64,000 bases of DNA, from NCBI GenBank assembly GCA_947459215.1, contig CANHCQ010000005.1, positions 1-64,000 on the forward strand. Direction: 5' to 3'. The notes below the pieces were generated by a model. It ran no database searches and was not told the DNA's origin. It saw only the letters and a program-made list of their open reading frames with translations. The position numbers and the translations under genes were made by a program. Source of the stretch: Phycisphaerales bacterium (GTDB taxonomy: Bacteria; Planctomycetota; Phycisphaerae; Phycisphaerales; UBA1924). Numbering within the stretch: position 1 is the first letter of the stretch; the number at the start of each line of letters is the position of its first letter. Of this stretch, positions 1-64,000 are shown piece by piece.

Positions 1-128
1 TCCGGGCGACTGTGCGGGATCGGGCCGACAAAGACCGGGCCGGGATCGAGCTCTCCCACGGCGTGCGACGCCGGAGGACGAAAGATCTCGCGGCCCAGAG
101 GCTGCGCGAGCCGCCAACGACGGCTCAT
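1..128 (-). CDS. possible partial CDS running off the left edge
   Basis: On the minus strand an ATG at 126-128 opens a frame of 42 codons that stays open to the window edge. The predicted start is MSRRWRLAQPLGREIF. Third codon positions are mostly G or C, as in real genes here, but the piece is short, has no clear ribosome binding site, and a plus-strand frame is open over the same bases. I do not recognise the product. It may be the 5' end of a gene lying left of the window, or only non-coding sequence. Confidence 0.2.
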   Translation of the reverse strand, partial: MSRRWRLAQPLGREIFRPPASHAVGELDPGPVFVGPIPHSRP

Positions 129-250
129 GTTCAGGATACAAGGACGACTGGAGGCAAAGCCTCAAGTCAGGTGAGGGGATTGCGTGTCCCTGAAAGCTGC
201 GGCGTTCGGACGCCCAGGACCCCTCCCCGGTCTCGCTGCTCTCGACCACC

Positions 251-275
251 CCTCCCCGCTTTGCGGGCGGGGAGG
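251..275. repeat. short GC palindrome, CCTCCCCGC family
   Basis: A 9-bp stem, CCTCCCCGC at 251-259 and GCGGGGAGG at 267-275, is followed by GCGCG. A related element, CCGCCCCG-CTTTA-CGGGGCGG plus GGAGGCGCGAGC, lies at 32838-32870. A looser relative, CTCTCCCCGC with GCGGGGAGAG, sits at 331-353 of the 30 kb region. It looks like a dispersed palindromic repeat rather than a terminator, because no T-run follows. Confidence 0.5.
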
Positions 276-296
276 CGCGGGTGCTGCCCGCCGCGT

Positions 297-436
297 CTTG
301 GTGCCACCAGTCCGCCCGCTTTGGGGCGCGACTGGTGACTTCGCGTCGATCACGCGAGTCATATCCGCACTCGGACGCAACATCCATCCCGCACCAGTCG
401 CGCCGTGCCGAGCCACGGCGGACTTGTGGCACCAAG
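297..436. repeat. nested inverted repeat, MITE-like or structured element
   Basis: Outer arms at 297-316 and 417-436 are inverted 20-mers differing at one position (left arm CTTGGTGCCACCAGTCCGCC). Inner arms at 325-337 (GGCGCGACTGGTG) and 392-404 are perfect 13-bp inverted copies. The 140-bp unit has no coding frame of its own. It could be a miniature inverted-repeat element or a transcribed hairpin downstream of pgk. Part of its right side (CGTGCCGAGCCACG) recurs at about 29620-29634. Confidence 0.6.
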
Positions 437-454
437 CAATCGCGTCGATGACGC

Positions 455-488
455 AAAGAAAAAGCCCCGGCTCACGCGAGCCGGGGCC
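455..488 (-). terminator. Rho-independent terminator of pgk
   Basis: Read on the minus strand, GCCCCGGCTC, loop GCGT, GAGCCGGGGC is followed at once by TTTTTCTTT. It lies about 30 bp beyond the pgk stop codon. The 10-bp perfect GC stem and the T-run make this a textbook intrinsic terminator. Confidence 0.85.
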
Positions 489-516
489 TTTCATTTCATC
501 ACGACATCAGGGCTAC

Positions 517-1731
517 TCACGCCTCGTCCAGCACCGCCACCGACTCGAACTTCTTGCCCTCGAGCATCTCGAGGCTGGCACCGCCGCCGGTCGAAACGTG
601 GCTGAACTTGTCGGCGAGGCCGAACTGCTCGACCGCCGCCGCGCTGTCGCCGCCGCCGACGATGCTGGTGCCGCCCGCCCCGGTCGCTTCGACGATCGCC
701 TTGGCGACGGTCTTGGTGCCGATGGAGAAGGCGTTCCATTCAAAGACGCCCATCGGGCCGTTCCAGACAATCGTCTTGGCCTTGCGCAGGACGCCCGCGT
801 AGAGCGCCTGGGTCTTGGGGCCGATGTCCAGGCCCATGAAGCCGGGCTTGATGCCGCCGGAGTCGTTCTCGAAGACCTCGACGTCGGACGGGTGCTCGTT
901 GAACTCGTTGCCGCAGACGTGATCGACAGGCAAGTAGAGCTCGGACTTGAGCTTTGCCGCGAGGTCCACCGCCCGCTTCGCGTCGTTCAGGCGGTCTTCC
1001 TCGACCCGCGAGGTGCCCACGGCTTTGCCCTTGGCCTTCAGGAACGTGTACGCCATCGCGCCGCCAACGAGCACGGCGTCGGCCTTCGGGAGCAGGTGCT
1101 CGATCGCGGCCATCTTGTCGCTGACCTTCGCGCCGCCGAGGACGACGACGAACGGCTTGGCCGGAGCGGCGAGCACGCCGTCGAGGTACTTGATCTCCTT
1201 CTCGACCAGGAAGCCCGAGACCTTGGGCTTGCTGCCGAGAGCCTTGGGCACGCCGACCATCGATGCCTCGGGGCGGTGGCAGGTGCCGAAGGCGTCGTTC
1301 ACGTACACATCCGCGTACGCGGCGAGCTTGGCGCTGAACGCCGGATCGCCCTTCTTCTCGGCCTTGTGGAAGCGGAGGTTCTCGAGCAGCACCACATCAC
1401 CGGGCTTCATCGCCGCGACCGCGGCCGCGGCCTTGTCGTCCACGCAGTCCTCGCTCGGGAACGCGACGTTCTTCGACAGGATTTCACCGAGCCGCTTGGC
1501 GACCGGGGCGAGCGAGTACTCGCCCTCGAAGCCCTTGCCCTCGGGGCGGCCCAGATGCGACATCAGGATCGCCGACCCGCCGCGGTCGAGCACGCTCTTG
1601 ATGGTGGGCAGCGCCGCCTTGATGCGAGTCTCGTCGGTGATCTTGCCGTCCTCGAGCGGCACGTTGAAGTCGACGCGGATGAGGACTTTCTTGCCTTTGA
1701 CGTCGATGTGAGCGATGGTCTTCTTGGGCAT
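517..1731 (-). CDS. pgk: phosphoglycerate kinase
   Basis: This is the cytoplasmic glycolytic kinase that transfers phosphate from 1,3-bisphosphoglycerate to ADP. The 404-residue length is normal for bacterial PGK. The N-terminal substrate-binding signature RVDFNVP is at residues 19-25 and SHLGRP at 58-63. GGAKVSDKM and the C-terminal [12 protein letters not shown] nucleotide-binding loop are present. The ATG at 1731 begins [14 protein letters not shown], which fits the family. It stands alone, with an intrinsic terminator directly downstream and a long repeat-filled gap upstream. Codons are strongly C-ending, as expected for a highly expressed gene in this genome. Confidence 0.97.
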
Positions 1732-1910
1732 GGGTGAATCTCGTGGTGGAAGTGTGGTGTGAAGCAGTGGGGCGGCCGTGACCGGGGGCGGGGCCTTCCA
1801 GGCCCCGCCGACTCCGTCCCCACCGAGTTTAGCGCGGAGAGACCCAAACTTCGATCACCATCGCCGCGGGCGCTTCCGTTCGGCGGCAGCGATCCGGCGA
1901 CGGCCCGAAC

Positions 1911-2020
1911 GCAAGGCCCCAACCCACGCGCACGGGGGGGGGGGGGGCCTTGCCATGAACGCGGTCCATCCGCGATGTTCGCAAGGCCCCAACCCTGTGC
2001 GCACGGGGTTGGGGCCTTGC
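1911..2020. repeat. AAGGCCCCAACC palindromes, copies 1 and 2
   Basis: Copy 2 (1981-2020) is a perfect hairpin: GCAAGGCCCCAACCC, loop centred on GTGCGC, GGGTTGGGGCCTTGC. Copy 1 (1911-1953) begins identically, but the right arm's GGGGTTGGGG is replaced by a run of 14 G at 1934-1947. The two are separated by about 28 bp. No T-run follows either copy. Confidence 0.75.
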
Positions 2021-2085
2021 GAGCAACGCGCCGGGGACGTGCACACCTCCGCGTGCGCGCTCCGGGCGGAAGGCAGGGAGCCGGA

Positions 2086-2162
2086 CGAGTTGAAGGCGAG
2101 TCGATGACAATTCGAGTGCAACTCGAGAGCCACTCGAAGGCAACTCGATGGCAACGCGGTGC
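2086..2162. repeat. 11-bp tandem repeat, about 7 units
   Basis: Units of 11 bp with consensus close to CAACTCGATGG can be read consecutively from 2086: CGAGTTGAAGG, CGAGTCGATGA, CAATTCGAGTG, CAACTCGAGAG, CCACTCGAAGG, CAACTCGATGG, CAACGCGGTGC. The TCGA core recurs once per helical turn. The array lies between the two pairs of GGCCCCAACC palindromes. Confidence 0.65.
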
Positions 2163-2400
2163 CACGCCGACGCGCACGTCGACCGGCATCGTGAGAAGTC
2201 GCTTTGCTGCGAGTTTTCGAGCGCGTCGTTCGCGCCGCGAGCGCAGCCGCGTGCGGCCACTGCGTCCTCTTTCTCTTGAGCCGCTCGGTGGTGATGAGCA
2301 GCAGAGTCAAGGTCGCAGCGTTCGCCACGGGGCCACGATGTCAACGCCGGGCACCGCCCGGACCCGGGCGCACACAGCGCCCCTCTACAAAGGGGCCGTG

Positions 2401-2428
2401 CGTCACGTTTGTGCGCACAAGCGTGACG
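2401..2428. repeat. 28-bp near-perfect palindrome
   Basis: CGTCACG and CGTGACG flank a TTGTGCGCACAA core, with a single mismatched pair. The GTGCGCAC centre matches the loop of the neighbouring GGCCCCAACC hairpins. It could be a protein-binding site or another form of the local palindrome. Confidence 0.5.
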
Positions 2429-2553
2429 TTGGGCGAGCGGGTTTTCGCACGCAGGCCCAGTGGCCGCGGGCGATTACGAAAAACTGAGAATCTCGCGGGG
2501 TGCCCCGAAGGGTGCGCCTCGCCTGTGCGCACAACGACGACGCTGCAAGATCC

Positions 2554-2656
2554 CAAGGCCCCAGCCTCCCGCGCACGAGGGTTGGGGCCTTGCGAAAACG
2601 GCGGGCCGCGATGCGGGTAAGGCCCCAACCCTCTGCGTGCGGGGTTGGGGTGTTGC
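2554..2656. repeat. AAGGCCCCAACC palindromes, copies 3 and 4
   Basis: Copy 3 (2554-2593) reads CAAGGCCCCAGCC, GCGCAC centre, GGGTTGGGGCCTTG. Copy 4 (2618-2656) reads TAAGGCCCCAACCC, GCGTGC centre, GGGGTTGGGG. They are arranged as a close pair like copies 1 and 2. The second ends about 45 bp before the aldehyde-dehydrogenase-like start codon, so it may fold in the 5' leader of that mRNA. Confidence 0.7.
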
Positions 2657-2699
2657 CGCCTTGCGGCACGTCCCGCGCGAACCCTTGTACAATCCCCCC

Positions 2700-3572
2700 A
2701 TGTCCACCCGCCTCGAAGTCGCCAAGACCTACAAGCTCTACATCGACGGCAAGTTCCCGCGCAGCGAGAGCGGCCGCTCCATGATCGTCAAGGCTGCCGA
2801 CGGCACCGTCTTCGCCCACCTCTGCCATTCCAGCCGCAAGGACCTCCGCGACGCCGTCGAGTCCGCTCGCAAGGCCCTCCCCGGCTGGTCGGGTGCCACC
2901 GCCTATCTCCGCGGCCAGATCCTCTACCGCATCGCCGAGATGCTTGAGGGCAAACGCCGCGAGCTCGCCGAGGCCATCGAGGTCGGCCAGAAGAAACCGA
3001 AAAAGGGCGAGGCCGACGCCGAGGTGACCGCCTCGATCGACCGCCTGGTCTGCTTCGCCGGCTGGGCCGACAAGTACAGCCAGGTGCTGGGCTGCAACAA
3101 CCCGGTGCAGGGCCCGTACTACAATTTCACCTCGCCCGAAGCCACCGGCGTCATCGCCTGCGTCGCGCCCGATGAAGCGCCGCTGCTCGCCTTCGTCTCC
3201 CTCGTCGCACCGGCGATCTGCGCCGGCAACACCGTCGTCGCACTCGCCAGCAGCGCATCGCCCGTGCCCGCCGCGGTGCTCGCGGAAGCCTGCGCCACCG
3301 GCGACGTGCCCGGCGGCGTGCTCAACATCCTCACCGGCTTCCGCCCCGAGTTGCTGCCGTTCATCGCCGAGCACCGCGACATCGACGCGGTGCACGCGGC
3401 GAATCTGAGCGTGGAAGAGACCACTCTGCTCCGCGCCGGCGTTGCTGAGAACATCAAGCGCGTGGTGGTCCGCACCGGCGTCGACTTCCACGACGCCGCG
3501 GCGTGTCACAGCCCGAGCTGGATCGAAGGCCTCGTCGACTTCAAGACGATGTGGCACCCGGCGTCGGCATAA
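2700..3572 (+). CDS. truncated aldehyde dehydrogenase family protein (NAD-domain only)
   Basis: The 290 residues align with the N-terminal and NAD-binding part of aldehyde dehydrogenases: YIDGKFPRSESG at the start, then GVIACVAPDEAPLLAF where typical enzymes have a PWN motif, and AGNTVVALASSASPVPA. Homology stops before the second half. The ELGGK glutamate loop, the catalytic cysteine and the C-terminal domain are absent, against about 480-500 residues for active family members. The start is the ATG at 2700, giving MSTRLEVAKTYKLYIDGK; sequence further upstream is palindromic and non-coding. The 3' end overlaps the convergent membrane-protein gene by 32 bp. It is probably not an independent dehydrogenase; it could act with a full-length partner elsewhere. 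Confidence 0.8.
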   Translation: MSTRLEVAKTYKLYIDGKFPRSESGRSMIVKAADGTVFAHLCHSSRKDLRDAVESARKALPGWSGATAYLRGQILYRIAEMLEGKRRELAEAIEVGQKKPKKGEADAEVTASIDRLVCFAGWADKYSQVLGCNNPVQGPYYNFTSPEATGVIACVAPDEAPLLAFVSLVAPAICAGNTVVALASSASPVPAAVLAEACATGDVPGGVLNILTGFRPELLPFIAEHRDIDAVHAANLSVEETTLLRAGVAENIKRVVVRTGVDFHDAAACHSPSWIEGLVDFKTMWHPASA

Positions 3573-4434
3573 GCGTCGGCGCGATCGGGTCTGCGCGTGC
3601 CGCGTCATGCTCCATGGTGCACGACGCGAACGCTGATACCAAAAGGTGCACGCCCGCACAGATCATGCCTGTCAAGACGAGCGACAACGCGACCAGCAGG
3701 CTGATCCTCGCGACATCCGCACTCCCCGTCAGGGGCGTGCCCATCGCGCCCTTGGTGAGGATCAACAGCCCCGCCGCGATCGCGGGCGTGGCGAGAATGC
3801 TCGGGAAGCGCATCCACTTGGGGATCGTGTCATCGGCCTTGGGCGACAACGCCAGCAGCGCGAACACGATGCACAGGGGCAGCGAACCGACCGCCATGGC
3901 CGACAGTGCGGCGTGCGCGATCAGCCGCGTCCCGCTGCCGGTCGGCCGGAGATTGCCGTCAAAGAGCATGAGCACCCCGGCGAACCCGATCGCCGCGGCT
4001 GTGTACGTCGCACCCCGCACGGCCATGAGCGCCGCGCCCGGCGTTCGCCGCAGCACGATCCACGCTCCGATGAGACCGATCGACACCGAGAGCGACACCC
4101 GCGCCAGGAGCCACGACTGCAGCCCGTGCTCGCCGATCTGCCCCGTCGCGCCGAGGAACCCGAGCACCGACGCGGCGAAGACCGTTCCGCTCACGCAGGC
4201 GTGCGCCAGCCCGGGCCCCTCCGAAAAGGCTCCCCGCGCCGCGAGCACGCCGTAGACGCCCGCGAACACGATCAGCACCTCAAAGCCAATCAGCGGCCAG
4301 ACCGGTCGCGCGGGGATCACGAACGCCGCGATCAGCGTTGCCGCCGCGCTCAAGAGCACCAGTCCACTGAACAGACCGGTGAGCATCATCAAGGACTTGG
4401 GGGGCGTTGGCAGGCTGTTCATCGATTTGCTCAT
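3541..4434 (-). CDS. multi-pass membrane protein of unknown function
   Basis: The predicted 297-residue protein contains about eight hydrophobic segments, starting with LMMLTGLFSGLVLLSAAATL and ending near residue 265, followed by a polar tail. I see no catalytic or transport signature, so I leave the function open. The ATG at 4434 (MSKSMNSLPTPPK) is chosen because the frame upstream of it lacks membrane or conserved character. Codons here are G-ending, unlike the C-ending plus-strand neighbours. The 3' end overlaps the convergent aldehyde-dehydrogenase-like gene. Confidence 0.7.
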   Translation of the reverse strand: MSKSMNSLPTPPKSLMMLTGLFSGLVLLSAAATLIAAFVIPARPVWPLIGFEVLIVFAGVYGVLAARGAFSEGPGLAHACVSGTVFAASVLGFLGATGQIGEHGLQSWLLARVSLSVSIGLIGAWIVLRRTPGAALMAVRGATYTAAAIGFAGVLMLFDGNLRPTGSGTRLIAHAALSAMAVGSLPLCIVFALLALSPKADDTIPKWMRFPSILATPAIAAGLLILTKGAMGTPLTGSADVARISLLVALSLVLTGMICAGVHLLVSAFASCTMEHDAARADPIAPTLMPTPGATSS

Positions 4435-4758
4435 CGGATTGCTCAGGGCGTTCTCGGGTCCGGGATCGTGAAACAAGTATCGTCCGCGAATGTCCAGTCG
4501 TTCGGCTGGGAGTGCCTCCTGGCCGCAGAACGGCCCGGAACGAACCAGTTCGGACCGAGAATGCGAACGCCAGCCTGCGTCCTGGCACCTTGGGCGGCCT
4601 CCCAAACCGGTACGGCGTTTGCGTCCTGTGAGGGAAGCTGTTCCGAGCGCAAGAACGACGCAGGTTCCGCCCGGTCCGGCAAGTTCCAGAAGCGTTTTCG
4701 GCCGATAGAGAGACACACGAGGCTGGGTCCAATCCAGTCTCGGGATTCGAGAACCACC
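4435..4758. other. 324-bp divergent intergenic region upstream of fliD
   Basis: This region separates the leftward membrane-protein gene from fliD. No gene is apparent. A sigma-28-like element near its right end is listed separately. The rest shows no repeat or structure I can name. Confidence 0.5.
4682..4708 (+). promoter_or_regulatory. candidate sigma-28 (FliA-type) promoter of fliD
   Basis: GCCGATAG at 4701-4708 matches the FliA -10 consensus GCCGATAA at seven of eight positions and lies 50 bp before the fliD ATG. Upstream, AAGTTC at about 4681-4686 resembles the core of the TAAAGTTT -35 element, but the spacer is about 14 bp rather than 11. Late flagellar genes such as fliD and fliS are commonly sigma-28 dependent, which makes the match plausible but not proven. 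Confidence 0.35.
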
Positions 4759-7635
4759 ATGGGCAGTATCACCAGCGGCGTCGGATTGTTCAGCGGCATC
4801 GACTCGCGGTCGATCATCGATCAGTTGATCGCCGTCGAATCGCGCCCGAAGCAGCTCATTCAGCAGCGCGTCCTGCAGCTGCAGACCCAGACCGCTGCCA
4901 TCCTGGACCTCAACACCCGGCTCTCGGGCCTGCGCACCGCGGTCGAAAAGTTCCGCACCGCCAACCCCTTTGACACCAACGCCGCCAAGAGCAGCGACGA
5001 CACGCTGCTGAGCGCCACCGCCAGCACATCGGCCGCCGCGGGCTCCTATTCGTTCCTCATCGACCGCCTCGTCAGCTCGCAGCAGGTCCTCAGCCGCGGC
5101 TTCGCCGACAAGACTTCCTCCGCCGTCGGCGCTGGATCGGTCAAGATCATTTCCGCTAAGGCCCGCCTCGACGGCGACACGGCGCTGGCGGATTTCAACG
5201 ACGGCGCCGGCGTCACCCGCGGCAAGATCGTGGTCACCGACTCCGCCGGCACCAGCACCACCGTCGACCTGAGCAAAGCCGCGTACATGAACGACGTGCT
5301 CGACGCGATCAACAACAACGGCGTCGCCAAGGTGTCGGCCAAGGTCGTTGACGACAAGATCGTGCTCACCGACTCCGCCGGTGGCGGCGGTCAGCTCCGC
5401 GTCGCCGAGTCCGGCAGCGCGACCGCGGCCAGCCTGGGCATCCTCGGTCAGGCCACCGGCACGCTCACCGGCACATCGCTGCGCAACCTCACCGGCAACA
5501 CGCTGCTGGCCTCGCTCAACGACGGCCGCGGCGTCGCCCGCTCCGAGTCGGCCGGCAGCGCCCGCTTTGACTTCAACATCGCCGTCAACCGCGGCGGCAC
5601 GATCACCAACGTTCGCGTCAACCTCGGTGAGGTCTCCACCACCAACGGCACCACGACGACTGTCACCGAAGGTCCGGTCTCCACCGTTGGCGCTGCCCTC
5701 AAACGCATCAACGATGCCTTCACCGCCGCCGGGCTCAACGGGATCTCCGCCGCGGTCGCCAACGACGGCAAAGGTCTGAGGGTCACCGACGGCTCCAACG
5801 GCGTCATCACGGTCACCGAGAACGGCAGCGGCACCGCTGCCAAGGACCTCGGACTGCTCGGGACCGCCACCGGAACCTTGAACGGCAAACGCATCGCCAG
5901 CGGCATCAACACCGCCCTCGCCTCATCGCTCAACGGCGGCAAGGGCATCGGCGGCGACGGCAACATCGACTTCATCCTCGGCGATCTCAACTCCTTCTCC
6001 GTCACCATCGACAAGAACGCCACCCTCACGCAGATCGCCAAGCAGATCGAGGACGCGTCCGTCAGCGCCGGAAACAAGCGGGTCTCCGTCTCGCTCACCA
6101 GCAACGGCATGGGCCTGGTTGTGAAGGATCTCGTCGGTGGCGGCGGCGGACTCACCGTCGGCGGCACGCCGGGCAGCGACACCGCCGCGTCTTTGGGCAT
6201 CGGCGGCTTCTCCAGCTCCGGCACCATCACCGCCAGCGATCTGAAGAAGGCCACCATCGGCACCGGCACGCTGCTCTCCAGTCTTGTCACGGGCAAGTCC
6301 TTTGCCGCGGGCAAGATGAAGATCACCGATTCCACCGGCATCGTCACCGAAGTGTCCTACGACCCGGCGGTGCAGAAGTCCGTCGGCGACATGCTCTTCC
6401 AGATCAACAGCCAGCTCTCTTCCAAGAACTCGACCGTGGTCGCGTCCATCAACGACACCGGCGACGGCATTCTCCTGAAGGACAATGCCGCCTCCAACGT
6501 CGGCCTCGCCAAGATGCAGGTCTCCGACGTCACCGGCACGCTCGCGAAGGAGCTCGGCATCGCCGGCACCGCGAGCGGCCTCGTCGCCGACAACAAGCTC
6601 GATGGAACCAGCCGCAAGACGATCACGCTCTCCGCAACCGATACGCTGCAGGGCCTGGTGGACAAGGTGAACTCCAGCGGCGGCAGCGTCAAGGCCGCCA
6701 TCGTTCAGACCGGCAGCGGCGTGACGCCCTTCCAGCTCAGCCTCTACAGCACGGCCACCGGCCGCGACGGCCGCTTTGTCATCGACAGCGCCTCGCTCGA
6801 CCTGGGCCTGCGCACCATCGACTCGGGAGAGAACGCCAAGGTCTTCTACGGCAGCAGCGACCCGGCCAGCGCGGTGCTGCTGACCAGCACCACCAACACG
6901 CTCGACAGCGTTGTCACCGGCGTGAAGATCGACCTCAAGGGCGCCTCGTCCAAGCAGGTCAACGTCACCGTCACCCGGGACAACGACGGCCTCACCGCCG
7001 CCCTGTCCGACGTCGCCAAGAACTTCAACAACGTCATCGATCGCATCGCGAGCCAGACCAGCTACGACGCCGAATCCAGACGTTCCGGTCCGCTCCTGGG
7101 CGACGCCACCGCCCTCACCCTGCGGGCCCAGCTCTTCACCGTCTTCCAGGCCCGCCCCGACGGCGTGACCGGGAAGTACCAGTCGCTCAGCCAGGTCGGC
7201 TTCAAGATCGGCACCGGCGGCCGCATCGACTTCGATGCCGACAAGTTCCGAGCCGCCCTCGCCGACGACCCCGAAGGCGTCAAGGCGCTTGTTTCCTCCC
7301 GCGTGGTCGACCCCACGTCCGGCCAGGACCAGACCGTCAACAACCAGGGCAACATCAAGGTCAAGGACACCAGCGGCAAGATCAAGTTCACGCAGCTGGG
7401 CCTCATGGGCAAGATCGAGGAGTTCGCCAAGACCATGCTCGACAGCGTGGACGGGGCGCTCACCCGACGCAAGAAGACCCTCGAGGACCAGATCAGCGCC
7501 CAGAACACCCGTATCTCGTCGATCGATGTCCAGCTCGCGAACCGCCGCACCGTGCTCGAGGCCCAGTTCCGCCGCATGGAGACGGCCATCGGCCAGCTTC
7601 AGACCCAGTCCTCGTCGCTCTCGTCGATCGGCTGA
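4759..7635 (+). CDS. fliD: flagellar filament capping protein FliD (extended)
   Basis: FliD sits at the tip of the flagellar filament and guides flagellin assembly. The start MGSITSGVGLFSGIDSRSII is the classic N-terminal FliD signature, followed by a helical heptad region to about residue 75. The C-terminal half carries the FliD_C-like block (DLGLRTIDSGENAKVFY, then VTRDNDGLTAALSDVAKNF) and ends in a coiled coil (LTRRKKTLEDQISAQN). At 958 residues it is about twice the usual 450-500. The middle contains four related modules with hook-IN character near residues 143, 249, 388 and 503, each with an L-(N/D)-G-(K/R)-G-like turn. fliS follows after 76 bp. The ATG at 4759 is fixed by the conserved N terminus. 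Confidence 0.95.
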   Translation: MGSITSGVGLFSGIDSRSIIDQLIAVESRPKQLIQQRVLQLQTQTAAILDLNTRLSGLRTAVEKFRTANPFDTNAAKSSDDTLLSATASTSAAAGSYSFLIDRLVSSQQVLSRGFADKTSSAVGAGSVKIISAKARLDGDTALADFNDGAGVTRGKIVVTDSAGTSTTVDLSKAAYMNDVLDAINNNGVAKVSAKVVDDKIVLTDSAGGGGQLRVAESGSATAASLGILGQATGTLTGTSLRNLTGNTLLASLNDGRGVARSESAGSARFDFNIAVNRGGTITNVRVNLGEVSTTNGTTTTVTEGPVSTVGAALKRINDAFTAAGLNGISAAVANDGKGLRVTDGSNGVITVTENGSGTAAKDLGLLGTATGTLNGKRIASGINTALASSLNGGKGIGGDGNIDFILGDLNSFSVTIDKNATLTQIAKQIEDASVSAGNKRVSVSLTSNGMGLVVKDLVGGGGGLTVGGTPGSDTAASLGIGGFSSSGTITASDLKKATIGTGTLLSSLVTGKSFAAGKMKITDSTGIVTEVSYDPAVQKSVGDMLFQINSQLSSKNSTVVASINDTGDGILLKDNAASNVGLAKMQVSDVTGTLAKELGIAGTASGLVADNKLDGTSRKTITLSATDTLQGLVDKVNSSGGSVKAAIVQTGSGVTPFQLSLYSTATGRDGRFVIDSASLDLGLRTIDSGENAKVFYGSSDPASAVLLTSTTNTLDSVVTGVKIDLKGASSKQVNVTVTRDNDGLTAALSDVAKNFNNVIDRIASQTSYDAESRRSGPLLGDATALTLRAQLFTVFQARPDGVTGKYQSLSQVGFKIGTGGRIDFDADKFRAALADDPEGVKALVSSRVVDPTSGQDQTVNNQGNIKVKDTSGKIKFTQLGLMGKIEEFAKTMLDSVDGALTRRKKTLEDQISAQNTRISSIDVQLANRRTVLEAQFRRMETAIGQLQTQSSSLSSIG

Positions 7636-7711
7636 CCCTCCCCCCGGGAAGTCAATTCTCTGAGTCGTTCACCCTGAAGTCGGCCATCACGCTCGTCGAT
7701 ACAAGTTTCCG

Positions 7712-8173
7712 ATGACCGCCGCAGCCAGCACCGCCAACGCCTACCTCCGCACCCGCGTGATGACCGCCTCCCGCGAGGAGTTGCGGCTCCTTCTGCTCGA
7801 GGGTGCCATCAAGTTCGCCCGCCAGGCCCGCGAAGGCCTGATCGGCAGGAACTTCGAACAGGTCTTCAGCGGCACCGACAACGCCCGCAACATCGTGATG
7901 GAACTCATCACGACCATCCGCTCCGAGCCCAACCCCGAGCTCGCGGATCAGGTGCGTGCCCTCTACACCTACATGTACGTCCGACTCACCGAGGCCAGCT
8001 TCGAGAAAGACCTCGCCAAGTTCGACGAGGTCCTGAAGCTCCTCGACTACGAGCGTGAGACCTGGATCATGCTGATGGACAAGCTCGCCGCCGAACGCGG
8101 CGACGCCCCCGCCGAGCCCGCCGAAGAGGCTCCGGCCCCCGCCCGCCGCGGCCCGCTGAGCATCGAGGGATAG
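7712..8173 (+). CDS. fliS: flagellar secretion chaperone FliS
   Basis: FliS binds the C terminus of flagellin in the cytoplasm and keeps it export-competent. The 153-residue product has the family pattern: an N-terminal YLRTRVMTASREELRLLLLEGAI helix block (broken here for length), GTDNARNIVMELITTI, and LYTYMYVRLTEA. The tail after about residue 130 is an Ala/Pro/Glu-rich extension. It is downstream of and co-directional with fliD, the usual fliD-fliS pairing, so both are probably one transcript. No flagellin gene lies in the window. Confidence 0.93.
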   Translation: MTAAASTANAYLRTRVMTASREELRLLLLEGAIKFARQAREGLIGRNFEQVFSGTDNARNIVMELITTIRSEPNPELADQVRALYTYMYVRLTEASFEKDLAKFDEVLKLLDYERETWIMLMDKLAAERGDAPAEPAEEAPAPARRGPLSIEG

Positions 8174-8304
8174 TGGGGGAGTGGGGAAGGGGTGAAGTGT
8201 TAGGACTCAGGACTGAGTGAAAGCCGCGCACGCCGCGGCCTTCGTCGCTTGACCCCTAAGTCCTAAGACCTCACCCCTAAGTCCTTCCTCCCATACTGTT
8301 CCAC
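8174..8304. repeat. short-word inverted repeat between fliS and serC
   Basis: The 131-bp spacer holds TTAGGACTCAGGACT on one side and CCTAAGTCCTAAGACCT / CCCCTAAGTCCTT on the other, around a GCCGCG-rich centre (GCCGCGCACGCCGCGGC). It therefore folds as an imperfect long hairpin built of repeated CTAAGTCCT words. No coding frame is present. Confidence 0.45.
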
Positions 8305-9468
8305 ATGACTCGCACCGCCACCACCCCCGATCTCGCCCGCGTCCTCGGCCAACCCGGCGCCGGCACCGGCCGCATCTACAACTTCTGCGCCGGCCCCAGC
8401 ATGCTCCCCCAGGAGGTCCTCCGCCAGGCCCAGGACGACATCTGGAACATCGCCGGCAGCGGCATGGGCATCATGGAGATCAGCCACCGCGGCCCGATCT
8501 ACGACCGCATCCTCCGCGAGGCCGAGGAAGACGCCCGCAAGGTCGGCAACATCCCCGCCAACTACAAGGTCCTCTTCACCACGGGCGGCGCCACCAGTCA
8601 GAACTTCCAGGTCCCCGCCAACGTCCTGCCCGACAACGGTGTGGCCGCGTTTCTCACCACCGGCTACTGGGCCGAACGCACCTGGGACGAGGTCAGCGTC
8701 TATACAGACCGTGCCTACGAGGCCTGGGACGGCCGCAAGGTCAAGTTCGCACACATCCCCAGCGACAGCGAAGTCGTCTACAAGGACAAGCCCGTCTACG
8801 TTCACATCTGCAGCAACAACACCATCTACGGCACGCAGTGGCGCAACGCCGACGGCTCGCTCCGCACCCCCAAGATCCCCGACGGCTCGTTCCTCGTCGC
8901 CGACATGTGCAGCGACATCTTCAGCCGCCCGATGGACGTGAACAAGTTCGGCATCATCTACGCCGGTGCCCAGAAGAACGTCGGCATCGCCGGAGCCAGC
9001 GTGGTCATCATCCGCGAAGACCTGCTCAAGCCCGTCCGCAAGCTGCCGACGATGCTCCGCTACGACATCCTCGCCAAGGACGAGAGCCGGCACAACACGC
9101 CGCCGGTCTTCCCGATCTACATGGCCGGCCTGATGTTCAAGTGGATCCTCAAGCAGGGCGGCACCGCGGCCCTGCTCAAGAAGAACTACGACACCGCCAA
9201 GATCGTCTACGACGTCATCGATCAGTCCAAGTTCTACACCGGCCACGCCCGCCCCGACAGCCGCAGCCTGATGAACATCACGTTCCGCACCCCGAGCCCC
9301 AAGCTCGATGATCTCTTCATCGCCGAGGCCCTCAAGCACGGCATGGACCAGATCAAGGGCCACCGCGCCACCGGCGGCATGCGCGCCAGCATGTACAACG
9401 CCTTCCCCCGCGAAGGCGCCGAAGCCCTCGCCCAGCTCATGCGCGAATTCGAACGCACCCACGGGTGA
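8305..9468 (+). CDS. serC: phosphoserine aminotransferase
   Basis: This PLP enzyme converts 3-phosphohydroxypyruvate and glutamate to phosphoserine in serine biosynthesis; it also serves pyridoxal synthesis in some bacteria. The 387-residue length is typical. YNFCAGPSMLPQEVL opens the enzyme core after a short N-terminal extension. GMGIMEISHRG is the SerC substrate loop. The PLP lysine is K224 in GAQKNVGIAG. The C terminus GGMRASMYNAFP is diagnostic. The ATG at 8305 begins MTRTATTPDLARVLG. No partner serine gene is adjacent. Confidence 0.96.
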   Translation: MTRTATTPDLARVLGQPGAGTGRIYNFCAGPSMLPQEVLRQAQDDIWNIAGSGMGIMEISHRGPIYDRILREAEEDARKVGNIPANYKVLFTTGGATSQNFQVPANVLPDNGVAAFLTTGYWAERTWDEVSVYTDRAYEAWDGRKVKFAHIPSDSEVVYKDKPVYVHICSNNTIYGTQWRNADGSLRTPKIPDGSFLVADMCSDIFSRPMDVNKFGIIYAGAQKNVGIAGASVVIIREDLLKPVRKLPTMLRYDILAKDESRHNTPPVFPIYMAGLMFKWILKQGGTAALLKKNYDTAKIVYDVIDQSKFYTGHARPDSRSLMNITFRTPSPKLDDLFIAEALKHGMDQIKGHRATGGMRASMYNAFPREGAEALAQLMREFERTHG

Positions 9469-9771
9469 ATGCCGGTTGTATCGCACTCCCCCTCCCAGAG
9501 GGACAGGGCCGGGGGGTGGGTTCGATCCACTTCGATCGCGCAGGTGCTCTGGGTCGCCGGGTCGGAGACGACCCAAGCTCGACAGACCGATCGCGCAGCT
9601 CCGAAAGACGCCGAGGCTGAGGAGGCTCCGCGACGAAGCCTCGGATCGTCTGGAACAATCGACATCGAGCCCCGCAGCTGCGTGACTCGCGTCCCACATC
9701 CGAGGCTTCCTCGAAGACTCGTCAGCCTTGGCGTCTCGAGCCTCGACGTTCGACATCCTTCCAGCAATCCC
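9469..9771. other. 303-bp intergenic region after serC
   Basis: It begins with one copy of the ACTCCCCCTCCC-type palindrome (9484-9523), then holds CGAGGCT/AGCCTCG words in both orientations (for example near 9610-9650) that can pair. The frame of the next gene is open through this stretch, but composition and lack of domain character make coding unlikely. Confidence 0.4.
9484..9523 (+). repeat. ACTCCCCCTCCC palindromic repeat, copy 1
   Basis: CACTCCCCCTCCC followed by GGGACAGGG and GGGGGGTGGGTTCG. It is the most diverged of five copies of one dispersed element; the others are at 11173, 11435, 15089 and 25564. All lie in the same orientation on the plus strand. Confidence 0.55.
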
Positions 9772-10524
9772 GTGCTCCTCTCCCTCTCCATCTCCGGCCT
9801 CCCCATCCCCGACGCCCGCGAGCGCCTCACCAGCGCCGCCGAGGCCGCCGCTCGCGCTGAGATCCCCGCCCTCCATCTCGACGCCACGCTCCCTGGCATC
9901 CGTCCGCGAGAACTCGACCGCTCTGCCCGCCGCGATCTGCTCGCGATCGTGAAGAGACACAACGTCTCGCTCACCGGCTGCGACCTCTTCATCCCGCCCA
10001 CGCACTTCAACAGCCCGCAGCACCAGCAGCGCGCCGCCGACGCCGTACGCCAAGCCATCGCCTTCGCCGCTGAGCTGCGATCGCTCGGAGCACTTGCCGC
10101 CATGGTCTGCATCGAGACGGACGCGCCCGTCGCGAAACAACCCGACGCAGCCTTCGACGCCACCCCTCTTCTCACCGATCTCGCCACCCACGCCCGCGAC
10201 CACGGCGTCACCCTCTGCGACTGCACCAGCGATACCTCGCCGCTCGCCCGAGGCCTCGACATCGCCGCCATCCTCGCCCGCAACGAGGACCCCGCCGCCG
10301 CGATCCTGACCCACAAACCCGCCTGCCTCCGCCTCGCCGACTGGAACGGCCGCGCCCGCGTCGCCTTCGGCGAAGGCCGAGCCGATGCCACCGCCATCTC
10401 CGCCACCGCGTCCGTCGCCGCACCAACCGCGCTGGGCATCTTCGATTTCCGAGGCGTCCGCCTCGACGGCCCCGAGGCAATCCGCGCCGCGGCAGGTTCC
10501 GCTGCACGCGCGTTGCCCTCGTGA
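9772..10524 (+). CDS. sugar-phosphate isomerase/epimerase-like TIM-barrel protein
   Basis: The 250-residue product resembles the xylose-isomerase-like TIM-barrel superfamily: LSLSISGLPIPDARER at the start, ALHLDATLPGIRPREL, a GCDLFIPPTHFNSP segment followed by an amphipathic helix, then MVCIETD. These match beta-strand and loop positions in AP-endonuclease-2-fold proteins, but metal ligands are poorly conserved and the substrate cannot be named. The start is taken as the GTG at 9772, because the preceding open frame lies over intergenic repeats. It is followed closely by the DUF1579 gene. Confidence 0.6.
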   Translation: MLLSLSISGLPIPDARERLTSAAEAAARAEIPALHLDATLPGIRPRELDRSARRDLLAIVKRHNVSLTGCDLFIPPTHFNSPQHQQRAADAVRQAIAFAAELRSLGALAAMVCIETDAPVAKQPDAAFDATPLLTDLATHARDHGVTLCDCTSDTSPLARGLDIAAILARNEDPAAAILTHKPACLRLADWNGRARVAFGEGRADATAISATASVAAPTALGIFDFRGVRLDGPEAIRAAAGSAARALPS

Positions 10525-10570
10525 TACGCTCTGCTCGCACGCCCGTCAGAGCATGCATTCGGAGCCTCCC

Positions 10571-11164
10571 ATGCGCCTCGCCAAGCCCGCCCTCCTCGCC
10601 GCCCTCACCCTCGTCGCCGGCCTCACCGGCGCTGTCATCGCGCAGCAAGCCAAGCCCGACAAGAAGCAGATCCAACTGCTTGTCGATCAGATGTCCGCCA
10701 CTGCACCCGAGCACAAGCTGCTCGACCCGCTCGTCGGAACCTTCGCGCAGGCCATCGAGTACACCGGCGGCGGCGGCGCCCCCGTCGCCGTCTCCGGCGA
10801 AGCCCGTGGCAAGTGGGTCCTCGGCAAGCGCTTCGTCAACATCCACGCCGAGTCCGCACCCGGCGAGGAGTTCAAGTTCGAGTCCATCGCCTACTTCGGC
10901 TTCGACACCAACAAGAAGAAGTTCACCGCCTTCGGCCTCGACACCGCCGGCACCTACGCCGTCACCGCACAGGGCGACTACGACGCCGAGAAGAAGCGAT
11001 GGGTCCTCGAGGGCGAGAGCGACGAACCCGGCATCGGCCGCGTGCCGTTCCAGTTCGTGATCAGCCTCGGCGACAACGGTTCCTGGTCGCACGAGGTGCT
11101 CTTCAAGATGCCCGGCGCGCAGGAGTTCAACCGCGTGGCGAAGACGGTGTATACGAGGAAGTGA
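10571..11164 (+). CDS. exported DUF1579-type protein
   Basis: The 197-residue product starts with a clear signal peptide (MRLAKPALLAALTLVAGLTG, cleavage near AIA-QQ). The mature part matches the DUF1579 pattern: EHKLLDPLVGTF near residue 50, then RGKWVLGKRFVN and SIAYFGFDTNKKKF, and a beta-rich ending VLFKMPGAQEFNRV. The family is widespread and of unknown function, with a lipocalin-like barrel expected. The ATG at 10571 gives the best signal peptide; an in-frame ATG at 10553 is possible. It lies 46 bp after the TIM-barrel gene, so co-transcription is likely. Confidence 0.8.
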   Translation: MRLAKPALLAALTLVAGLTGAVIAQQAKPDKKQIQLLVDQMSATAPEHKLLDPLVGTFAQAIEYTGGGGAPVAVSGEARGKWVLGKRFVNIHAESAPGEEFKFESIAYFGFDTNKKKFTAFGLDTAGTYAVTAQGDYDAEKKRWVLEGESDEPGIGRVPFQFVISLGDNGSWSHEVLFKMPGAQEFNRVAKTVYTRK

Positions 11165-11172
11165 CCAGCGGC

Positions 11173-11218
11173 CACTCCCCCTCCCGGCGGGAGGGGGCAG
11201 GGGGAAGGGCTCCTCGCG
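11173..11218 (+). repeat. ACTCCCCCTCCC palindromic repeat, copy 2
   Basis: CACTCCCCCTCCC-GGC-GGGAGGGGGCAGGGGG then AAGGGCTCCTCGC. The arms pair over seven bases. It differs from the copy inside the E2 gene by only a few bases across the core. Confidence 0.7.
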
Positions 11219-11300
11219 CAGAGGGCCTCGCGCGGTCAATCGCGCGAACAACACCTCAACGACACCTCTCAATCCCGAATGAGAAGCATCGAGTGCATCA

Positions 11301-11325
11301 GCGAGCCGGGGCGTCCTCGCCCCGG
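11301..11325. repeat. CGAGCCGGGGCG palindrome, copy 1
   Basis: GCGAGCCGGGGCG-TCCT-CGCCCCGG. The left arm is the same as in the perfect palindrome at 42050-42079, where the loop is the reverse complement (AGGA). The right end is diverged beyond CGCCCCGG. Confidence 0.6.
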
Positions 11326-11434
11326 TGCTTGACGCTACCGAACAGCTTCGATCTCAGAAGCCGATGGAGGCCCAACCGCACGGGGCAAGGCTCCTCGGCT
11401 CGCGAAACAGCAATCGCGCGAAACGAGTTTTCGC

Positions 11435-11481
11435 GACTCCCCCTCCCTGAGGGAGGGGGCAGTGGGGTGGGTTCGCCTTTC
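11435..11481 (+). repeat. ACTCCCCCTCCC palindromic repeat, copy 3
   Basis: GACTCCCCCTCCC-TGA-GGGAGGGGGCAG followed by TGGGGTGGGTTCGCCTTTCC. The trailing GGGTTCGCCTT is shared with the copy inside the E2 coding sequence. Confidence 0.7.
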
Positions 11482-11552
11482 CTCATAACGTCTCAATCGC
11501 GAAGCGACACTCCGCCAACATCCGCTACCCTTGCCCTCTTCGCGAGCCCCGC

Positions 11553-13280
11553 ATGAAACACCCCGCCCCCGCCCATCCTCCCGCCGCCAAACCCACCTCC
11601 CTGCAGGATCTCACCGCCTCCTACCTCAAGACCGAGGCCACGCTCAAGCTCGGCGGCGGCGCCAAGGCCATCGAGCGCCAGCACGAGAAGGGCCGCCTCA
11701 CCGCCCGCGAACGCATCGACCGCCTCATCGACAAGGGCTCGTTCTTCCAGGAGTACGCCCTCTGGTCCGCGTTCGAGATGTACAAGGAGCACGGCGGAGC
11801 GCCCGCCGCTGGCGTCGTCACAGGAGTGGGGCAGGTCGACGGCCGCCGCTGCATGATCATCGCCAACGACGCCACCGTGAAGGCCGGCGCGTTCTTCCCG
11901 ATGACCTGCAAGAAGATCATCCGCGCCCAGTCCATCGCGATGATGGCCCGCCTGCCGCTCATTTATCTCGTCGATAGCGCCGGCGTCTATCTGCCGCTGC
12001 AGGAAGACGTCTTCCCCGACACCGACGACTTCGGCCGCATCTTCCGCAACAACGCCGTGATCAGCGCCGAAGGCATACCCCAGATCGCCGCCATCATGGG
12101 CTACTGCGTCGCCGGCGGCGGCTACCTCCCCGTCCTCTGCGACACGCTCTTGATGACGGAGGGTTCGGGCTTGTACCTCGCTGGCCCCGCGCTCGTCAAA
12201 GCCGCTATCGGACAGGAAGTCACCGACGAAGAGCTCGGCGGCGCGACCATGCACGCCAGCATCAGCGGCACGATCGACTTCAAGGAGAAGGACGACCCCG
12301 CGTGCATCGAGCGGTTGCGGTCGCTTGTGGCGAAGTACGGGACGGGAAGAGACGAAGAGACGGAGAGACGAAGAGACGAAGTGAAGGCGAGCGGCAAGAC
12401 CCGTCACGCCTTCCACTCGCCCGACGATCTCTACAAGCACTTCACCGACGCGCCCGGCAGCCAGTACGACGTCCGCGAGATCATCCACTGCATCGTCGAC
12501 GCCGGCACCCGCAAGGACTCGGGCCACGAAGCGCTCGCCCCTGACTTCGACGAATACAAAGCCGACTACGGCCAATCCATCGTCTGCGGCTACGCCCACA
12601 TCGGCGGCCGCCCCTGCGGCATCGTCGCCAACCAGAAGAAACTCGTCCAGCGTACCGTCGCCGGCGGCAAGACCGGCCCCACCAAGGCCGTGCAGATGCC
12701 CGGCGTCATCTACGACGACTCCGCCGACAAGGCCGCCCGGTTCATCATGGACTGCAACCAGCGCAAGATCCCGATCGTGTTCCTGCACGACACCACCGGC
12801 TTCATGGTCGGGCGCGACAGCGAACAAGGCGGCATCATCCGCGCCGGCGCCAAGATGGTCAACGCCATGTCCAACTGCGTCGTCCCCAAGATCGTCGTCA
12901 TCACCGGCGGCAGCTACGGTGCCGGCAACTACGCCATGTGCGGCCGCGCCTTCGACCCATTCCTCTCCTTCGCCTGGCCCAGCGCCAAGTGCGCCGTCAT
13001 GGGCGCCAACCAGGCCACCGGCGTGCTGACCACGATCGAAGAAGCCAGCCGCAAACGCAAGGGCGAGACCATCGACCCCGAAACGCACAAACAGATCTAC
13101 AGCGCGATCCACGCCGGCTACACCGAGCAGGCCGACATCCGCCACGGTGCGGCACGGGGCTGGCTGGATCGCATCATCGAACCCCACAAGACGCGCGACG
13201 AGCTCATCGAGGCGTTGGCCATCGCCGAGCAGGGCTGGGACTACTCCCGTGAGTTCAAGACGGGAGTGCTGCAGACGTGA
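11553..13280 (+). CDS. liuB: acyl-CoA carboxylase carboxyltransferase subunit, probably methylcrotonyl-CoA carboxylase beta
   Basis: The 575-residue product is a biotin-dependent carboxyltransferase of the PccB/MccB family: EKGRLTARERIDRLID near residue 45, ANDATVKAGAF, LVDSAGVYLPLQEDVFPD, and GGSYGAGNYAMCGRAFDP near residue 450. The neighbouring HMG-CoA lyase and crotonase genes point to 3-methylcrotonyl-CoA (leucine degradation) as substrate; the biotin-carboxylase subunit is not in the window. Residues 264-278 (GRDEETERRRDEVKA) are encoded by a GAGACGAAGAGACGG repeat also found between genes, which is an in-frame insertion. The stop overlaps the next start by four bases. Confidence 0.9.
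   Translation: MKHPAPAHPPAAKPTSLQDLTASYLKTEATLKLGGGAKAIERQHEKGRLTARERIDRLIDKGSFFQEYALWSAFEMYKEHGGAPAAGVVTGVGQVDGRRCMIIANDATVKAGAFFPMTCKKIIRAQSIAMMARLPLIYLVDSAGVYLPLQEDVFPDTDDFGRIFRNNAVISAEGIPQIAAIMGYCVAGGGYLPVLCDTLLMTEGSGLYLAGPALVKAAIGQEVTDEELGGATMHASISGTIDFKEKDDPACIERLRSLVAKYGTGRDEETERRRDEVKASGKTRHAFHSPDDLYKHFTDAPGSQYDVREIIHCIVDAGTRKDSGHEALAPDFDEYKADYGQSIVCGYAHIGGRPCGIVANQKKLVQRTVAGGKTGPTKAVQMPGVIYDDSADKAARFIMDCNQRKIPIVFLHDTTGFMVGRDSEQGGIIRAGAKMVNAMSNCVVPKIVVITGGSYGAGNYAMCGRAFDPFLSFAWPSAKCAVMGANQATGVLTTIEEASRKRKGETIDPETHKQIYSAIHAGYTEQADIRHGAARGWLDRIIEPHKTRDELIEALAIAEQGWDYSREFKTGVLQT
12342..12386 (+). repeat. GAGACGAAGAGACGG repeat inside a coding sequence
   Basis: GGAAGAGACGAAGAGACGG then AGAGACGAAGAGACGAAG lies within the carboxyltransferase gene and encodes a charged loop at residues 264-278. 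The same purine-rich word series occurs in intergenic DNA at about 40923-40958 and, as its reverse complement, at about 16094-16120 and 29782-29825. The insert length keeps the frame open. Confidence 0.75.
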
Positions 13281-14323
13281 CCGACGTCGTCCGCATCACC
13301 GACGTCTCCCCCCGCGACGGCCTCCAGAACGAGCCCGGCATCATCCCCACGCACGACAAAGTCCGACTCATCGAGCTGCTCTGCCAGACCGGTGTCGATG
13401 AGATCGAGGTGACGAGCTTCGTGAGCCCCAAGTGGGTGCCGCAATTAGGGGACGCGAGCGAACTGGTGCGGCTGCTGTCTCAACTCCCCGGCGCGGAGGA
13501 AAGGGGCCGGGAGAGTGCGCGGCCGATCTTCTCCGCTCTCGTTCCAAACGAACGCGGCATGCAGTCGGCTCTCGACGCAAACACGGATGCTCGTTGGCCG
13601 ATCATCGGGAAGGTGTCGTTGTTTACCGCGGCGAGCGAGACCTTCAGTAAGAAGAACACGAACGCTTCCATCGACGAGAGCATCGAACGATTCCGCCCGG
13701 CACTTAGGCTTGCAGCTCGCCACCGACTCCCGTTGCGTTTCTATGTTTCGTGCATTGCGGAATGTCCGTTCGAAGGCCCGATTCCACACAAACAGGTCGT
13801 TTCGGTATCTGAGAAGCTGCTGTGGCTCGCCTCTCACAGCGACTTCTGGGCGGAGAGCGGCGGCAGACGACCCTTTTCGAGCGTCGAACTCGATCTAGGT
13901 GACACCATCGGTGCGGCGACTCCCGGAAAGCTCGCTCCCGTCATCGCCGGGGTGCGCGACCTTCCAGTTTGGAACGACCTCACCGACGGGCTTCCTGCCG
14001 TCACTCTCCACCTCCACGACACCTTCAACCGCGCCGCCGAGTGCGTCCACGCCGCCCTCGACCTCGGCGTCCGTTCCTTCGACGGCTCCGTCGCTGGCCT
14101 CGGCGGCTGCCCCTACGCCAGCAAGAAACTCCCCGACGGCACCATCCAGCGGGCCCCCGGCAACATCTCCACCGAACTGCTCGTCCAAACCATCCACGAC
14201 GCCGGCTATCGCACCAACGTCAATCTCGACAAGCTCCGCGAAGCCGCCGCGTTCGCACGCGAGATCGTCGCGAAGTCGCGAGCCGCAGGACCCGCGTCCA
14301 GCAGTGGGGGACCTCCGGCGTGA
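13277..14323 (+). CDS. mvaB: hydroxymethylglutaryl-CoA lyase
   Basis: It cleaves HMG-CoA to acetoacetate and acetyl-CoA, the last step of leucine degradation. DVSPRDGLQNEPG near residue 10 is the HMGL metal and substrate motif, and GLGGCPYA carries the catalytic C278. At 348 residues it is longer than the usual ~300, with extra loops near residues 72-85 and after GLGGCPYA. The GTG start at 13277 overlaps the carboxyltransferase stop (GTGA), and its own stop overlaps the next GTG in the same way, so the three genes are translationally coupled. Codon use in the middle (about 13440-13980) is less C-ending than at either end. Confidence 0.92.
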   Translation: MTDVVRITDVSPRDGLQNEPGIIPTHDKVRLIELLCQTGVDEIEVTSFVSPKWVPQLGDASELVRLLSQLPGAEERGRESARPIFSALVPNERGMQSALDANTDARWPIIGKVSLFTAASETFSKKNTNASIDESIERFRPALRLAARHRLPLRFYVSCIAECPFEGPIPHKQVVSVSEKLLWLASHSDFWAESGGRRPFSSVELDLGDTIGAATPGKLAPVIAGVRDLPVWNDLTDGLPAVTLHLHDTFNRAAECVHAALDLGVRSFDGSVAGLGGCPYASKKLPDGTIQRAPGNISTELLVQTIHDAGYRTNVNLDKLREAAAFAREIVAKSRAAGPASSSGGPPA

Positions 14324-15069
14324 TCACCTCCACAACCCACACCACCCCCCACGGCGACATCCTCGAACTCTCCCTCGCCCGCCCGGACAAACGCAACGCC
14401 CTCACCCCTGAGATGCTGACCGCACTCCGCGACCACATCGCGGCGTGCAAGCGCAGCAGCGCCCGCGTCCTCCTCCTCTCCGGCCAAGGTCCCGCCTTCT
14501 GCGCCGGCTTCGATCTCTCCCTCTGCAAAGACCATCCCGATGGCAGCGTGATGCGTGCTCTCCTCTCCAGCCTCCACGACTGCATCGCCGCCCTCCGGTC
14601 GCTCGACATCCCGGTCGTCATCGCCGCGCACGGCTCCGCCATCGCCGGAGGCTGCGCCCTCCTCGGCGGCGGCGACATCATCCTCACCAACGCCCAAGCC
14701 AAGATCGGCTACCCCGTCCCGCGTCTCGGCGTCTCACCCGCCGTCTCCGCCCCGTTTCTCCGCGACCTCACCCACGACGGCAACGCCCGCGCCCGCCTCG
14801 TCGAGAACACCCTCATCGACGGCCGCACCGCCCTCCGACTTGGCCTCGCCCACGAGTGTCTCGACACGCCCGAAGCCGTCCACCCCCGCGCCCTCGCGAT
14901 CGCGGCCGGCCTCGCCGCCAAGCCCGCCGCCGCACTCGCCGCCACCAAGCGATGGCTCGCCGAGATATCTCCAATCCTCAACGCCGACAGCGGCCTGCAA
15001 GCCTCCCTCGCCCTCACCGGCGGCGAAGAAGAACGCCGCCTTCTGCCCCAGGCCTGGTCAAGGCTGTGA
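14320..15069 (+). CDS. enoyl-CoA hydratase/isomerase family protein lacking both catalytic glutamates
   Basis: This 249-residue crotonase-fold protein has the CoA-binding segment RPDKRNAL near 21-28, the oxyanion-hole motif FCAGFDLS at 60-67 and GSAIAGGCALLGGGD near 106-119. The two glutamates used for hydration are replaced: A113 where GGGCEL has Glu, and V133 in YPVPRLG where FPEVxLG has Glu. It may catalyse another crotonase reaction or act as a non-enzymatic partner. The GTG at 14320 overlaps the lyase stop by four bases, and the context suggests a role in acyl-CoA degradation. Confidence 0.85.
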   Translation: MITSTTHTTPHGDILELSLARPDKRNALTPEMLTALRDHIAACKRSSARVLLLSGQGPAFCAGFDLSLCKDHPDGSVMRALLSSLHDCIAALRSLDIPVVIAAHGSAIAGGCALLGGGDIILTNAQAKIGYPVPRLGVSPAVSAPFLRDLTHDGNARARLVENTLIDGRTALRLGLAHECLDTPEAVHPRALAIAAGLAAKPAAALAATKRWLAEISPILNADSGLQASLALTGGEEERRLLPQAWSRL

Positions 15070-15311
15070 CACTCGAATCACCGCACGCCACTCCCCCTCC
15101 CCGAGGGATGGGGCAGGGGGAAGGGTTTTAAACGCGTGAAGAAGCAGTTCACCACAGAGATCACAGAGAACACAGAGCAAGTCATGAGATTCCCTCTGCT
15201 TCGTCTCCCTCCGTGCTCTCCGTGATCTCCGTGGTAAAACGCCTTTCCTCCGCGCTCTCCGCGTCCTCCGCGGTGAATGCCTTCTCTCCCCACCCAGCCC
15301 AACAATCGCCC
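15070..15311. repeat. intergenic repeat cluster with CCACAGAG inverted repeat
   Basis: After an ACTCCCCC palindrome (15089-15130) comes a 27-bp arm at 15151-15177 made of ACCACAGAG / TCACAGAG / AACACAGAG words. Its inverted partner, CTCCGTG-rich, lies at 15209-15235 with 23 of 27 positions pairing. A further direct relative (CTCCGCGCTCTCCGCG) runs to about 15277. No gene is present. This is a low-complexity inverted repeat just upstream of the second crotonase gene. Confidence 0.7.
15089..15130 (+). repeat. ACTCCCCCTCCC palindromic repeat, copy 4
   Basis: CACTCCCCCTCCC-CGA-GGGATGGGGCAGGGGG then AAGGGTTTTA. It is nearly identical to the E2-internal copy except for one A-to-T-type change in the right arm. 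Confidence 0.7.
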
Positions 15312-16070
15312 ATGTCCCTCGCCACCGTCACCACCTCCGGCCCGATCGCCACGCTGACGCTGAACCGCGCCGACACCCGCAACGCGCTCTCGCTCGATCT
15401 GCTCCGCGACCTGCACGCCGCCGTCGATGATCTCGACGCCCGCATCGCCCGCGATCGCAACCTGCACGTCGTCGTTCTCACCGGCGCGGGCAAAGCCTTC
15501 TGCGCCGGCATGGACCTGAAGGCCGTGCTCGACAACCACGACCTCGCGCTGCAGCTTCTTTCCACCCTCGCCAAGCTCACCATCAAGATCCGCAAGCTCC
15601 CCGCCGTCGTCGTCGCCAAGGTCAACGGCGCCGCCATCGGCGGCGGCTGCGGCCTCGCCTGCGTCTGCGATCTCGCCATCACCCACGCCGACGCCAAAGT
15701 CGGCTTCCCCGAAGTCGATCTCGGCGTCTGCCCCGCCGTCGTCGCCCCATGGCTGGTGCGCAAGGTCGGCTCCGGCCGCGCCCGCAAGATCCTGCTCTCC
15801 GGCGGCCTCATGTCCGGTCAGCAAGCCTTCGACATCGGCATGATCGACACCGTCTGCCCCTCTGCCGCCGATCTCGACAAGACGACCGACGAGATCACCA
15901 CCCGCCTCGCCACCGGCGGCCCGCTTGCCCAAGCCGCCACCAAGAAGCTCCTGAACGAGCTCGACGACTCACTCAACGAAGCCCTCGTCCTCCGCGGAGC
16001 CCAGCTCTCCGCCGACGTCCTCAGCACCCCCGACGCCCAGGCCCGCCTTCGAGCCAAACTCAGCAGCTAG
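15312..16070 (+). CDS. enoyl-CoA hydratase/isomerase family protein, possible methylglutaconyl-CoA hydratase
   Basis: A 252-residue crotonase: LNRADTRNALS near 17-27, FCAGMDLKAVL at 63-73, and AAIGGGCGLACVCDLAITH near 107-125. The second catalytic glutamate is present (E134 in FPEVDLG), while the first position is G114 instead of Glu. Position in a leucine-degradation cluster makes 3-methylglutaconyl-CoA hydratase (LiuC) a reasonable guess, but the missing glutamate argues for caution. The ATG at 15312 begins MSLATVTTSGPIATL. Repeats fill the upstream gap. Confidence 0.85.
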   Translation: MSLATVTTSGPIATLTLNRADTRNALSLDLLRDLHAAVDDLDARIARDRNLHVVVLTGAGKAFCAGMDLKAVLDNHDLALQLLSTLAKLTIKIRKLPAVVVAKVNGAAIGGGCGLACVCDLAITHADAKVGFPEVDLGVCPAVVAPWLVRKVGSGRARKILLSGGLMSGQQAFDIGMIDTVCPSAADLDKTTDEITTRLATGGPLAQAATKKLLNELDDSLNEALVLRGAQLSADVLSTPDAQARLRAKLSS

Positions 16071-16093
16071 CCGCTTCCAGTATCCTGCCTTTC

Positions 16094-16120
16094 ACTCCGT
16101 CTCTCCGTCTCTTCTCCCCT
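16094..16120 (-). repeat. GAGACGAAGAGACGG-type repeat (reverse orientation)
   Basis: CACTCCGTCTCTCCGTCTC followed by TTCTCCCC, the reverse complement of the purine-rich repeat seen inside the carboxyltransferase gene. It lies between two crotonase genes and ends a few bases before the next start codon. Confidence 0.6.
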
Positions 16121-16127
16121 TTCCCCC

Positions 16128-17033
16128 ATGGCTACCCCCTTCCCCTTCATCACCGACACCGACTTCCCCGGCATCCTCACCATCAAGCTCGAGCAGCCCG
16201 GCAAGCCCGTGGTCGTGCTCGACCTCGAGCTGATCCAGCGCCTCGAAGCCACCCTCAAGTCCATCCCCCGCGACTGCCGCGGCCTCGTCCTCGCCAGCGC
16301 CAGCGAACGCGTCTTCGTCGCCGGTGCCGACCTGAAGACCATTTCAGAGGCTTCCGACGATCAGCTCCACCGCTACCTCGAGTACGGCTCACGCGTCTTC
16401 TGCATGCTCGGCACATTGCACTGCCCGACCGTCGCCGCCATCAACGGCGCCGCCCTCGGCGGCGGCCTCGAGCTCCCCATGCACTGCGACGCCATGGTCG
16501 CCGCCCCGCCCGCACCCCGCGACGGCAACCCCGGCAAGCCCTACCCCGTCGGCCTTCCCGAAGCCGGCCTCGGCCTCTGCCCCGGCTGGGGCGGGACCAA
16601 CCTCCTGCCGGCGTGGGAATCCGATCCGCTGGCCGCCATCCAGCGCACCATCCTCGGCAAGCCCATGCTCTTCGACGAGGCGACAGCATCCGGCCTCTTC
16701 AGCGCCATCGCCCCTTCGCAGGCCGACCTGCTCACCACCGCCAAGCGCTGGCTCGTCCAAGCCGCCAAGGACGGCTACCCGAAACACAAGGGCGAAGTCG
16801 AGCCCTGGCAGCAGGATCCGGCTCAGGCCAACAAGACCCTCGCCGCCCTGAACAAGCTCCGGGCCGAGCTGACCGTCAGCGACCAGACCCACGCCGTCTT
16901 CGACGCCCTGCACGCCGGTCTGACCCAGGGCTACCAGGCCGCCCTCGCCGTCGAACGCCGCTACCTCGTCCAGCTCCGCCACACCCCGGCCGCCAAGAGC
17001 GCTCTTGCCGCCTTTTTCGCCAAGTCCAAGTAA
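16128..17033 (+). CDS. enoyl-CoA hydratase family protein with intact catalytic glutamates
   Basis: The 301-residue product resembles the hydratase domain of FadB/FadJ: VFVAGADLKTI near 62-72, INGAALGGGLELPMHCD with E115, and VGLPEAGLGLCPGWGGT with E145. Both catalytic glutamates are present, so this is the only complete hydratase of the three in the cluster. A loop of about 15 residues near 126-140 (PPAPRDGNPGKPYP) is unusual. There is no 3-hydroxyacyl-CoA dehydrogenase domain. The ATG at 16128 is the natural start (MATPFPFITDTDFPGIL). Confidence 0.88.
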   Translation: MATPFPFITDTDFPGILTIKLEQPGKPVVVLDLELIQRLEATLKSIPRDCRGLVLASASERVFVAGADLKTISEASDDQLHRYLEYGSRVFCMLGTLHCPTVAAINGAALGGGLELPMHCDAMVAAPPAPRDGNPGKPYPVGLPEAGLGLCPGWGGTNLLPAWESDPLAAIQRTILGKPMLFDEATASGLFSAIAPSQADLLTTAKRWLVQAAKDGYPKHKGEVEPWQQDPAQANKTLAALNKLRAELTVSDQTHAVFDALHAGLTQGYQAALAVERRYLVQLRHTPAAKSALAAFFAKSK

Positions 17034-17249
17034 GCGGCCGCAAGCCGTCCGAGAGCCATCGGGTCGGTGAACCTCCCGATCGTGAAATCGCATCCGTCGG
17101 GGGTTTCCCGGCGACAGGAACAGGGAAAGAATGGCATAGTCCCTCATTCGGGCAGAGTGGGGGGATGAGGCCGCGCGATCATTGTGGATACGCGGCATCG
17201 AAGCAGCGTCCCGCGCTCGCGGTACAACCACACTTCGGAGCACCAGCAC

Positions 17250-19229
17250 ATGGCCGACCTGAAATCGATGAAGATGTCCGACAAGGACCGCAAACTCATC
17301 GAGGACGCAGAAGCACTGCTCGGCCCCGAGCCCACCAAGCTCGGCTTCGTCAAGAACATGTTCTGGGGCAACCTCCGCACCGATCTCGTCTTCCCCTACC
17401 CGGTGCAGGACGCGAAGGAAACCGCCGAGTGTGATCAGCTCCTCGCTCGCCTCGACGACTATCTACGCAACGAGCACCCGTCCGTCACCATCGACCAAGA
17501 GCAAGAGATCCCGCGCTGGGTCATCGACCGCCTCTTCGAGCTCGGCGTGATGGGCATGACCATCCCCAAGGAGTTCGGCGGCCTCGGGCTCGGCATCACC
17601 TCGTACAACCGCGTCCTCGAGCGCATCGGCCACTCCTGCGGCTCCACCGCGGTGCTCGTCAGCGCCCACCAGTCGATCGGCTGCAAGGCCGTCATGCTCT
17701 TCGGCAACACCGAGCAGAAGGCCAAGTGGCTCCCGCACCTCGCCAAGGACTGGGTCTCCGCCTTCTGCCTCTCCGAGCCCAACGTCGGCTGCGACGCCGG
17801 TGGCCAGGAGACCCGCTGCGAGAAGACCCCCGACGGCGAGTACTACATCCTCAACGGCGAAAAGAAGTGGGCCACCAGCGGCGCCATCTCCGGTCTCTTC
17901 ACCGTGATGTGCAAGCAGAAGATCACCAACCCCAAGACCGGCAAGGAAGAAGAAAAGGTCACCGCCCTCGTCTGTCACCCCGACATGGAAGGCGTCGAGA
18001 TCTACCAGAAGAACCGCAGCAAGTGCGGCATCCGCGGCACCTGGCAGGCCCGCATCCGCTTCCACAACGTCAAGGTCCCCAAGTGGAACCTCCTCGGTCA
18101 GGAAGGCCGCGGCCTCAACATCGCGCTCACCTGCCTCAACTACGGCCGCTGCACCCTCTCCGCCGGCATGCTCGGCGGAGCCCGCAAGGTCCGCGATCAA
18201 GCCACCAAGTGGTCCCGCACCCGCTACCAGTTCCAGCGCCCGCTCTCCGACTTCGAACTCGTCCAGAAGAACCTCGCCACCATGGCCGCCCTCGACTACG
18301 CCATGGACAGCGTGCTCTACATGACCACCGGCATGCTCGACCGGCATGACGAGGACATCATGCTCGAGACGGCGATCTGCAAGGTCTTCTGTTCCGAAAT
18401 GGGCTGGCGCGTCACCAACTGCGGCATGCAGATCATGGGCGGCGAGTCCTACATGACCGAGAACGAGGTAGAGCGCGTCTTCCGCGACTCCCGCATCAAC
18501 CTCATCGTCGAAGGCGCCAACGAGGTCATGCAGTCCTTCATCTTCGCCTACGGCGGCAAGCAGCTCGCCGAGAACATGCTCAGCGTCAAGAACGCACTGG
18601 GCTGGAACAAGGACGAAGGCCTCGGCGCCAACATCGGCCGCATCCTCAAGAACTCCACCAACTTCAAGCTCGTCCGCGCCGCGATTCCGCTGGGCATCGA
18701 GATCTTCGGCGGCGTGCGCCGCAACCGTCCCGCCGCGCCCAAGGTCCACGCCTCGCTCCAGGCCCAGGCCGAGCGCCTCGCGTGGCTCATCTGCGAGCAC
18801 AGCCACCAGTTCAAGCGCGCCAGCAAGCATTACGAGGAAGCCATCATCACCCGCCAGTGCGTCCAGGCCCGCCTCGCCGACAACGCGATGTGGATCCACG
18901 CCTTCGCCTGCACGCTCAGCAAGCTCGATCAGGACCTCCGCCGCGGCGGCGAGGGCGCCGAGTTCGACCGCGATAAGGCCGCCGCCTTCTACTTCTTCGA
19001 CATGGTCGAGCAGGAGTTCGCCCAGAACATCCGCTCGCTCTACGACAACGCCGACCAGAGCATGCTGAAGGCCGCCGCCGCCGCAATCAAGCACGCCGAC
19101 ACCATGCCCAACAGCGAGTACTCCATCCCCGAGAAATCGCCGATCGCCAAGGGCACCGGCCGCACGCTCAAACAGGACGGCATCAAGCAGTTCCCCGGCA
19201 GCCCGACAGTGGGGGCGGGGACGAGGTAG
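17250..19229 (+). CDS. acyl-CoA dehydrogenase, very-long-chain-like
   Basis: A 659-residue FAD-dependent dehydrogenase. Domains run from an N-terminal helical part to about residue 170, then FCLSEPNVGCDAGG (FAD and substrate loop), a beta domain with YYILNGEKKWATSG, and a C-terminal helical domain with RTRYQFQRPLSDFEL. The likely catalytic base is E421 in LIVEGANEVM. The long C-terminal extension past residue 430 resembles VLCAD/ACAD9 enzymes rather than 380-residue isovaleryl-CoA dehydrogenases. The ATG at 17250 gives MADLKSMKMSDKDRKL. It ends the acyl-CoA cluster after a 216-bp gap that probably holds its own promoter. Confidence 0.92.
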   Translation: MADLKSMKMSDKDRKLIEDAEALLGPEPTKLGFVKNMFWGNLRTDLVFPYPVQDAKETAECDQLLARLDDYLRNEHPSVTIDQEQEIPRWVIDRLFELGVMGMTIPKEFGGLGLGITSYNRVLERIGHSCGSTAVLVSAHQSIGCKAVMLFGNTEQKAKWLPHLAKDWVSAFCLSEPNVGCDAGGQETRCEKTPDGEYYILNGEKKWATSGAISGLFTVMCKQKITNPKTGKEEEKVTALVCHPDMEGVEIYQKNRSKCGIRGTWQARIRFHNVKVPKWNLLGQEGRGLNIALTCLNYGRCTLSAGMLGGARKVRDQATKWSRTRYQFQRPLSDFELVQKNLATMAALDYAMDSVLYMTTGMLDRHDEDIMLETAICKVFCSEMGWRVTNCGMQIMGGESYMTENEVERVFRDSRINLIVEGANEVMQSFIFAYGGKQLAENMLSVKNALGWNKDEGLGANIGRILKNSTNFKLVRAAIPLGIEIFGGVRRNRPAAPKVHASLQAQAERLAWLICEHSHQFKRASKHYEEAIITRQCVQARLADNAMWIHAFACTLSKLDQDLRRGGEGAEFDRDKAAAFYFFDMVEQEFAQNIRSLYDNADQSMLKAAAAAIKHADTMPNSEYSIPEKSPIAKGTGRTLKQDGIKQFPGSPTVGAGTR

Positions 19230-19243
19230 CCCTCGCTCATGGC

Positions 19244-19999
19244 TCAGGGAATGTCACGGCCCCAGATTCCATTCACCGTGGAATAGGTTTCGCCGCGCTC
19301 GGGATAGTCGATCGCATCCTTGGCTGCGAATCGGCGCACCGCGCCGTCCATCGTCATAATCGAAGTCCGAGGCGTTGTGGATCGTCCGATGTCGAGTGCC
19401 AGCGACCGTGCCACGGGGTCGCTCATACAGAACGCCGGGAACTCGAACAGATACACCTTCGCAGAGGGAAACGTGGCGTCCGAAATCTTGTTCGGCCCGA
19501 TGCGAAAGTCCGCAGGCGTGTTGCCAGCACCCATCGTGTCCGCGCGGTTGTACAAGGCAAAGCTGAATTCGTACGTCGGTGTCGGACGCTCATGCTCCCA
19601 CCGGAACGCACCGGTCGTGAATGGCGAGTCCGGGTCATACCGCGGTTGCTTGGGGCACTGCAGTCCGGGATTCCAGCGAGCCTGTCCCGACCACTCTTCT
19701 GGGAACAGAAACGACCAACGCCCAGTCATGATGCTGTTACCAGTCGGATGCCCCATGCGAATAGGGGGAAGACCCTGTATGTGAATCGTTCGAGGTTCCC
19801 ATCCCTGAAAGGGGATGTGGTCCTTATTCGCAGTGGCGTATGCAAACAAGACCACTCCGGTCTGCCGCATGTTGCTCAGGCACTTGATCTCAAGTCCCTT
19901 CCAGCGTGCCGCTTGCATCGCTGGGAGCGTGAGCGTCATCACGATCCCGGTGATCGAGATCGTGATCAGCAGATCGATGATGGTGAAGGCCCTTCGCAT
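19244..19999 (-). CDS. type II pseudopilin-like protein with atypical processing site
   Basis: The 251-residue protein starts with a prepilin-type signal, MRRAFTIIDLLITISITGIV, followed by a globular domain. It resembles planctomycete DUF1559-type pseudopilins: CLSNMRQTGVVLFAYA, then a C-terminal TMDGAVRRF that matches the DG-V motif of that family. The expected processing-site glycine at -1 is alanine, and the +5 glutamate is aspartate, so cleavage by prepilin peptidase is uncertain. It lies divergent from the cysteine-rich operon across about 130 bp. GC content is lower than in the flanking acyl-CoA genes. Confidence 0.8.
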   Translation of the reverse strand: MRRAFTIIDLLITISITGIVMTLTLPAMQAARWKGLEIKCLSNMRQTGVVLFAYATANKDHIPFQGWEPRTIHIQGLPPIRMGHPTGNSIMTGRWSFLFPEEWSGQARWNPGLQCPKQPRYDPDSPFTTGAFRWEHERPTPTYEFSFALYNRADTMGAGNTPADFRIGPNKISDATFPSAKVYLFEFPAFCMSDPVARSLALDIGRSTTPRTSIMTMDGAVRRFAAKDAIDYPERGETYSTVNGIWGRDIP

Positions 20000-20044
20000 C
20001 GCTCGACAATCTTGAGAAAGTTACCCACACCCTCCATTTCCGTG

Positions 20045-20075
20045 TTGACAGGGTACCCCCCCCGTCGGTTATGCT
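20045..20075 (+). promoter_or_regulatory. candidate sigma-70 promoter of the cysteine-rich operon
   Basis: A perfect TTGACA at 20045-20050 is followed by TATGCT at 20070-20075 with a 19-bp spacer containing a run of C. It lies 55 bp before the start codon at 20131. The -35 match is unusual for this genome, but the spacer is a little long. Confidence 0.45.
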
Positions 20076-20130
20076 GCAACGGAATCTTGAGCAATTCGCC
20101 AAGTTGCCACGAATGAACAAGGAGCATCCG

Positions 20131-20556
20131 ATGTCGAGCACGAAGCAGTTGGTGGGACGCTTTGTCCGTCGCAGCGCAGCCGTCGCGATCGTCGCTGGAG
20201 GAGCGTGGGTCGCCGCGGACGACCACATGCCGACGCCGGGATGCGAAGCGCCTGCCTTTGTGCAGTGCTATACACCGACATGGGTTGCGACTTATCAAAG
20301 AGAGTTCACTGGATGTACTTGGTACGCCGAGTGCCCGGTGACCGTGCTCTGCGGTGCGACCAGTGTTTACACGTCCTTGCAGCCGGCTGGACCGATCGTC
20401 CCGGCTCTTGCCTTTACATGCCGCGAGTACATTAACGGTGCCAGAAATGCCGCGGGACTATGCGTGAACGGCACGCCTGTCATCCCGTCAACGGTTTCTT
20501 GTACTGCAAACATCCAGGCGTGCATGCCCGACTGCGTCTGGACATGCTGGGCATGA
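20131..20556 (+). CDS. small cysteine-rich exported protein
   Basis: The 141-residue product has an N-terminal segment RRSAAVAIVAGGAWVAA consistent with a signal peptide, then about 113 residues with 11 cysteines, many in the pattern x-C separated by 6-16 residues and ending CMPDCVWTCWA. I do not recognise a family. The ATG at 20131 is chosen because AAGGAG lies six bases upstream; in-frame ATGs at 20071 and 20113 are alternatives. The stop overlaps the next ATG (ATGA), so translation is coupled to the membrane-anchored protein and then to the MauE-like protein, which suggests a thiol/disulfide-related function for the set. Confidence 0.75.
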   Translation: MSSTKQLVGRFVRRSAAVAIVAGGAWVAADDHMPTPGCEAPAFVQCYTPTWVATYQREFTGCTWYAECPVTVLCGATSVYTSLQPAGPIVPALAFTCREYINGARNAAGLCVNGTPVIPSTVSCTANIQACMPDCVWTCWA

Positions 20557-21491
20557 AATCGCACTATTTAGGCGTGCTTGTTCAGGTGTACGTTGCGGCA
20601 TTCTGTGTCGCAGCCGTCAGCGGCGATGACAGCCATCTCGTCGTGAAAGAACTATTACACTGCAAGTTTACTTGGATTGACAAGACGAACGGTGTCCAGA
20701 CAGAATGTGCTGCGGCGGCTGATGGACGGTACGCGGTCTTGTACTCCGAAGCCGCTTCGAAAGGATCCTCGATCTACACCCCGAGTTCTGGAAGTTGGTG
20801 GACACCTGAGGAGTTCGTGTCCGTTATTCCAGGGAGCTACCAGCTAATGGCGGCTCCACCTCCGACGCTTTCGCCAGATTCTTGGCCGACTGTTACGTCG
20901 GAGTGTCCTTGGCCGCACCTGCCTGTATGGATTTCGCTGCTTCGGGCTCAGTCGGACTTCGCATCTGGAATCGAGCCGGTTTCCGGCTATTTGACTTACT
21001 CAAGCGAGGTACTTGGCAGGTCTCTAGCTTGGGACGATGCTGGTGATCTGAGAGCAATCCGGTGTGTCACCAAGTCTGAAGGCCAGTCTTCGGCCGTCGC
21101 GGAGGTCGTGTATCTTTTTGCGGACTACGAGAATCGAGACGGTGTCCGCGTTCCGACGAAACGAAAGCTGCGAACGAGTCGCAGCAACGGCAGTGAGACT
21201 CGGCGGTCTGAGCAAGAGTTCGTATTAGCGACGTTCTCTCGCTCGCCCCAACTCGTCGAAGACGCCCTCTCCACTCGCCAGATCAAGGCCACAATGGATC
21301 GCCGCGAGCCAAACGGCGACATCTACGCCCCCGACGGCAAGAAGAAGTACAACGACAAAGAACTTGCGGCCCGCATCGCTGGCGACCTCACCGGCAACAC
21401 CACCCGCGCCCGCTGGTCGTATTGGATTGTCGGCTCTCTGACCGCGTTCACGCTCCTGCTCGTTGGCTTCAAGTACTGGCGTCGTGCATGA
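20553..21491 (+). CDS. exported protein with C-terminal membrane anchor, unknown function
   Basis: The 312-residue protein begins with a signal-like segment (MKSHYLGVLVQVYVAAFCVAAVSG) given here only by its ends, has a soluble middle without recognisable domain, and ends in one hydrophobic helix, YWIVGSLTAFTLLLVGFKY, followed by WRRA. That topology places most of the chain outside the cytoplasm, tethered by its C terminus. The ATG at 20553 overlaps the stop of the cysteine-rich gene and its own stop overlaps the MauE-like start, both as ATGA. It may be the surface partner or carrier of the cysteine-rich protein; this is inference from gene order. Confidence 0.7.
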   Translation: MKSHYLGVLVQVYVAAFCVAAVSGDDSHLVVKELLHCKFTWIDKTNGVQTECAAAADGRYAVLYSEAASKGSSIYTPSSGSWWTPEEFVSVIPGSYQLMAAPPPTLSPDSWPTVTSECPWPHLPVWISLLRAQSDFASGIEPVSGYLTYSSEVLGRSLAWDDAGDLRAIRCVTKSEGQSSAVAEVVYLFADYENRDGVRVPTKRKLRTSRSNGSETRRSEQEFVLATFSRSPQLVEDALSTRQIKATMDRREPNGDIYAPDGKKKYNDKELAARIAGDLTGNTTRARWSYWIVGSLTAFTLLLVGFKYWRRA

Positions 21492-21991
21492 ACCATCGCC
21501 ATCGCACACTTATGGTCGAGGTTATCTGCGTGCTGCTCGCAGGCGTCTTTCTTTACGCTGTTGCGTCCAAGGCGACAACCGATCGCGTCACCGCCTCCGG
21601 TGTTCTCCCAGGTGTTCACGCGTTTGCCGCCAACATCGCTGATCAGCAGGTTGTTCCACCCTCTGCGGCGCTCATCGTCGCACGCACCGTTCTCGCTACC
21701 GAAACGGTGCTGGCGCTGTGGCTTCTGTTCCGCATCCGCATGCGAGCCGCGCTGTTCACCGCCCTCGCAGTCGTCGGTCTCTTTTCTGGCTACCTCGTCC
21801 TTTCCTACGCCCTCGGTTCGCGTGCTCCCTGCGGTTGCCTCGGCCGCATTGGCGGATCGACGCTCTTCGACAGCCTGCTCAGAAACGCGGGTCTTCTTTT
21901 CGTCGGGGTAACAGGCATTTGGCTTCTGAAGCCGCCTTCGCCGACGCCCGTCGGGGCGGCGAGTCCGCGAGCGGCCGAGAACCCTGCCTGA
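21488..21991 (+). CDS. MauE/DoxX-like membrane protein
   Basis: A 167-residue protein with four hydrophobic helices (around residues 9-28, 62-82, 87-107 and 128-146) and the APCGCLGRIG loop between helices 3 and 4. A C-x-C-x-G loop in a four-helix protein is the hallmark of the MauE/DoxX redox-associated family; MauE itself is needed for maturation of the disulfide-rich methylamine dehydrogenase small subunit. The start overlaps the previous stop (ATGA). No mau structural genes are nearby. Its likely client is the cysteine-rich protein two genes upstream. Confidence 0.8.
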   Translation: MNHRHRTLMVEVICVLLAGVFLYAVASKATTDRVTASGVLPGVHAFAANIADQQVVPPSAALIVARTVLATETVLALWLLFRIRMRAALFTALAVVGLFSGYLVLSYALGSRAPCGCLGRIGGSTLFDSLLRNAGLLFVGVTGIWLLKPPSPTPVGAASPRAAENPA

Positions 21992-22030
21992 TCCCCGATT
22001 CTCTCCTATCCTCGTAATAGGAGCGAACCG

Positions 22031-23155
22031 ATGCCCAAGAAGACCGCTTACTCCGCCCAGATCGAGTACATCCAAGTCATGGACGAGCACGGCGAGGTCG
22101 ATCCCGCTCTCGCCCGCGGCTTGCTCGAGGATCAAGAGATCCTCGCCCTCTACCAGTTCATGGTCGAGTGCCGCCAGCTCGACGAGATCGCTTTCAAGCT
22201 CCAGCGCTCCGGCCGCATGGGCACCTACCCGCAGAACAAGGGCCAGGAAGCCGCCGCCATCGGCACCGCGTACGCCGCCAAGAAGGGGCAGGACTTCCTC
22301 GTCCCCTGCTACCGCGAGAACGCCGCCCTCTTCATGCACGGCCTGCCGATGCACTACGTCCTCCTCCACTGGATGGGCGACGAACGCGGCAACCAGATCC
22401 CGCCGGGTGTGTGCCAGCTCCCGCTCTGCATCCCCATCGGCACCCAGATGCTCCACGCCACCGGCATCGCCTGGGCCTTCAAGATGCGCAAGGAGCCGAG
22501 AGTCGCCCTCACCTACTTCGGCGACGGCGCGACCAGCGAGGGCGACTTCCACGAGGCGATGAACTTCGCCAGCGTCTTCCAGGTGCCGTGCGTGTTCATC
22601 TGTCAGAACAACCAGTGGGCCATCAGCGTCCCGCGTGAGACGCAGATGAACTCCGAGACCGTCGCGCAGAAGGCCCTCGCCTACGACATGCCCTGCGTGC
22701 TCGTCGACGGCAACGACCTGCTCGCGGTCTACAAGGCCTCCAAGGAAGCCATCGAACGCGCCCGCACCGGCGGCGGCCCCTCGTTCATCGAGGCCGTTAC
22801 CTACCGACTCGCCGATCACACCACCGCCGACGACGCCCGCCGCTACCGCGACCCCAAGGAAGTCGAAGCCTGGATCGCCAAGGACCCGATCATCCGCCTC
22901 CGCAAGTACCTCGAGAAGAAGAACCTCTGGGACGAGTCCAAGGAGCAGGCCCTCCAGGAACGCTCCAAGGTCAAGGTCGCCGACGTCGTCAAGACCGCCG
23001 AAGGCATCGCCAAGCCCAGCACCGACGACATCTTCGACTACACCTTCGAGACCCTCAACGCCGAACTCGAGAAGCAGAAGCGGACGATGCGGACGAGCAG
23101 CTTGGGGCAGGATCCCAATCAGATCGGATTGAGCGCCACCGAACAGACGGTTTGA
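22031..23155 (+). CDS. pdhA: pyruvate dehydrogenase E1 component, alpha subunit
   Basis: The alpha subunit of the thiamine-diphosphate E1, which decarboxylates pyruvate (or a branched 2-oxoacid) and passes the acyl group to E2. The 374-residue product shows YPQNKGQEAAAIGTAYA, YRENAALFMHG, and the ThDP/Mg motif GDGATSEGDFHEAMNFASVF ending in CQNNQWAIS. The C terminus includes DHTTADDARRYRD. An AGGAG site precedes the ATG at 22031. The E1 beta and E2 genes follow after two small genes. The assignment to pyruvate rather than branched-chain acids is by similarity; the leucine cluster nearby leaves the second option open. Confidence 0.92.
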   Translation: MPKKTAYSAQIEYIQVMDEHGEVDPALARGLLEDQEILALYQFMVECRQLDEIAFKLQRSGRMGTYPQNKGQEAAAIGTAYAAKKGQDFLVPCYRENAALFMHGLPMHYVLLHWMGDERGNQIPPGVCQLPLCIPIGTQMLHATGIAWAFKMRKEPRVALTYFGDGATSEGDFHEAMNFASVFQVPCVFICQNNQWAISVPRETQMNSETVAQKALAYDMPCVLVDGNDLLAVYKASKEAIERARTGGGPSFIEAVTYRLADHTTADDARRYRDPKEVEAWIAKDPIIRLRKYLEKKNLWDESKEQALQERSKVKVADVVKTAEGIAKPSTDDIFDYTFETLNAELEKQKRTMRTSSLGQDPNQIGLSATEQTV

Positions 23156-23170
23156 CGAGGAGGATGAGCC

Positions 23171-23623
23171 ATGCGACGACTGTTTGCAGCATTGGCATTG
23201 GCTCCCTTCCTCATTGGGGTGCACGCTGGCGAAGAGGCTCAGCAGGTCGTGCAGACCAGGATCGTGTTCTCGCCCGCCCCATGGTGCGATCCTCCCGAAA
23301 TGACCAAACGCCTGGAGCCCATCCTTTCCGACCTCAAGTCACACGGATTCAGCGTGGCCTCAGACGACGCAGACTCTGATGCAGTTCTGCGTGCCAGTTT
23401 CAAGAATGGCGAACGGAAGAGCCAGTTGGATGGCCGCCAAGGGGCGATCGAACTCCGCACTATCAGGCTCGGGGACCTCGGGGCATACGAGCTCACGATC
23501 TCGGCAACGCTCTGGCCGCACGTCGGGAAGCACCCCTGGTCAAGGACTGTGGAGCTTGCAAAAGAAATGTCCGATTGGCAGCAGCGAATTCTCACGGCAA
23601 GCACAGAGGGGGCAAACAAATGA
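23171..23623 (+). CDS. small exported protein between E1 alpha and E1 beta
   Basis: The 150-residue product has a signal peptide (MRRLFAALALAPFLIGVHAG) and a mature domain of about 130 residues without recognisable family. It contains one cysteine near residue 39. A strong GAGGAGGATG ribosome site lies just before the ATG at 23171, stronger than for the enzyme genes around it. The stop overlaps the start of the following 79-residue gene by four bases. Its position inside a pyruvate dehydrogenase operon is unexpected for an exported protein. Confidence 0.7.
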   Translation: MRRLFAALALAPFLIGVHAGEEAQQVVQTRIVFSPAPWCDPPEMTKRLEPILSDLKSHGFSVASDDADSDAVLRASFKNGERKSQLDGRQGAIELRTIRLGDLGAYELTISATLWPHVGKHPWSRTVELAKEMSDWQQRILTASTEGANK

Positions 23624-23859
23624 CTTTGGACGGCATCCGCGAGTTCCGCGACAAGATTCCATTCGAACCCTTCGAGATCATCCTCGTCGATAAGCGACGC
23701 TTCTTTGTGCCGCACCGCGACTTCATCCTGATTCCACCCGGGCGGAGTACATGGGTCTACGTTGCCTCCGGCGACGGCCGCGTCACGCACGTCAACACCG
23801 CCGTCATTTCGATTATCCGTCCAGTAAAGTCCAACGGCCGCCGTCGCAAGGCCGGCTGA
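23620..23859 (+). CDS. 79-residue conserved small protein
   Basis: The sequence MTLDGIREFRDKIPFEPFEI, then VPHRDFILIPPG and GRVTHVNTAVISII, resembles a family of roughly 80-residue proteins I associate with planctomycetes and related phyla (start with an IRE-helix, an F-P-F-x-I/V strand, a VPHxDF motif, and a final V-xx-I strand). The function is unknown. The ATG at 23620 overlaps the previous stop (ATGA), and the gene ends 18 bp before E1 beta, so it is co-transcribed with pdh genes. Confidence 0.75.
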   Translation: MTLDGIREFRDKIPFEPFEIILVDKRRFFVPHRDFILIPPGRSTWVYVASGDGRVTHVNTAVISIIRPVKSNGRRRKAG

Positions 23860-23877
23860 GTCTCACAGGAACCACAC

Positions 23878-24876
23878 ATGCCGCGTACTGATGTGATGAA
23901 GCAAAAAGGCCTGACTCTCGTTGACGCCATCAACGAAGGCCTCGAACAGGAAATGTCCCGCGACTCCCGCATCGTCATCCTCGGCGAGGACGTCGGGCAC
24001 AACGGCGGCGTCTTCCGCGTCACCGAAGGCCTCCAGAAGATCTTCGGCAAGGACCGCGTCATCGACACGCCCCTCGCCGAGTCCGGCATCATGGGCACCG
24101 CCATCGGCCTCGCCATGGCCGGCATGCGCCCCATCCCCGAGATCCAGTTCGAAGGCTTCCTCGGCCCCGCCTTCGACCAGCTCACCAACCACGCCGCCCG
24201 CTACCGCAGCCGCACCCGCGGCGCGGTCACGGTGCCGCTCACCGTCCGCGTCCCCGTCGGCGGCGGCATCCACGCCCCCGAGCTTCACTCCGACTCACCC
24301 GAGGCCATCTACGCCCACACCCCCGGCCTCAAGGTCGTCATGCCCAGCACGCCCTACGACGCCAAGGGCCTGCTCCTCTCCGCCATCCGCGACCCCGACC
24401 CCGTCGTCTTCTTCGAGCCCAAGCGCGTCTACCGCTCCTTCCGCGAGGAAGTGCCCGAAGGCGACTACACCATCCCGATCGGCCAGGCCAAGGTCGTCAG
24501 CGAAGGCACCGACCTGACCATCGTCACCTGGGGCGCCAGCGTCTTTGAGTGCCTCGCCGCCATCGACAAAATGCCCGAGGACGTCTCCATCGAGCTCATC
24601 GACCTCCGCACCATCTACCCCATCGACACCGACACCATCATCCAGTCCGTCCAGAAAACCGGCCGCTGCGTGATCGTCCACGAAGCCCCCAAGACCTGCG
24701 GCTTCGGCGCCGAGCTCTCCGCCATCATCCAGGAACACTGCTTCCTCCACCTCAAAGCCCCCGTCCAACGCGTCGCCGGCTTCGACACGGTGATGCCGTA
24801 CTACAAGCTCGAACTCGAATACCTGCCCGACTCCAAGCGGATCAGCGAGAGCGTCACGCAAACGCTCGCGTACTAA
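23878..24876 (+). CDS. pdhB: pyruvate dehydrogenase E1 component, beta subunit
   Basis: The 332-residue product is the E1 beta subunit: INEGLEQEMSRDSRIVILGEDV near the N terminus, TPLAESGIMGTAIGLAMAGMRP, PVGGGIHAPELHS, and the C-terminal IDLRTIYPID followed by VHEAPKTCGFGAEL. Together with PdhA it forms the alpha2beta2 ThDP enzyme. AGGA lies upstream of the ATG at 23878. It directly follows the 79-residue gene and precedes E2 after a 128-bp repeat-bearing gap. The E3 gene (lpd) is not in the window. Confidence 0.94.
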   Translation: MPRTDVMKQKGLTLVDAINEGLEQEMSRDSRIVILGEDVGHNGGVFRVTEGLQKIFGKDRVIDTPLAESGIMGTAIGLAMAGMRPIPEIQFEGFLGPAFDQLTNHAARYRSRTRGAVTVPLTVRVPVGGGIHAPELHSDSPEAIYAHTPGLKVVMPSTPYDAKGLLLSAIRDPDPVVFFEPKRVYRSFREEVPEGDYTIPIGQAKVVSEGTDLTIVTWGASVFECLAAIDKMPEDVSIELIDLRTIYPIDTDTIIQSVQKTGRCVIVHEAPKTCGFGAELSAIIQEHCFLHLKAPVQRVAGFDTVMPYYKLELEYLPDSKRISESVTQTLAY

Positions 24877-25004
24877 AGCTCAAAGCGACAAAGCGCAAAG
24901 CTCAAATAGAATTGACGAAACGCGAAACTCTGTATCTTCTCGTTCCCCTGCCTTGATTTGCTGCTCTGAGCTTTGCTGCTTTGAGCTTTTCCCGAGTCCT
25001 CCCC
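24877..25004. repeat. AGCTCAAAG inverted repeat between E1 beta and E2
   Basis: AAGCTCAAAGCGACAAAGCG plus AAAGCTCAA on the left pairs with TTTGCTGCTTTGAGCTTTT on the right, around an A/T-richer centre. It is built of repeated words like the CCACAGAG and CTAAGTCCT repeats elsewhere. It may form a hairpin in the transcript between pdhB and pdhC and affect their relative expression. Confidence 0.5.
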
Positions 25005-26486
25005 ATGGCCCACCACAAGTCCACCAACCCCGACGAATTCATCCTCCCCGACCTCGGCGAGGGCGTCCACGAAGCCGAGCTCATCAAGTGGCGCGTCAAG
25101 GTCGGTGACACCGTCGCCGAGCACGACATCCTCGCCGAGATGGAAACCGACAAGGCCCTCGTCGAAGTCCCCTCGCCCCGCGCCGGCACCATCGCCTCCC
25201 TCAACGGCAACGAAGGCGAGATTCTGAAGGTCGGCAACGTCCTAGTCACCTATCAAGCCAGCGGCTCATCCGCCGCCGCCGCGACCAAGGCCGCCTACGC
25301 CGGTTCGGCGCACGCCACCGAAACCCACGCCGTCGCCACCGCCGTCATCGACGCCCCCGAACCCGCCGCTGAACGCGAAGACGCCGGCACCGTCGTCGGC
25401 AAGATGGGCGGCGAGCTCGCCGGCATGTCCGCCGCCCCCGGCAAGGCCCTCGCAACTCCCGCCGTCCGCCGCCTCGCACGCGACCTCGGCCTCGACATCG
25501 ACTCCGTCACCGGCACCGGCATCGGCGGCCGCGTCACCGAAAAGGACGTCCGCAACGCCACCAGCACTCCCCCCCTCCCCGAGGGAGGGGGCAGGGGGAA
25601 GGGTTCGCCTTCTGCCTTGACCACCGCGGCGCCCTCAGCCCCCGGCCGCAACGCCGCCCCGTCGTTCATCCCTCCCTCGCCCGCTCCGCGCCCGGCGGCG
25701 CCCGCTCCTGCACCAGCCCCGCGCCAAGCCGCACCCGCGTGCCAGTACGACACCTCCGCGCCCGACGCCGACATCCGCATCCCCTTCCGCGGCGTGCGTC
25801 GCACCATTGCGAACCGCCTCCGCCAGTCCATCAACCAGGCCGTCCACTTCACCGTCATGGATGAAGCCGACGTCACCGCCCTCGAATCCCTCCGCAAGAA
25901 GCTCGCCGCCGCCAGCGGCGAGAAGGTCTCCTTCCTCCCCTTCGTCGCCGCCGCCGTCGCCCGCGTCCTCAACCAATCCCAGTTCCGCGCCCTCAACGCG
26001 ACGGTTGAGGAAGACCCGCAGAACCCCGCCGCCGACGCCTTCATCATCCAGCATCGCAGCGTCCACCTCGGCATCGCCACCGACACCGACAGCGGCCTCA
26101 TGGTCCCCGTCGTCCGCGACGCCGACCGCCTGGGCGTCCTCGAGATCGGCCGCGCCATTACCCAAACCGCCGAGAGCGCCCGCAACCGCACCATCGCCCG
26201 CGAAAACCTCATGGGCAGCACCTTCACCATCAGCAACGTCGGCAGCCACGCCGGCCGCTTCGCCACCCCGGTGATCAACTACCCCGAAGTCGGCATCCTC
26301 GCCGTCGGCCGCGCCAAAGACGGCGTCGTCGTCCGCCACGGCATGATCGGCGTCGGCAAACTGCTCCCCCTCAGCCTCGCCTGCGACCACCGAGTTGTCG
26401 ACGGTGCCACCGCGGCTCTCGCCCTTGCCGAAATCGTCAAGCTGCTGCAAGACGCAGAACAGTTGCTGGGTCCGGCGAGGGGATAA
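25005..26486 (+). CDS. pdhC: dihydrolipoamide acetyltransferase (E2) of a 2-oxoacid dehydrogenase
   Basis: The 493-residue E2 has one lipoyl domain (FILPDLGEGVHEAEL; lipoyl K50 in METDKALVE), a peripheral-subunit-binding domain at about 149-184 (ATPAVRRLARDLGLD to GGRVTEKDV), a Pro/Ala-rich linker, and a catalytic domain ending with the DHRVVDG active-site motif near residue 460. Residues about 187-203 (STPPLPEGGGRGKGSP) are encoded by a GC palindrome that also occurs between genes, inserted exactly in the flexible linker. The ATG at 25005 is selected over an upstream ATG at 24981, which falls in the repeat. It completes the pdhA-pdhB-pdhC set. Confidence 0.94.
   Translation: MAHHKSTNPDEFILPDLGEGVHEAELIKWRVKVGDTVAEHDILAEMETDKALVEVPSPRAGTIASLNGNEGEILKVGNVLVTYQASGSSAAAATKAAYAGSAHATETHAVATAVIDAPEPAAEREDAGTVVGKMGGELAGMSAAPGKALATPAVRRLARDLGLDIDSVTGTGIGGRVTEKDVRNATSTPPLPEGGGRGKGSPSALTTAAPSAPGRNAAPSFIPPSPAPRPAAPAPAPAPRQAAPACQYDTSAPDADIRIPFRGVRRTIANRLRQSINQAVHFTVMDEADVTALESLRKKLAAASGEKVSFLPFVAAAVARVLNQSQFRALNATVEEDPQNPAADAFIIQHRSVHLGIATDTDSGLMVPVVRDADRLGVLEIGRAITQTAESARNRTIARENLMGSTFTISNVGSHAGRFATPVINYPEVGILAVGRAKDGVVVRHGMIGVGKLLPLSLACDHRVVDGATAALALAEIVKLLQDAEQLLGPARG
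25564..25611 (+). repeat. ACTCCCCCTCCC palindromic repeat, copy 5, inside the E2 gene
   Basis: CACTCCCCCCCTCCC-CGA-GGGAGGGGGCAGGGGG then AAGGGTTCGCCTT. The sequence corresponds to intergenic copies at 11173, 11435 and 15089. Here it is translated in frame as a 16-residue Pro/Gly-rich peptide in the linker between the subunit-binding and catalytic domains of E2. One extra pair of C relative to other copies keeps the reading frame. Confidence 0.85.
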
Positions 26487-26523
26487 CTCGTCTTCTGCAA
26501 GCGAGCGACGCCACGCCGCCGAG

Positions 26524-26617
26524 CAGCCCAACGGGCTGCAAGAACAAAGCCGGGGGTGGCCGCGCCAGCGGCACCCCCGGAGAAGCGCCTCCCTACCTCC
26601 GCACCCCATCGGGGTGC
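26524..26617. repeat. cluster of three different GC palindromes (REP-like)
   Basis: Three hairpins follow one another after the E2 stop: CAGCCC-AAC-GGGCTG at 26524-26538; CCGGGGGTG...CACCCCCGG at 26550-26580 with a GCCGCGCCAGCGG centre; and GCACCCC-ATC-GGGGTGC at 26601-26617. None has a T-run, so they look like REP-type palindromes rather than a terminator, although the group may still end or stabilise the pdh transcript. Confidence 0.65.
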
Positions 26618-26685
26618 AAGATTTATCCTGCCGATCGGCAACAGTCGGCACACGTCAGCTAGGGCGTACCGCTTGGATTCTGCAC

Positions 26686-27306
26686 TTACGAATCGTGCGA
26701 CACTCTGCACACCGTCGATCGTCCCGAGCTCCGGATCTCGATCTCGCGCAGTTCCGCGATATCAGCCGAAAGGTACAGCACGCCGCTGAAAACCGGATCA
26801 TCGGTCGGCACGGTGACGGACTCTCCGTTTCTCACGATTGCCAGCAGGACGCCTCGGTCCAGCGACGGGTTCTGAGTCGGCGAGAACGTGTGCTTAGCGT
26901 GGAATTCGACGCGACCAATCGACTTTCCCGTTGCATCGCGGAACGACAGCTGCGGCAACTCGAATCCCGCCAGACCATCCCACCATGTAGCGTACAGGCA
27001 TGGCCACGGATCTTTCTGGCGCCGCGAAACGCGAGCCTCACAGAAGAGAAAGACACCTTCAGCGTTGGACTCCTCCATCGCTTTGCGTGCATGCGACCAC
27101 CGCTCGAGCACGTTCGTTGGAACGCCCGCCTCTTGTGCTCGCGACAATCTGATGTCGAGCAAGCGAAGCGATTCCAGCGCCAGAACAGAAGCACTCGGCG
27201 GCAAGCCGGTTGAAACGTCCGTTCGACGCGCAAGCGAGATAGCGAAGAAGATGATTGCGATCGCGCCAACGGCAAGTACTGGCAGAGCAAGAGGTCCCGA
27301 TCGCAT
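26686..27306 (-). CDS. hypothetical protein with one N-terminal membrane helix
   Basis: The 206-residue product begins MRSGPLALPVLAVGAIAIIF, one hydrophobic helix followed by RR, and continues with a soluble domain of about 175 residues without known motif. It is probably a membrane-anchored protein with most of its chain on one side. Base composition and codon use are less GC-rich than in the pdh genes. It converges on the pdh operon, with the palindrome cluster between them. No function can be proposed. Confidence 0.55.
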   Translation of the reverse strand: MRSGPLALPVLAVGAIAIIFFAISLARRTDVSTGLPPSASVLALESLRLLDIRLSRAQEAGVPTNVLERWSHARKAMEESNAEGVFLFCEARVSRRQKDPWPCLYATWWDGLAGFELPQLSFRDATGKSIGRVEFHAKHTFSPTQNPSLDRGVLLAIVRNGESVTVPTDDPVFSGVLYLSADIAELREIEIRSSGRSTVCRVSHDS

Positions 27307-27763
27307 CGTGGATTATTGGAAGGTGCCCCTTCTCGCTGCCGGGAGGCATCTGGCCCGACCACGCTGTGATGTGCCACAATTCCCCGCGACTTCGAAGGGC
27401 TTATCGTCGTCGGCCTCGCATTCGCATCCTATCCACCCCGCATGTCCGTGCTCGCCAAAGCACGAACTCGGCGTCCGATCAGGCCAAGGTCGTTGCAACC
27501 AACATCCGATCATTCGCCACGAAGTTCGGGAAGAACTCCGCTTCGTCACCCGAAGCACCGGACCGAGAATGTCATGCGTCGGGCAATCTCGCGGCCTTTT
27601 CCGTTTATGCAGGGCTGAAGTGAGGCTCTGGTCGTCAATGCCACCGAAACAACGGCAACATTCCTGAGATATGGCATGTTTTCAAGGAACGGCACGAGCA
27701 ACCGGAGCCCACTGTGGACGGATTCATGCCGTTGGTCGGGATGTGGAGGTGCATGTGGGAGCA
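27307..27763. other. 457-bp region without convincing gene
   Basis: Short open frames exist on both strands, but none shows a start site, domain or codon pattern that I trust. A GGGAG site near the right end belongs to the next gene. The region must contain promoters for the leftward hypothetical protein and the rightward PEP-CTERM-like gene. A decayed gene is possible. Confidence 0.4.
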
Positions 27764-28483
27764 ATGCGAAGCATTCAGATGATCGCGTCCGTCGCGGCAG
27801 GCATGTGGGTCGCCTCCGGCGCGGGAGCCAGCGTGATCTACAGCGCGGCGTCCGATTTCAACGCGACACAAGGCGGCACCAACGGCTTGTGGCAGTACGG
27901 ACAGCTTTCCGGCGTCGGAGGCGTCTTTGCGCAGGGCACGCTTAGCGGCGGATTGTTTTCGACGACCGGCGGAGCTTCCGTCGGGGCATCCTACATGCAC
28001 TCCGGCGGGTATTTCACCGGCGTGCTCGCCAACCTTCGCTTCACCGCGCCGACCGCTGGCACGTACGTGGCGACGTTTCAGGCCAAACTCACTGATCCGG
28101 GAAACAACCCGTACGTTGTCAGTGGTTATCCAGACTATCGGCGAGACGGCGTTCGGATGTGGTTGAACGGCACCTTCGCGGACCTTCAAACCTGGGATCA
28201 AGCGACGTCGGCTCAGTCCTTTCAATATCGAACGGTGACCACCACGTTGGCGCTTTCCGCCGGACAGAGCATCGACTTCGCGATCGATCCCAACGGTGCC
28301 CGCGGTTTCGCCTACGGGGCCCAGGCGTCCTACGTGGGCTACAACATCTACGACTCCACGGCGTACACGGCGACTGTTGAATTGATTCCGTCTCCCGGCG
28401 CGTTCTGCCTTGGCGGTGCGGGAGTCTTGATTACGGGACGTCGTCGATCGGGTAAACATGCGGACGTGACGCTGCAAGCATGA
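27764..28483 (+). CDS. exported PEP-CTERM-like protein
   Basis: The 239-residue product has a signal peptide (MRSIQMIASVAAGMWVASGA), a beta-rich mature domain with Gly/Ser/Thr-rich strands, and the C-terminal sorting-like region IPSPGAFCLGGAGVLITGRRR near residue 205-226. That PxP-hydrophobic-RRR layout is typical of PEP-CTERM proteins handled by exosortase, although here an 11-residue tail follows. The body (YVATFQAKLTDPGNNPYV, VRMWLNGTFAD) suggests a carbohydrate-binding-like beta sandwich. GGGAG precedes the ATG at 27764. A second PEP-CTERM-like gene follows. Confidence 0.75.
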   Translation: MRSIQMIASVAAGMWVASGAGASVIYSAASDFNATQGGTNGLWQYGQLSGVGGVFAQGTLSGGLFSTTGGASVGASYMHSGGYFTGVLANLRFTAPTAGTYVATFQAKLTDPGNNPYVVSGYPDYRRDGVRMWLNGTFADLQTWDQATSAQSFQYRTVTTTLALSAGQSIDFAIDPNGARGFAYGAQASYVGYNIYDSTAYTATVELIPSPGAFCLGGAGVLITGRRRSGKHADVTLQA

Positions 28484-28523
28484 AAGTGTTGTCAATAAAG
28501 CGGTGTTCTTTCGGAGATGCCGT

Positions 28524-28552
28524 TTGCTCCGATTGTGAGAATCCGCTAAAAT
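28524..28552 (+). promoter_or_regulatory. candidate sigma-70 promoter of the second PEP-CTERM-like gene
   Basis: TAAAAT at 28547-28552 (five of six positions of TATAAT) is preceded by TTGCTC at 28524-28529 at a 17-bp spacing. It lies about 75 bp before the ATG at 28628. The -35 match is weak, but the spacing and the local AT-richness in an otherwise GC-rich genome support a promoter here. Confidence 0.45.
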
Positions 28553-28627
28553 GCTGGTTGCCAATTCACGTGTTTGTATTTTGTAGGGATACAGCAGTGG
28601 GCTTTGGCCCTTCTGGGAGATAAAGAG

Positions 28628-29398
28628 ATGAATCGTACGTTGTGGGCGTTTGCTGCTGGCGTTGCCGCGGCCGGGACCTTGGCTTCTGCCTCGATCATCG
28701 ACGGCAGCTTTGAGAATCAGGCAGTTCTCCAGAACAACCCCTACGTGCTTCAGCCGAACGGCGAGAAGTGGGGCGCCAGCTGGGGCGGTTCGGACTGGGG
28801 CTGGAGTTCGTGGCAGGGTAACTTCTCGGGCGCATGGGTCGGTGGTGCGATCGCACGCACCGAAGACTTTGCCGCCGGCTGGAAGTGGGCCCACACGGGT
28901 GATGTGTTCGGCATCATCAAGGACCGCCAGACGATGTCGCAGACCTTCACCGCCGCGGATAGCGGCGTTGGAACGCTGTCGTGGTACGACGCCAACCGTG
29001 CTTCGTGGCGCGAGCACGATTGGTTCGGCCGTCCGAACGATTACAGTGTGACGATTACCGATTCGCTGGGCAACGTTCAGACAATCGGCAACTACATCAG
29101 CGAAGTGGCCGGTGGCAACTCGTATTCGGGTTCCGGATCCGGCTGGTGGACGACCGAGGGCAAGAGCACTTGGTTCGCCAAGAGTGGCACGGGCTTCACG
29201 CTGGTCGCTGGCATGTCGTACACGCTGAGCTTCAACAGCCTCAGCCCGTACATTTATGACAGCAACGGCAACATCACCGGCGTGGATGATCGGACCACGT
29301 TCCTGGATGACATCAGCCTGACCGTGCAGATTCCCGCCCCGGGCAGCGTTGCGATGCTCGCCATTGGCGGAGTGCTGGTCGCGCGACGCCGCCGCTAA
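28628..29398 (+). CDS. exported PEP-CTERM-like protein
   Basis: The 256-residue product has a signal peptide (MNRTLWAFAAGVAAAGTLAS), then IIDGSFENQAV, which is a common start of DUF642/CBM-like exported proteins, a Trp/Gly/Ser-rich beta domain, and the sorting tail IPAPGSVAMLAIGGVLVARR ending RRR. It is therefore expected to be exported and probably anchored or processed by an exosortase-like enzyme; none is in the window. AAAGAG precedes the ATG at 28628. A clear intrinsic terminator follows, so it is likely a single-gene transcript. Confidence 0.85.
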   Translation: MNRTLWAFAAGVAAAGTLASASIIDGSFENQAVLQNNPYVLQPNGEKWGASWGGSDWGWSSWQGNFSGAWVGGAIARTEDFAAGWKWAHTGDVFGIIKDRQTMSQTFTAADSGVGTLSWYDANRASWREHDWFGRPNDYSVTITDSLGNVQTIGNYISEVAGGNSYSGSGSGWWTTEGKSTWFAKSGTGFTLVAGMSYTLSFNSLSPYIYDSNGNITGVDDRTTFLDDISLTVQIPAPGSVAMLAIGGVLVARRRR

Positions 29399-29432
29399 AT
29401 GTGAACTCGCGACATTGCTGAATGGTTCATAC

Positions 29433-29456
29433 AAGCCCGCCGCAAGGCGGGTTTTT
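29433..29456 (+). terminator. Rho-independent terminator
   Basis: CCCGCC-GCAA-GGCGGG followed by TTTTT, 35 bp after the stop of the PEP-CTERM-like gene. The AA before the stem pairs with the first T residues, extending the hairpin. Confidence 0.85.
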
Positions 29457-29781
29457 ACATGGCGGCTCGCCAGCCGTGCGGGCATGTGGCAGGGCCCCGC
29501 CGCTTGTATGCACGCCGGAACATGATCATGGCCTCATCGGCAGGTGGGACCACCGGTGCGCCGCCGCTCGCTGCGTTGACCGAGCGGTGCTTTAAGCAAC
29601 GGATCCCGGGTCGCACCACGCGTGCCGAGCCACGAGCGGGTGGCCCGGCCAAGCGTTTGTGTGTGGGCCGAGGTTGGTGCCGCTCCCGCGCACACCGCCG
29701 TCGTTGCGCGCACACCTCCGTCGTTGCGTCGCTCGTCCATCTCTGAATGTCGCCGCGTAACCTCAGACTCCTCAGGCCTTT

Positions 29782-29825
29782 CCACTCCGTCTCTTCGTCT
29801 CTACGTCTCTCCGTCTCTTCCCCCT
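29782..29825 (-). repeat. GAGACGAAGAGACGG-type repeat (reverse orientation)
   Basis: CCACTCCGTCTCTTCGTC then TCTACGTCTCTCCGTCTCTTCCCCC. This is the longest intergenic copy of the repeat found inside the carboxyltransferase gene, in the opposite orientation. Confidence 0.65.
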
Positions 29826-29954
29826 TGAATCACCCCCATCAACCTGCGAAACTCCCCGCGCCGCTCACCCGACCGTGAAATCGGGCGAGCCGCTGGGGGA
29901 ATCCGCATCGAACCGCGCACCACATTTGACCCACCCGACGAGAAGCTCCCCGCG

Positions 29955-30623
29955 GTGCTCGAGATCCTCCAGCGCCCCGACTTCACCCTCGAGATGTGCG
30001 CCGACGAGTTCCAGGTGACGCTCCCCGCCCTCTGCGCCTTCCTCACCTCCGACCGCGGCCTCCTCCTCCTCGCCCACACCGAACTCGCCCAAGCCATCCA
30101 CATCCGCGCGATTGCCATCGCCCAGCTCCCCCGCGTCATCGATGCGATGAAGTACTCGCTCGAGGACTTCGCCCACACCTGCCGCAACGTCCCCATCAAC
30201 CCCAAGAGCATGCAAGCCCTCGAGTTCGTCGAACGCGCCAAAGACACCGCCAGACGCAACGGCCAACTCCTCCTCCGCCTCGCCCACTTCACCCCCCGCC
30301 CCCTGCGTGCCTACGCGCCGCCCGCGCCTCCTCTCCCCGCCCCGCGGGGAGAGGACCGCTTGGCCACAGGCCAAGCCACATGTCGAGCAACTGAGGGGAA
30401 CGAGACTCACCTGAACACCCACGCGGTCCAGTCCACCACCGCCGCAGCACCGCCTACCCAGCCAAACCCCACGCGCAAGCGTGCGGCCACCCCCGCCCCC
30501 ACAGCACTCCAGACCCTCGACAACCCACCGCCCACCGCCTCCACAACCCGGCGTGAGCGTGCAGCTCCCGTCATGCCACGCTTCGTAATGCCCGTCCCCG
30601 CTCCCCCGCGCCCGTCCGCCTGA
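29955..30623 (+). CDS. hypothetical protein, helical N-terminal half, repeat-derived C-terminal half
   Basis: A frame opens after a stop near 29825 and the only usual start codon before the helical part is the GTG at 29955. The first ~115 residues (LEILQRPDFTLEMCADEFQV, then LCAFLTSDRGLLLLAHTELA) are helical and resemble small helix-turn-helix-like planctomycete proteins. From about residue 120 the sequence is Pro/Arg/Thr-rich and runs through a CTCTCCCCGC...GCGGGGAGAG palindrome at 30331-30353, so the C-terminal half may be read-through of repeat DNA. The true start may lie further upstream at a non-standard codon. Function is unknown. Confidence 0.5.
   Translation: MLEILQRPDFTLEMCADEFQVTLPALCAFLTSDRGLLLLAHTELAQAIHIRAIAIAQLPRVIDAMKYSLEDFAHTCRNVPINPKSMQALEFVERAKDTARRNGQLLLRLAHFTPRPLRAYAPPAPPLPAPRGEDRLATGQATCRATEGNETHLNTHAVQSTTAAAPPTQPNPTRKRAATPAPTALQTLDNPPPTASTTRRERAAPVMPRFVMPVPAPPRPSA
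30331..30353. repeat. CTCTCCCCGC palindrome inside a hypothetical gene
   Basis: CTCTCCCCGC-CCC-GCGGGGAGAG, a perfect 10-bp stem, followed by GACCGCTTGG. It is related in sequence to the palindromes at 251-275 and 32838-32870. It falls in the frame of the 29955 gene near residue 126. Confidence 0.55.
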
Positions 30624-30753
30624 CCTGCAACGCGAGCTCGACGCATCACACCGCAGCCCTTCGCGTTGCGAGAACATCTCCATGCGCTCCGCAACACCGC
30701 AGAACCAATCACGCCGCCGAACGTCTGATCATCACAACCCCAGGAGTCCGCAC

Positions 30754-31194
30754 GTGGCACTGATCCGTCTGATGATCGTGGTTTGTGTGCTCGCGGCGTC
30801 GCTCGCCGGCTGCCGCACCGGGCAAGCCCACGACCCCGCCGCTCCGTCTCGCGCCGTCGAATGGACCTTCCTGAAGGCCAAACCCGGCAAACGCGACGCC
30901 CTTCGTGCGTTCATCATCGCGAACTGGTTCGCCATGGACGAGCGTGCGGTCCGTGAAGGGCTTATGCGGTCCTATCGGCTGCTCGACACCCGCACAGACG
31001 ACGGCCCGTGGGACCTCGCCGTCGAAGTCGAATACCACGACGAACGCGGATACGACGGCATCAAGGATCGCTTTGAGACAATCCGCGCGGAGCATGTGGT
31101 CCAGCCTATCGAAGGGCTCCTGCTGCGCGATCTCGGTGCCGTCGTCGGTTCGCGACGACTGTTCCCGGCGACTCACGGTTGTCCCCTCCGGTAG
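30754..31194 (+). CDS. lipoprotein with a Dabb/ABM-like alpha+beta domain
   Basis: The 146-residue product begins with a lipoprotein signal: LIRLMIVVCVLAAS followed by the lipobox LAGC, so it should be attached to a membrane by a lipidated cysteine at about residue 20. The mature part (VEWTFLKAKPGKRDALRAFI, then WDLAVEVEYHDERGYDGIKD) has the strand-helix-strand look of dimeric alpha-beta-barrel domains such as ABM, NIPSNAP or Dabb. The GTG at 30754 has AGGAG seven bases upstream. It is followed after 9 bp by the DinB-like gene. Confidence 0.65.
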   Translation: MALIRLMIVVCVLAASLAGCRTGQAHDPAAPSRAVEWTFLKAKPGKRDALRAFIIANWFAMDERAVREGLMRSYRLLDTRTDDGPWDLAVEVEYHDERGYDGIKDRFETIRAEHVVQPIEGLLLRDLGAVVGSRRLFPATHGCPLR

Positions 31195-31203
31195 GCTCAT
31201 GCC

Positions 31204-31695
31204 ATGGAACTCCTCGAAGCCCTGCGATTCCAGCTCGACACCTGCTTCAACGGCACCGGCTGGCACGGCCCCACGCTGATCGGCTCGCTCCGGGGCGTCA
31301 CGCCCGCGGAAGCGCTCCGCAAGCCCAGGGGGAGCAAGCACTGTCTCTGGGATCTGCTGCTGCACACGACATACTGGAAATACACCATGCTCGTCCGTCT
31401 CGGTGTCGCCGAGCCGCACACCTTCCCCCGCTCGCCCAGCAACTGGCCACGGACGCCCGATTCCAGGACGCCGGCGAAGGAACTGATGAAGCGATGGAAG
31501 GCCGATCTCAAGCTCGCGCGTGAGACCCACAAGGCGGTCGTGCAAGCCATGCTGCGGCTCGATCCCGCGACGCTGCACCAGATCCCCCCGGGCGGCAAGC
31601 GAGCCACGCGCTGGATCCTGCTGACCGGCATCGCCGCCCATGATGTCTACCACGCCGGCCAGTGCCAGCTCATCAAGAAAATGATCAGGAGATGA
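31204..31695 (+). CDS. DinB-fold (DfsB-like) putative metal-dependent protein
   Basis: A 163-residue four-helix-bundle protein of the DinB superfamily. The three histidines expected to bind a metal are H54 (LLLHTTYWKY) and H146 and H150 (GIAAHDVYHAGQ). Family members include bacillithiol- and mycothiol-dependent enzymes and damage-inducible proteins of unknown activity; the substrate cannot be inferred here. The stop overlaps the ATG of the LacI regulator (ATGA), suggesting co-transcription from the lipoprotein gene onward. Confidence 0.85.
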   Translation: MELLEALRFQLDTCFNGTGWHGPTLIGSLRGVTPAEALRKPRGSKHCLWDLLLHTTYWKYTMLVRLGVAEPHTFPRSPSNWPRTPDSRTPAKELMKRWKADLKLARETHKAVVQAMLRLDPATLHQIPPGGKRATRWILLTGIAAHDVYHAGQCQLIKKMIRR

Positions 31696-32780
31696 AGATC
31701 CGCTACCCTCCCGACGCGGGCTCGGACCTACTCCCTACGCTGTTTCTCGTGCCTACCGACGACCATTCCAATTCCGCCGTTTCCATCCGCGTCGTGGCCG
31801 CCACGGCGGGTGTTTCCATCGCGACCGTCAGCCGCGTGATCAACGACTCGCCCGCCGTCGCGCCCGCGACGGCGGCCAAGGTCCGCGAGGTCATCAATCG
31901 GCTCGGCTACGTGCCCAACCCGATGGCCAAGGCGTTCTCGTCACGCGAGAGCCACATCATCGGCCTGGCCTTGCCCCGCTTCCACGGCGAGTTCATGTCA
32001 TGGCTGCTGGACGGCGCCGACGAAGAAGCGACGCGGCTGGGTTACCACCTGATGATGACGACGATCGCCAAGAGCGACGACGGGACGGTGCGGAGCCACA
32101 TTGTCGGTTCACTGCTGATCGACGCACTGCTGGTGGTCATCACCGAGCAAGACGATCCGATCACCGAGGATGTGCTCGCTTCGGGCGTGCCGACCGTGGT
32201 TCTGGACACCGACCTGTCGGCCCAGGGGCTCGACAGCGTGGTGCTGGACAACGAGAAGGGAACGCGCGAGGCGGTGGATCACTTGCTGCGGTGGGTGGAG
32301 CCCTCGTCGCTGTATTTCGCGGGTGGGCCGGCCACGAACTTCGACACGCAGCAGCGGGCGAAGGCGTTCGCCGCGGCGCTCGAGGCGCGGGGTGTGACGC
32401 CCGCGCCGGGACAGATCGAGATGGGCGACTACTCGCTGGAGTGGGGCAAGGAGTGGGCGCTCCGCATGTCGCGCAAGGGCAAACTGGCGGGTGCAGTGCT
32501 GGCAGCGAACGACAAGATTGCCTGCGGCATCATGCATGCGGCGGCGGATCTCAAGGTGTTGGTGCCGGATCAATTGCGGGTGGTAGGGTTCAACGACTCG
32601 CAGATCTCACGGCTGGTCCGCCCGCGGCTTTCGACGGTGTCGCTGCCAATGGCCGAACTCGGCGCGCTGGCGGTGCGAACGCTGGTGCGTCGCATCGAGC
32701 AGCCAAACGCTGAGCCGCACTGCGTGAAGCTTCCGACGAAGCTGCTCATCCGTGAGAGCAGCACGGCGGTGCATTTCTGA
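31692..32780 (+). CDS. LacI-family transcriptional regulator
   Basis: The 362-residue protein has the LacI helix-turn-helix at about 31-50 (VSIRVVAATAGVSIATVSRV), a hinge with YVPNPMAKAFSS, and a periplasmic-binding-protein-like effector domain (SHIIGLALPRFHGEF to VPDQLRVVGFNDSQISRLV). It should bind an operator and respond to a small ligand, typically a sugar, but nothing nearby identifies the target. The ATG at 31692 overlaps the DinB-like stop; a GTG at 31749 would give a more standard N terminus closer to the HTH. Codon preference changes from C-ending to G-ending within this gene. Confidence 0.88.
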   Translation: MKIRYPPDAGSDLLPTLFLVPTDDHSNSAVSIRVVAATAGVSIATVSRVINDSPAVAPATAAKVREVINRLGYVPNPMAKAFSSRESHIIGLALPRFHGEFMSWLLDGADEEATRLGYHLMMTTIAKSDDGTVRSHIVGSLLIDALLVVITEQDDPITEDVLASGVPTVVLDTDLSAQGLDSVVLDNEKGTREAVDHLLRWVEPSSLYFAGGPATNFDTQQRAKAFAAALEARGVTPAPGQIEMGDYSLEWGKEWALRMSRKGKLAGAVLAANDKIACGIMHAAADLKVLVPDQLRVVGFNDSQISRLVRPRLSTVSLPMAELGALAVRTLVRRIEQPNAEPHCVKLPTKLLIRESSTAVHF

Positions 32781-32837
32781 TCCGCTGATGCTTGTACGAG
32801 GAGGCGAACCGGCGGCGCTGTCCGGCTGCCCCAAACG

Positions 32838-32870
32838 CCGCCCCGCTTTACGGGGCGGGGAGGCGCGAGC
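32838..32870. repeat. CCGCCCCG palindrome with GGAGGCGCGAGC tail
   Basis: CCGCCCCG-CTTTA-CGGGGCGG is followed by GGAGGCGCGAGC, very like 251-275 plus its GCGCG tail. It lies between the convergent LacI and TerC genes and could also act as a bidirectional hairpin barrier, though no T-run is present. Confidence 0.5.
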
Positions 32871-32890
32871 ACACCGCTCGGATGCTGTCT

Positions 32891-34141
32891 TTACGCCTTG
32901 GCCTGCTGCTTCGACGGGAGGAGAATCGACAGAACGGTTGCCGCGGCGAGTGTGCCGACGACGGCGATGAGCGACACGGTCGTGTCGATCTTGATCGGCT
33001 TGCCGTTCTCCAGGCCGATCACGCTGAGATACGGCGGGACTGAGAGCAGCAGCAGCTTCACGCCGACGAAGGCCAGGATGAGGATGAGCGCGGGCTTGAG
33101 GAAGCGGAACTTCATGATGAGGGCGGCGAGGCAGAAGTAGAGCGCTCGGAGGCCCAGAATCGCGAAGATGTTGCTCGTGAAGACGATGAACGGATCGGGG
33201 GTGATGGCGAAGATCGCGGGGATGGAGTCGACCGCGAACACGAGGTCGGTGATCTCGACCAGGATGAGAGCCAGGAACAGAGGGGTGATAGACCACTTGG
33301 CCGAAAGCGATCCGGCGGGCGGCGGATCCATCACTTCCTTGCCCGTCTTGGGATCGCGGGAATAGGTGGGCTTCAGGGTTCGCTTGGTGAAGAAGCGCTG
33401 CCCGTCGAAGAACTCGGTGACGGGATAGAACTTCTTGATGACCTTGACGACGACGTTTTGGCTCGGGTCGTCATTGCCCTTGATGATGGCCATCTTGAGG
33501 GCGGTGAGGATAAGGAAGCCGCCGAAGATGATCAGGATCCACTGATAGTTCATGATCAGTTCGGCCCCGAGGAAGATCATGCCGCCGCGCATGATGAGCG
33601 CGCCGATGATGCCCCAGAACAGAACGCGGTGCTGGTACTTGGCGGGAATGGCGAAGAAGGAGAAGATGAGGGCGATGACGAAAATGTTGTCCATCGCCAG
33701 GGACTTCTCGACGACGTAGCCGACGAGGTACTGCTTGGCAGCATCGACGCCGCTGACGACGCCGCTAGTGATGATGGCCCCGCCGGCGGCGATGGCCTCG
33801 GAGGAGTTGTAGCGGGGTGTGTTGGCGTCGCCCAGGCCCAACCACTTGGCGTCATAGGCCCAGTAGACGAATCCGGCGAAGGCGATGCCGCAGGAGAGCC
33901 AGATGACCGACCAGGTGGCGGCTTCCTTCATGGAGACCTCGTGGGCCTCTCGATGGAAGACGCCCAGGTCGAGGGCGAGGAAGAAAACCACGAGGCCGAT
34001 GAAGGCGACATAGGCCCAGATCTTGACGCTGGACGCGGCGGGCGCGACGGCGTTCGCGGCGTCGTTGGCGACGGCGGTCACGGCGTTGGCCGCGGCGGGA
34101 ACGTCGGTCGTGGCAAGGAGCGTGAGAATGGAATCGAGCAT
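32891..34141 (-). CDS. terC: TerC-family integral membrane protein
   Basis: The 416-residue protein carries the TerC/Alx core: LVVFFLALDLGVFHREAHEV, EKSLAMDNIFVIALIF, YQHRVLFWGIIGALIMRG, then after a long cytoplasmic loop (FDGQRFFTKRTLKPTYS) the second half LVEITDLVFAVDSIPAIFAI. The acidic-residue-containing motifs DNIF and VEITDLVFAVDS are diagnostic. The family handles metal (manganese or calcium) export to secreted proteins or tellurite resistance. The ATG at 34141 (MLDSILTLLATTDVPAA) has AAAGG nine bases upstream. An N-terminal Ala-rich insert near residues 15-38 is unusual. Confidence 0.92.
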   Translation of the reverse strand: MLDSILTLLATTDVPAAANAVTAVANDAANAVAPAASSVKIWAYVAFIGLVVFFLALDLGVFHREAHEVSMKEAATWSVIWLSCGIAFAGFVYWAYDAKWLGLGDANTPRYNSSEAIAAGGAIITSGVVSGVDAAKQYLVGYVVEKSLAMDNIFVIALIFSFFAIPAKYQHRVLFWGIIGALIMRGGMIFLGAELIMNYQWILIIFGGFLILTALKMAIIKGNDDPSQNVVVKVIKKFYPVTEFFDGQRFFTKRTLKPTYSRDPKTGKEVMDPPPAGSLSAKWSITPLFLALILVEITDLVFAVDSIPAIFAITPDPFIVFTSNIFAILGLRALYFCLAALIMKFRFLKPALILILAFVGVKLLLLSVPPYLSVIGLENGKPIKIDTTVSLIAVVGTLAAATVLSILLPSKQQAKA

Positions 34142-34645
34142 CGGGAGAGCCTTTCGAGCAAGCAAACCACCGGCGGGCCGAATCTTCGGCATTCCAGATC
34201 CGTGGTCTTGCACAATGCGGTTGGACGCACGCGTTGGGCGGAGGGTATTCGTCGGCTGTTCACCCGACGCGGCCTCGTGCTGACGCCCGGACGCTCCCGC
34301 GGTCAGGCGGGTGGCTACTCCCCAGGGAGATCATCGGCGATCGCCGACGGGCAGACGATACCGCTTCGGCGGCGGATATCAAGCCGGTCGCACGGAAAAC
34401 ACGACGGGCGGAGGGTGCGGTGGGGTTGTTGGGGTTGGTGGGGGGGGTGGCATCGATCGTCGCAACTGGCGGAGAGGTGTATCCGCAATCGCAGCGGATC
34501 TTCTGTAGGTGAGTCCGCGTTGCCCGGACATCAGTGGGCCGTCGTCTGCCCACGTGCTGCAGTTTGCGAAACGCACCTCTCCCAGCCACTGGGGCCAGAA
34601 CGGGGCGAAGGACTAGGCACAACAGAGCCGCCTGCGGACTCTGCA
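34142..34645. other. 504-bp region between terC and rpoD
   Basis: Both neighbours are on the minus strand. The region has a G/T-rich run near 34420-34455 (GGGTTGTTGGGGTTGGTGG plus GGGGGGTGG) and several GATCATCGGCGATCGCCGA-like words near 34330. No gene is convincing. It should contain the terC promoter. A yybP-ykoY-type manganese riboswitch is often found before terC genes, but I cannot recognise one by eye here. Confidence 0.4.
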
Positions 34646-36754
34646 CTAGAACGAGTCGCTCGCCTCGTCATCCTCGAAGGCACCAGGAGGTTCGATCGCG
34701 TCGGGGGCCTCGCGCTCGAGTTCCGCGGCTTCCTCGCGGGCTTCCTGCGTGGCGCGTTCCACTCCCTCGGCGGAGTCGTCGATGTCGCCGATGTCGGAAC
34801 CGATCTCGCCGACGCGGTTGATGAGCTGCTCGCGCTCGACGAGGTTGGACGCGGCGGACATCTCGGCGCGGACTTCCTTGTAGATGCTGCCGTCGACGAA
34901 GCCTTGGAGCTTGCGGGCGCGGACGGGGTGCTGGAGCTTGCGGATGGCCTTGGCCTCGACCTGGCGGACGCGTTCGCGGGTGACCTTGAAGATGCGGCCG
35001 ACTTCTTCGAGGGTGTAGGTGTAGCCGTCGCCGATGCCGTAGCGGAGCTTGATGATCTCGCGCTCGCGGTAGGTGAGGGTCTTGAGCACGCTCTCGATGC
35101 GTGCCTTGAGCATGTCGTGGGCGGCGGCCTCGCTGGGAGCGTTCTGGCGTTCATCCTCGATGAAGTCACCGAAGTAGCTGTCCTCGCTCTCGCCGACAGG
35201 CTTGTCGAGGCTGACGGGATGGCGGCTGATCTTCATCACGCGGCGAACTTCGCTCGCGGAGATGCTGAGCTTCTCGGAGAGCTCGTCGATGGTGGGCTCG
35301 CGACCGGTCTCCTGCAGTGCCATCTTCTGGATGTTGCGGAGCTTGGTCATCGTCTCGATCATGTGGACCGGGATGCGGATGGTCCGGGCGTGATCGGCGA
35401 TGGCGCGGGTGATGGCCTGGCGGATCCACCAGGTGGCGTAGGTGCTGAACTTGTAGCCGCGCTTGTACTCGTACTTGTCGACGGCGCGCATGAGGCCGGT
35501 GTTGCCTTCCTGGATGATGTCGAGGAAGGGCAAACCCCGGTTGCGGTACTTTTTGGCGATGGAAACGACGAGGCGGAGGTTGCCGCCGGAGAGGTCGCGT
35601 TTGGCCTGCTCGTACTCCCAGAAGACGGTCTTGATCGCGCGGACGCGCTTCGTCAGTTCGTTGCCCTCTTCGCGGACAAGCGAGCGGAGGCCCTCGAGTT
35701 CCTCGTTGATGACCAGGACGTCGTCGGGCTCGAACTTCTTGGGGTGCTTGGCAGCGAGGCGGAGGTCGGCCTCAAGCTCGTGCATCTTGTTCGCGATGGA
35801 GCGGAGCTTGCGTGAGAGCGGGATGATGCGACCGGTGCGGAGGCAGCACTCTTCGGTAAGGGCGGCCATGCGGCGACGGCGGACGGCCAGTCGCGATCGG
35901 AGTTGCTTGATCGATTCCTCGTCGTTGGTCTTGCGGGCCTGCTGCAGCATTTCCCAGTCGGCCCGGTTGCTCTCGAGCAGCTTCTCGATCGTGCGCAGGT
36001 TGAAGGGGATGCGCTTGGCGATCTTCTCCTTGGCGTTGTCTTCGGCGGTGCTGATCCGCATGGTGCGGTCGAAAGGCAGATCGCCGGTGTGGACAAGCCG
36101 GAGCGTCTCAACCGCCTGCTGCACCACGTAGTCGCTCTCGAGGCAGCGACGACGGAAGATCATCCGGGTGGTCTCGATCTTCTTGGCAAGGCGGATCTCC
36201 TCCTCGCGGGTGAGCAGCGGGATCGTGCCCATCTGCGAGAGGTACATGCGGACGGGGTCGTCTATACGACGGGCGCCGGGCTCGAGGAGCGGGGCGTCGT
36301 CGAGGTCCCGGTCGTCTTCTTCTTCCTGTGCCTGCGGCTCAATCTCTTCGTTGGTCTCGGCGGCGCCAGCCTTGCCCTGCAGGTCGCCAGGCTTGGTCTC
36401 GCCGGGTGCTGCGGGCGTCCCGTCGGGAAGGTGGAGCTGCTGGCGGAGCTCGGCTGCCTCGGCTTCGCGTTCTCCGCCGGCGACGGACATGGCGCGGAAG
36501 GGCTTGGGCAGGGGACCGGACTTGGCGTGCGACTGCGTCTGCGACTTTCCGGAACGGAAGCGGCGAGCCTTGAACTCGAGTTCGTCGACCAGCTCGATGC
36601 CGAGACGATCGATGAGCACGAGGAGTTCGTCGAGACGCTCGGGATCGACCATCTCGTCGGGCAGGGTGTTGTTCAGCTCTTCATAGCTGAGCCAGCCGCG
36701 GCGGCGGCCGACTTCCAGGAGTTCGCCCAATGCAGGATTCAGTTCGGCGATCAA
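34646..36754 (-). CDS. rpoD: RNA polymerase primary sigma factor (RpoD) with acidic C-terminal extension
   Basis: The 702-residue sigma-70 has region 1.1 ([17 protein letters not shown]), region 1.2 ([20 protein letters not shown]), region 2 ([20 protein letters not shown] and [17 protein letters not shown]), region 3 and region 4 ([37 protein letters not shown]). After the usual end of region 4 ([17 protein letters not shown], about residue 622) 80 extra residues follow, mostly Glu, Asp and Ala. Family members normally stop near that point. The start is a TTG at 36754 with GAGGAG eight bases upstream. It follows dnaG, as in the classical macromolecular-synthesis operon. Confidence 0.96.
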
Positions 36755-37038
36755 ATCTCGCGCTCCTCACGGTCGGGGAAAGTCGCTTCCATGAGACCCC
36801 GGAAGCGAGAGGTGGAAGGGTACACCGCGGCTGCGTTGGCCGGAGAGCGATACCGGGATATCCGGGGCTGGACCGCACGGCATGGCGGCTCGGACGGAAT
36901 TCGACTGCCCGGGTCGTGCATGTGCGATGGATCGCGGCGTTTTGCATCGCGATCTCGCCACGAACACATGCCTTCGAGACTGCCTCGCAGGACGTCTGTG
37001 CTCCTTCACGCCGCCTCGGGAAGTGGGGCGGGTGTTGA

Positions 37039-38880
37039 TCAGTTCGGGCGTGGAAAGGTTCGCTTGTTGCCGCCGAGTTCCTGAATCGGAGCGCCGCGGC
37101 GACGGATGAGTTCGGCGATGCGGGAGGCCGAATCGTTCTCGTTCACAAGGGGCGATTCGTTGGTGGCGATGGCTTCGATGCGGGCTCGCTGAAGGGTGTC
37201 GTTCCAGTGGGCGTGCAGGCGTTCGCTGGATTCCTCGGTCATCCGGCTGGTGCGGTCGGCAAGGATGGTGGCGGCAGACTTGGCTTCGGTGTCCTGGATT
37301 GCGGCGAGCACGCCGGAGAGGGATGCATCGCCCGGCCGCAGGCTATCGAGCGTTTCACGAATCAGGGTGAGAACATCGGAGTCGAACCGATCCGCGGCGA
37401 CGTGCCTGCGATCGGCATCGTTAAGGGTGCTGAGCAACGACGCGTCGCAGAGCATGCAGCCGAGGAGGGCCTCGGCAGAGGTGAGTCGCCCGCGGGTGAG
37501 ACGTTCGGCCTCGGTGGGAGCTTGATCGGCGGCGCTGCTGGCTCGAGCGACACTGCGTGCGGCGGGCACTGCCCGGGCAACGATCTCCTCACCGACGCCT
37601 GCGATCTTGGCAACTTCCTTGATGATCATGCGGCGACGGACAGGTTCGACGTTCTTGAGGCCAAGCTCTGCGAGCTGCGCAACCTCGGCTTCGACTGCCT
37701 TGCTCCGCGCCGAGATGCCCTTGCCTTCGATGGACGCTGCAACGCGATGAAAGCGATAGCGGAGCACGTCCACGCCCGCGGCGAGCGCCTGGCTCAGGAC
37801 TTCGAGGCCGCCATCGCGCTTGAGCAACTCGTCGGGGTCCTTGGCATCGGTGAATTTGTCGAGCGTGGCGACGACGACGTCGAGAGGCTCGGCGAAGAAG
37901 ATCTCGGCGGCGCGGTCGGCGGCGCGCTGGCCGGCGTCGTCGCCGTCGAAGAGCAGAACAACGCGGTCGCAAAGACGCCGAAGGATGACGGCGTGCTCGC
38001 GGGTGAGGGCGGTGCCGAGGGTGGCGACGACGTTCTCCAACCCGGCCTGGTGGCAGGCGATTGTGTCGGTGTAGCCCTCGGTGATGACCGCGGTGCGGGC
38101 GACCTGGATCGCCTTGGCGGCCTGGGCGAGGCCAAAGAGCGTGGCGGACTTGTTGAAGACGCGGCTCTCGGGGCTGTTGAGGTACTTGGGCTCGTCCTCG
38201 TCGCGCATCTTGCGGCCGCCGAAGGCGATGAAGCGGCCGATCTGGTCGGTGATCGGGAACATCAGTCGGTGGCGGAAGGTGTCGTAGACGCGGCCTTCGC
38301 GGTCGCGGAGGAGCCCGGCCTCGACGAACACGCGGGAATCGAGGCCCATGCGCGAGAGGGTGAGGAGCAGGCCGTCCATGCGATCGGGGGCGGCACCGAT
38401 CTGGAAGCGCTCGACCATCTCATTGCTGATGCCGCGTTTGGCGACGACGGCGCGGGCGGTGGAGCCGTGGTCGGGGTGCCGATAGATGGTCTTGAAGAAC
38501 TCAGCGGCGGTGGCGTTGGCCTCGATGAGCTTTGTGCGTGTGGTGGCGGTTTCTTCGCCGGGGGCGGGGGCCTTGCGTGGCTTGAGCTCGATGCCGCCGC
38601 GCTGGGCGAGGTACTCGAGGGCTTCACGGAAGTCCATTTTGTGGAACTTCTGGACGAAGCTGAAGACGTCGCCGCCGGTGCCGCAGACGAAGCAGTGGAA
38701 TATCTGTTTGCGAGGGACGACGGCCATGGAGGGGTTGTGGTCGTCGTGGAAGGGGCAGAGGCCGGCGAACTCACGGCCCTTGGGCTTGAGCGTGACGTGC
38801 TCGGCGATGATCCGCTCGATGCTGACGGCGTCGCGGACGCGTTGGACATCGTCGTTGTCTTGGTACAAGCCCTTGGCCAC
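37039..38880 (-). CDS. dnaG: DNA primase
   Basis: DnaG makes RNA primers for replication. With the GTG start at 38880 it is 613 residues: the CHC2 zinc finger (C42, H45, C63, C66 in LCPFHDDHNPS and FHCFVCGTGG), a catalytic core, the TOPRIM domain (VITEGYTDTIACHQAGL and VVLLFDGDDAGQRAA), and a helical C-terminal DnaB-interaction region. GGAGG lies four bases before the GTG; an in-frame ATG at 38898 (MHSGGS) is an alternative start. The gap to the divergent acylphosphatase gene is about 90 bp and must hold both promoters. rpoD follows downstream. Confidence 0.95.
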   Translation of the reverse strand: MAKGLYQDNDDVQRVRDAVSIERIIAEHVTLKPKGREFAGLCPFHDDHNPSMAVVPRKQIFHCFVCGTGGDVFSFVQKFHKMDFREALEYLAQRGGIELKPRKAPAPGEETATTRTKLIEANATAAEFFKTIYRHPDHGSTARAVVAKRGISNEMVERFQIGAAPDRMDGLLLTLSRMGLDSRVFVEAGLLRDREGRVYDTFRHRLMFPITDQIGRFIAFGGRKMRDEDEPKYLNSPESRVFNKSATLFGLAQAAKAIQVARTAVITEGYTDTIACHQAGLENVVATLGTALTREHAVILRRLCDRVVLLFDGDDAGQRAADRAAEIFFAEPLDVVVATLDKFTDAKDPDELLKRDGGLEVLSQALAAGVDVLRYRFHRVAASIEGKGISARSKAVEAEVAQLAELGLKNVEPVRRRMIIKEVAKIAGVGEEIVARAVPAARSVARASSAADQAPTEAERLTRGRLTSAEALLGCMLCDASLLSTLNDADRRHVAADRFDSDVLTLIRETLDSLRPGDASLSGVLAAIQDTEAKSAATILADRTSRMTEESSERLHAHWNDTLQRARIEAIATNESPLVNENDSASRIAELIRRRGAPIQELGGNKRTFPRPN

Positions 38881-38969
38881 GGATCCTCCGGAGTGCATTA
38901 TTCGCTCGCGGGCCGGAGGCTCCTTTCCGTGCGGAAAGCGGGCGGGCGAGAGGCAGGCGACAATACGGC

Positions 38970-39275
38970 ATGTCAAGGCCGCGGCAACCAGTGATTCGGG
39001 TTCAGGTGCGGTACTCCGGCCGGGTCCAGGGGGTCGGATTCCGGGCCACGTGCGTGTGGATCGCGCAGACGGTGGCGGACTCGGCGGACCCGATCACGGG
39101 CTGGGTTCGGAACGAGGCAGACGGGAATGTGACGCTGGAGGCGCAGGGTTCGCCGACGGCGGTGGAGGCGTTCTTGCGGGAAGTGGGGGAGCGGCTGGCG
39201 CGGCACATCGTGTCGGAGGTGCGGGCGGGGATGGCAGTGGTGGATGGGGAGCGGGGGTTTGGGATTCAGCGGTAA
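38970..39275 (+). CDS. acyP: acylphosphatase
   Basis: A 101-residue acylphosphatase that hydrolyses acyl-phosphates such as carbamoyl phosphate and 1,3-bisphosphoglycerate. The signature YSGRVQGVGFRATCVW contains the phosphate-binding R25, and the catalytic N48 is in TGWVRNEADGNVTLEAQG. The C terminus GFGIQR is slightly changed from the usual F-x-I-x-Y end. The ATG at 38970 is close to the divergent dnaG gene. A small stand-alone enzyme with G-ending codons. Confidence 0.92.
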   Translation: MSRPRQPVIRVQVRYSGRVQGVGFRATCVWIAQTVADSADPITGWVRNEADGNVTLEAQGSPTAVEAFLREVGERLARHIVSEVRAGMAVVDGERGFGIQR

Positions 39276-39422
39276 CCCGGGCCGTCGGCGTGGCGTGGGA
39301 TCGCCCCTGTCTCGGCCCGTTTCCGCCTGTCGGTGGGAGTGGCGACAAGTGAAAATGCGGCCCGGTGTCGCGAGTCGCGCGGTCGATGCAGGACGGCTCA
39401 CGCGCGTAGGCTTGCGTTCGTT

Positions 39423-39460
39423 CCTTTTGCTCACGCACTTGCCTTTTGCTCACGCAGTTG
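39423..39460 (+). repeat. 19-bp tandem duplication in the gcvT leader
   Basis: CCTTTTGCTCACGCACTTG at 39423-39441 is immediately repeated at 39442-39460 with one change. It ends at the GGGAG ribosome site of gcvT, so it sits in the untranslated leader. Confidence 0.7.
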
Positions 39461-39471
39461 GGAGTTTCTTC

Positions 39472-40605
39472 GTGCACAAGACGCCGCTTCACGGGTATCA
39501 CCTCGATCGCAAGGCCAAGATGGTGGATTTCGCCGGCTGGGACATGCCGATGTTCTACACCGGGATCCTCGAAGAGCACCATCAGGTGCGCAAGAGCGGC
39601 GGGTTGTTCGATGTTTCGCACATGGGACGCGTGAAGGTGCAGGGGCGTCATGCGCGGCGGTTCTTGGAGCGGCTGTGCACGCGGCGGATCAGCGACATGC
39701 AGGCAGGGCAGTGTCGCTACAGCCTCGTCTGCAACGAGAAGGGCGGCGTGCACGACGACATCATCGTGTACCGCATGGACGAGGACGACTTCCTGCTCGT
39801 GGTGAACGCGAGCAATCGCGAGAAGCTCCTGCCGCACTTTGAGAAGGTGAAAGCGGCGGGGGAAATGCAACTGAAGATCGACGATCAGACGCTGAGCACC
39901 GCGATGGTGGCGCTGCAGGGGCCCAAGGTCATCGACATGATCCGCAAGTTCAGCAGCGAGATCCCGAACCTGAAGCGGTATCGCTTTGCGGTGAAGAACC
40001 TGATGATCATGAAGGTGATCGTCAGCCGCACGGGGTACACGGGTGAGGACGGCGTCGAGGCGATTCTGCCTGCGGGCATGCTGGGTATGGCGATGAAACT
40101 GATCCTGAAGGACATCGACACCGATTCGCCAAACGCGGTGATCAAGCCCGCGGGGCTGGGTGCACGCGACACGCTGCGCATCGAGGCGGGCATGCCGCTC
40201 TATGGGCACGAGCTGGGCGAGGAGATCAACGCCCTGTCGTGCGGCGTGGACTTTGCGATTTCGATGGACAAGCACACCCAAGACCGCGGCGAGCGCTTCG
40301 TCGGACAGGACGCACTCGAGGCCGCCCAGAAGGCGGGCATCCAAAAGAAGCTCGTCGGCCTGCAGCTCGAAGGCAAGCGTGCGGCACGCCAGGGCATGAC
40401 GGTGCTGTCGGGCGGTAAGCCCATCGGCACGGTCTCGAGCGGCTGCGTCAGCCCGACGCTGGGTTACCCGATCGCGATGGCGTTCGTCGATGCCGGCATG
40501 ACGGCGCTGGGCACGCCGGTGCAGGTGGACACGGGACGTGAGGGCTCGATGTTCGAGGGCAAGATCGTGAAGATGCCGTTCTACTCGCCGACGAAGGCGG
40601 GGTGA
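39472..40605 (+). CDS. gcvT: aminomethyltransferase, glycine cleavage T protein
   Basis: The 377-residue T protein transfers the methylene group of glycine to tetrahydrofolate. The start VHKTPLHGYHLDRKAKMVDF resembles the N-terminal GcvT motif, with FAGWDMPMFYTGILEEH. GLFDVSHMGRV is the conserved loop, SRTGYTGEDGVEAILP contains the folate-site region, and GLGARDTLRIEAGMPLYGHE the second half. The GTG at 39472 has GGGAG seven bases upstream; a tandem 19-bp repeat lies in the leader. gcvH and gcvP are not in the window. Confidence 0.93.
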   Translation: MHKTPLHGYHLDRKAKMVDFAGWDMPMFYTGILEEHHQVRKSGGLFDVSHMGRVKVQGRHARRFLERLCTRRISDMQAGQCRYSLVCNEKGGVHDDIIVYRMDEDDFLLVVNASNREKLLPHFEKVKAAGEMQLKIDDQTLSTAMVALQGPKVIDMIRKFSSEIPNLKRYRFAVKNLMIMKVIVSRTGYTGEDGVEAILPAGMLGMAMKLILKDIDTDSPNAVIKPAGLGARDTLRIEAGMPLYGHELGEEINALSCGVDFAISMDKHTQDRGERFVGQDALEAAQKAGIQKKLVGLQLEGKRAARQGMTVLSGGKPIGTVSSGCVSPTLGYPIAMAFVDAGMTALGTPVQVDTGREGSMFEGKIVKMPFYSPTKAG

Positions 40606-40746
40606 GCGGAGGATGGCGAAGCCGTTCACCCCTGACGAGCCCGCAGCATGAGCGTCGGGTTTCGGAAGACTTCCTGCTCACGGAGCCTCAGATCCACTCG
40701 CACATGATCGGGGCTCGTCCAGCGTCGCAAGGGTGGCACGGAGCGA

Positions 40747-40775
40747 TTGTCTGTGGCACAGATGACGCATATCCT
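40747..40775 (+). promoter_or_regulatory. candidate promoter of tRNA-Leu
   Basis: TTGTCT at 40747-40752 and TATCCT at 40770-40775 are 17 bp apart, and the -10 element ends 11 bp before the first base of the tRNA. Each hexamer matches four of six consensus positions. Confidence 0.55.
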
Positions 40776-40786
40776 TTCGACCCGCT

Positions 40787-40870
40787 GCGGCTGTGGCGGA
40801 ATTGGCAGACGCGCTAGATTCAGGTTCTAGTGGGGTCACACCCGTGGAGGTTCGACTCCTCTCAGCCGCA
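40787..40870 (+). tRNA. tRNA-Leu (anticodon CAG)
   Basis: The acceptor stem GCGGCTG (40787-40793) pairs with CAGCCGC (40863-40869), with A as discriminator. The anticodon stem CTAGA/TCTAG encloses the loop TTCAGGT, giving anticodon CAG at 40821-40823 (codon CUG). A variable arm (GTGGGGTCACACCC) marks it as a class II tRNA, and GGTTCGACTCC is the T arm. CCA is not encoded. Confidence 0.95.
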
Positions 40871-40879
40871 CTTTCGACG

Positions 40880-40910
40880 AGGCCCGGTTCACCGGGCCTT
40901 GTCGGTTTTT
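40880..40910 (+). terminator. terminator-like hairpin after tRNA-Leu
   Basis: GGCCCGG-TTCA-CCGGGCC at 40881-40898, followed after a short gap by GTCGGTTTTT. The T-run is displaced by six bases from the stem, so efficiency is uncertain, but position right after the tRNA supports the role. Confidence 0.6.
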
Positions 40911-40922
40911 GGGGTGGGGAGC

Positions 40923-40958
40923 GGAAGAGACGGAGAGACGAAGAGACGGAGTGGGGGA
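40923..40958 (+). repeat. GAGACGGAGAGACG repeat
   Basis: GGAAGAGACGGAGAGACGA then AGAGACGGAGTGGGGGAGG, the intergenic form closest in orientation to the carboxyltransferase-internal copy. It lies between tRNA-Leu and the RNase HII-like gene. Confidence 0.65.
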
Positions 40959-41025
40959 GGCATTGAGGCAGAATGAATGTCGTAGCGGCCCTCCGTTTGC
41001 GCGGAGGGTTCGTTAGAATGCCGGC

Positions 41026-42030
41026 ATGCCGCTGGTTGTTGTTGGGATTGACGAGGCTGGGCTCGGGCCGTTGCTCGGGCCGCTGTGCGTCGGGCTGAGT
41101 GCGTTTCGGGTGGAGGAGTGGGCCGAGGGGGAGCCGCGGCCGGACTTGTGGAAGCTCTTGTCGCGGGGCGTGTGCAAGGAACCGCGGGACGCCGCCGGAC
41201 GGGTGGCGGTGGCGGACTCCAAGGCGTTGAAACTGGCAAACTCGTCGGCGAAGCGGCATCCGTTGACGCACATGGAGCGCGGGGTGCTGGCGTTCGCGGC
41301 CCGACTGGCGGAAGTGCCGGTCGATTCGGACGAGATTCTGTTCGAGCTCCTGCACGCGGAACTGGACGACACGCCGTGGTATCGAACAGGCAAGGCGGTG
41401 ACGCTGCCGCTGTCGGCGAACCCGTCGCTGCACGCGATCGCGGCGAATCTGGTGAGCGGGGCGATGGCGGACGCGGGTGTGTCGCTTCTGGCGATGCGAT
41501 GCCGCGTGGTGGCCGAGCGGGAGTTCAACGCGATTATCGACCGCACGGGGAACAAGGCGGACGTGAGCATCGCGGCGTTGGCGGATCACTTGACGCTCGC
41601 GCTAACCCTTGCCCACGAGAACCCGGATGCGGCGATCCGTGTGGTGTGCGACAAGTTGGGCGGGCGGGATTCGTACGCGCCGGTGCTGCAGCAGTTGCTG
41701 CCGGGGTGGGACTGCCGCATTGTGGAGCAGGGATCGCAGCGGTCTCGGTACGACCTGACGCCGCCGCGGCCGGAGCTGCTGCCCTGCGGGGTGCTGCGGA
41801 TCAGTTTCCAGCCCGAGGCGGAGGACGCGCACCTGCCGGTTGCTCTGGCGTCGATGATCGCCAAGATCGTCCGGGAGTTGGCCATGCACCGGTTCAATCT
41901 GTATTGGCAGGGGAAGATGCCCGAGTTGAAACCGACGGCGGGGTACCGGCTCGACGCGCGGCGGTGGCTGGGCGATGCGAATGCTGTGCTGACGCGGCAG
42001 GATCGGGATGCGATGATCCGAAGAGCGTGA
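41026..42030 (+). CDS. divergent RNase HII-like (RNase H fold) protein
   Basis: The 334-residue protein starts with GIDEAGLGPLLGPL, very close to the RNase HII active-site segment GIDEAGRGPLAGP, with D9 and E10. Further matches are VADSKAL at 62-68 (DSKKL in RNase HII), VVCDKLGGRDSY with a candidate third acidic residue, and ASMIAKIVRE (ASIIAKVTRD). True RNase HII is about 200-220 residues. Here about 100 extra residues are inserted between the motifs, and the GRG arginine is Leu. It may cleave RNA-DNA hybrids with altered specificity or do something else. It is followed by a palindrome and ribD. Confidence 0.7.
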   Translation: MPLVVVGIDEAGLGPLLGPLCVGLSAFRVEEWAEGEPRPDLWKLLSRGVCKEPRDAAGRVAVADSKALKLANSSAKRHPLTHMERGVLAFAARLAEVPVDSDEILFELLHAELDDTPWYRTGKAVTLPLSANPSLHAIAANLVSGAMADAGVSLLAMRCRVVAEREFNAIIDRTGNKADVSIAALADHLTLALTLAHENPDAAIRVVCDKLGGRDSYAPVLQQLLPGWDCRIVEQGSQRSRYDLTPPRPELLPCGVLRISFQPEAEDAHLPVALASMIAKIVRELAMHRFNLYWQGKMPELKPTAGYRLDARRWLGDANAVLTRQDRDAMIRRA

Positions 42031-42049
42031 CACTCGCGGTGCTCAGAGA

Positions 42050-42079
42050 GCGAGCCGGGGCGAGGACGCCCCGGCTCGC
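42050..42079. repeat. CGAGCCGGGGCG palindrome, copy 2
   Basis: GCGAGCCGGGGCG-AGGA-CGCCCCGGCTCGC, a perfect 13-bp inverted repeat between the RNase HII-like gene and ribD. It matches the copy at 11301-11325. No T-run follows, so it is more likely a REP-type element than a terminator. Confidence 0.75.
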
Positions 42080-42113
42080 AGAAGAGTTGCGACAGCGCGA
42101 CCAACAATCGTGC

Positions 42114-43259
42114 ATGTCCGACCCTGCCTTCGATCGCCGTCTGCTGGACCTCGCCGCTCGTGTGGCGATGCGCTCGGTGGGGAACGTGGAGCCGAACCCG
42201 CTTGTGGGCGCGGTGGTCGTGCGGTGGATGGGGTCGACGCCCGAGGTGATCGGGATCGGGCATCATCGCCGGTTTGGTGAAGCACACGCGGAACGCGCGG
42301 CGCTCTCGGATTGCATGCGTCGCGGGCACGACCCGCGCGGAGCGACTGTGTATGCGACGTTGGAGCCGTGCAATCACACGGGCAAGCAGCCGCCGTGTGC
42401 GCTCGGGTTGATCGAGGCGGGTGTGGCGGAGGTGGTTGCTGCTCGGCGCGATCCAAACCCATTGGCGGCGGGGGGCTTCGAAGCGTTGGAGAAGGCGGGG
42501 ATTCGCTGCCGCGTGAGCGGCGACAGCCGAGCGGCGATCGCGTTGTCGGACCCTTTTGTGAAGCGGGTGAAGACCGGCCTCCCGTGGGTGATCGCCAAGT
42601 GGGCCCAGACCATCGACGGGCGGGTGGCGACGCGGAACGGGGAGAGCAAGTGGATCAGCGGCGATCGCTCGCGCAAGCGAGTGCACCGACTGCGGGCACG
42701 GGTGGACGCGGTGCTGACGGGGATGGGCACCGTGCTCGCAGATGATCCGATGCTCACGGCTCGAGACGTTCGCCGCGTGCGGCGTGCGGCGATGCGCGTT
42801 GTGGCGGACACGGACCTTGACATGCCCGAGACGGCGAAACTGGTCACAACCGCCCGGGACTTGCGAACCATCGTCGCGTGTTCCGCCGAGCTCGCGACCG
42901 GGGAGATCACCCGCGCGAAGCGGCAGCGATTGGCGACGGCGGGGGCGGTGGTGGTCGGCGTCCCGACGATCGGCGAGCGACTGGACCTTGCTGCGCTCTT
43001 GCGACTGCTCGCCAGCGAGCACGGTGTGTCGTCGGTGCTGGTGGAGTCCGGCCCCGGACTGCTCGGCTCGATGCTCGATGCCGACCTTGTGGATGAGCTC
43101 GTCGTCTACGTTGCGCCGATGATGCTGGGCGACGAGATGGCCCGGGCCGCGGCGGCGGGGCGGATCGCGCCAACGCTCAGCATGGCTCAGCGGTACGAGT
43201 TGCTCCGGGCCAAACGCATCGAGAACGATCTCGAAGTTGTGTACCGGAGGCGGGCGTGA
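42114..43259 (+). CDS. ribD: bifunctional riboflavin biosynthesis deaminase/reductase
   Basis: RibD deaminates and reduces the pyrimidine intermediate of riboflavin synthesis. The N-terminal deaminase domain has the zinc site H58-A-E60 in EAHAERAAL and C86 and C95 in LEPCNHTGKQPPC. The reductase domain includes WVIAKWAQTIDGRVAT, GESKWISGDRSR and the glycine-rich VLVESGPGLLGSML. The 381-residue length fits. The ATG at 42114 begins MSDPAFDRRLLDLAAR. Other rib genes are absent, so it is isolated from ribE/ribBA/ribH. The stop overlaps the GNAT gene. Confidence 0.94.
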   Translation: MSDPAFDRRLLDLAARVAMRSVGNVEPNPLVGAVVVRWMGSTPEVIGIGHHRRFGEAHAERAALSDCMRRGHDPRGATVYATLEPCNHTGKQPPCALGLIEAGVAEVVAARRDPNPLAAGGFEALEKAGIRCRVSGDSRAAIALSDPFVKRVKTGLPWVIAKWAQTIDGRVATRNGESKWISGDRSRKRVHRLRARVDAVLTGMGTVLADDPMLTARDVRRVRRAAMRVVADTDLDMPETAKLVTTARDLRTIVACSAELATGEITRAKRQRLATAGAVVVGVPTIGERLDLAALLRLLASEHGVSSVLVESGPGLLGSMLDADLVDELVVYVAPMMLGDEMARAAAAGRIAPTLSMAQRYELLRAKRIENDLEVVYRRRA

Positions 43260-43771
43260 GCGCGGCGACGAACATCTCGGTACGACGGGCGACGCCGAAC
43301 GAGATGCCGCTCGCGGCTGCGTTGTTTGGCGAGTACGCACAGAGCATTGCGTATCTCTGTGCCGCCTCGTTTGCTCAGCAGAACCTCGACGAAGAACTTC
43401 GCTCGCTCCCGGGCAAGTACGCCGAGCCGGCGGGCTGCATCCTTCTCGCCCGAGATGCGAGCGGCGCACCGATCGGCTGCGTCGCGCTGCGCCCGATCGA
43501 CGCCGCACCGCACGATCGAGAAGGCGAGAGAGTCTGTGAGATGAAGCGTCTCTACACGCGGCCCGAGGCACGCGGACTCGGCGCGGGGCGACGGCTGTGT
43601 GAGGAACTGCTTGCGTTCGCCCGCAAGGCGGGGTACACGCTCATGAAGCTCGATACCGAGCCCGAACTCGAAGCCGCGTGCGCGTTGTATCGGTCGCTGG
43701 GATTTATTGATATCCCGCGGTACAACGACGACCCCAAACCCGAGACGTTGTACCTGGGCTTGCGGCTCTGA
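43256..43771 (+). CDS. GNAT-family N-acetyltransferase
   Basis: The 171-residue product has the GNAT fold: GCILLARDASGAPIGCVALR for strands 2-4, MKRLYTRPEARGLGAGRRLC with the acetyl-CoA-binding R-x-x-G-x-G/A segment, and LDTEPELEAACALYRSLGF. The acceptor is unknown. The GTG at 43256 overlaps the ribD stop (GTGA), so the two are translationally coupled. It converges on hutU, with hairpin repeats between. Confidence 0.88.
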   Translation: MSAATNISVRRATPNEMPLAAALFGEYAQSIAYLCAASFAQQNLDEELRSLPGKYAEPAGCILLARDASGAPIGCVALRPIDAAPHDREGERVCEMKRLYTRPEARGLGAGRRLCEELLAFARKAGYTLMKLDTEPELEAACALYRSLGFIDIPRYNDDPKPETLYLGLRL

Positions 43772-43845
43772 TAGAGCCTCTCGCGTCAGCGAGAGGTCGT
43801 TGGTGTGATGGGATCACGTCGAGCTCTCGCTTAGGCGAGAGGCTT
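43772..43845. repeat. CTCTCGC hairpin pair next to hutU
   Basis: GCCTCTCGC-GTCA-GCGAGAGG at about 43775-43796 and CTCTCGC-TTAG-GCGAGAGG at about 43823-43841 with TTTATC after it. The first read on the minus strand (GACCTCTCGCTGACGCGAGAGGCTCTATC as a pattern, given here by its parts) matches the hairpin at 45666-45690. Thus one element flanks each side of hutU. They may act as transcription barriers between convergent genes. Confidence 0.65.
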
Positions 43846-43851
43846 TATCGA

Positions 43852-45558
<1,707 letters not shown>

Positions 45559-45665
45559 GGAGCTTCAGGCTACGCGGGAACAGGGTTCGACGCAAGAGCG
45601 GGATCGAAATGGGCTGGACACGATGGCGGTGGCGGTGCAAGCCCGGCGGCGACGCGATGGCCTGG

Positions 45666-45692
45666 AGACCTCTGGCTTACGCCAGAGGCTCT
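45666..45692. repeat. CCTCTGGC hairpin between hutH and hutU
   Basis: ACCTCTGGC-TTAC-GCCAGAGGC followed by TCTATC. It is related in layout and flank (GCTCTATC / GCTTTATC) to the two hairpins on the other side of hutU. Confidence 0.6.
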
Positions 45693-45715
45693 ATCTTGGC
45701 GACGAGGTGCGGTGA

Positions 45716-47245
45716 CTACAGACCGACAAACGCGCCGGTGCGGATGAGCTCGGCGATGGCTTCGATGTCCGCGGTGAGCGGGCGGTCTTCGGTGAGTTTC
45801 TTGACCTTGGAGCGGACGATCTTGTACGCGGCCTCGACGCCCTTGCCGCTCTTGAGGGGGCGGTGGTATTCGAGGCCCTGGGCGGCGCAGAGGAACTCGA
45901 TCGCGACGACGCGGCGGGCGAGGTCGAGCGAGCGGGCGGCCTTGGCCGCGCTGCGGGGGCCGAAGGAGTTGTAATCCTCCATGCCGGCGGAGGTGGAGAG
46001 GTTCGCGACGCTGGCGGGCGTGGCGAGGCCGATCATCTCGTTGACGCAGGCCGCCGCGGTGTACTGGGCGATCATCAGGCCGCTCTGCAGGCCTGGGCGG
46101 GGGGAGAGGTAGGGCTTGAGGTGGCTCTCGGGCTCGAAGGCGCCGGTGATGAGGTACGTGCGACGCTCGCTGATCCCGGCGATGTGGCAGAGGGCTATGG
46201 AGAGCGTGTCGAGCGGGATGGCGAGCGGCATGCCGTGGAAGTTGGCGCCGGAGAGGATGTCGCCGCGCTTGGTTGAGCCCTTGGGGAACACAAGCGGGTT
46301 GTCGGTGACGGCGTTCAGCTCGCCGAACTCCAGCGTGGCGTAGAGATTGCCCGCGGCGTAACGGCAGGCGCCGAGCACGGTGGGGGCGGCGCGGAGGGAG
46401 TAGGGATCCTGCACGCGAGGGTCGTTCTCGACATGGCTCTTGACGATGCGGCTGCCGGAGAGGAGGTCACGCACCCGATTGGCGATGACGCGCATGCCGT
46501 CGTTGGAGCGGGCGTTGTATAGACGATCGTCGAGGAACTGGTCGGTTGCGCGGCAAGCATCGATGGACATGGCCAGCGCGGTGATCGCGGCGTCGAGCAG
46601 GAGATCGGTGTCGTGTGCCAAAAGGCAACCCCATCCGGCCATGAGATGTGTGCCGTTGATGAGGGCGAGCCCTTCCTTTGCGGAGAGCGACAGAGGCTTG
46701 ATACCGGCCTTGCGGAGCGCCGCGCCACCGGGCATCACGCGGGATGCACGGCCGACGGTTGCTTCGCCCTCCCCAATCGCCACCAGCGCGATCGCGGCGA
46801 GCGGAGCCAGGTCGCCGGAGGCTCCCACGCTGCCCACGCTCGGCACCACCGGGGTGATGCCGGCATTGAGCATCTTGACGATGGTTTCGCAGACGACCGG
46901 GCGGACGCCGGAGAGTCCTCGGGCCAGCGAGGCGGCGAGCAGGAGCATGGTGGCACGCACCACGTCGCGGGGCAGCGGGTCGCCCACGCCGGCTGCGTGG
47001 GAGCGGACGAGGTTGCGCTGCAGAGCGGCCAGATCGTTCTGGCCGATGCGCTGCTTGCTGAGGGAGCCAAAGCCGGTGTTGATGCCGTAGTGGGGGAGGC
47101 CGTCGGTCAGCGCCGTTTCCACGACCGCCCGAGAACGCTTCATCGCGGCGATTGACGCGGGGGAGACCTTGACCGTTTCGCCGGAGCGGGCGACGGCGAC
47201 GACGGCATCGATGGTGAGCGAGTCGGGGCGGAGGGTCAGCGGCAT
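45716..47245 (-). CDS. hutH: histidine ammonia-lyase
   Basis: HutH deaminates histidine to urocanate. The 509-residue protein has the MIO cofactor-forming tripeptide Ala-Ser-Gly at 142-144 (SVGSVGASGDLAPLA), the tyrosine loop PHYGINTGFGSLS near 51-63, and QDPYSLRAAPTVLGA-type active-site sequence. The ATG at 47245 (MPLTLRPDSLTIDAV) is preferred over upstream possibilities that would add a non-conserved tail. hutU is downstream, so the two first steps of histidine breakdown are probably co-transcribed. Confidence 0.96.
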   Translation of the reverse strand: MPLTLRPDSLTIDAVVAVARSGETVKVSPASIAAMKRSRAVVETALTDGLPHYGINTGFGSLSKQRIGQNDLAALQRNLVRSHAAGVGDPLPRDVVRATMLLLAASLARGLSGVRPVVCETIVKMLNAGITPVVPSVGSVGASGDLAPLAAIALVAIGEGEATVGRASRVMPGGAALRKAGIKPLSLSAKEGLALINGTHLMAGWGCLLAHDTDLLLDAAITALAMSIDACRATDQFLDDRLYNARSNDGMRVIANRVRDLLSGSRIVKSHVENDPRVQDPYSLRAAPTVLGACRYAAGNLYATLEFGELNAVTDNPLVFPKGSTKRGDILSGANFHGMPLAIPLDTLSIALCHIAGISERRTYLITGAFEPESHLKPYLSPRPGLQSGLMIAQYTAAACVNEMIGLATPASVANLSTSAGMEDYNSFGPRSAAKAARSLDLARRVVAIEFLCAAQGLEYHRPLKSGKGVEAAYKIVRSKVKKLTEDRPLTADIEAIAELIRTGAFVGL

Positions 47246-47312
47246 AGGCCGCGAGTGTACGAGGATGCGGACATGCCTTGCTTGGCGGTGGACGGAGCGG
47301 GCATGCGGGGTC

Positions 47313-47343
47313 AAAAAGAAAAGGACCGGCCGGAGGCCGGTCC
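47313..47343 (-). terminator. Rho-independent terminator of the HTH-receiver gene
   Basis: On the minus strand GGACCGGCC-TCC-GGCCGGTCC is followed by TTTTCTTTTT. It lies 35 bp beyond the stop of the regulator gene and separates it from hutH. Confidence 0.85.
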
Positions 47344-47378
47344 CAATGGTGCGTGTTGAGCAAAGGTCGGGTCGCTGA

Positions 47379-47957
47379 TTAGGCCACGAGGTTCGTGACG
47401 TTCTCGATGGCCTCGACGACCTGCCGGACCTGGAAGGGCTTGCGGAGGAAACCGTCGAAGCCCTGGCCCTTGAGGCTGAAAGCCTGGCCGTCGGTGAGCT
47501 TGCTGCTCATGGCGATGAGCTTGGTGATCTGCAGGCTCTCGTTCTTCTTGACGATGTCGGTCAGAGCCTTCGAGTCGCCGTTGCCGAGTTCGAGGTCCAT
47601 CAGCAGCACATGCGGCTTGAAGCGTTCGGCCTCGACGCCGGCGGCGAAGCCGGTGGAAGCGGAGCGGACTTCGTAGCTGGTCTGCTCGCTGAGGATCTTC
47701 TCGAGCGTGGCGGCGACTTCCTTGTCACCGTCAACGATCAGCACACGGGTGCGGCCGGACGCGATCCCCTCGAGCGGGATGTTGTGGGCCTTCATGAAAC
47801 GGATGAGTTCGCTGGTGGGGATCCGGCGGTCGCGGCTACCCGGGATGCGGTAGCCCTTGAGCGAACCGGAATCGAACCACTTGGAGACCGTGCGCGGCGC
47901 GACATTACAGATCTTCGCGACTTCGCCGGTCGTCAGCACTTCCTTGTCGATGGCCAT
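47379..47957 (-). CDS. regulator with excisionase/MerR-like HTH fused to a receiver domain
   Basis: The 192-residue protein starts with an AlpA/excisionase-type DNA-binding domain (LTTGEVAKICNVAPRTVSKW, then YRIPGSRDRRIPTSEL) up to about residue 60. A receiver domain follows: VLIVDGD, the phospho-acceptor D in LLMDLEL, the switch Ser in IAMSSK, and the lysine in LRKPF. The order DNA-binding domain first, receiver second is opposite to OmpR/NarL-type regulators. The ATG at 47957 has GAGGTGA directly upstream, among the strongest sites in the window. No histidine kinase is nearby. It has its own terminator. Confidence 0.88.
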   Translation of the reverse strand: MAIDKEVLTTGEVAKICNVAPRTVSKWFDSGSLKGYRIPGSRDRRIPTSELIRFMKAHNIPLEGIASGRTRVLIVDGDKEVAATLEKILSEQTSYEVRSASTGFAAGVEAERFKPHVLLMDLELGNGDSKALTDIVKKNESLQITKLIAMSSKLTDGQAFSLKGQGFDGFLRKPFQVRQVVEAIENVTNLVA

Positions 47958-48554
47958 CGCTTCACCTCGCGGGTACACAACGGGCGACGGATGACGCCCA
48001 CAACGCAGTTCGGGACCCGAACACCGGTCCCGAGACGCCAAGGAATCGGCGATGCCGACTTGGCGGTTGATCGCGAGAGAATCAGTCGGGCCAGAAAGTG
48101 CGGTTTTTCCGTATCTGGCGGGTTATCCGGTCGCGTCGCCGCGGACGGCACAGGTCTGACACCAGGCATCCGGATCGAGGCCGGGGAGACTCTCAACACC
48201 TTCCCAGAATGCGTATCTTCACAGGGAATCCGCAGTTGCTGCGGGCCTTGTTGACAGACCTGACGCGTTCCTAGTAGATTGACTACTGTTTGACCCTTTC
48301 CGGAGCGGGGCGGCGGGGTCTGGGTTTCTGGTTTGCGGTGGTGGGGGAGACAGATTGAGGAGCGGGTTGGGGAAAAGGTGGGGGTACGTGTCGCGGTCTG
48401 GGATTGCGTGTGCAACCTTCCGGATTGCGGCTCGAACATCTTGACCACGAGAACCACGGGCGGCCCTGCCCGGGGTGGATTCGGTCCCGCAGGAAGCGGG
48501 CACAGGCCGAGGCTGCTCGTCTGGCGCACTTACCGGCGCTCTTAGAGGATTCCG
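47958..48554. other. 597-bp divergent intergenic region
   Basis: This region lies between the leftward HTH-receiver gene and the rightward HEAT-like gene. It carries a good promoter candidate at 48251-48280 (listed) and an AGTAG-ATTGA-CTACT dyad overlapping its -10 element. Other parts show no gene. A leader of about 270 nt would precede the HEAT-like start. Confidence 0.5.
48251..48280 (+). promoter_or_regulatory. candidate sigma-70 promoter with overlapping dyad
   Basis: TTGACA at 48251-48256 and TAGATT at 48275-48280 are separated by 18 bp. The -10 element is part of the inverted repeat AGTAG-ATTGA-CTACT (about 48273-48287), which could be an operator. It points toward the HEAT-repeat-like gene. 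Confidence 0.5.
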
Positions 48555-50768
48555 ATGATCGCACGCACCATCCGCCGTACTTCTTCCGCTTTCACAGTTG
48601 CCGCGATGATCGCTGTCGCGGGCTTGGCGCTGCCCAGCGTGTCGTGGGCGCAGGATTCGAAGCCCGCGGAGTCGGGCGCGAAGGCGGCGAGCGAAACGGA
48701 TCTCCTGAAGGACTTCATCCACTTCACCCGCATCGCCCGCTACGACGTTGCGGCGCAGGTCGGGTCGGAGTTGCTGGGCCGTGGGATCAAGCCCAAGGAC
48801 TTTGTGTCGATGGTCGACGGGGCGGGTGAACAAGCCCGGTTCGACGAGACAGTGGGCCGCGCCATGCGGGTTGGTTCGCTGGAGCCGATCGCCGGCGCGA
48901 TGTACAAGCTGTACGAGTCCGGCCGTCTGGCGGCGGCGCGTGACCCGGGCGAGATCGCCGAGAACATCAAGAAGCTGACCGGCACGGTGCAGGGGCGTAT
49001 CCGTGCGTCCACGCGTCTGAAGGCGGCGGGCGAGTACGCGATGCCGCAGTTGCTGAACGCTCTCATGGATCGCGACAATCCGGCGTTGCGTTCGGAAGCC
49101 CAGCGTGTGCTGGTGGAGATCGGCAGCCAGTCGGTGATCCCGCTCGCGACGGCCATGGTGCACAGCGAGCCGGCCCAGGCTGAGCGTCTGGCCGATGTTC
49201 TCGGCCTGATCGGGCACCGCGCTGCGCTTCCGTTCCTGGCGGACCTGAAGACCTCGTCGACGGTGGCGAACGTGAAGGCCTCGACCGAGCGGGCCATGAA
49301 CCGCATCGACCCCGGCAGCGTGAATGCCGGCGTGGCCGATCTGTACCTCGGGCTCGCCGAGCGGTACTACGGGCAATCGCGCGATGTCACCAGCTTCGGC
49401 GGCGAGGACTTCCAGCTGCTCTGGTCGTACAACCCCTCGTCGGGCCTGAACATGACCGGTATCCGCACGGCGGTGTACCACGAGGCGATGGCAATGGCGC
49501 TCGCTGAGCGTGCGCTGACGATCGACGCCGGCAATCAGCAGGCGTTGGGTCTGTGGCTGGCGAGCAATCTCCGCCGCGAGATCCAGACCCCGCAGGGCTA
49601 TGAGAATCCGGCCTACGCCGCGGATCGCCGCGACGCGATGTACTTCGCGGTGGCGGCGGGCGCTGGCCCGAGCCAGGCCGTGCTCGCCCGCGCGGTGGAT
49701 GCCAAGGACACCATGCTGGCCCGGAAGGCGATCGGCGCGATCGAACGCACCGCGGGCAGTGGGGCACTGACGGCCAAGACGGGCGATCGCTCGCCGCTGG
49801 TCGAAGCCCTGACCTACCCGAACCGTCGCGTGCAGTATGAGGCTGCGTTGGCGCTGGGAGCATCGCAGCCTTCGGCTCCGTTTGCGGGCAGCGAACGCGT
49901 CGTTCCGACGCTCGCGGCCACGATCCGCGAGGCCTCGGCGAAGTATGCCGGCATCATCGCTCGCGATAACGAGCAGTATCAGGCGATCCGCAAGATCCTT
50001 GAGCAGGATGGGTACACGGTGCTGAGCCGCGGCTCGAGCCTGACCGAGCTCGACGGTGCGATCGCCGAGGTCCCGGCTGTCGATCTGCTCGTTGCCGTGG
50101 ACCCGAATGCGACGGAGGTTCCGGCGCTTATCACGTCGATCCGCGGGACGACCCGCACGGCGGCGACGCCCCTGCTGGCGCTGACGACTGCGGAGTCGTA
50201 TCCCGATCTGCGCCGTCGCTACGAGACCGAGACCAATGTGACCGTCCGCCCGCTCGCGACAGCGCCCGAGGCGATCAGCAAGGCGGCGAACGACCTCGTT
50301 CTCGCGGCGTCGGGCGGCCCGATCGCCAGCGACGAGGCGCAGGCGTATGCCGCCCGCTCGCTCGCGGTGCTGCGTGACCTTGCGGTCTCTCGCAACACGG
50401 CCCTTCCGGTGGAAGAGGCTGTGGTGCCGCTGATCAAGAGCCTGACCGAATCGACCGGTGCGACGAAGATGAGTGTGGCCGAGGTGCTGTCGCTCATCGG
50501 CCAGCAGCGTGCGCAGGTCGCGCTGATGGACGCGGCTCTCAACGCCAGCGGCAGTGATCGGATCGATCTGATGGTCAAGGTCGCGAGCAGCGCGAAGCGC
50601 TTCGGCAACCAGCTCGAGGATCGTCAGGTTCGCCGTGTGGTGGAGATGGCCAAGGGCAGCGATGTCGCGGAATCGACCGCGGCGGCGGCTCTGGCCGGCG
50701 CTCTGAACCTGCCGAACGCGGATTTGATTCAGTTCATCCTCGGCGGCCGCTCGCACCAGGCCCAGTAA
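48555..50768 (+). CDS. large exported HEAT-repeat-like protein
   Basis: The 737-residue product has a signal peptide (MIARTIRRTSSAFTVAAMIA to about VSWAQ) and a mainly helical body with HEAT/PBS-lyase-like units, for example GEYAMPQLLNALMDRDNPAL, RVLVEIGSQSVIPLATAMV and HRAALPFLADLKTSSTVAN near residues 155-240, and YPNRRVQYEAALALGASQP near 420. The later part (residues 460-600) looks like a receiver-type alpha/beta domain (QDGYTVLSRGSSLTELDG, VDLLVAVDPNATEVPAL). I do not recognise the protein. It may be a periplasmic scaffold. An AGAGGA site precedes the ATG, and an intrinsic terminator follows. Confidence 0.75.
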   Translation: MIARTIRRTSSAFTVAAMIAVAGLALPSVSWAQDSKPAESGAKAASETDLLKDFIHFTRIARYDVAAQVGSELLGRGIKPKDFVSMVDGAGEQARFDETVGRAMRVGSLEPIAGAMYKLYESGRLAAARDPGEIAENIKKLTGTVQGRIRASTRLKAAGEYAMPQLLNALMDRDNPALRSEAQRVLVEIGSQSVIPLATAMVHSEPAQAERLADVLGLIGHRAALPFLADLKTSSTVANVKASTERAMNRIDPGSVNAGVADLYLGLAERYYGQSRDVTSFGGEDFQLLWSYNPSSGLNMTGIRTAVYHEAMAMALAERALTIDAGNQQALGLWLASNLRREIQTPQGYENPAYAADRRDAMYFAVAAGAGPSQAVLARAVDAKDTMLARKAIGAIERTAGSGALTAKTGDRSPLVEALTYPNRRVQYEAALALGASQPSAPFAGSERVVPTLAATIREASAKYAGIIARDNEQYQAIRKILEQDGYTVLSRGSSLTELDGAIAEVPAVDLLVAVDPNATEVPALITSIRGTTRTAATPLLALTTAESYPDLRRRYETETNVTVRPLATAPEAISKAANDLVLAASGGPIASDEAQAYAARSLAVLRDLAVSRNTALPVEEAVVPLIKSLTESTGATKMSVAEVLSLIGQQRAQVALMDAALNASGSDRIDLMVKVASSAKRFGNQLEDRQVRRVVEMAKGSDVAESTAAAALAGALNLPNADLIQFILGGRSHQAQ

Positions 50769-51086
50769 GTCCTGCGGTGATCAAACAACGACGTGTCAAG
50801 GGTCGGCGTCGCGCCGACCCTTTTCGTTTGGTGAACCGCGCGGCGTGCGGCGGTGGGATTGCTCGGGCCATCCGGTGCGTTGCCGAAAACTCGAAGCGCC
50901 GGGAGTGGGGGAGGAGTGACGCCGGATGCTCGTTGACGCAACGCGGCCTGTTGCGTTCCCCAACCTGTTCTGCGTGGACTTTTGGCTTTCGGCGAACCGC
51001 TCCGGTACTCATTACGGAAATGAAGCAGCGGGGGATCTGTCACCCCGCATGGGATCGCCATCGGGAGCTTATCGCGACAGGCACGT
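50769..51086. other. 318-bp intergenic region
   Basis: After the terminator at 50798-50826, the stretch to the AraC gene holds no gene or repeat that I can support. It should contain the araC-type gene's promoter. Confidence 0.4.
50798..50826 (+). terminator. Rho-independent terminator of the HEAT-like gene
   Basis: AAGGGTCGGCG-TCG-CGCCGACCCTT followed by TTCG. The 11-bp perfect stem is 30 bp after the stop codon. The T-run is short, but AA/TT at the stem base extends it. Confidence 0.8.
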
Positions 51087-52049
51087 ATGGCCCTTCACCT
51101 GGATCCACTGCCCGACGATCCCGACGCACGCCCGGGGCCTGTGCCGTGGGATCCCGCGCGGCCGCTCTTTGAGTCGGGCATGGTCGGGATCGGCACGATC
51201 CGCATGGCGGCGGGGCACTCTGAGATGAACCGGGAACGGGTGGCGTATGTGTGGCCGACGGTGTCATTCCCGCGCTTGCCGTACACCGTGCGGTTTGATC
51301 GCGCGGAGTTGGTGCAGGGAGATCGCAATACCGCGGTGCTGACGAGCGTGGGCTCGGTGATGCGTCGCGTCAGCCTGACGGACCGCGGCATCGACAGCGT
51401 CTGGATGGACGTGCACCCGAATCTGCTCGCTGACATGGTTTCGGTAGCGACCCAGAGCACACGCGACCCAGACGCCCGCTTTCCGTGGCGTTCAGCCCCC
51501 CTGCCAACCGCGCCGCTGCTTGCGATCACGCGGCTGGCGGTGCGTCTGCGAAAGCAGGGGGGTGCCTTGGCGGGCTCGTCCCCCCCCTATCCGTTCGCGT
51601 CGGCGGCAGCGGGGGCGCCGACGCCACTTGAGGTGGAGGAGACGGTCCTGGGAGCGATCGGAGCAGCGGTGAAGTCTGCCGCCGCAGCCCACGCACCGAC
51701 ACGCCGCCGCCCCCCTTCCGCGGCACAGTCGCGATTTCACCGCGAGGCGGTGAATGAAGTGCGTCGGCAGCTGGCGGTGGCACCGGAGGATCACCACCGC
51801 CTGACCCGGCTCGCGGCGTCGGTGCACGTCTCGCCGTTTCACCTGTGCCGGCTGTTCAAGCGGCTGACCGGCCTGCCGATCCATCGATACCTCGAGCGGC
51901 TGCGTCTGCGAGCGGCGATGGAGGAGACGGTGGAAACGGGGGCACGGATGCTGGACATTGCGCTGCGCCACGGCTTCTGCTCGGAGGCACACTTGTCCAA
52001 TGCGTTCCTGAAGGAGTTCGGGACGAGGCCGAGCCGGGTGCGGGGATGA
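51087..52049 (+). CDS. AraC-family transcriptional regulator
   Basis: The 320-residue protein has a C-terminal AraC/XylS DNA-binding domain with two helix-turn-helices: LTRLAASVHVSPFHLCRLFK followed by GLPIHRYLERLRLRAAME and MLDIALRHGFCSEAHLSNAF, then FGTRPSRVRG. The N-terminal ~200 residues (PDARPGPVPWDPARPLFES, FPRLPYTVRFDRAELVQGD) are a sensor domain resembling cupin-like regulators but without a named ligand. The ATG at 51087 is used. The neighbouring gene to the right is a decayed hydrolase, possibly its former target. Confidence 0.85.
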   Translation: MALHLDPLPDDPDARPGPVPWDPARPLFESGMVGIGTIRMAAGHSEMNRERVAYVWPTVSFPRLPYTVRFDRAELVQGDRNTAVLTSVGSVMRRVSLTDRGIDSVWMDVHPNLLADMVSVATQSTRDPDARFPWRSAPLPTAPLLAITRLAVRLRKQGGALAGSSPPYPFASAAAGAPTPLEVEETVLGAIGAAVKSAAAAHAPTRRRPPSAAQSRFHREAVNEVRRQLAVAPEDHHRLTRLAASVHVSPFHLCRLFKRLTGLPIHRYLERLRLRAAMEETVETGARMLDIALRHGFCSEAHLSNAFLKEFGTRPSRVRG

Positions 52050-52177
52050 ACGGCGGAAGGCGGGAAACTCGCCTGTAGTCAGGGGCCATCGCCGCCATGC
52101 CTTGTATTTAACATAACATTTATTATAGGACGATGCAGGTAGTGCGAACCTGCTTGCCGCGGCTGCGTTTCGGGGGT
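52050..52177. other. AT-rich patch next to a pseudogene
   Basis: TATTTAACATAACATTTATT followed by ATAGG at about 52104-52128 stands out in this GC-rich genome. It lies between the AraC gene and the remnant hydrolase. It may be a leftover of inserted DNA or a regulatory AT tract. Confidence 0.4.
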
Positions 52178-52199
52178 TCATGGCCTGCCGGGTGAGTGG

Positions 52200-52690
52200 C
52201 GCCCACTCCGCGACCTTGGCGTCGATCCAGGAGGCAATGTCGGTCGCGTAGCCGTCGAGTCGCCAGAAGAGCAGGGTGTGCCCGCCGTGGAACTTCCAGC
52301 GTTCGGGACGGCCGAGTCGCTCCCAGAGTTGATCGCCTCTGGCGTTCGGCACGATCCGGTCACGGTCGGCCTGGATGACGAGCACGCGATCGGCGGGGAT
52401 CGCGGCGGCGGTGTGAAGCGGATCGGTCGTGCATGCCTCGAGCCAGGTGCGAACGAACCGGTCACGCTGCTCAGAAGGGGGGTCCTGGGGGAGCCACCGG
52501 ACCCGTGAGGCGGGGTCGGTGAGTTGGGTGTCAAGGTAGACGCTGGCGAGGTCGGCCCCGCCGCCGATGAGAACGACCGCGGCGACTCGGTCAATGTGCT
52601 TGGTGGCGAAGGCCAAGGACGGTGGCGCCCCCGCTGCAACCGACAACGACGAGTTGGGCGCTTTGCCCGAGATGCATCGGTTGGCCCCTC
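52200..52690 (-). pseudogene. degraded alpha/beta hydrolase
   Basis: On the minus strand one frame encodes QSAQLVVVGCSGGAT (the G-C-S-G-G nucleophile elbow) and the frame shifted by one base continues with LAFATKHIDRVAAVVLIGGG, then ADRDRIVPNARGDQLWERLG (acidic-residue strand) and WKFHGGHTLLFWRLDG (the histidine loop). So a single-base frameshift near 52615-52625 splits a hydrolase. The N-terminal part is missing, cut by the end of the M42 peptidase gene, and the C terminus runs on without a stop at the expected place. Both ends and the frame are damaged, so it is not functional. Confidence 0.75.
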
Positions 52691-52714
52691 GTATGACCAG
52701 AGAACTGGCTCTTA

Positions 52715-53794
52715 CTACGCCACCGTTGCCACGTACGCCGCCAAGATGTCCCGCGCTGCCGCGAGGTCCTTCTTGTCGATCATTTCGGTCACGGTGTGGA
52801 TGTAGCGTGTGCCCACGGTGATGCCGACGGCGCGTGCGCCGGCCGCGGCTTGCTGGGCGGCGGCGCCGTCCTGCCCCCCTGCCGCGAGGATCGACCGCTG
52901 GTACGGGATCTTGTTCTTGATGGCGAGCTTTTCGATGTCGTTTACGAGCTGGTGATCGGAGATGAACGAGCTGTCCTTGATGTGCAGCGCGAAGCCCTGG
53001 CCGTGGCGGGAGACGGCTTCCTCGGGTGGGACGCCGGGGGTGTCGCAGGCGAGGGTGACGTCGATGCCCAGACCGATGTCGGGTTCGACGGCGTGGCTGG
53101 CGGTCTTGGCACCGCGGAGGCCGACTTCTTCCTGGACCGTGAACGCGACGACGACCTCGCAGGCGTGGCCGTTCTTGTTCTTGTCGAGTTGGCGCACGCT
53201 CTCGATGCCGAGCCAGCAGGCGACGCGGTTGTCGAGAGCCTTGCTGACGATTTTGTCGCCGACCTCGATCAGCGGCTCGTCCATCACAACATAATCACCG
53301 ATCTTGACCTTCTTCTTCACCTTGTCGCCGGGCAGGCCCATGTCGACGAAGAACTCCTTCACTTCCGGGATCTTCTCGCGGTCCTTGGGGCCCGAGATGT
53401 GGATCGGGCGGCCGCCGGGGTTCATGACGGCTTTGTAGTCGCCACTGTCGGTGACAACGAGAACGCGGCGGCTGAAGAGATTGCGGGTATCGAAGCCGCC
53501 GGCGTTGTTGAGCCAGAGGTAGCCCTTGTCGTCGATGTGGGTGACGTAGAAGCCGATCTCGTCCATGTGGCAAAGCTGCATCACGCGGGTGGGGCGAGAC
53601 TGCGTCTTCTTCTTGCCGGCCCCCCCTGCTGCCTTGCCGCGGGGGTGGCGGGTACAGATGAGCGAGCCCATGGCGTCGGTGCGGACCTCGTCGAAGAGGC
53701 CGTCGATTTCCTTCTCGATGATCGCACGCACGCGCTCCTCGCGGCCGGGGACGCCAGGGGTTTCGCAGAGACGCTTGAGGAGGTCGGTGTTCAT
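52715..53794 (-). CDS. M42-family metallo-aminopeptidase
   Basis: The 359-residue protein belongs to peptidase family M42 (deblocking aminopeptidases, often misnamed endoglucanases). Motifs: MQLCHMDEIGFYVTHID (metal-ligand His and Asp), KALDNRVACWLGIESV (bridging Asp), TVQEEVGLRGAKTAS with the catalytic Glu pair, GIDVTLACDTPG, and RYIHTVTEMIDKKDL with the last His. The ATG at 53794 gives MNTDLLKRLCETPGVPGREE, the typical family start. A Gly/Lys-rich insert near residues 54-68 (KAAGGAGKKKTQSRP) is unusual. It is divergent from the YgfZ-like gene. Confidence 0.93.
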   Translation of the reverse strand: MNTDLLKRLCETPGVPGREERVRAIIEKEIDGLFDEVRTDAMGSLICTRHPRGKAAGGAGKKKTQSRPTRVMQLCHMDEIGFYVTHIDDKGYLWLNNAGGFDTRNLFSRRVLVVTDSGDYKAVMNPGGRPIHISGPKDREKIPEVKEFFVDMGLPGDKVKKKVKIGDYVVMDEPLIEVGDKIVSKALDNRVACWLGIESVRQLDKNKNGHACEVVVAFTVQEEVGLRGAKTASHAVEPDIGLGIDVTLACDTPGVPPEEAVSRHGQGFALHIKDSSFISDHQLVNDIEKLAIKNKIPYQRSILAAGGQDGAAAQQAAAGARAVGITVGTRYIHTVTEMIDKKDLAAARDILAAYVATVA

Positions 53795-53957
53795 GATGGG
53801 TGAAACGGTTGGAGGGCTGCGGTTCGCGGGAAAGGCTACGGGCTTGCCGGGAGGCAAGAATGCACAGCATACCGGAGAGGAGGCCCTTGGGTTTCTTTGG
53901 TGCCTCTCCGATCTCTGCCCTCCAACCCGCCACACCCTCAACCCCCACTTCCAAGCA

Positions 53958-55214
53958 ATGACCCGCCCAAGCCCGATCAATCCGTTGCACGAACAGGCCC
54001 AGGCGATGGTGCTGGGGTATGGCCCGGAGAGCGGGCCGACGGGGGGCGTAGAACCGATCGCGGTCGTGGGCACCTATGGCGAGTTGGAGTTGGAGTACGC
54101 CGCACTCCGCAAGGGGTGCCTGCTGCTGGACCTCCCCCACCGCTCAGTGTTGGAGGTGACCGGCACGGAGCGGCTGGAGTTCCTGAACCGCATGGTCACG
54201 CAGGAGCTGAAGCCGGGGAAGCAGTGGCTGAGCGCCGGCGTGAGCGTGAACAGTTTCTGGCTGAACCGCAAAGGCCGGATCGATTCGGATCTGCGGGTGA
54301 TCGTGCTCGCCGACCGGGTGCTGCTGGAGTGCGATGCCCACGCTGCGGGACGGGCGATGACGGGGCTGAACGCGTACATCATCAGTGAGGACGCGGCGAT
54401 CGCGGATCGCTCGCAGTCGTTGCACCGGCTTGCGCTGCACGGGCCGACGGGGGCGCTCCTGCTCGACAGCGTGCGTGAGGATGATGGGGCACGGGTCGCG
54501 ACGCTCGAGAACGGACGACATCAGAGCGTCACGCTCGCCGGAGCGAGCGTGCTCGTCGATCGACGCGATCTGACCGGAGTTCCGGGGCTGGACTTGTACG
54601 TTCCGGTCGAAAGCGTGCGTGCGGTGTACGAGTTGCTGCTCACGCGGGGATTCAGCCACGAGCACCCCCACGACCGCGCGACATCGGCTGAACAGTCGGC
54701 CAAGGTGCGGCTACGTCCCGGCGGTTGGCACGCGTTCAACATCGCGCGGATCGAAGCAGGTTCGCCGCTCTACTACGTGGACTTCGGGCCGGATTCGCTG
54801 CCCGCGGAAACCGGAGTGCTGGAAGATCGCGTGTCGTTCACGAAGGGGTGCTATCTCGGGCAGGAGGTCGTGGCGAGGATGCACTCTCGCGGCCACTCGA
54901 AGCGACGCCTCGTGTCGCTCCGCAGCAAGCCCGCATCGTTCAGTGTCAACGCGAGCAACGAGCACGAGAATCCCATGCACGCGATCGCCCAGCCGGTGGG
55001 CGGTGCGGCGGTCTTCGTCGCCGGGCCCAGCGGCGAACCGAGCGGCGAAGCTATCGGAACGGTGACCAGTTCCACCATCGCGCCGATGTTGGGCGCGTCG
55101 GTTTTGTGCTTCGCGACGATGAAGCCCGAGGGCCTTGTCGCCGGCGCGACGTATGTCGTACCCGCCGAGGGCCAGATGGTGGCCATGACATTGAGCGAAA
55201 CGCTGCGCGTGTGA
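53958..55214 (+). CDS. ygfZ: YgfZ/GcvT-domain folate-binding protein
   Basis: The 418-residue protein has the YgfZ signature KGCYLGQEVVAR with the conserved cysteine at 298, plus a GcvT-type folate-binding fold: RSVLEVTGTERLEFLNRMVT near 62-81 and FWLNRKGRIDSDLRV near 97-111. YgfZ assists repair or assembly of certain iron-sulfur enzymes using tetrahydrofolate. It is longer than E. coli YgfZ (326 residues), mainly by N-terminal and mid-protein insertions. The ATG at 53958 is 163 bp from the divergent M42 gene. It converges on proS. Confidence 0.88.
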   Translation: MTRPSPINPLHEQAQAMVLGYGPESGPTGGVEPIAVVGTYGELELEYAALRKGCLLLDLPHRSVLEVTGTERLEFLNRMVTQELKPGKQWLSAGVSVNSFWLNRKGRIDSDLRVIVLADRVLLECDAHAAGRAMTGLNAYIISEDAAIADRSQSLHRLALHGPTGALLLDSVREDDGARVATLENGRHQSVTLAGASVLVDRRDLTGVPGLDLYVPVESVRAVYELLLTRGFSHEHPHDRATSAEQSAKVRLRPGGWHAFNIARIEAGSPLYYVDFGPDSLPAETGVLEDRVSFTKGCYLGQEVVARMHSRGHSKRRLVSLRSKPASFSVNASNEHENPMHAIAQPVGGAAVFVAGPSGEPSGEAIGTVTSSTIAPMLGASVLCFATMKPEGLVAGATYVVPAEGQMVAMTLSETLRV

Positions 55215-55306
55215 CGAACGCGCAGCAATCGCACAGCCGTCGCTGCTGACGTCACGCACGCCTGGAGGACCGCCGTCGCGTTCCCACGCCTCCGCGTGCG
55301 GCCCGC

Positions 55307-57133
55307 TCAGCCGTTGATCGCGGCCAGACACTTCGCCGTCACGTCGGCGATCGGTACCACCTCGCCCTTCCCGGTATCGCGGCGGGTCTTGTACTCGACG
55401 CCGCCCTGCTCGAGGGCCTTGTCGCCGAGGGTGAGACGGATGGGCAGACCGATGAGATCGGCGTCCTTGAACTTCACACCGGCGCGTTCGTCGCGGTCGT
55501 CGATCAGGACATCGATCCCCTTACCGACGAGCTCGCAGGAGATCTTCCCCGCGATCTCCTGCTGCTTGGGGTCCTCGGGCTTCATGAGCGTGATGAGGAC
55601 GTGATAGGGCGCGATCGGAGCGGGCCAGCAGATGCCGTTGGCGTCGTTGTTCTGCTCGACGCTGGCGGCCATGGTGCGGCTGACGCCGATGCCGTAGCAG
55701 CCCATGATGACGGACTTCTTCTGCTGGGTGGCGTCGAGGATGGCGAAGCCCATGGCGTCGGAGTATTTGGTACCGAGCTTGAAGATGTGCCCGACCTCGA
55801 TGCCGCGGCCGGTGACGAGCTTGGAGCCCGCGGCGCGGGGCGAGGGGTCGCCTTCGAGGGCGTTGCGGACATCCCCCACTTTCACGCGGCCAGAGTCATC
55901 GAGCGCGGCGCCGACATCGCGGCGCCAGTTGAAGTGCTTGGCGTGGTAGTCGGCCTTGTCGGCGCCGGTGGCCCAGAAGCCGCCGTGCGAAGCGTCGGCG
56001 TCGATGAGCAGCAGCGTGCCGGGGACTGCGTTCACGCACTTGGGCGAGACGTAGCCGATGGCAAAGCCCGCGGCACGGGCGGCTTTCTCGTCGGCCATGG
56101 CGATCTTCTTCACGCCGGCGAGGGTCTTCACCTTGCCTTCGTTGACGTCGTGATCGCCGCGGACGGTGGCGATGATCCACTTGAAGGACTTGCCCTCGCC
56201 CTCATCCACGCTGAAGACGATGGTCTTGAGCATGCGTTCCGGCTTGACGCCCATGGCCTTGCCAACCTCGGTGATGCCGGGGAGGTTGGGGGTGTGGACC
56301 TCGGTCCACTCGCCAGTCGGGGGTTCCTGCAGCGTGCCCTTGGGGCGTTCGCCGGTTTCGCACTTCTCGACGTTGGCGGCGTATCCGCTGACGGGGCACT
56401 TGAGAATCGTGTCCTCGCCACTGGCGCAATTGACCATGAACTCATGGCTCGCGCTGCCGCCGATGGGGCCGGATTCGGCTTCGACGGCGGTGAAGTCGAG
56501 GCCACAGCGGGTGAAGATGTTGGTGTAGGCGCGGTACATCGCGTCGTAGGCCTCGTTGAGGCCGCCGGGGCCTTCCACGTGCATGTGGAAGGAGTACGCG
56601 TCCTTCATAATGAACTCGCGGCAGCGGAGCAGGCCGGCGCGGGGACGGGCCTCGTCGCGGAACTTGGTCTGGACCTGGTAGAGGTTCAGCGGGAGCTGCT
56701 TGTAGCTGCTGACCGAGCCCATCATGAGATGCGTGATGACTTCTTCGTGGGTGGGCGCAAGGGCGTTCAGGCGACCCTTGCGATCTTCCAGACGGAAGAG
56801 GTTCGCCCCGTAATCCTCGTGACGCTTGGTGCCCTCGAAGAGTTCGAACGGTTCGAGTGCGGGCATGAGCAGTTCGGTGGCGCCCGCGGCGTCCATTTCC
56901 TCGCGAACGATGTCACCGACCTTGTTCAGGACGCGGTGGGCCAGCGGCAGGTAGTCGTAAATGCCCGCTCCAACCTGGCGGATGTATCCGGCGCGGTGCA
57001 GCAGGATGTGGCTGGGGGTCTCGGCGTCGTTGGGCGCTTCGCGCGTGGTCGGGATGAGCGACTTGCTCCAGCGGTGGCAGACGCCACTGCGAACGGACGA
57101 AACGACAGCCTTTTTGGTCGTGCCGGTGGTCAT
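55307..57133 (-). CDS. proS: prolyl-tRNA synthetase, bacterial type with editing domain
   Basis: A 608-residue class II synthetase. Motif 2 is seen in RDEARPRAGLLRCREFIMKD; an INS/YbaK-type editing domain follows (ATVRGDHDVNEGKVKTLAGV to AGFAIGYVSPKCVN), which hydrolyses Ala-tRNA(Pro); then motif 3 with GCYGIGVSRTMAASVEQNND and the anticodon-binding domain (IDVLIDDRDERAGVKFKDAD). The start at 57133 (MTTGTTKKAVVSSV) adds a short extension before RWSKSLIPTTREAP. The gene is flanked upstream by a terminator of the QueC-like gene, so it has its own promoter. Confidence 0.96.
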   Translation of the reverse strand: MTTGTTKKAVVSSVRSGVCHRWSKSLIPTTREAPNDAETPSHILLHRAGYIRQVGAGIYDYLPLAHRVLNKVGDIVREEMDAAGATELLMPALEPFELFEGTKRHEDYGANLFRLEDRKGRLNALAPTHEEVITHLMMGSVSSYKQLPLNLYQVQTKFRDEARPRAGLLRCREFIMKDAYSFHMHVEGPGGLNEAYDAMYRAYTNIFTRCGLDFTAVEAESGPIGGSASHEFMVNCASGEDTILKCPVSGYAANVEKCETGERPKGTLQEPPTGEWTEVHTPNLPGITEVGKAMGVKPERMLKTIVFSVDEGEGKSFKWIIATVRGDHDVNEGKVKTLAGVKKIAMADEKAARAAGFAIGYVSPKCVNAVPGTLLLIDADASHGGFWATGADKADYHAKHFNWRRDVGAALDDSGRVKVGDVRNALEGDPSPRAAGSKLVTGRGIEVGHIFKLGTKYSDAMGFAILDATQQKKSVIMGCYGIGVSRTMAASVEQNNDANGICWPAPIAPYHVLITLMKPEDPKQQEIAGKISCELVGKGIDVLIDDRDERAGVKFKDADLIGLPIRLTLGDKALEQGGVEYKTRRDTGKGEVVPIADVTAKCLAAING

Positions 57134-57194
57134 AGGGCGGAAGGTTAGGAGCGGGAGGGGGAGACGGTCAGGGCGACTGGTGTCGCGTGAGAGA

Positions 57195-57222
57195 AGGAAA
57201 AAGGCTTCGCCGAAGCGAAGCC
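57195..57222 (-). terminator. Rho-independent terminator of the QueC-like gene
   Basis: Minus-strand GGCTTCGC-TTCG-GCGAAGCC followed by TTTTTCCTT. It lies 35 bp after the QueC-like stop and before proS. Confidence 0.85.
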
Positions 57223-57256
57223 CCTTGACAGCTCGGAACCTCTAAACACTCCCGAA

Positions 57257-57940
57257 TCACCCGGCCGACGCGGCCTTCTTGTTCGCCGGCGACCAACCCA
57301 GCGACTGCAGCACCGGGAACCAGCGCTCCAGTTCGCGAGCGGCGTGTTCGCTCTTGCCGCTTTGAGCAGCGTTCCACCACCAGACCTGCTCGACCGGCGC
57401 GTTCATGTCGATCGCGAGATCGGCGAGCTGGCGATCGGAAAGATCGGCGTACGGAGTTTCGATGCGGATCGCGGGGCGTCCGTGGTCGACGCTGTCGAGG
57501 CTGGCGAGCCGGGTGACGAGCACGCTGCGATCGATGACGCGGGCGACGGATTCGAGATCGGGCGACTGGCCACCGATCTGGACTGGCCAGACGACTTGAT
57601 CGCAGCCGAGAGCCGCGGCTTGATAGGTCGCGGTAATGAGTGCGAGAGTCTGATGCAGCCCGCCGCCGTTCACGCCATGGGCACCGGGGCCGCGGAGATC
57701 CGCGGTCGCGTCGACCATGTCGAGCTCGTAGAGCTTGGCGTGCTTCTCGATAGCGACGCGGCGTGCGTGGTTGGTCTCGTCACCCACAGGCGTGAAGAGC
57801 ACGATGGGGCGCGGGGATTTCTCGTCGCCACCGGAGGCGATGAGCGACTCTCGGGCAGCAGCGCAGGCGACCAAGGCCGCGAGCGAGCCGTCGGAGATGA
57901 TGAGCGAGCGGGTGAAGATGTTTGTCTGTTGCCCGGCCAT
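57257..57940 (-). CDS. degenerate QueC-like (PP-loop ATPase fold) protein
   Basis: The 227-residue protein follows the layout of 7-cyano-7-deazaguanine synthase (QueC): an N-terminal strand-loop SLIISDGSLAALVACAAA, a mid segment PIVLFTPVGDETNHARRVA, then GLHQTLALITATYQAAALGC, QVVWPVQIGGQSPDLESVA and IRIETPYADLSDRQLADLA. The PP-loop SGGxDS is changed to SDGSLA (16-21), and the four zinc-binding cysteines near the C terminus are missing (VWWWNAAQSGKSEHAARELE). It is therefore unlikely to make preQ0. GGGGAG precedes the ATG at 57940. It ends in a clear terminator, so it is a separately expressed gene. Confidence 0.6.
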   Translation of the reverse strand: MAGQQTNIFTRSLIISDGSLAALVACAAARESLIASGGDEKSPRPIVLFTPVGDETNHARRVAIEKHAKLYELDMVDATADLRGPGAHGVNGGGLHQTLALITATYQAAALGCDQVVWPVQIGGQSPDLESVARVIDRSVLVTRLASLDSVDHGRPAIRIETPYADLSDRQLADLAIDMNAPVEQVWWWNAAQSGKSEHAARELERWFPVLQSLGWSPANKKAASAG

Positions 57941-58138
57941 GAGAACTCCCCAACGAGAGATTCGCTGTCTCCTCGCCGCCGGATGTCGCCCAAGAGCGGC
58001 CGGCGTGCGAAGAAACGCAAACCTCACGTGCGGATACGCCCGGCGAGAGCCGGGGTTCCCTTTGGAACCGTTTTCGGCGTTCCGATTGGTTTGGGTTTAC
58101 TTCAAGACGGCGGCAATTCCTTCGCGGTCGTGAGGGTG

Positions 58139-59704
58139 CTACTTCGCGTAGAACCGCACGGCGTCCTTCTTGATGCCCGCGAGGTCTTCTTTGCGGACGT
58201 ACATCATGTGGCCGCCCTTGTAGTACGTCATCGATACATTGCCCCGCAACATCGGGTCAAGCCCCATGTGATCCACGGTGTATTCACTTGCAAAGAAAGG
58301 GGTTGCGAGGTCGAAGTAGCCATTGGCGACCCAGACTTTCAGGCTGGGGTTCTTACTCATCGAAGCGCGAAGCGTCTCGCTGACATCGACGTAGCGGCCG
58401 TCCTGCGTCTTCCAGGGGCGGACGCGGCCGGTGAGGATCTCGTAATTGACGTCGCTCTCCCAGTTCAACTCGCCGCGTACATATGCGTTCACCGCGGCGG
58501 TGTAGGGACCGAGGATCGCGGACATGCTGGGGTCGTACTCGAACGTGGCGGTGGCGTCGGAGCGGTCCACGCCTTTGTAGCGGCTATCGAGGCGGCCGAC
58601 GGTGCGGCTCTGATCGCGAAGCAGTTCCTTCGTGAACTGCCCGATCGGGACCCGCAGGTCGCAGCGGAGTACGAAGTCTTTCGAAACGCCGAGGAACCCA
58701 GCGAGTTTGGTGGCGAACGCCTCGCGTTCTTCTTTGCTGATCGCGTCGCCTCGGGCGAGTATCGGGAGGTACTCGTCGCGTGCGAAGCGGCGTGCCTCGG
58801 CGAGGGTCTTCTCCAGATCGGCATCGAGCGGCGGCGCGAGTTTCTTGTGATGGAACGCGGTGGCGGTGTACGTGGGCAGGAAGAGCCAGTACGCGGTGTC
58901 GTTGCCGTTGTCGAAACTCAGCGTCTGAAAGTTGAGCACCATGGAGACGAGGATGATGCCGTTGAGATAGATGCCCAGTCGGTCCTGCAATTCACCCGAA
59001 AGCGCCGCGGCCCGGGTCGTGCCGTAGGACTCGCCGATGAGGTACTTGGGGCTGAGCCAGCGATCGTTGCGGCTGATCCAGAGGCGGATGAAGTCGGCCA
59101 CGGCGGTGGCGTCTTCGCTCAGGCCGTGGAACTGGGAGGCGTTCTCGCCCTCGTTGGCACGGCTGAAGCCGGTGCTGACGGGATCAATGAAGACGATATC
59201 CGTCAGGTCGAGCCATGAGTGCTCGTTGTCGGCGAGCTTGGCGGGCGGAGGGAGCGCCTCGCCCTCGTCGCCGAAGACGACGCGACGGGGGCCGAGCGTG
59301 CCCATGTGGAGCCAGACGGATGAAGAGCCGGGCCCGCCGTTGAAGCTGAACGTGAGTGGCCGGGACTGTGGATCGACTCGTTTCCACGTGCCATCAGCGG
59401 CCTGCTCGAGTTTCTCATAGGCGATGTAGAAGATGCTGGCCTTGCTCTTGCCGTAGTCGTCGAGCAGCGGCATCAGCCCTGCGGTAGCGCGATAGTGGAT
59501 CGTCTGGCCGTTGATGGTGATGTCGTGCTCGGTGACGACCGGGTCCTTGGGATCGCTCTTGGGTTCACTCTTTTTCTCGGAATCATCTGCGGCCCTTGCC
59601 GGTGGCTTGTTCTGGTTGGCCTCGGCGGGGCGGCTGGCATTCTGGGCCGACGCCGCGGCCGCGAGAACGGAGATGGCGAACAGGGTGATCGCTGAGGTCT
59701 TCAT
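58139..59704 (-). CDS. exported S10-family serine carboxypeptidase
   Basis: The 521-residue protein has a signal peptide (MKTSAITLFAISVLAAAASA) and a Lys/Pro/Asp-rich segment to about residue 58. The S10 catalytic domain follows: FNGGPGSSSVWLHMGTLGPR (oxyanion loop), GESYGTTRAAALSG with nucleophile S226, WVANGYFDLATPFFASEY with the Asp, and YKGGHMMYVRKEDL with the His. Bacterial S10 peptidases of this type are periplasmic or extracellular and trim C-terminal residues. The ATG at 59704 is used. It diverges from hrpA across 67 bp. Confidence 0.93.
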   Translation of the reverse strand: MKTSAITLFAISVLAAAASAQNASRPAEANQNKPPARAADDSEKKSEPKSDPKDPVVTEHDITINGQTIHYRATAGLMPLLDDYGKSKASIFYIAYEKLEQAADGTWKRVDPQSRPLTFSFNGGPGSSSVWLHMGTLGPRRVVFGDEGEALPPPAKLADNEHSWLDLTDIVFIDPVSTGFSRANEGENASQFHGLSEDATAVADFIRLWISRNDRWLSPKYLIGESYGTTRAAALSGELQDRLGIYLNGIILVSMVLNFQTLSFDNGNDTAYWLFLPTYTATAFHHKKLAPPLDADLEKTLAEARRFARDEYLPILARGDAISKEEREAFATKLAGFLGVSKDFVLRCDLRVPIGQFTKELLRDQSRTVGRLDSRYKGVDRSDATATFEYDPSMSAILGPYTAAVNAYVRGELNWESDVNYEILTGRVRPWKTQDGRYVDVSETLRASMSKNPSLKVWVANGYFDLATPFFASEYTVDHMGLDPMLRGNVSMTYYKGGHMMYVRKEDLAGIKKDAVRFYAK

Positions 59705-59771
59705 GGCGAGAATGTACCGAGATTGACGGGCAAGCGTTGCATCCCCCACTCCCCCACCACCCGGCTGACGG

Positions 59772-63761
<3,990 letters not shown>

Positions 63762-63784
63762 TGGCTGGTGCGGTATGCTGCGGT

Positions 63785-64000
63785 ATGAACGTGCGCTGCC
63801 GGACCGTGACGATGTGTGCCGCCCTGATCATGAACGCCGCAACTCCATTCGCCGAGGAACAGCGTCAGAGTGCACCCGGATTGCCCCGGGCGACGCGCTC
63901 CGAGGCCTATGCACCAAGAGCGATGGCAGCGACGAGCCATCCGCTGGCGACTCAGATCGCGCTCGATGTGATGAGGCGTGGCGGAACAGCAGTGGACGGC
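63785..64000 (+). CDS. ggt: gamma-glutamyltransferase, N-terminal fragment (cut by window edge)
   Basis: The last 72 codons encode a signal peptide (MNVRCRTVTMCAALIMNAAT) and then RAMAATSHPLATQIALDVMR followed by RGGTAVDG, the N-terminal motif of gamma-glutamyltranspeptidases (S-H-P-L-A-x-x-x-G-x-x-x-L near the start). The enzyme is periplasmic and cleaves gamma-glutamyl bonds, for example in glutathione. The gene continues beyond the window. An in-frame ATG at 63758, overlapping the hrpA stop as ATGA, would add nine residues and coupling; 63785 gives the better signal peptide. Confidence 0.85.
   Translation, partial: MNVRCRTVTMCAALIMNAATPFAEEQRQSAPGLPRATRSEAYAPRAMAATSHPLATQIALDVMRRGGTAVDG

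Follow-up and report, generated by a model that had tools for sequence, protein, structure and literature searches.

A MauE-family gene, a pseudopilin gene and a variable cysteine-rich exported protein in what appears to be a multicopy module of a Phycisphaerales family

The window, i.e. the whole stretch of 64,000 nucleotides of Phycisphaerales DNA analysed here, contains a compact module (19244-21991) in which genes for a small exported cysteine-rich protein (A), a membrane-tethered partner (B) and a MauE-family membrane protein follow one another, with a pseudopilin gene on the opposite strand. Its features are:

19244-19999, minus strand: pseudopilin, 251 residues, divergent from A (ORF; family profile match; the same position is filled in other modules)
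20131-20556, plus strand: gene A, small exported cysteine-rich protein, 141 residues (ORF; alignment of 18 homologues)
20131-20217, plus strand: putative signal peptide of A, cleavage placed by eye near the junction of AWVAA and DD (leader conserved in duplicated relatives)
20553-20556, plus strand: ATGA overlap of the A stop and B start (same overlap in the first copy at locus L058)
20553-21491, plus strand: gene B, 312 residues, with a signal-like start, a periplasmic domain and a C-terminal membrane anchor (ORF, alignment, model)
20904-20915, plus strand: CPWP motif of B, its WP near-invariant (alignment of 20 B proteins)
21300-21353, plus strand: B motif R..-NGD(I/V)..PDG...YN, directly before the membrane helix (alignment of 20 B proteins)
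21408-21485, plus strand: C-terminal membrane helix of B (residues 285-311 in the model), then basic residues (Arg)
21488-21491, plus strand: ATGA overlap of the B stop and MauE start (from the sequence)
21488-21991, plus strand: MauE-family (PF07291) membrane protein, 167 residues (Pfam 7.6e-21, 75 bits against a cutoff of 27)
21830-21838, plus strand: CGC motif of MauE, Cys115 and Cys117 (from the sequence)

Both junctions in the A-B-MauE order are 4-nucleotide ATGA overlaps, and the ORF coordinates bear out the three overlapping genes described in an earlier note on this DNA. The note had also placed them in a lower-GC island between housekeeping genes, which agrees with a GC content of 57-61% in the module segment against 63-70% in its surroundings, with an acyl-CoA dehydrogenase-like gene on one side and, on the other, genes apparently coding for a 2-oxoacid dehydrogenase complex. 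The "perfect TTGACA" that it took for a promoter element is present at 20045-20050, with a -10-like TATGCT 19 nucleotides off, but a promoter scan did not list this pair; the sole match of the scan falls within B, where 0.8 are expected by chance, and we rejected the TTGACA as a promoter. A same-genus search with B found no window-type B in seven congeners, and the window module was therefore probably gained or lost locally. One of these congeners has a sister-type module with a MauE-prepilin fusion (L195).

The N-terminus of A is signal-like (..AVAIVAGGAWVAA followed by DD..) and its mature part has 11 cysteines in about 112 residues, in keeping with the signal-bearing, 11-cysteine protein originally proposed. 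The cysteine-rich frame is conserved at the protein level: eight cysteines are near-invariant in the 18 aligned homologues (six invariant, two nearly so), corresponding to residues 46, 62, 68, 74, 97, 111, 131 and 135, with further cysteines at 38, 124 and 139. These cysteines constitute the conserved pattern, and no other metal or cofactor pattern is seen in that alignment. Searches with A against Pfam, NCBIfam, PADLOC and PHROG recovered no match and no toxin family, and neither A nor its homologues matched a relevant Pfam family or could be recognised as a methylamine dehydrogenase light chain. A structure model of A from four sequences has a mean pLDDT of 46.6 and is too poor for use.

MauE and MauD mature the small subunit of methylamine dehydrogenase, and A might accordingly be imagined as a cell-envelope redox or metal protein matured by the module in the MauE/MauD style. 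While the combination of a MauE-family protein with a cysteine-rich partner indeed resembles the mau case, the Pfam results just given, the conservation of cysteines with no other cofactor pattern, and a polymorphism (see below) that would be unusual in an enzyme subunit all speak against such a role, which we consider hardly probable.

The signal-like start and single C-terminal membrane helix ascribed to B by the earlier note are both recovered, the helix appearing in the structure model. This model, computed from four sequences, is weak (mean pLDDT 56); it aligned with the LolA-superfamily structure 3buu at Z 7.1 over 161 residues and with LolB (9tpm) at Z 5.7, values below 8, which can reflect a common arrangement. 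LolA/LolB superfamily entries occupied ranks 1, 3 and 5 in a second-look structural alignment of the same model, and the top sequence-profile match of B was likewise LolB, albeit weak (E 0.038). Foldseek with the B model gave no match at E 1e-3, and searches of 20 B members against Pfam, including its LolA/LolB families, gave none at 0.1. As a lead only, these comparisons suggest that the periplasmic domain of B may adopt a LolA/LolB-like fold.

The third gene is, as had been recognised, MauE-like with a CGC loop: its product passes the PF07291 cutoff, and a CxC motif is found in 93 of the 93 MauE domains checked across the family. Several old module clades, poorly resolved, are seen in the MauE tree. 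The genome from which the window derives has five MauE genes above the Pfam cutoff, the fifth of which follows genes that read as DUF1573-like and rhodanese-like, an ordinary context. The combination of DUF1573-like, rhodanese-like and MauE genes recurs in the family as a second, ordinary MauE context (L064, L070, L081, L091 and about L146-L153). At two loci of one genome (L084 and L088 in G051) MauE is joined to an HMA-like metal-binding domain near heavy-metal transport genes, and these proteins branch as a clade of their own in the MauE tree.

The divergently transcribed pseudopilin begins with MRRAFTIIDLLITISITGIVMTLTLP, with Ala at position -1 and Asp replacing Glu at +5. Its match to the N_methyl model is weak and below the cutoff (E 0.12), and a profile of other pseudopilins from the family, constructed without the window protein, matched it at 6e-44; that the divergent pseudopilin gene is real, as the earlier note held, is supported by this match.

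To survey the distribution of the module we searched 163 genomes from 74 genera of the family with single proteins, counting matches at E 0.005-0.1 as noise unless they were confirmed by profiles. A and B were found side by side in three genomes of other genera (G150, G045 and G051). Profiles of A and B, each derived from seven sequences, matched 11 and 13 genomes respectively and, though searched separately, their matches were mostly adjacent. The earlier note had made its proposal depend on the three-gene order occurring elsewhere; A-B-MauE is present in G045 (L059) and in G051 (L061), and A-B without MauE in more genomes, with L058, L060 and L062 being modules that have no adjacent MauE. 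Named examples include Phycisphaerae MAG-53 (JAEUIW01) and Phycisphaerales SJ233 (JADLCM01). A related-locus search with four B sequences recovered three loci in two named MAGs; the same search gave no loci with a single B and no conserved stretch with 20 B sequences.

The module is also repeated within genomes. The window's own genome has four, including that of the window, each comprising a pseudopilin, a cysteine-rich gene, a B-like gene and MauE; G150 has about a dozen, most of them beside a pseudopilin, and G051 and G045 have several. They display two gene orders, namely A-B-MauE, where the pilin gene is separate and often divergent, and B-A-MauE, and the B proteins of fused-type modules show a weak profile-profile match to the window type. 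The A proteins fall into 30 sequence clusters among 57, and the four A proteins of the window's own genome cannot be related to one another by phmmer. Judged by its sequences, then, the system is multicopy and polymorphic, which goes beyond the single module of the earlier note. Short A ORFs of 84-106 residues with C.C...CCCC runs occur at L161, L165, L176, L188 and L092, where a partner with an N-terminal membrane helix takes the place of B.

The association of these genes was quantified on a sample of 95 MauE loci from the family, with a single mechanical rule deciding what counts as a small cysteine-rich ORF with a signal; the rule was fixed after examples had been seen, yet was applied equally to the controls, and the p-values are guides only as the MauE loci are phylogenetically non-independent. 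A pseudopilin lies within 2.7 kb of MauE or is fused to it at 68 of the 95 loci. A signal-bearing cysteine-rich gene lies upstream at 57 of these 68, as against none of the 27 loci lacking a pseudopilin (Fisher 3e-15, for non-independent loci), and the rule picked out such a gene near only one of 94 background genes, compared to 57 of the 95 MauE loci. The dedication of these MauE proteins to a cysteine-rich exported protein is thus strongly supported statistically. The number of cysteines in mature A is even in 46 of the 57 (binomial 3e-6, for related loci), that of the window protein being odd. Hence, of the disulfide module advanced in the earlier note, the link between MauE and the cysteine-rich protein stands; its other half, that MauE makes the disulfides of A, is what we infer because of the role of MauE in the mau system and a similar suggestion for Streptomyces clusters (PMC7794033).

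At 39 of the 95 sampled loci MauE and a prepilin are encoded in one ORF (e.g. 388-1611 of L155, 409-1641 of L195 and 862-2157 of L086, all on the minus strand, and 36 others). These fusions consist of a four-helix MauE domain with CxC, a linker, the prepilin motif G/A^F....E and a pilin body; a script parsed 32 of them and gave a median linker length of 27 residues, a linker net charge of +4, G/A at position -1 and E at position +5. The glutamate at +5 is found, by script or by eye, in all 39, unlike the aspartate of the window pseudopilin. With curated models, MauE and N_methyl both scored above the Pfam cutoff in three of the four fusions tested, TIGR02532 being above its cutoff in all four and PF07963 in three. 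Since a MauE domain with a cytoplasmic C-terminus would place the cleavage site on the working side of the peptidase, the topology appears to fit cleavage by a prepilin peptidase; the window's own genome gave two matches to prepilin peptidase and five to secretins. In a class-wide search that scored four candidates per genome, the full-length fusion matches listed all belong to this family, and 20 MauE loci elsewhere in the phylum had neither a pilin fusion nor a convincing cysteine-rich partner. Within this sample the MauE-prepilin fusions are apparently confined to this Phycisphaerales family.

Given these 39 fusions, we count the pseudopilin of the window (19244-19999) as a core part of the system, and its earlier description as a gene merely next to the module does not hold. 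Pseudopilin genes are abundant, and one lies near seven of the 94 background genes, so that a chance neighbour of a true A-B-MauE unit might be envisaged; this is very improbable in the face of the frequency with which pseudopilins accompany MauE, and is largely refuted by the direct fusions.

Duplicated modules in G150, which is a single contig, reveal a mosaic pattern of divergence. Two of them, about 50 kb apart (L075, C1:1385000-1395000 and L076, C1:1437000-1447500), are 97-100% identical over the pilin, MauE and the signal peptide of A, compared to a DNA identity of 65% in mature A and 70% in B, suggesting a possible cassette exchange or homogenisation of the flanks. Three other duplicated pairs (L058, L073 and L079) are alike mainly on the pilin/leader side and in the membrane tail of B, with a largely unalignable middle. 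Divergence thus affects mature A and the ectodomain of B jointly while the flanks are shared, a pattern that marks A and B as a probable cognate variable pair. For mature A in the only duplicated pair measured we obtained dN 0.37, dS 1.1 and dN/dS about 0.33; simple positive selection, calling for a ratio above 1, was rejected in this one pair, and the value argues for a divergence of A that would derive from exchange, recombination or old alleles rather than from rapid point change. With its LolA/LolB-like look and an ectodomain varying together with A, B as a cognate holder or immunity protein fits at least as well as the "display" function proposed for it earlier.

Joint divergence of two partners between conserved flanks is as in effector/immunity pairs, and A could be a secreted, polymorphic protein with antibacterial or other antagonistic action, with B as its anchored cognate immunity protein, MauE providing the disulfides, the pseudopilin mediating export, and competition between relatives generating the diversity. 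The many A clusters and the four unrelated A proteins of a single genome would accord with this. However, A matches no toxin family in the four collections searched, its dN/dS in the one duplicate pair is not above 1, and the LolA-like fold of B, if right, would equally point to a carrier or chaperone. We regard this proposal as unlikely, though as one to be taken seriously.

We instead favour, with a probability of about 0.5, the reading that the window holds one copy of a polymorphic delivery module that exists in multiple copies, with MauE oxidising A, B acting as the cognate partner of A, and the pseudopilin linking A to a pseudopilus. Points that tell against it are the odd number of cysteines in the window's A, the Asp at +5 of its pilin, the modules with no adjacent MauE, and the weak B and unusable A models. 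Under such a mechanism A would be exported and fold into a disulfide-bonded protein, the four-helix MauE with its CxC supplying or relaying the oxidising power for its disulfides. B, located at the inner membrane, would use its LolA/LolB-like periplasmic domain to bind its own A and hold it until release, perhaps also shielding the producer. The pseudopilin dedicated to the module, cut by prepilin peptidase, would couple A to a pseudopilus of the type II/type IV type, and A would be secreted or shown at the pseudopilus tip. In the sister modules, where the prepilin begins with MauE, the pilin would be freed by a cut at G/A^F. A more far-reaching version, which we offer tentatively and with more doubt than conviction, envisages a lineage-specific polymorphic secretion system where a MauE-type redox protein and a prepilin form one unit, in many copies a single polypeptide, that folds and delivers exchangeable disulfide-rich proteins, each paired with its own tethered partner; the MauE domain would serve as a giant prepilin leader, and new A-B pairs would arise by recombination between the pilin/leader and the B-tail/MauE flanks.

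We found no published description of the whole module in the open-access literature. It seems to be a hitherto undescribed system by which cysteine-rich proteins of variable sequence are made and delivered. If so, disulfide formation would be connected with pseudopilus assembly, a link between redox chemistry and the pilus that the MauE-prepilin fusions allow to be tested directly; the MauE family would gain a second role, open to test, that lies outside methylamine metabolism; and environmental planctomycetes would harbour variable cysteine-rich proteins in large numbers.

Among known systems, the module shares with mau the genetic tie between a MauE-family membrane protein and a small exported disulfide-rich protein. 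It differs from it in having no recognised methylamine dehydrogenase subunit, in possessing a pseudopilin and B instead, and in being multicopy and polymorphic. The type II secretion and type IV minor pseudopilins (TIGR02532, N_methyl) resemble its pilins and fusions in the class III signal G/A^F....E, from which the window's pilin departs by its Asp at +5, and the prepilin peptidases and secretins of the window's own genome agree with this likeness; the module pilin differs in being fused behind a four-helix MauE at 39 loci and in its tie to a cysteine-rich protein. In the open-access literature we found no report of a pilin so fused and so tied, no paper joining MauE and prepilin except one unrelated genome paper, and none linking Phycisphaera with cysteine-rich pilins. 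The Verru_Chthon cassette (TIGR02596, TIGR02599) of PVC bacteria is likewise multicopy and encodes prepilin-type proteins; matches to its models score 12-24 bits, far under the cutoffs of 70 and 256.5, with only the N-terminal pilin segment in common.

Dedicated membrane-tethered folding factors exist, e.g. the lipase foldase Lif and GerS, and offer a functional analogy for B as one periplasmic partner dedicated to one secreted protein, just as the LolA/LolB superfamily might offer a structural one, membership being only suggested. What sets B apart from all of these is that it has a signal-like start and is tethered through a helix at its C-terminus.

The closest published parallel lies in the candidate families predicted by decRiPPter in Streptomyces, where mauE occurs outside mau clusters with a precursor of at least 8 cysteines, in putative RiPP clusters of actinobacteria (PMC7794033). 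With this precedent, and with the C-C-CCCC runs of the short A forms in sister modules, A might be a precursor from which a disulfide-rich peptide natural product is made, which is the role proposed in those clusters. We consider this improbable, as window-type A has about 112 mature residues and a Sec-type signal, and the module shows no modifying enzyme, peptidase or ABC exporter, its constant partner being a pseudopilin. The part of PMC7794033 consulted mentions no pseudopilin, MauE-prepilin fusion or anchored partner for the Streptomyces clusters, and it is in these components that the planctomycete module stands apart from them.
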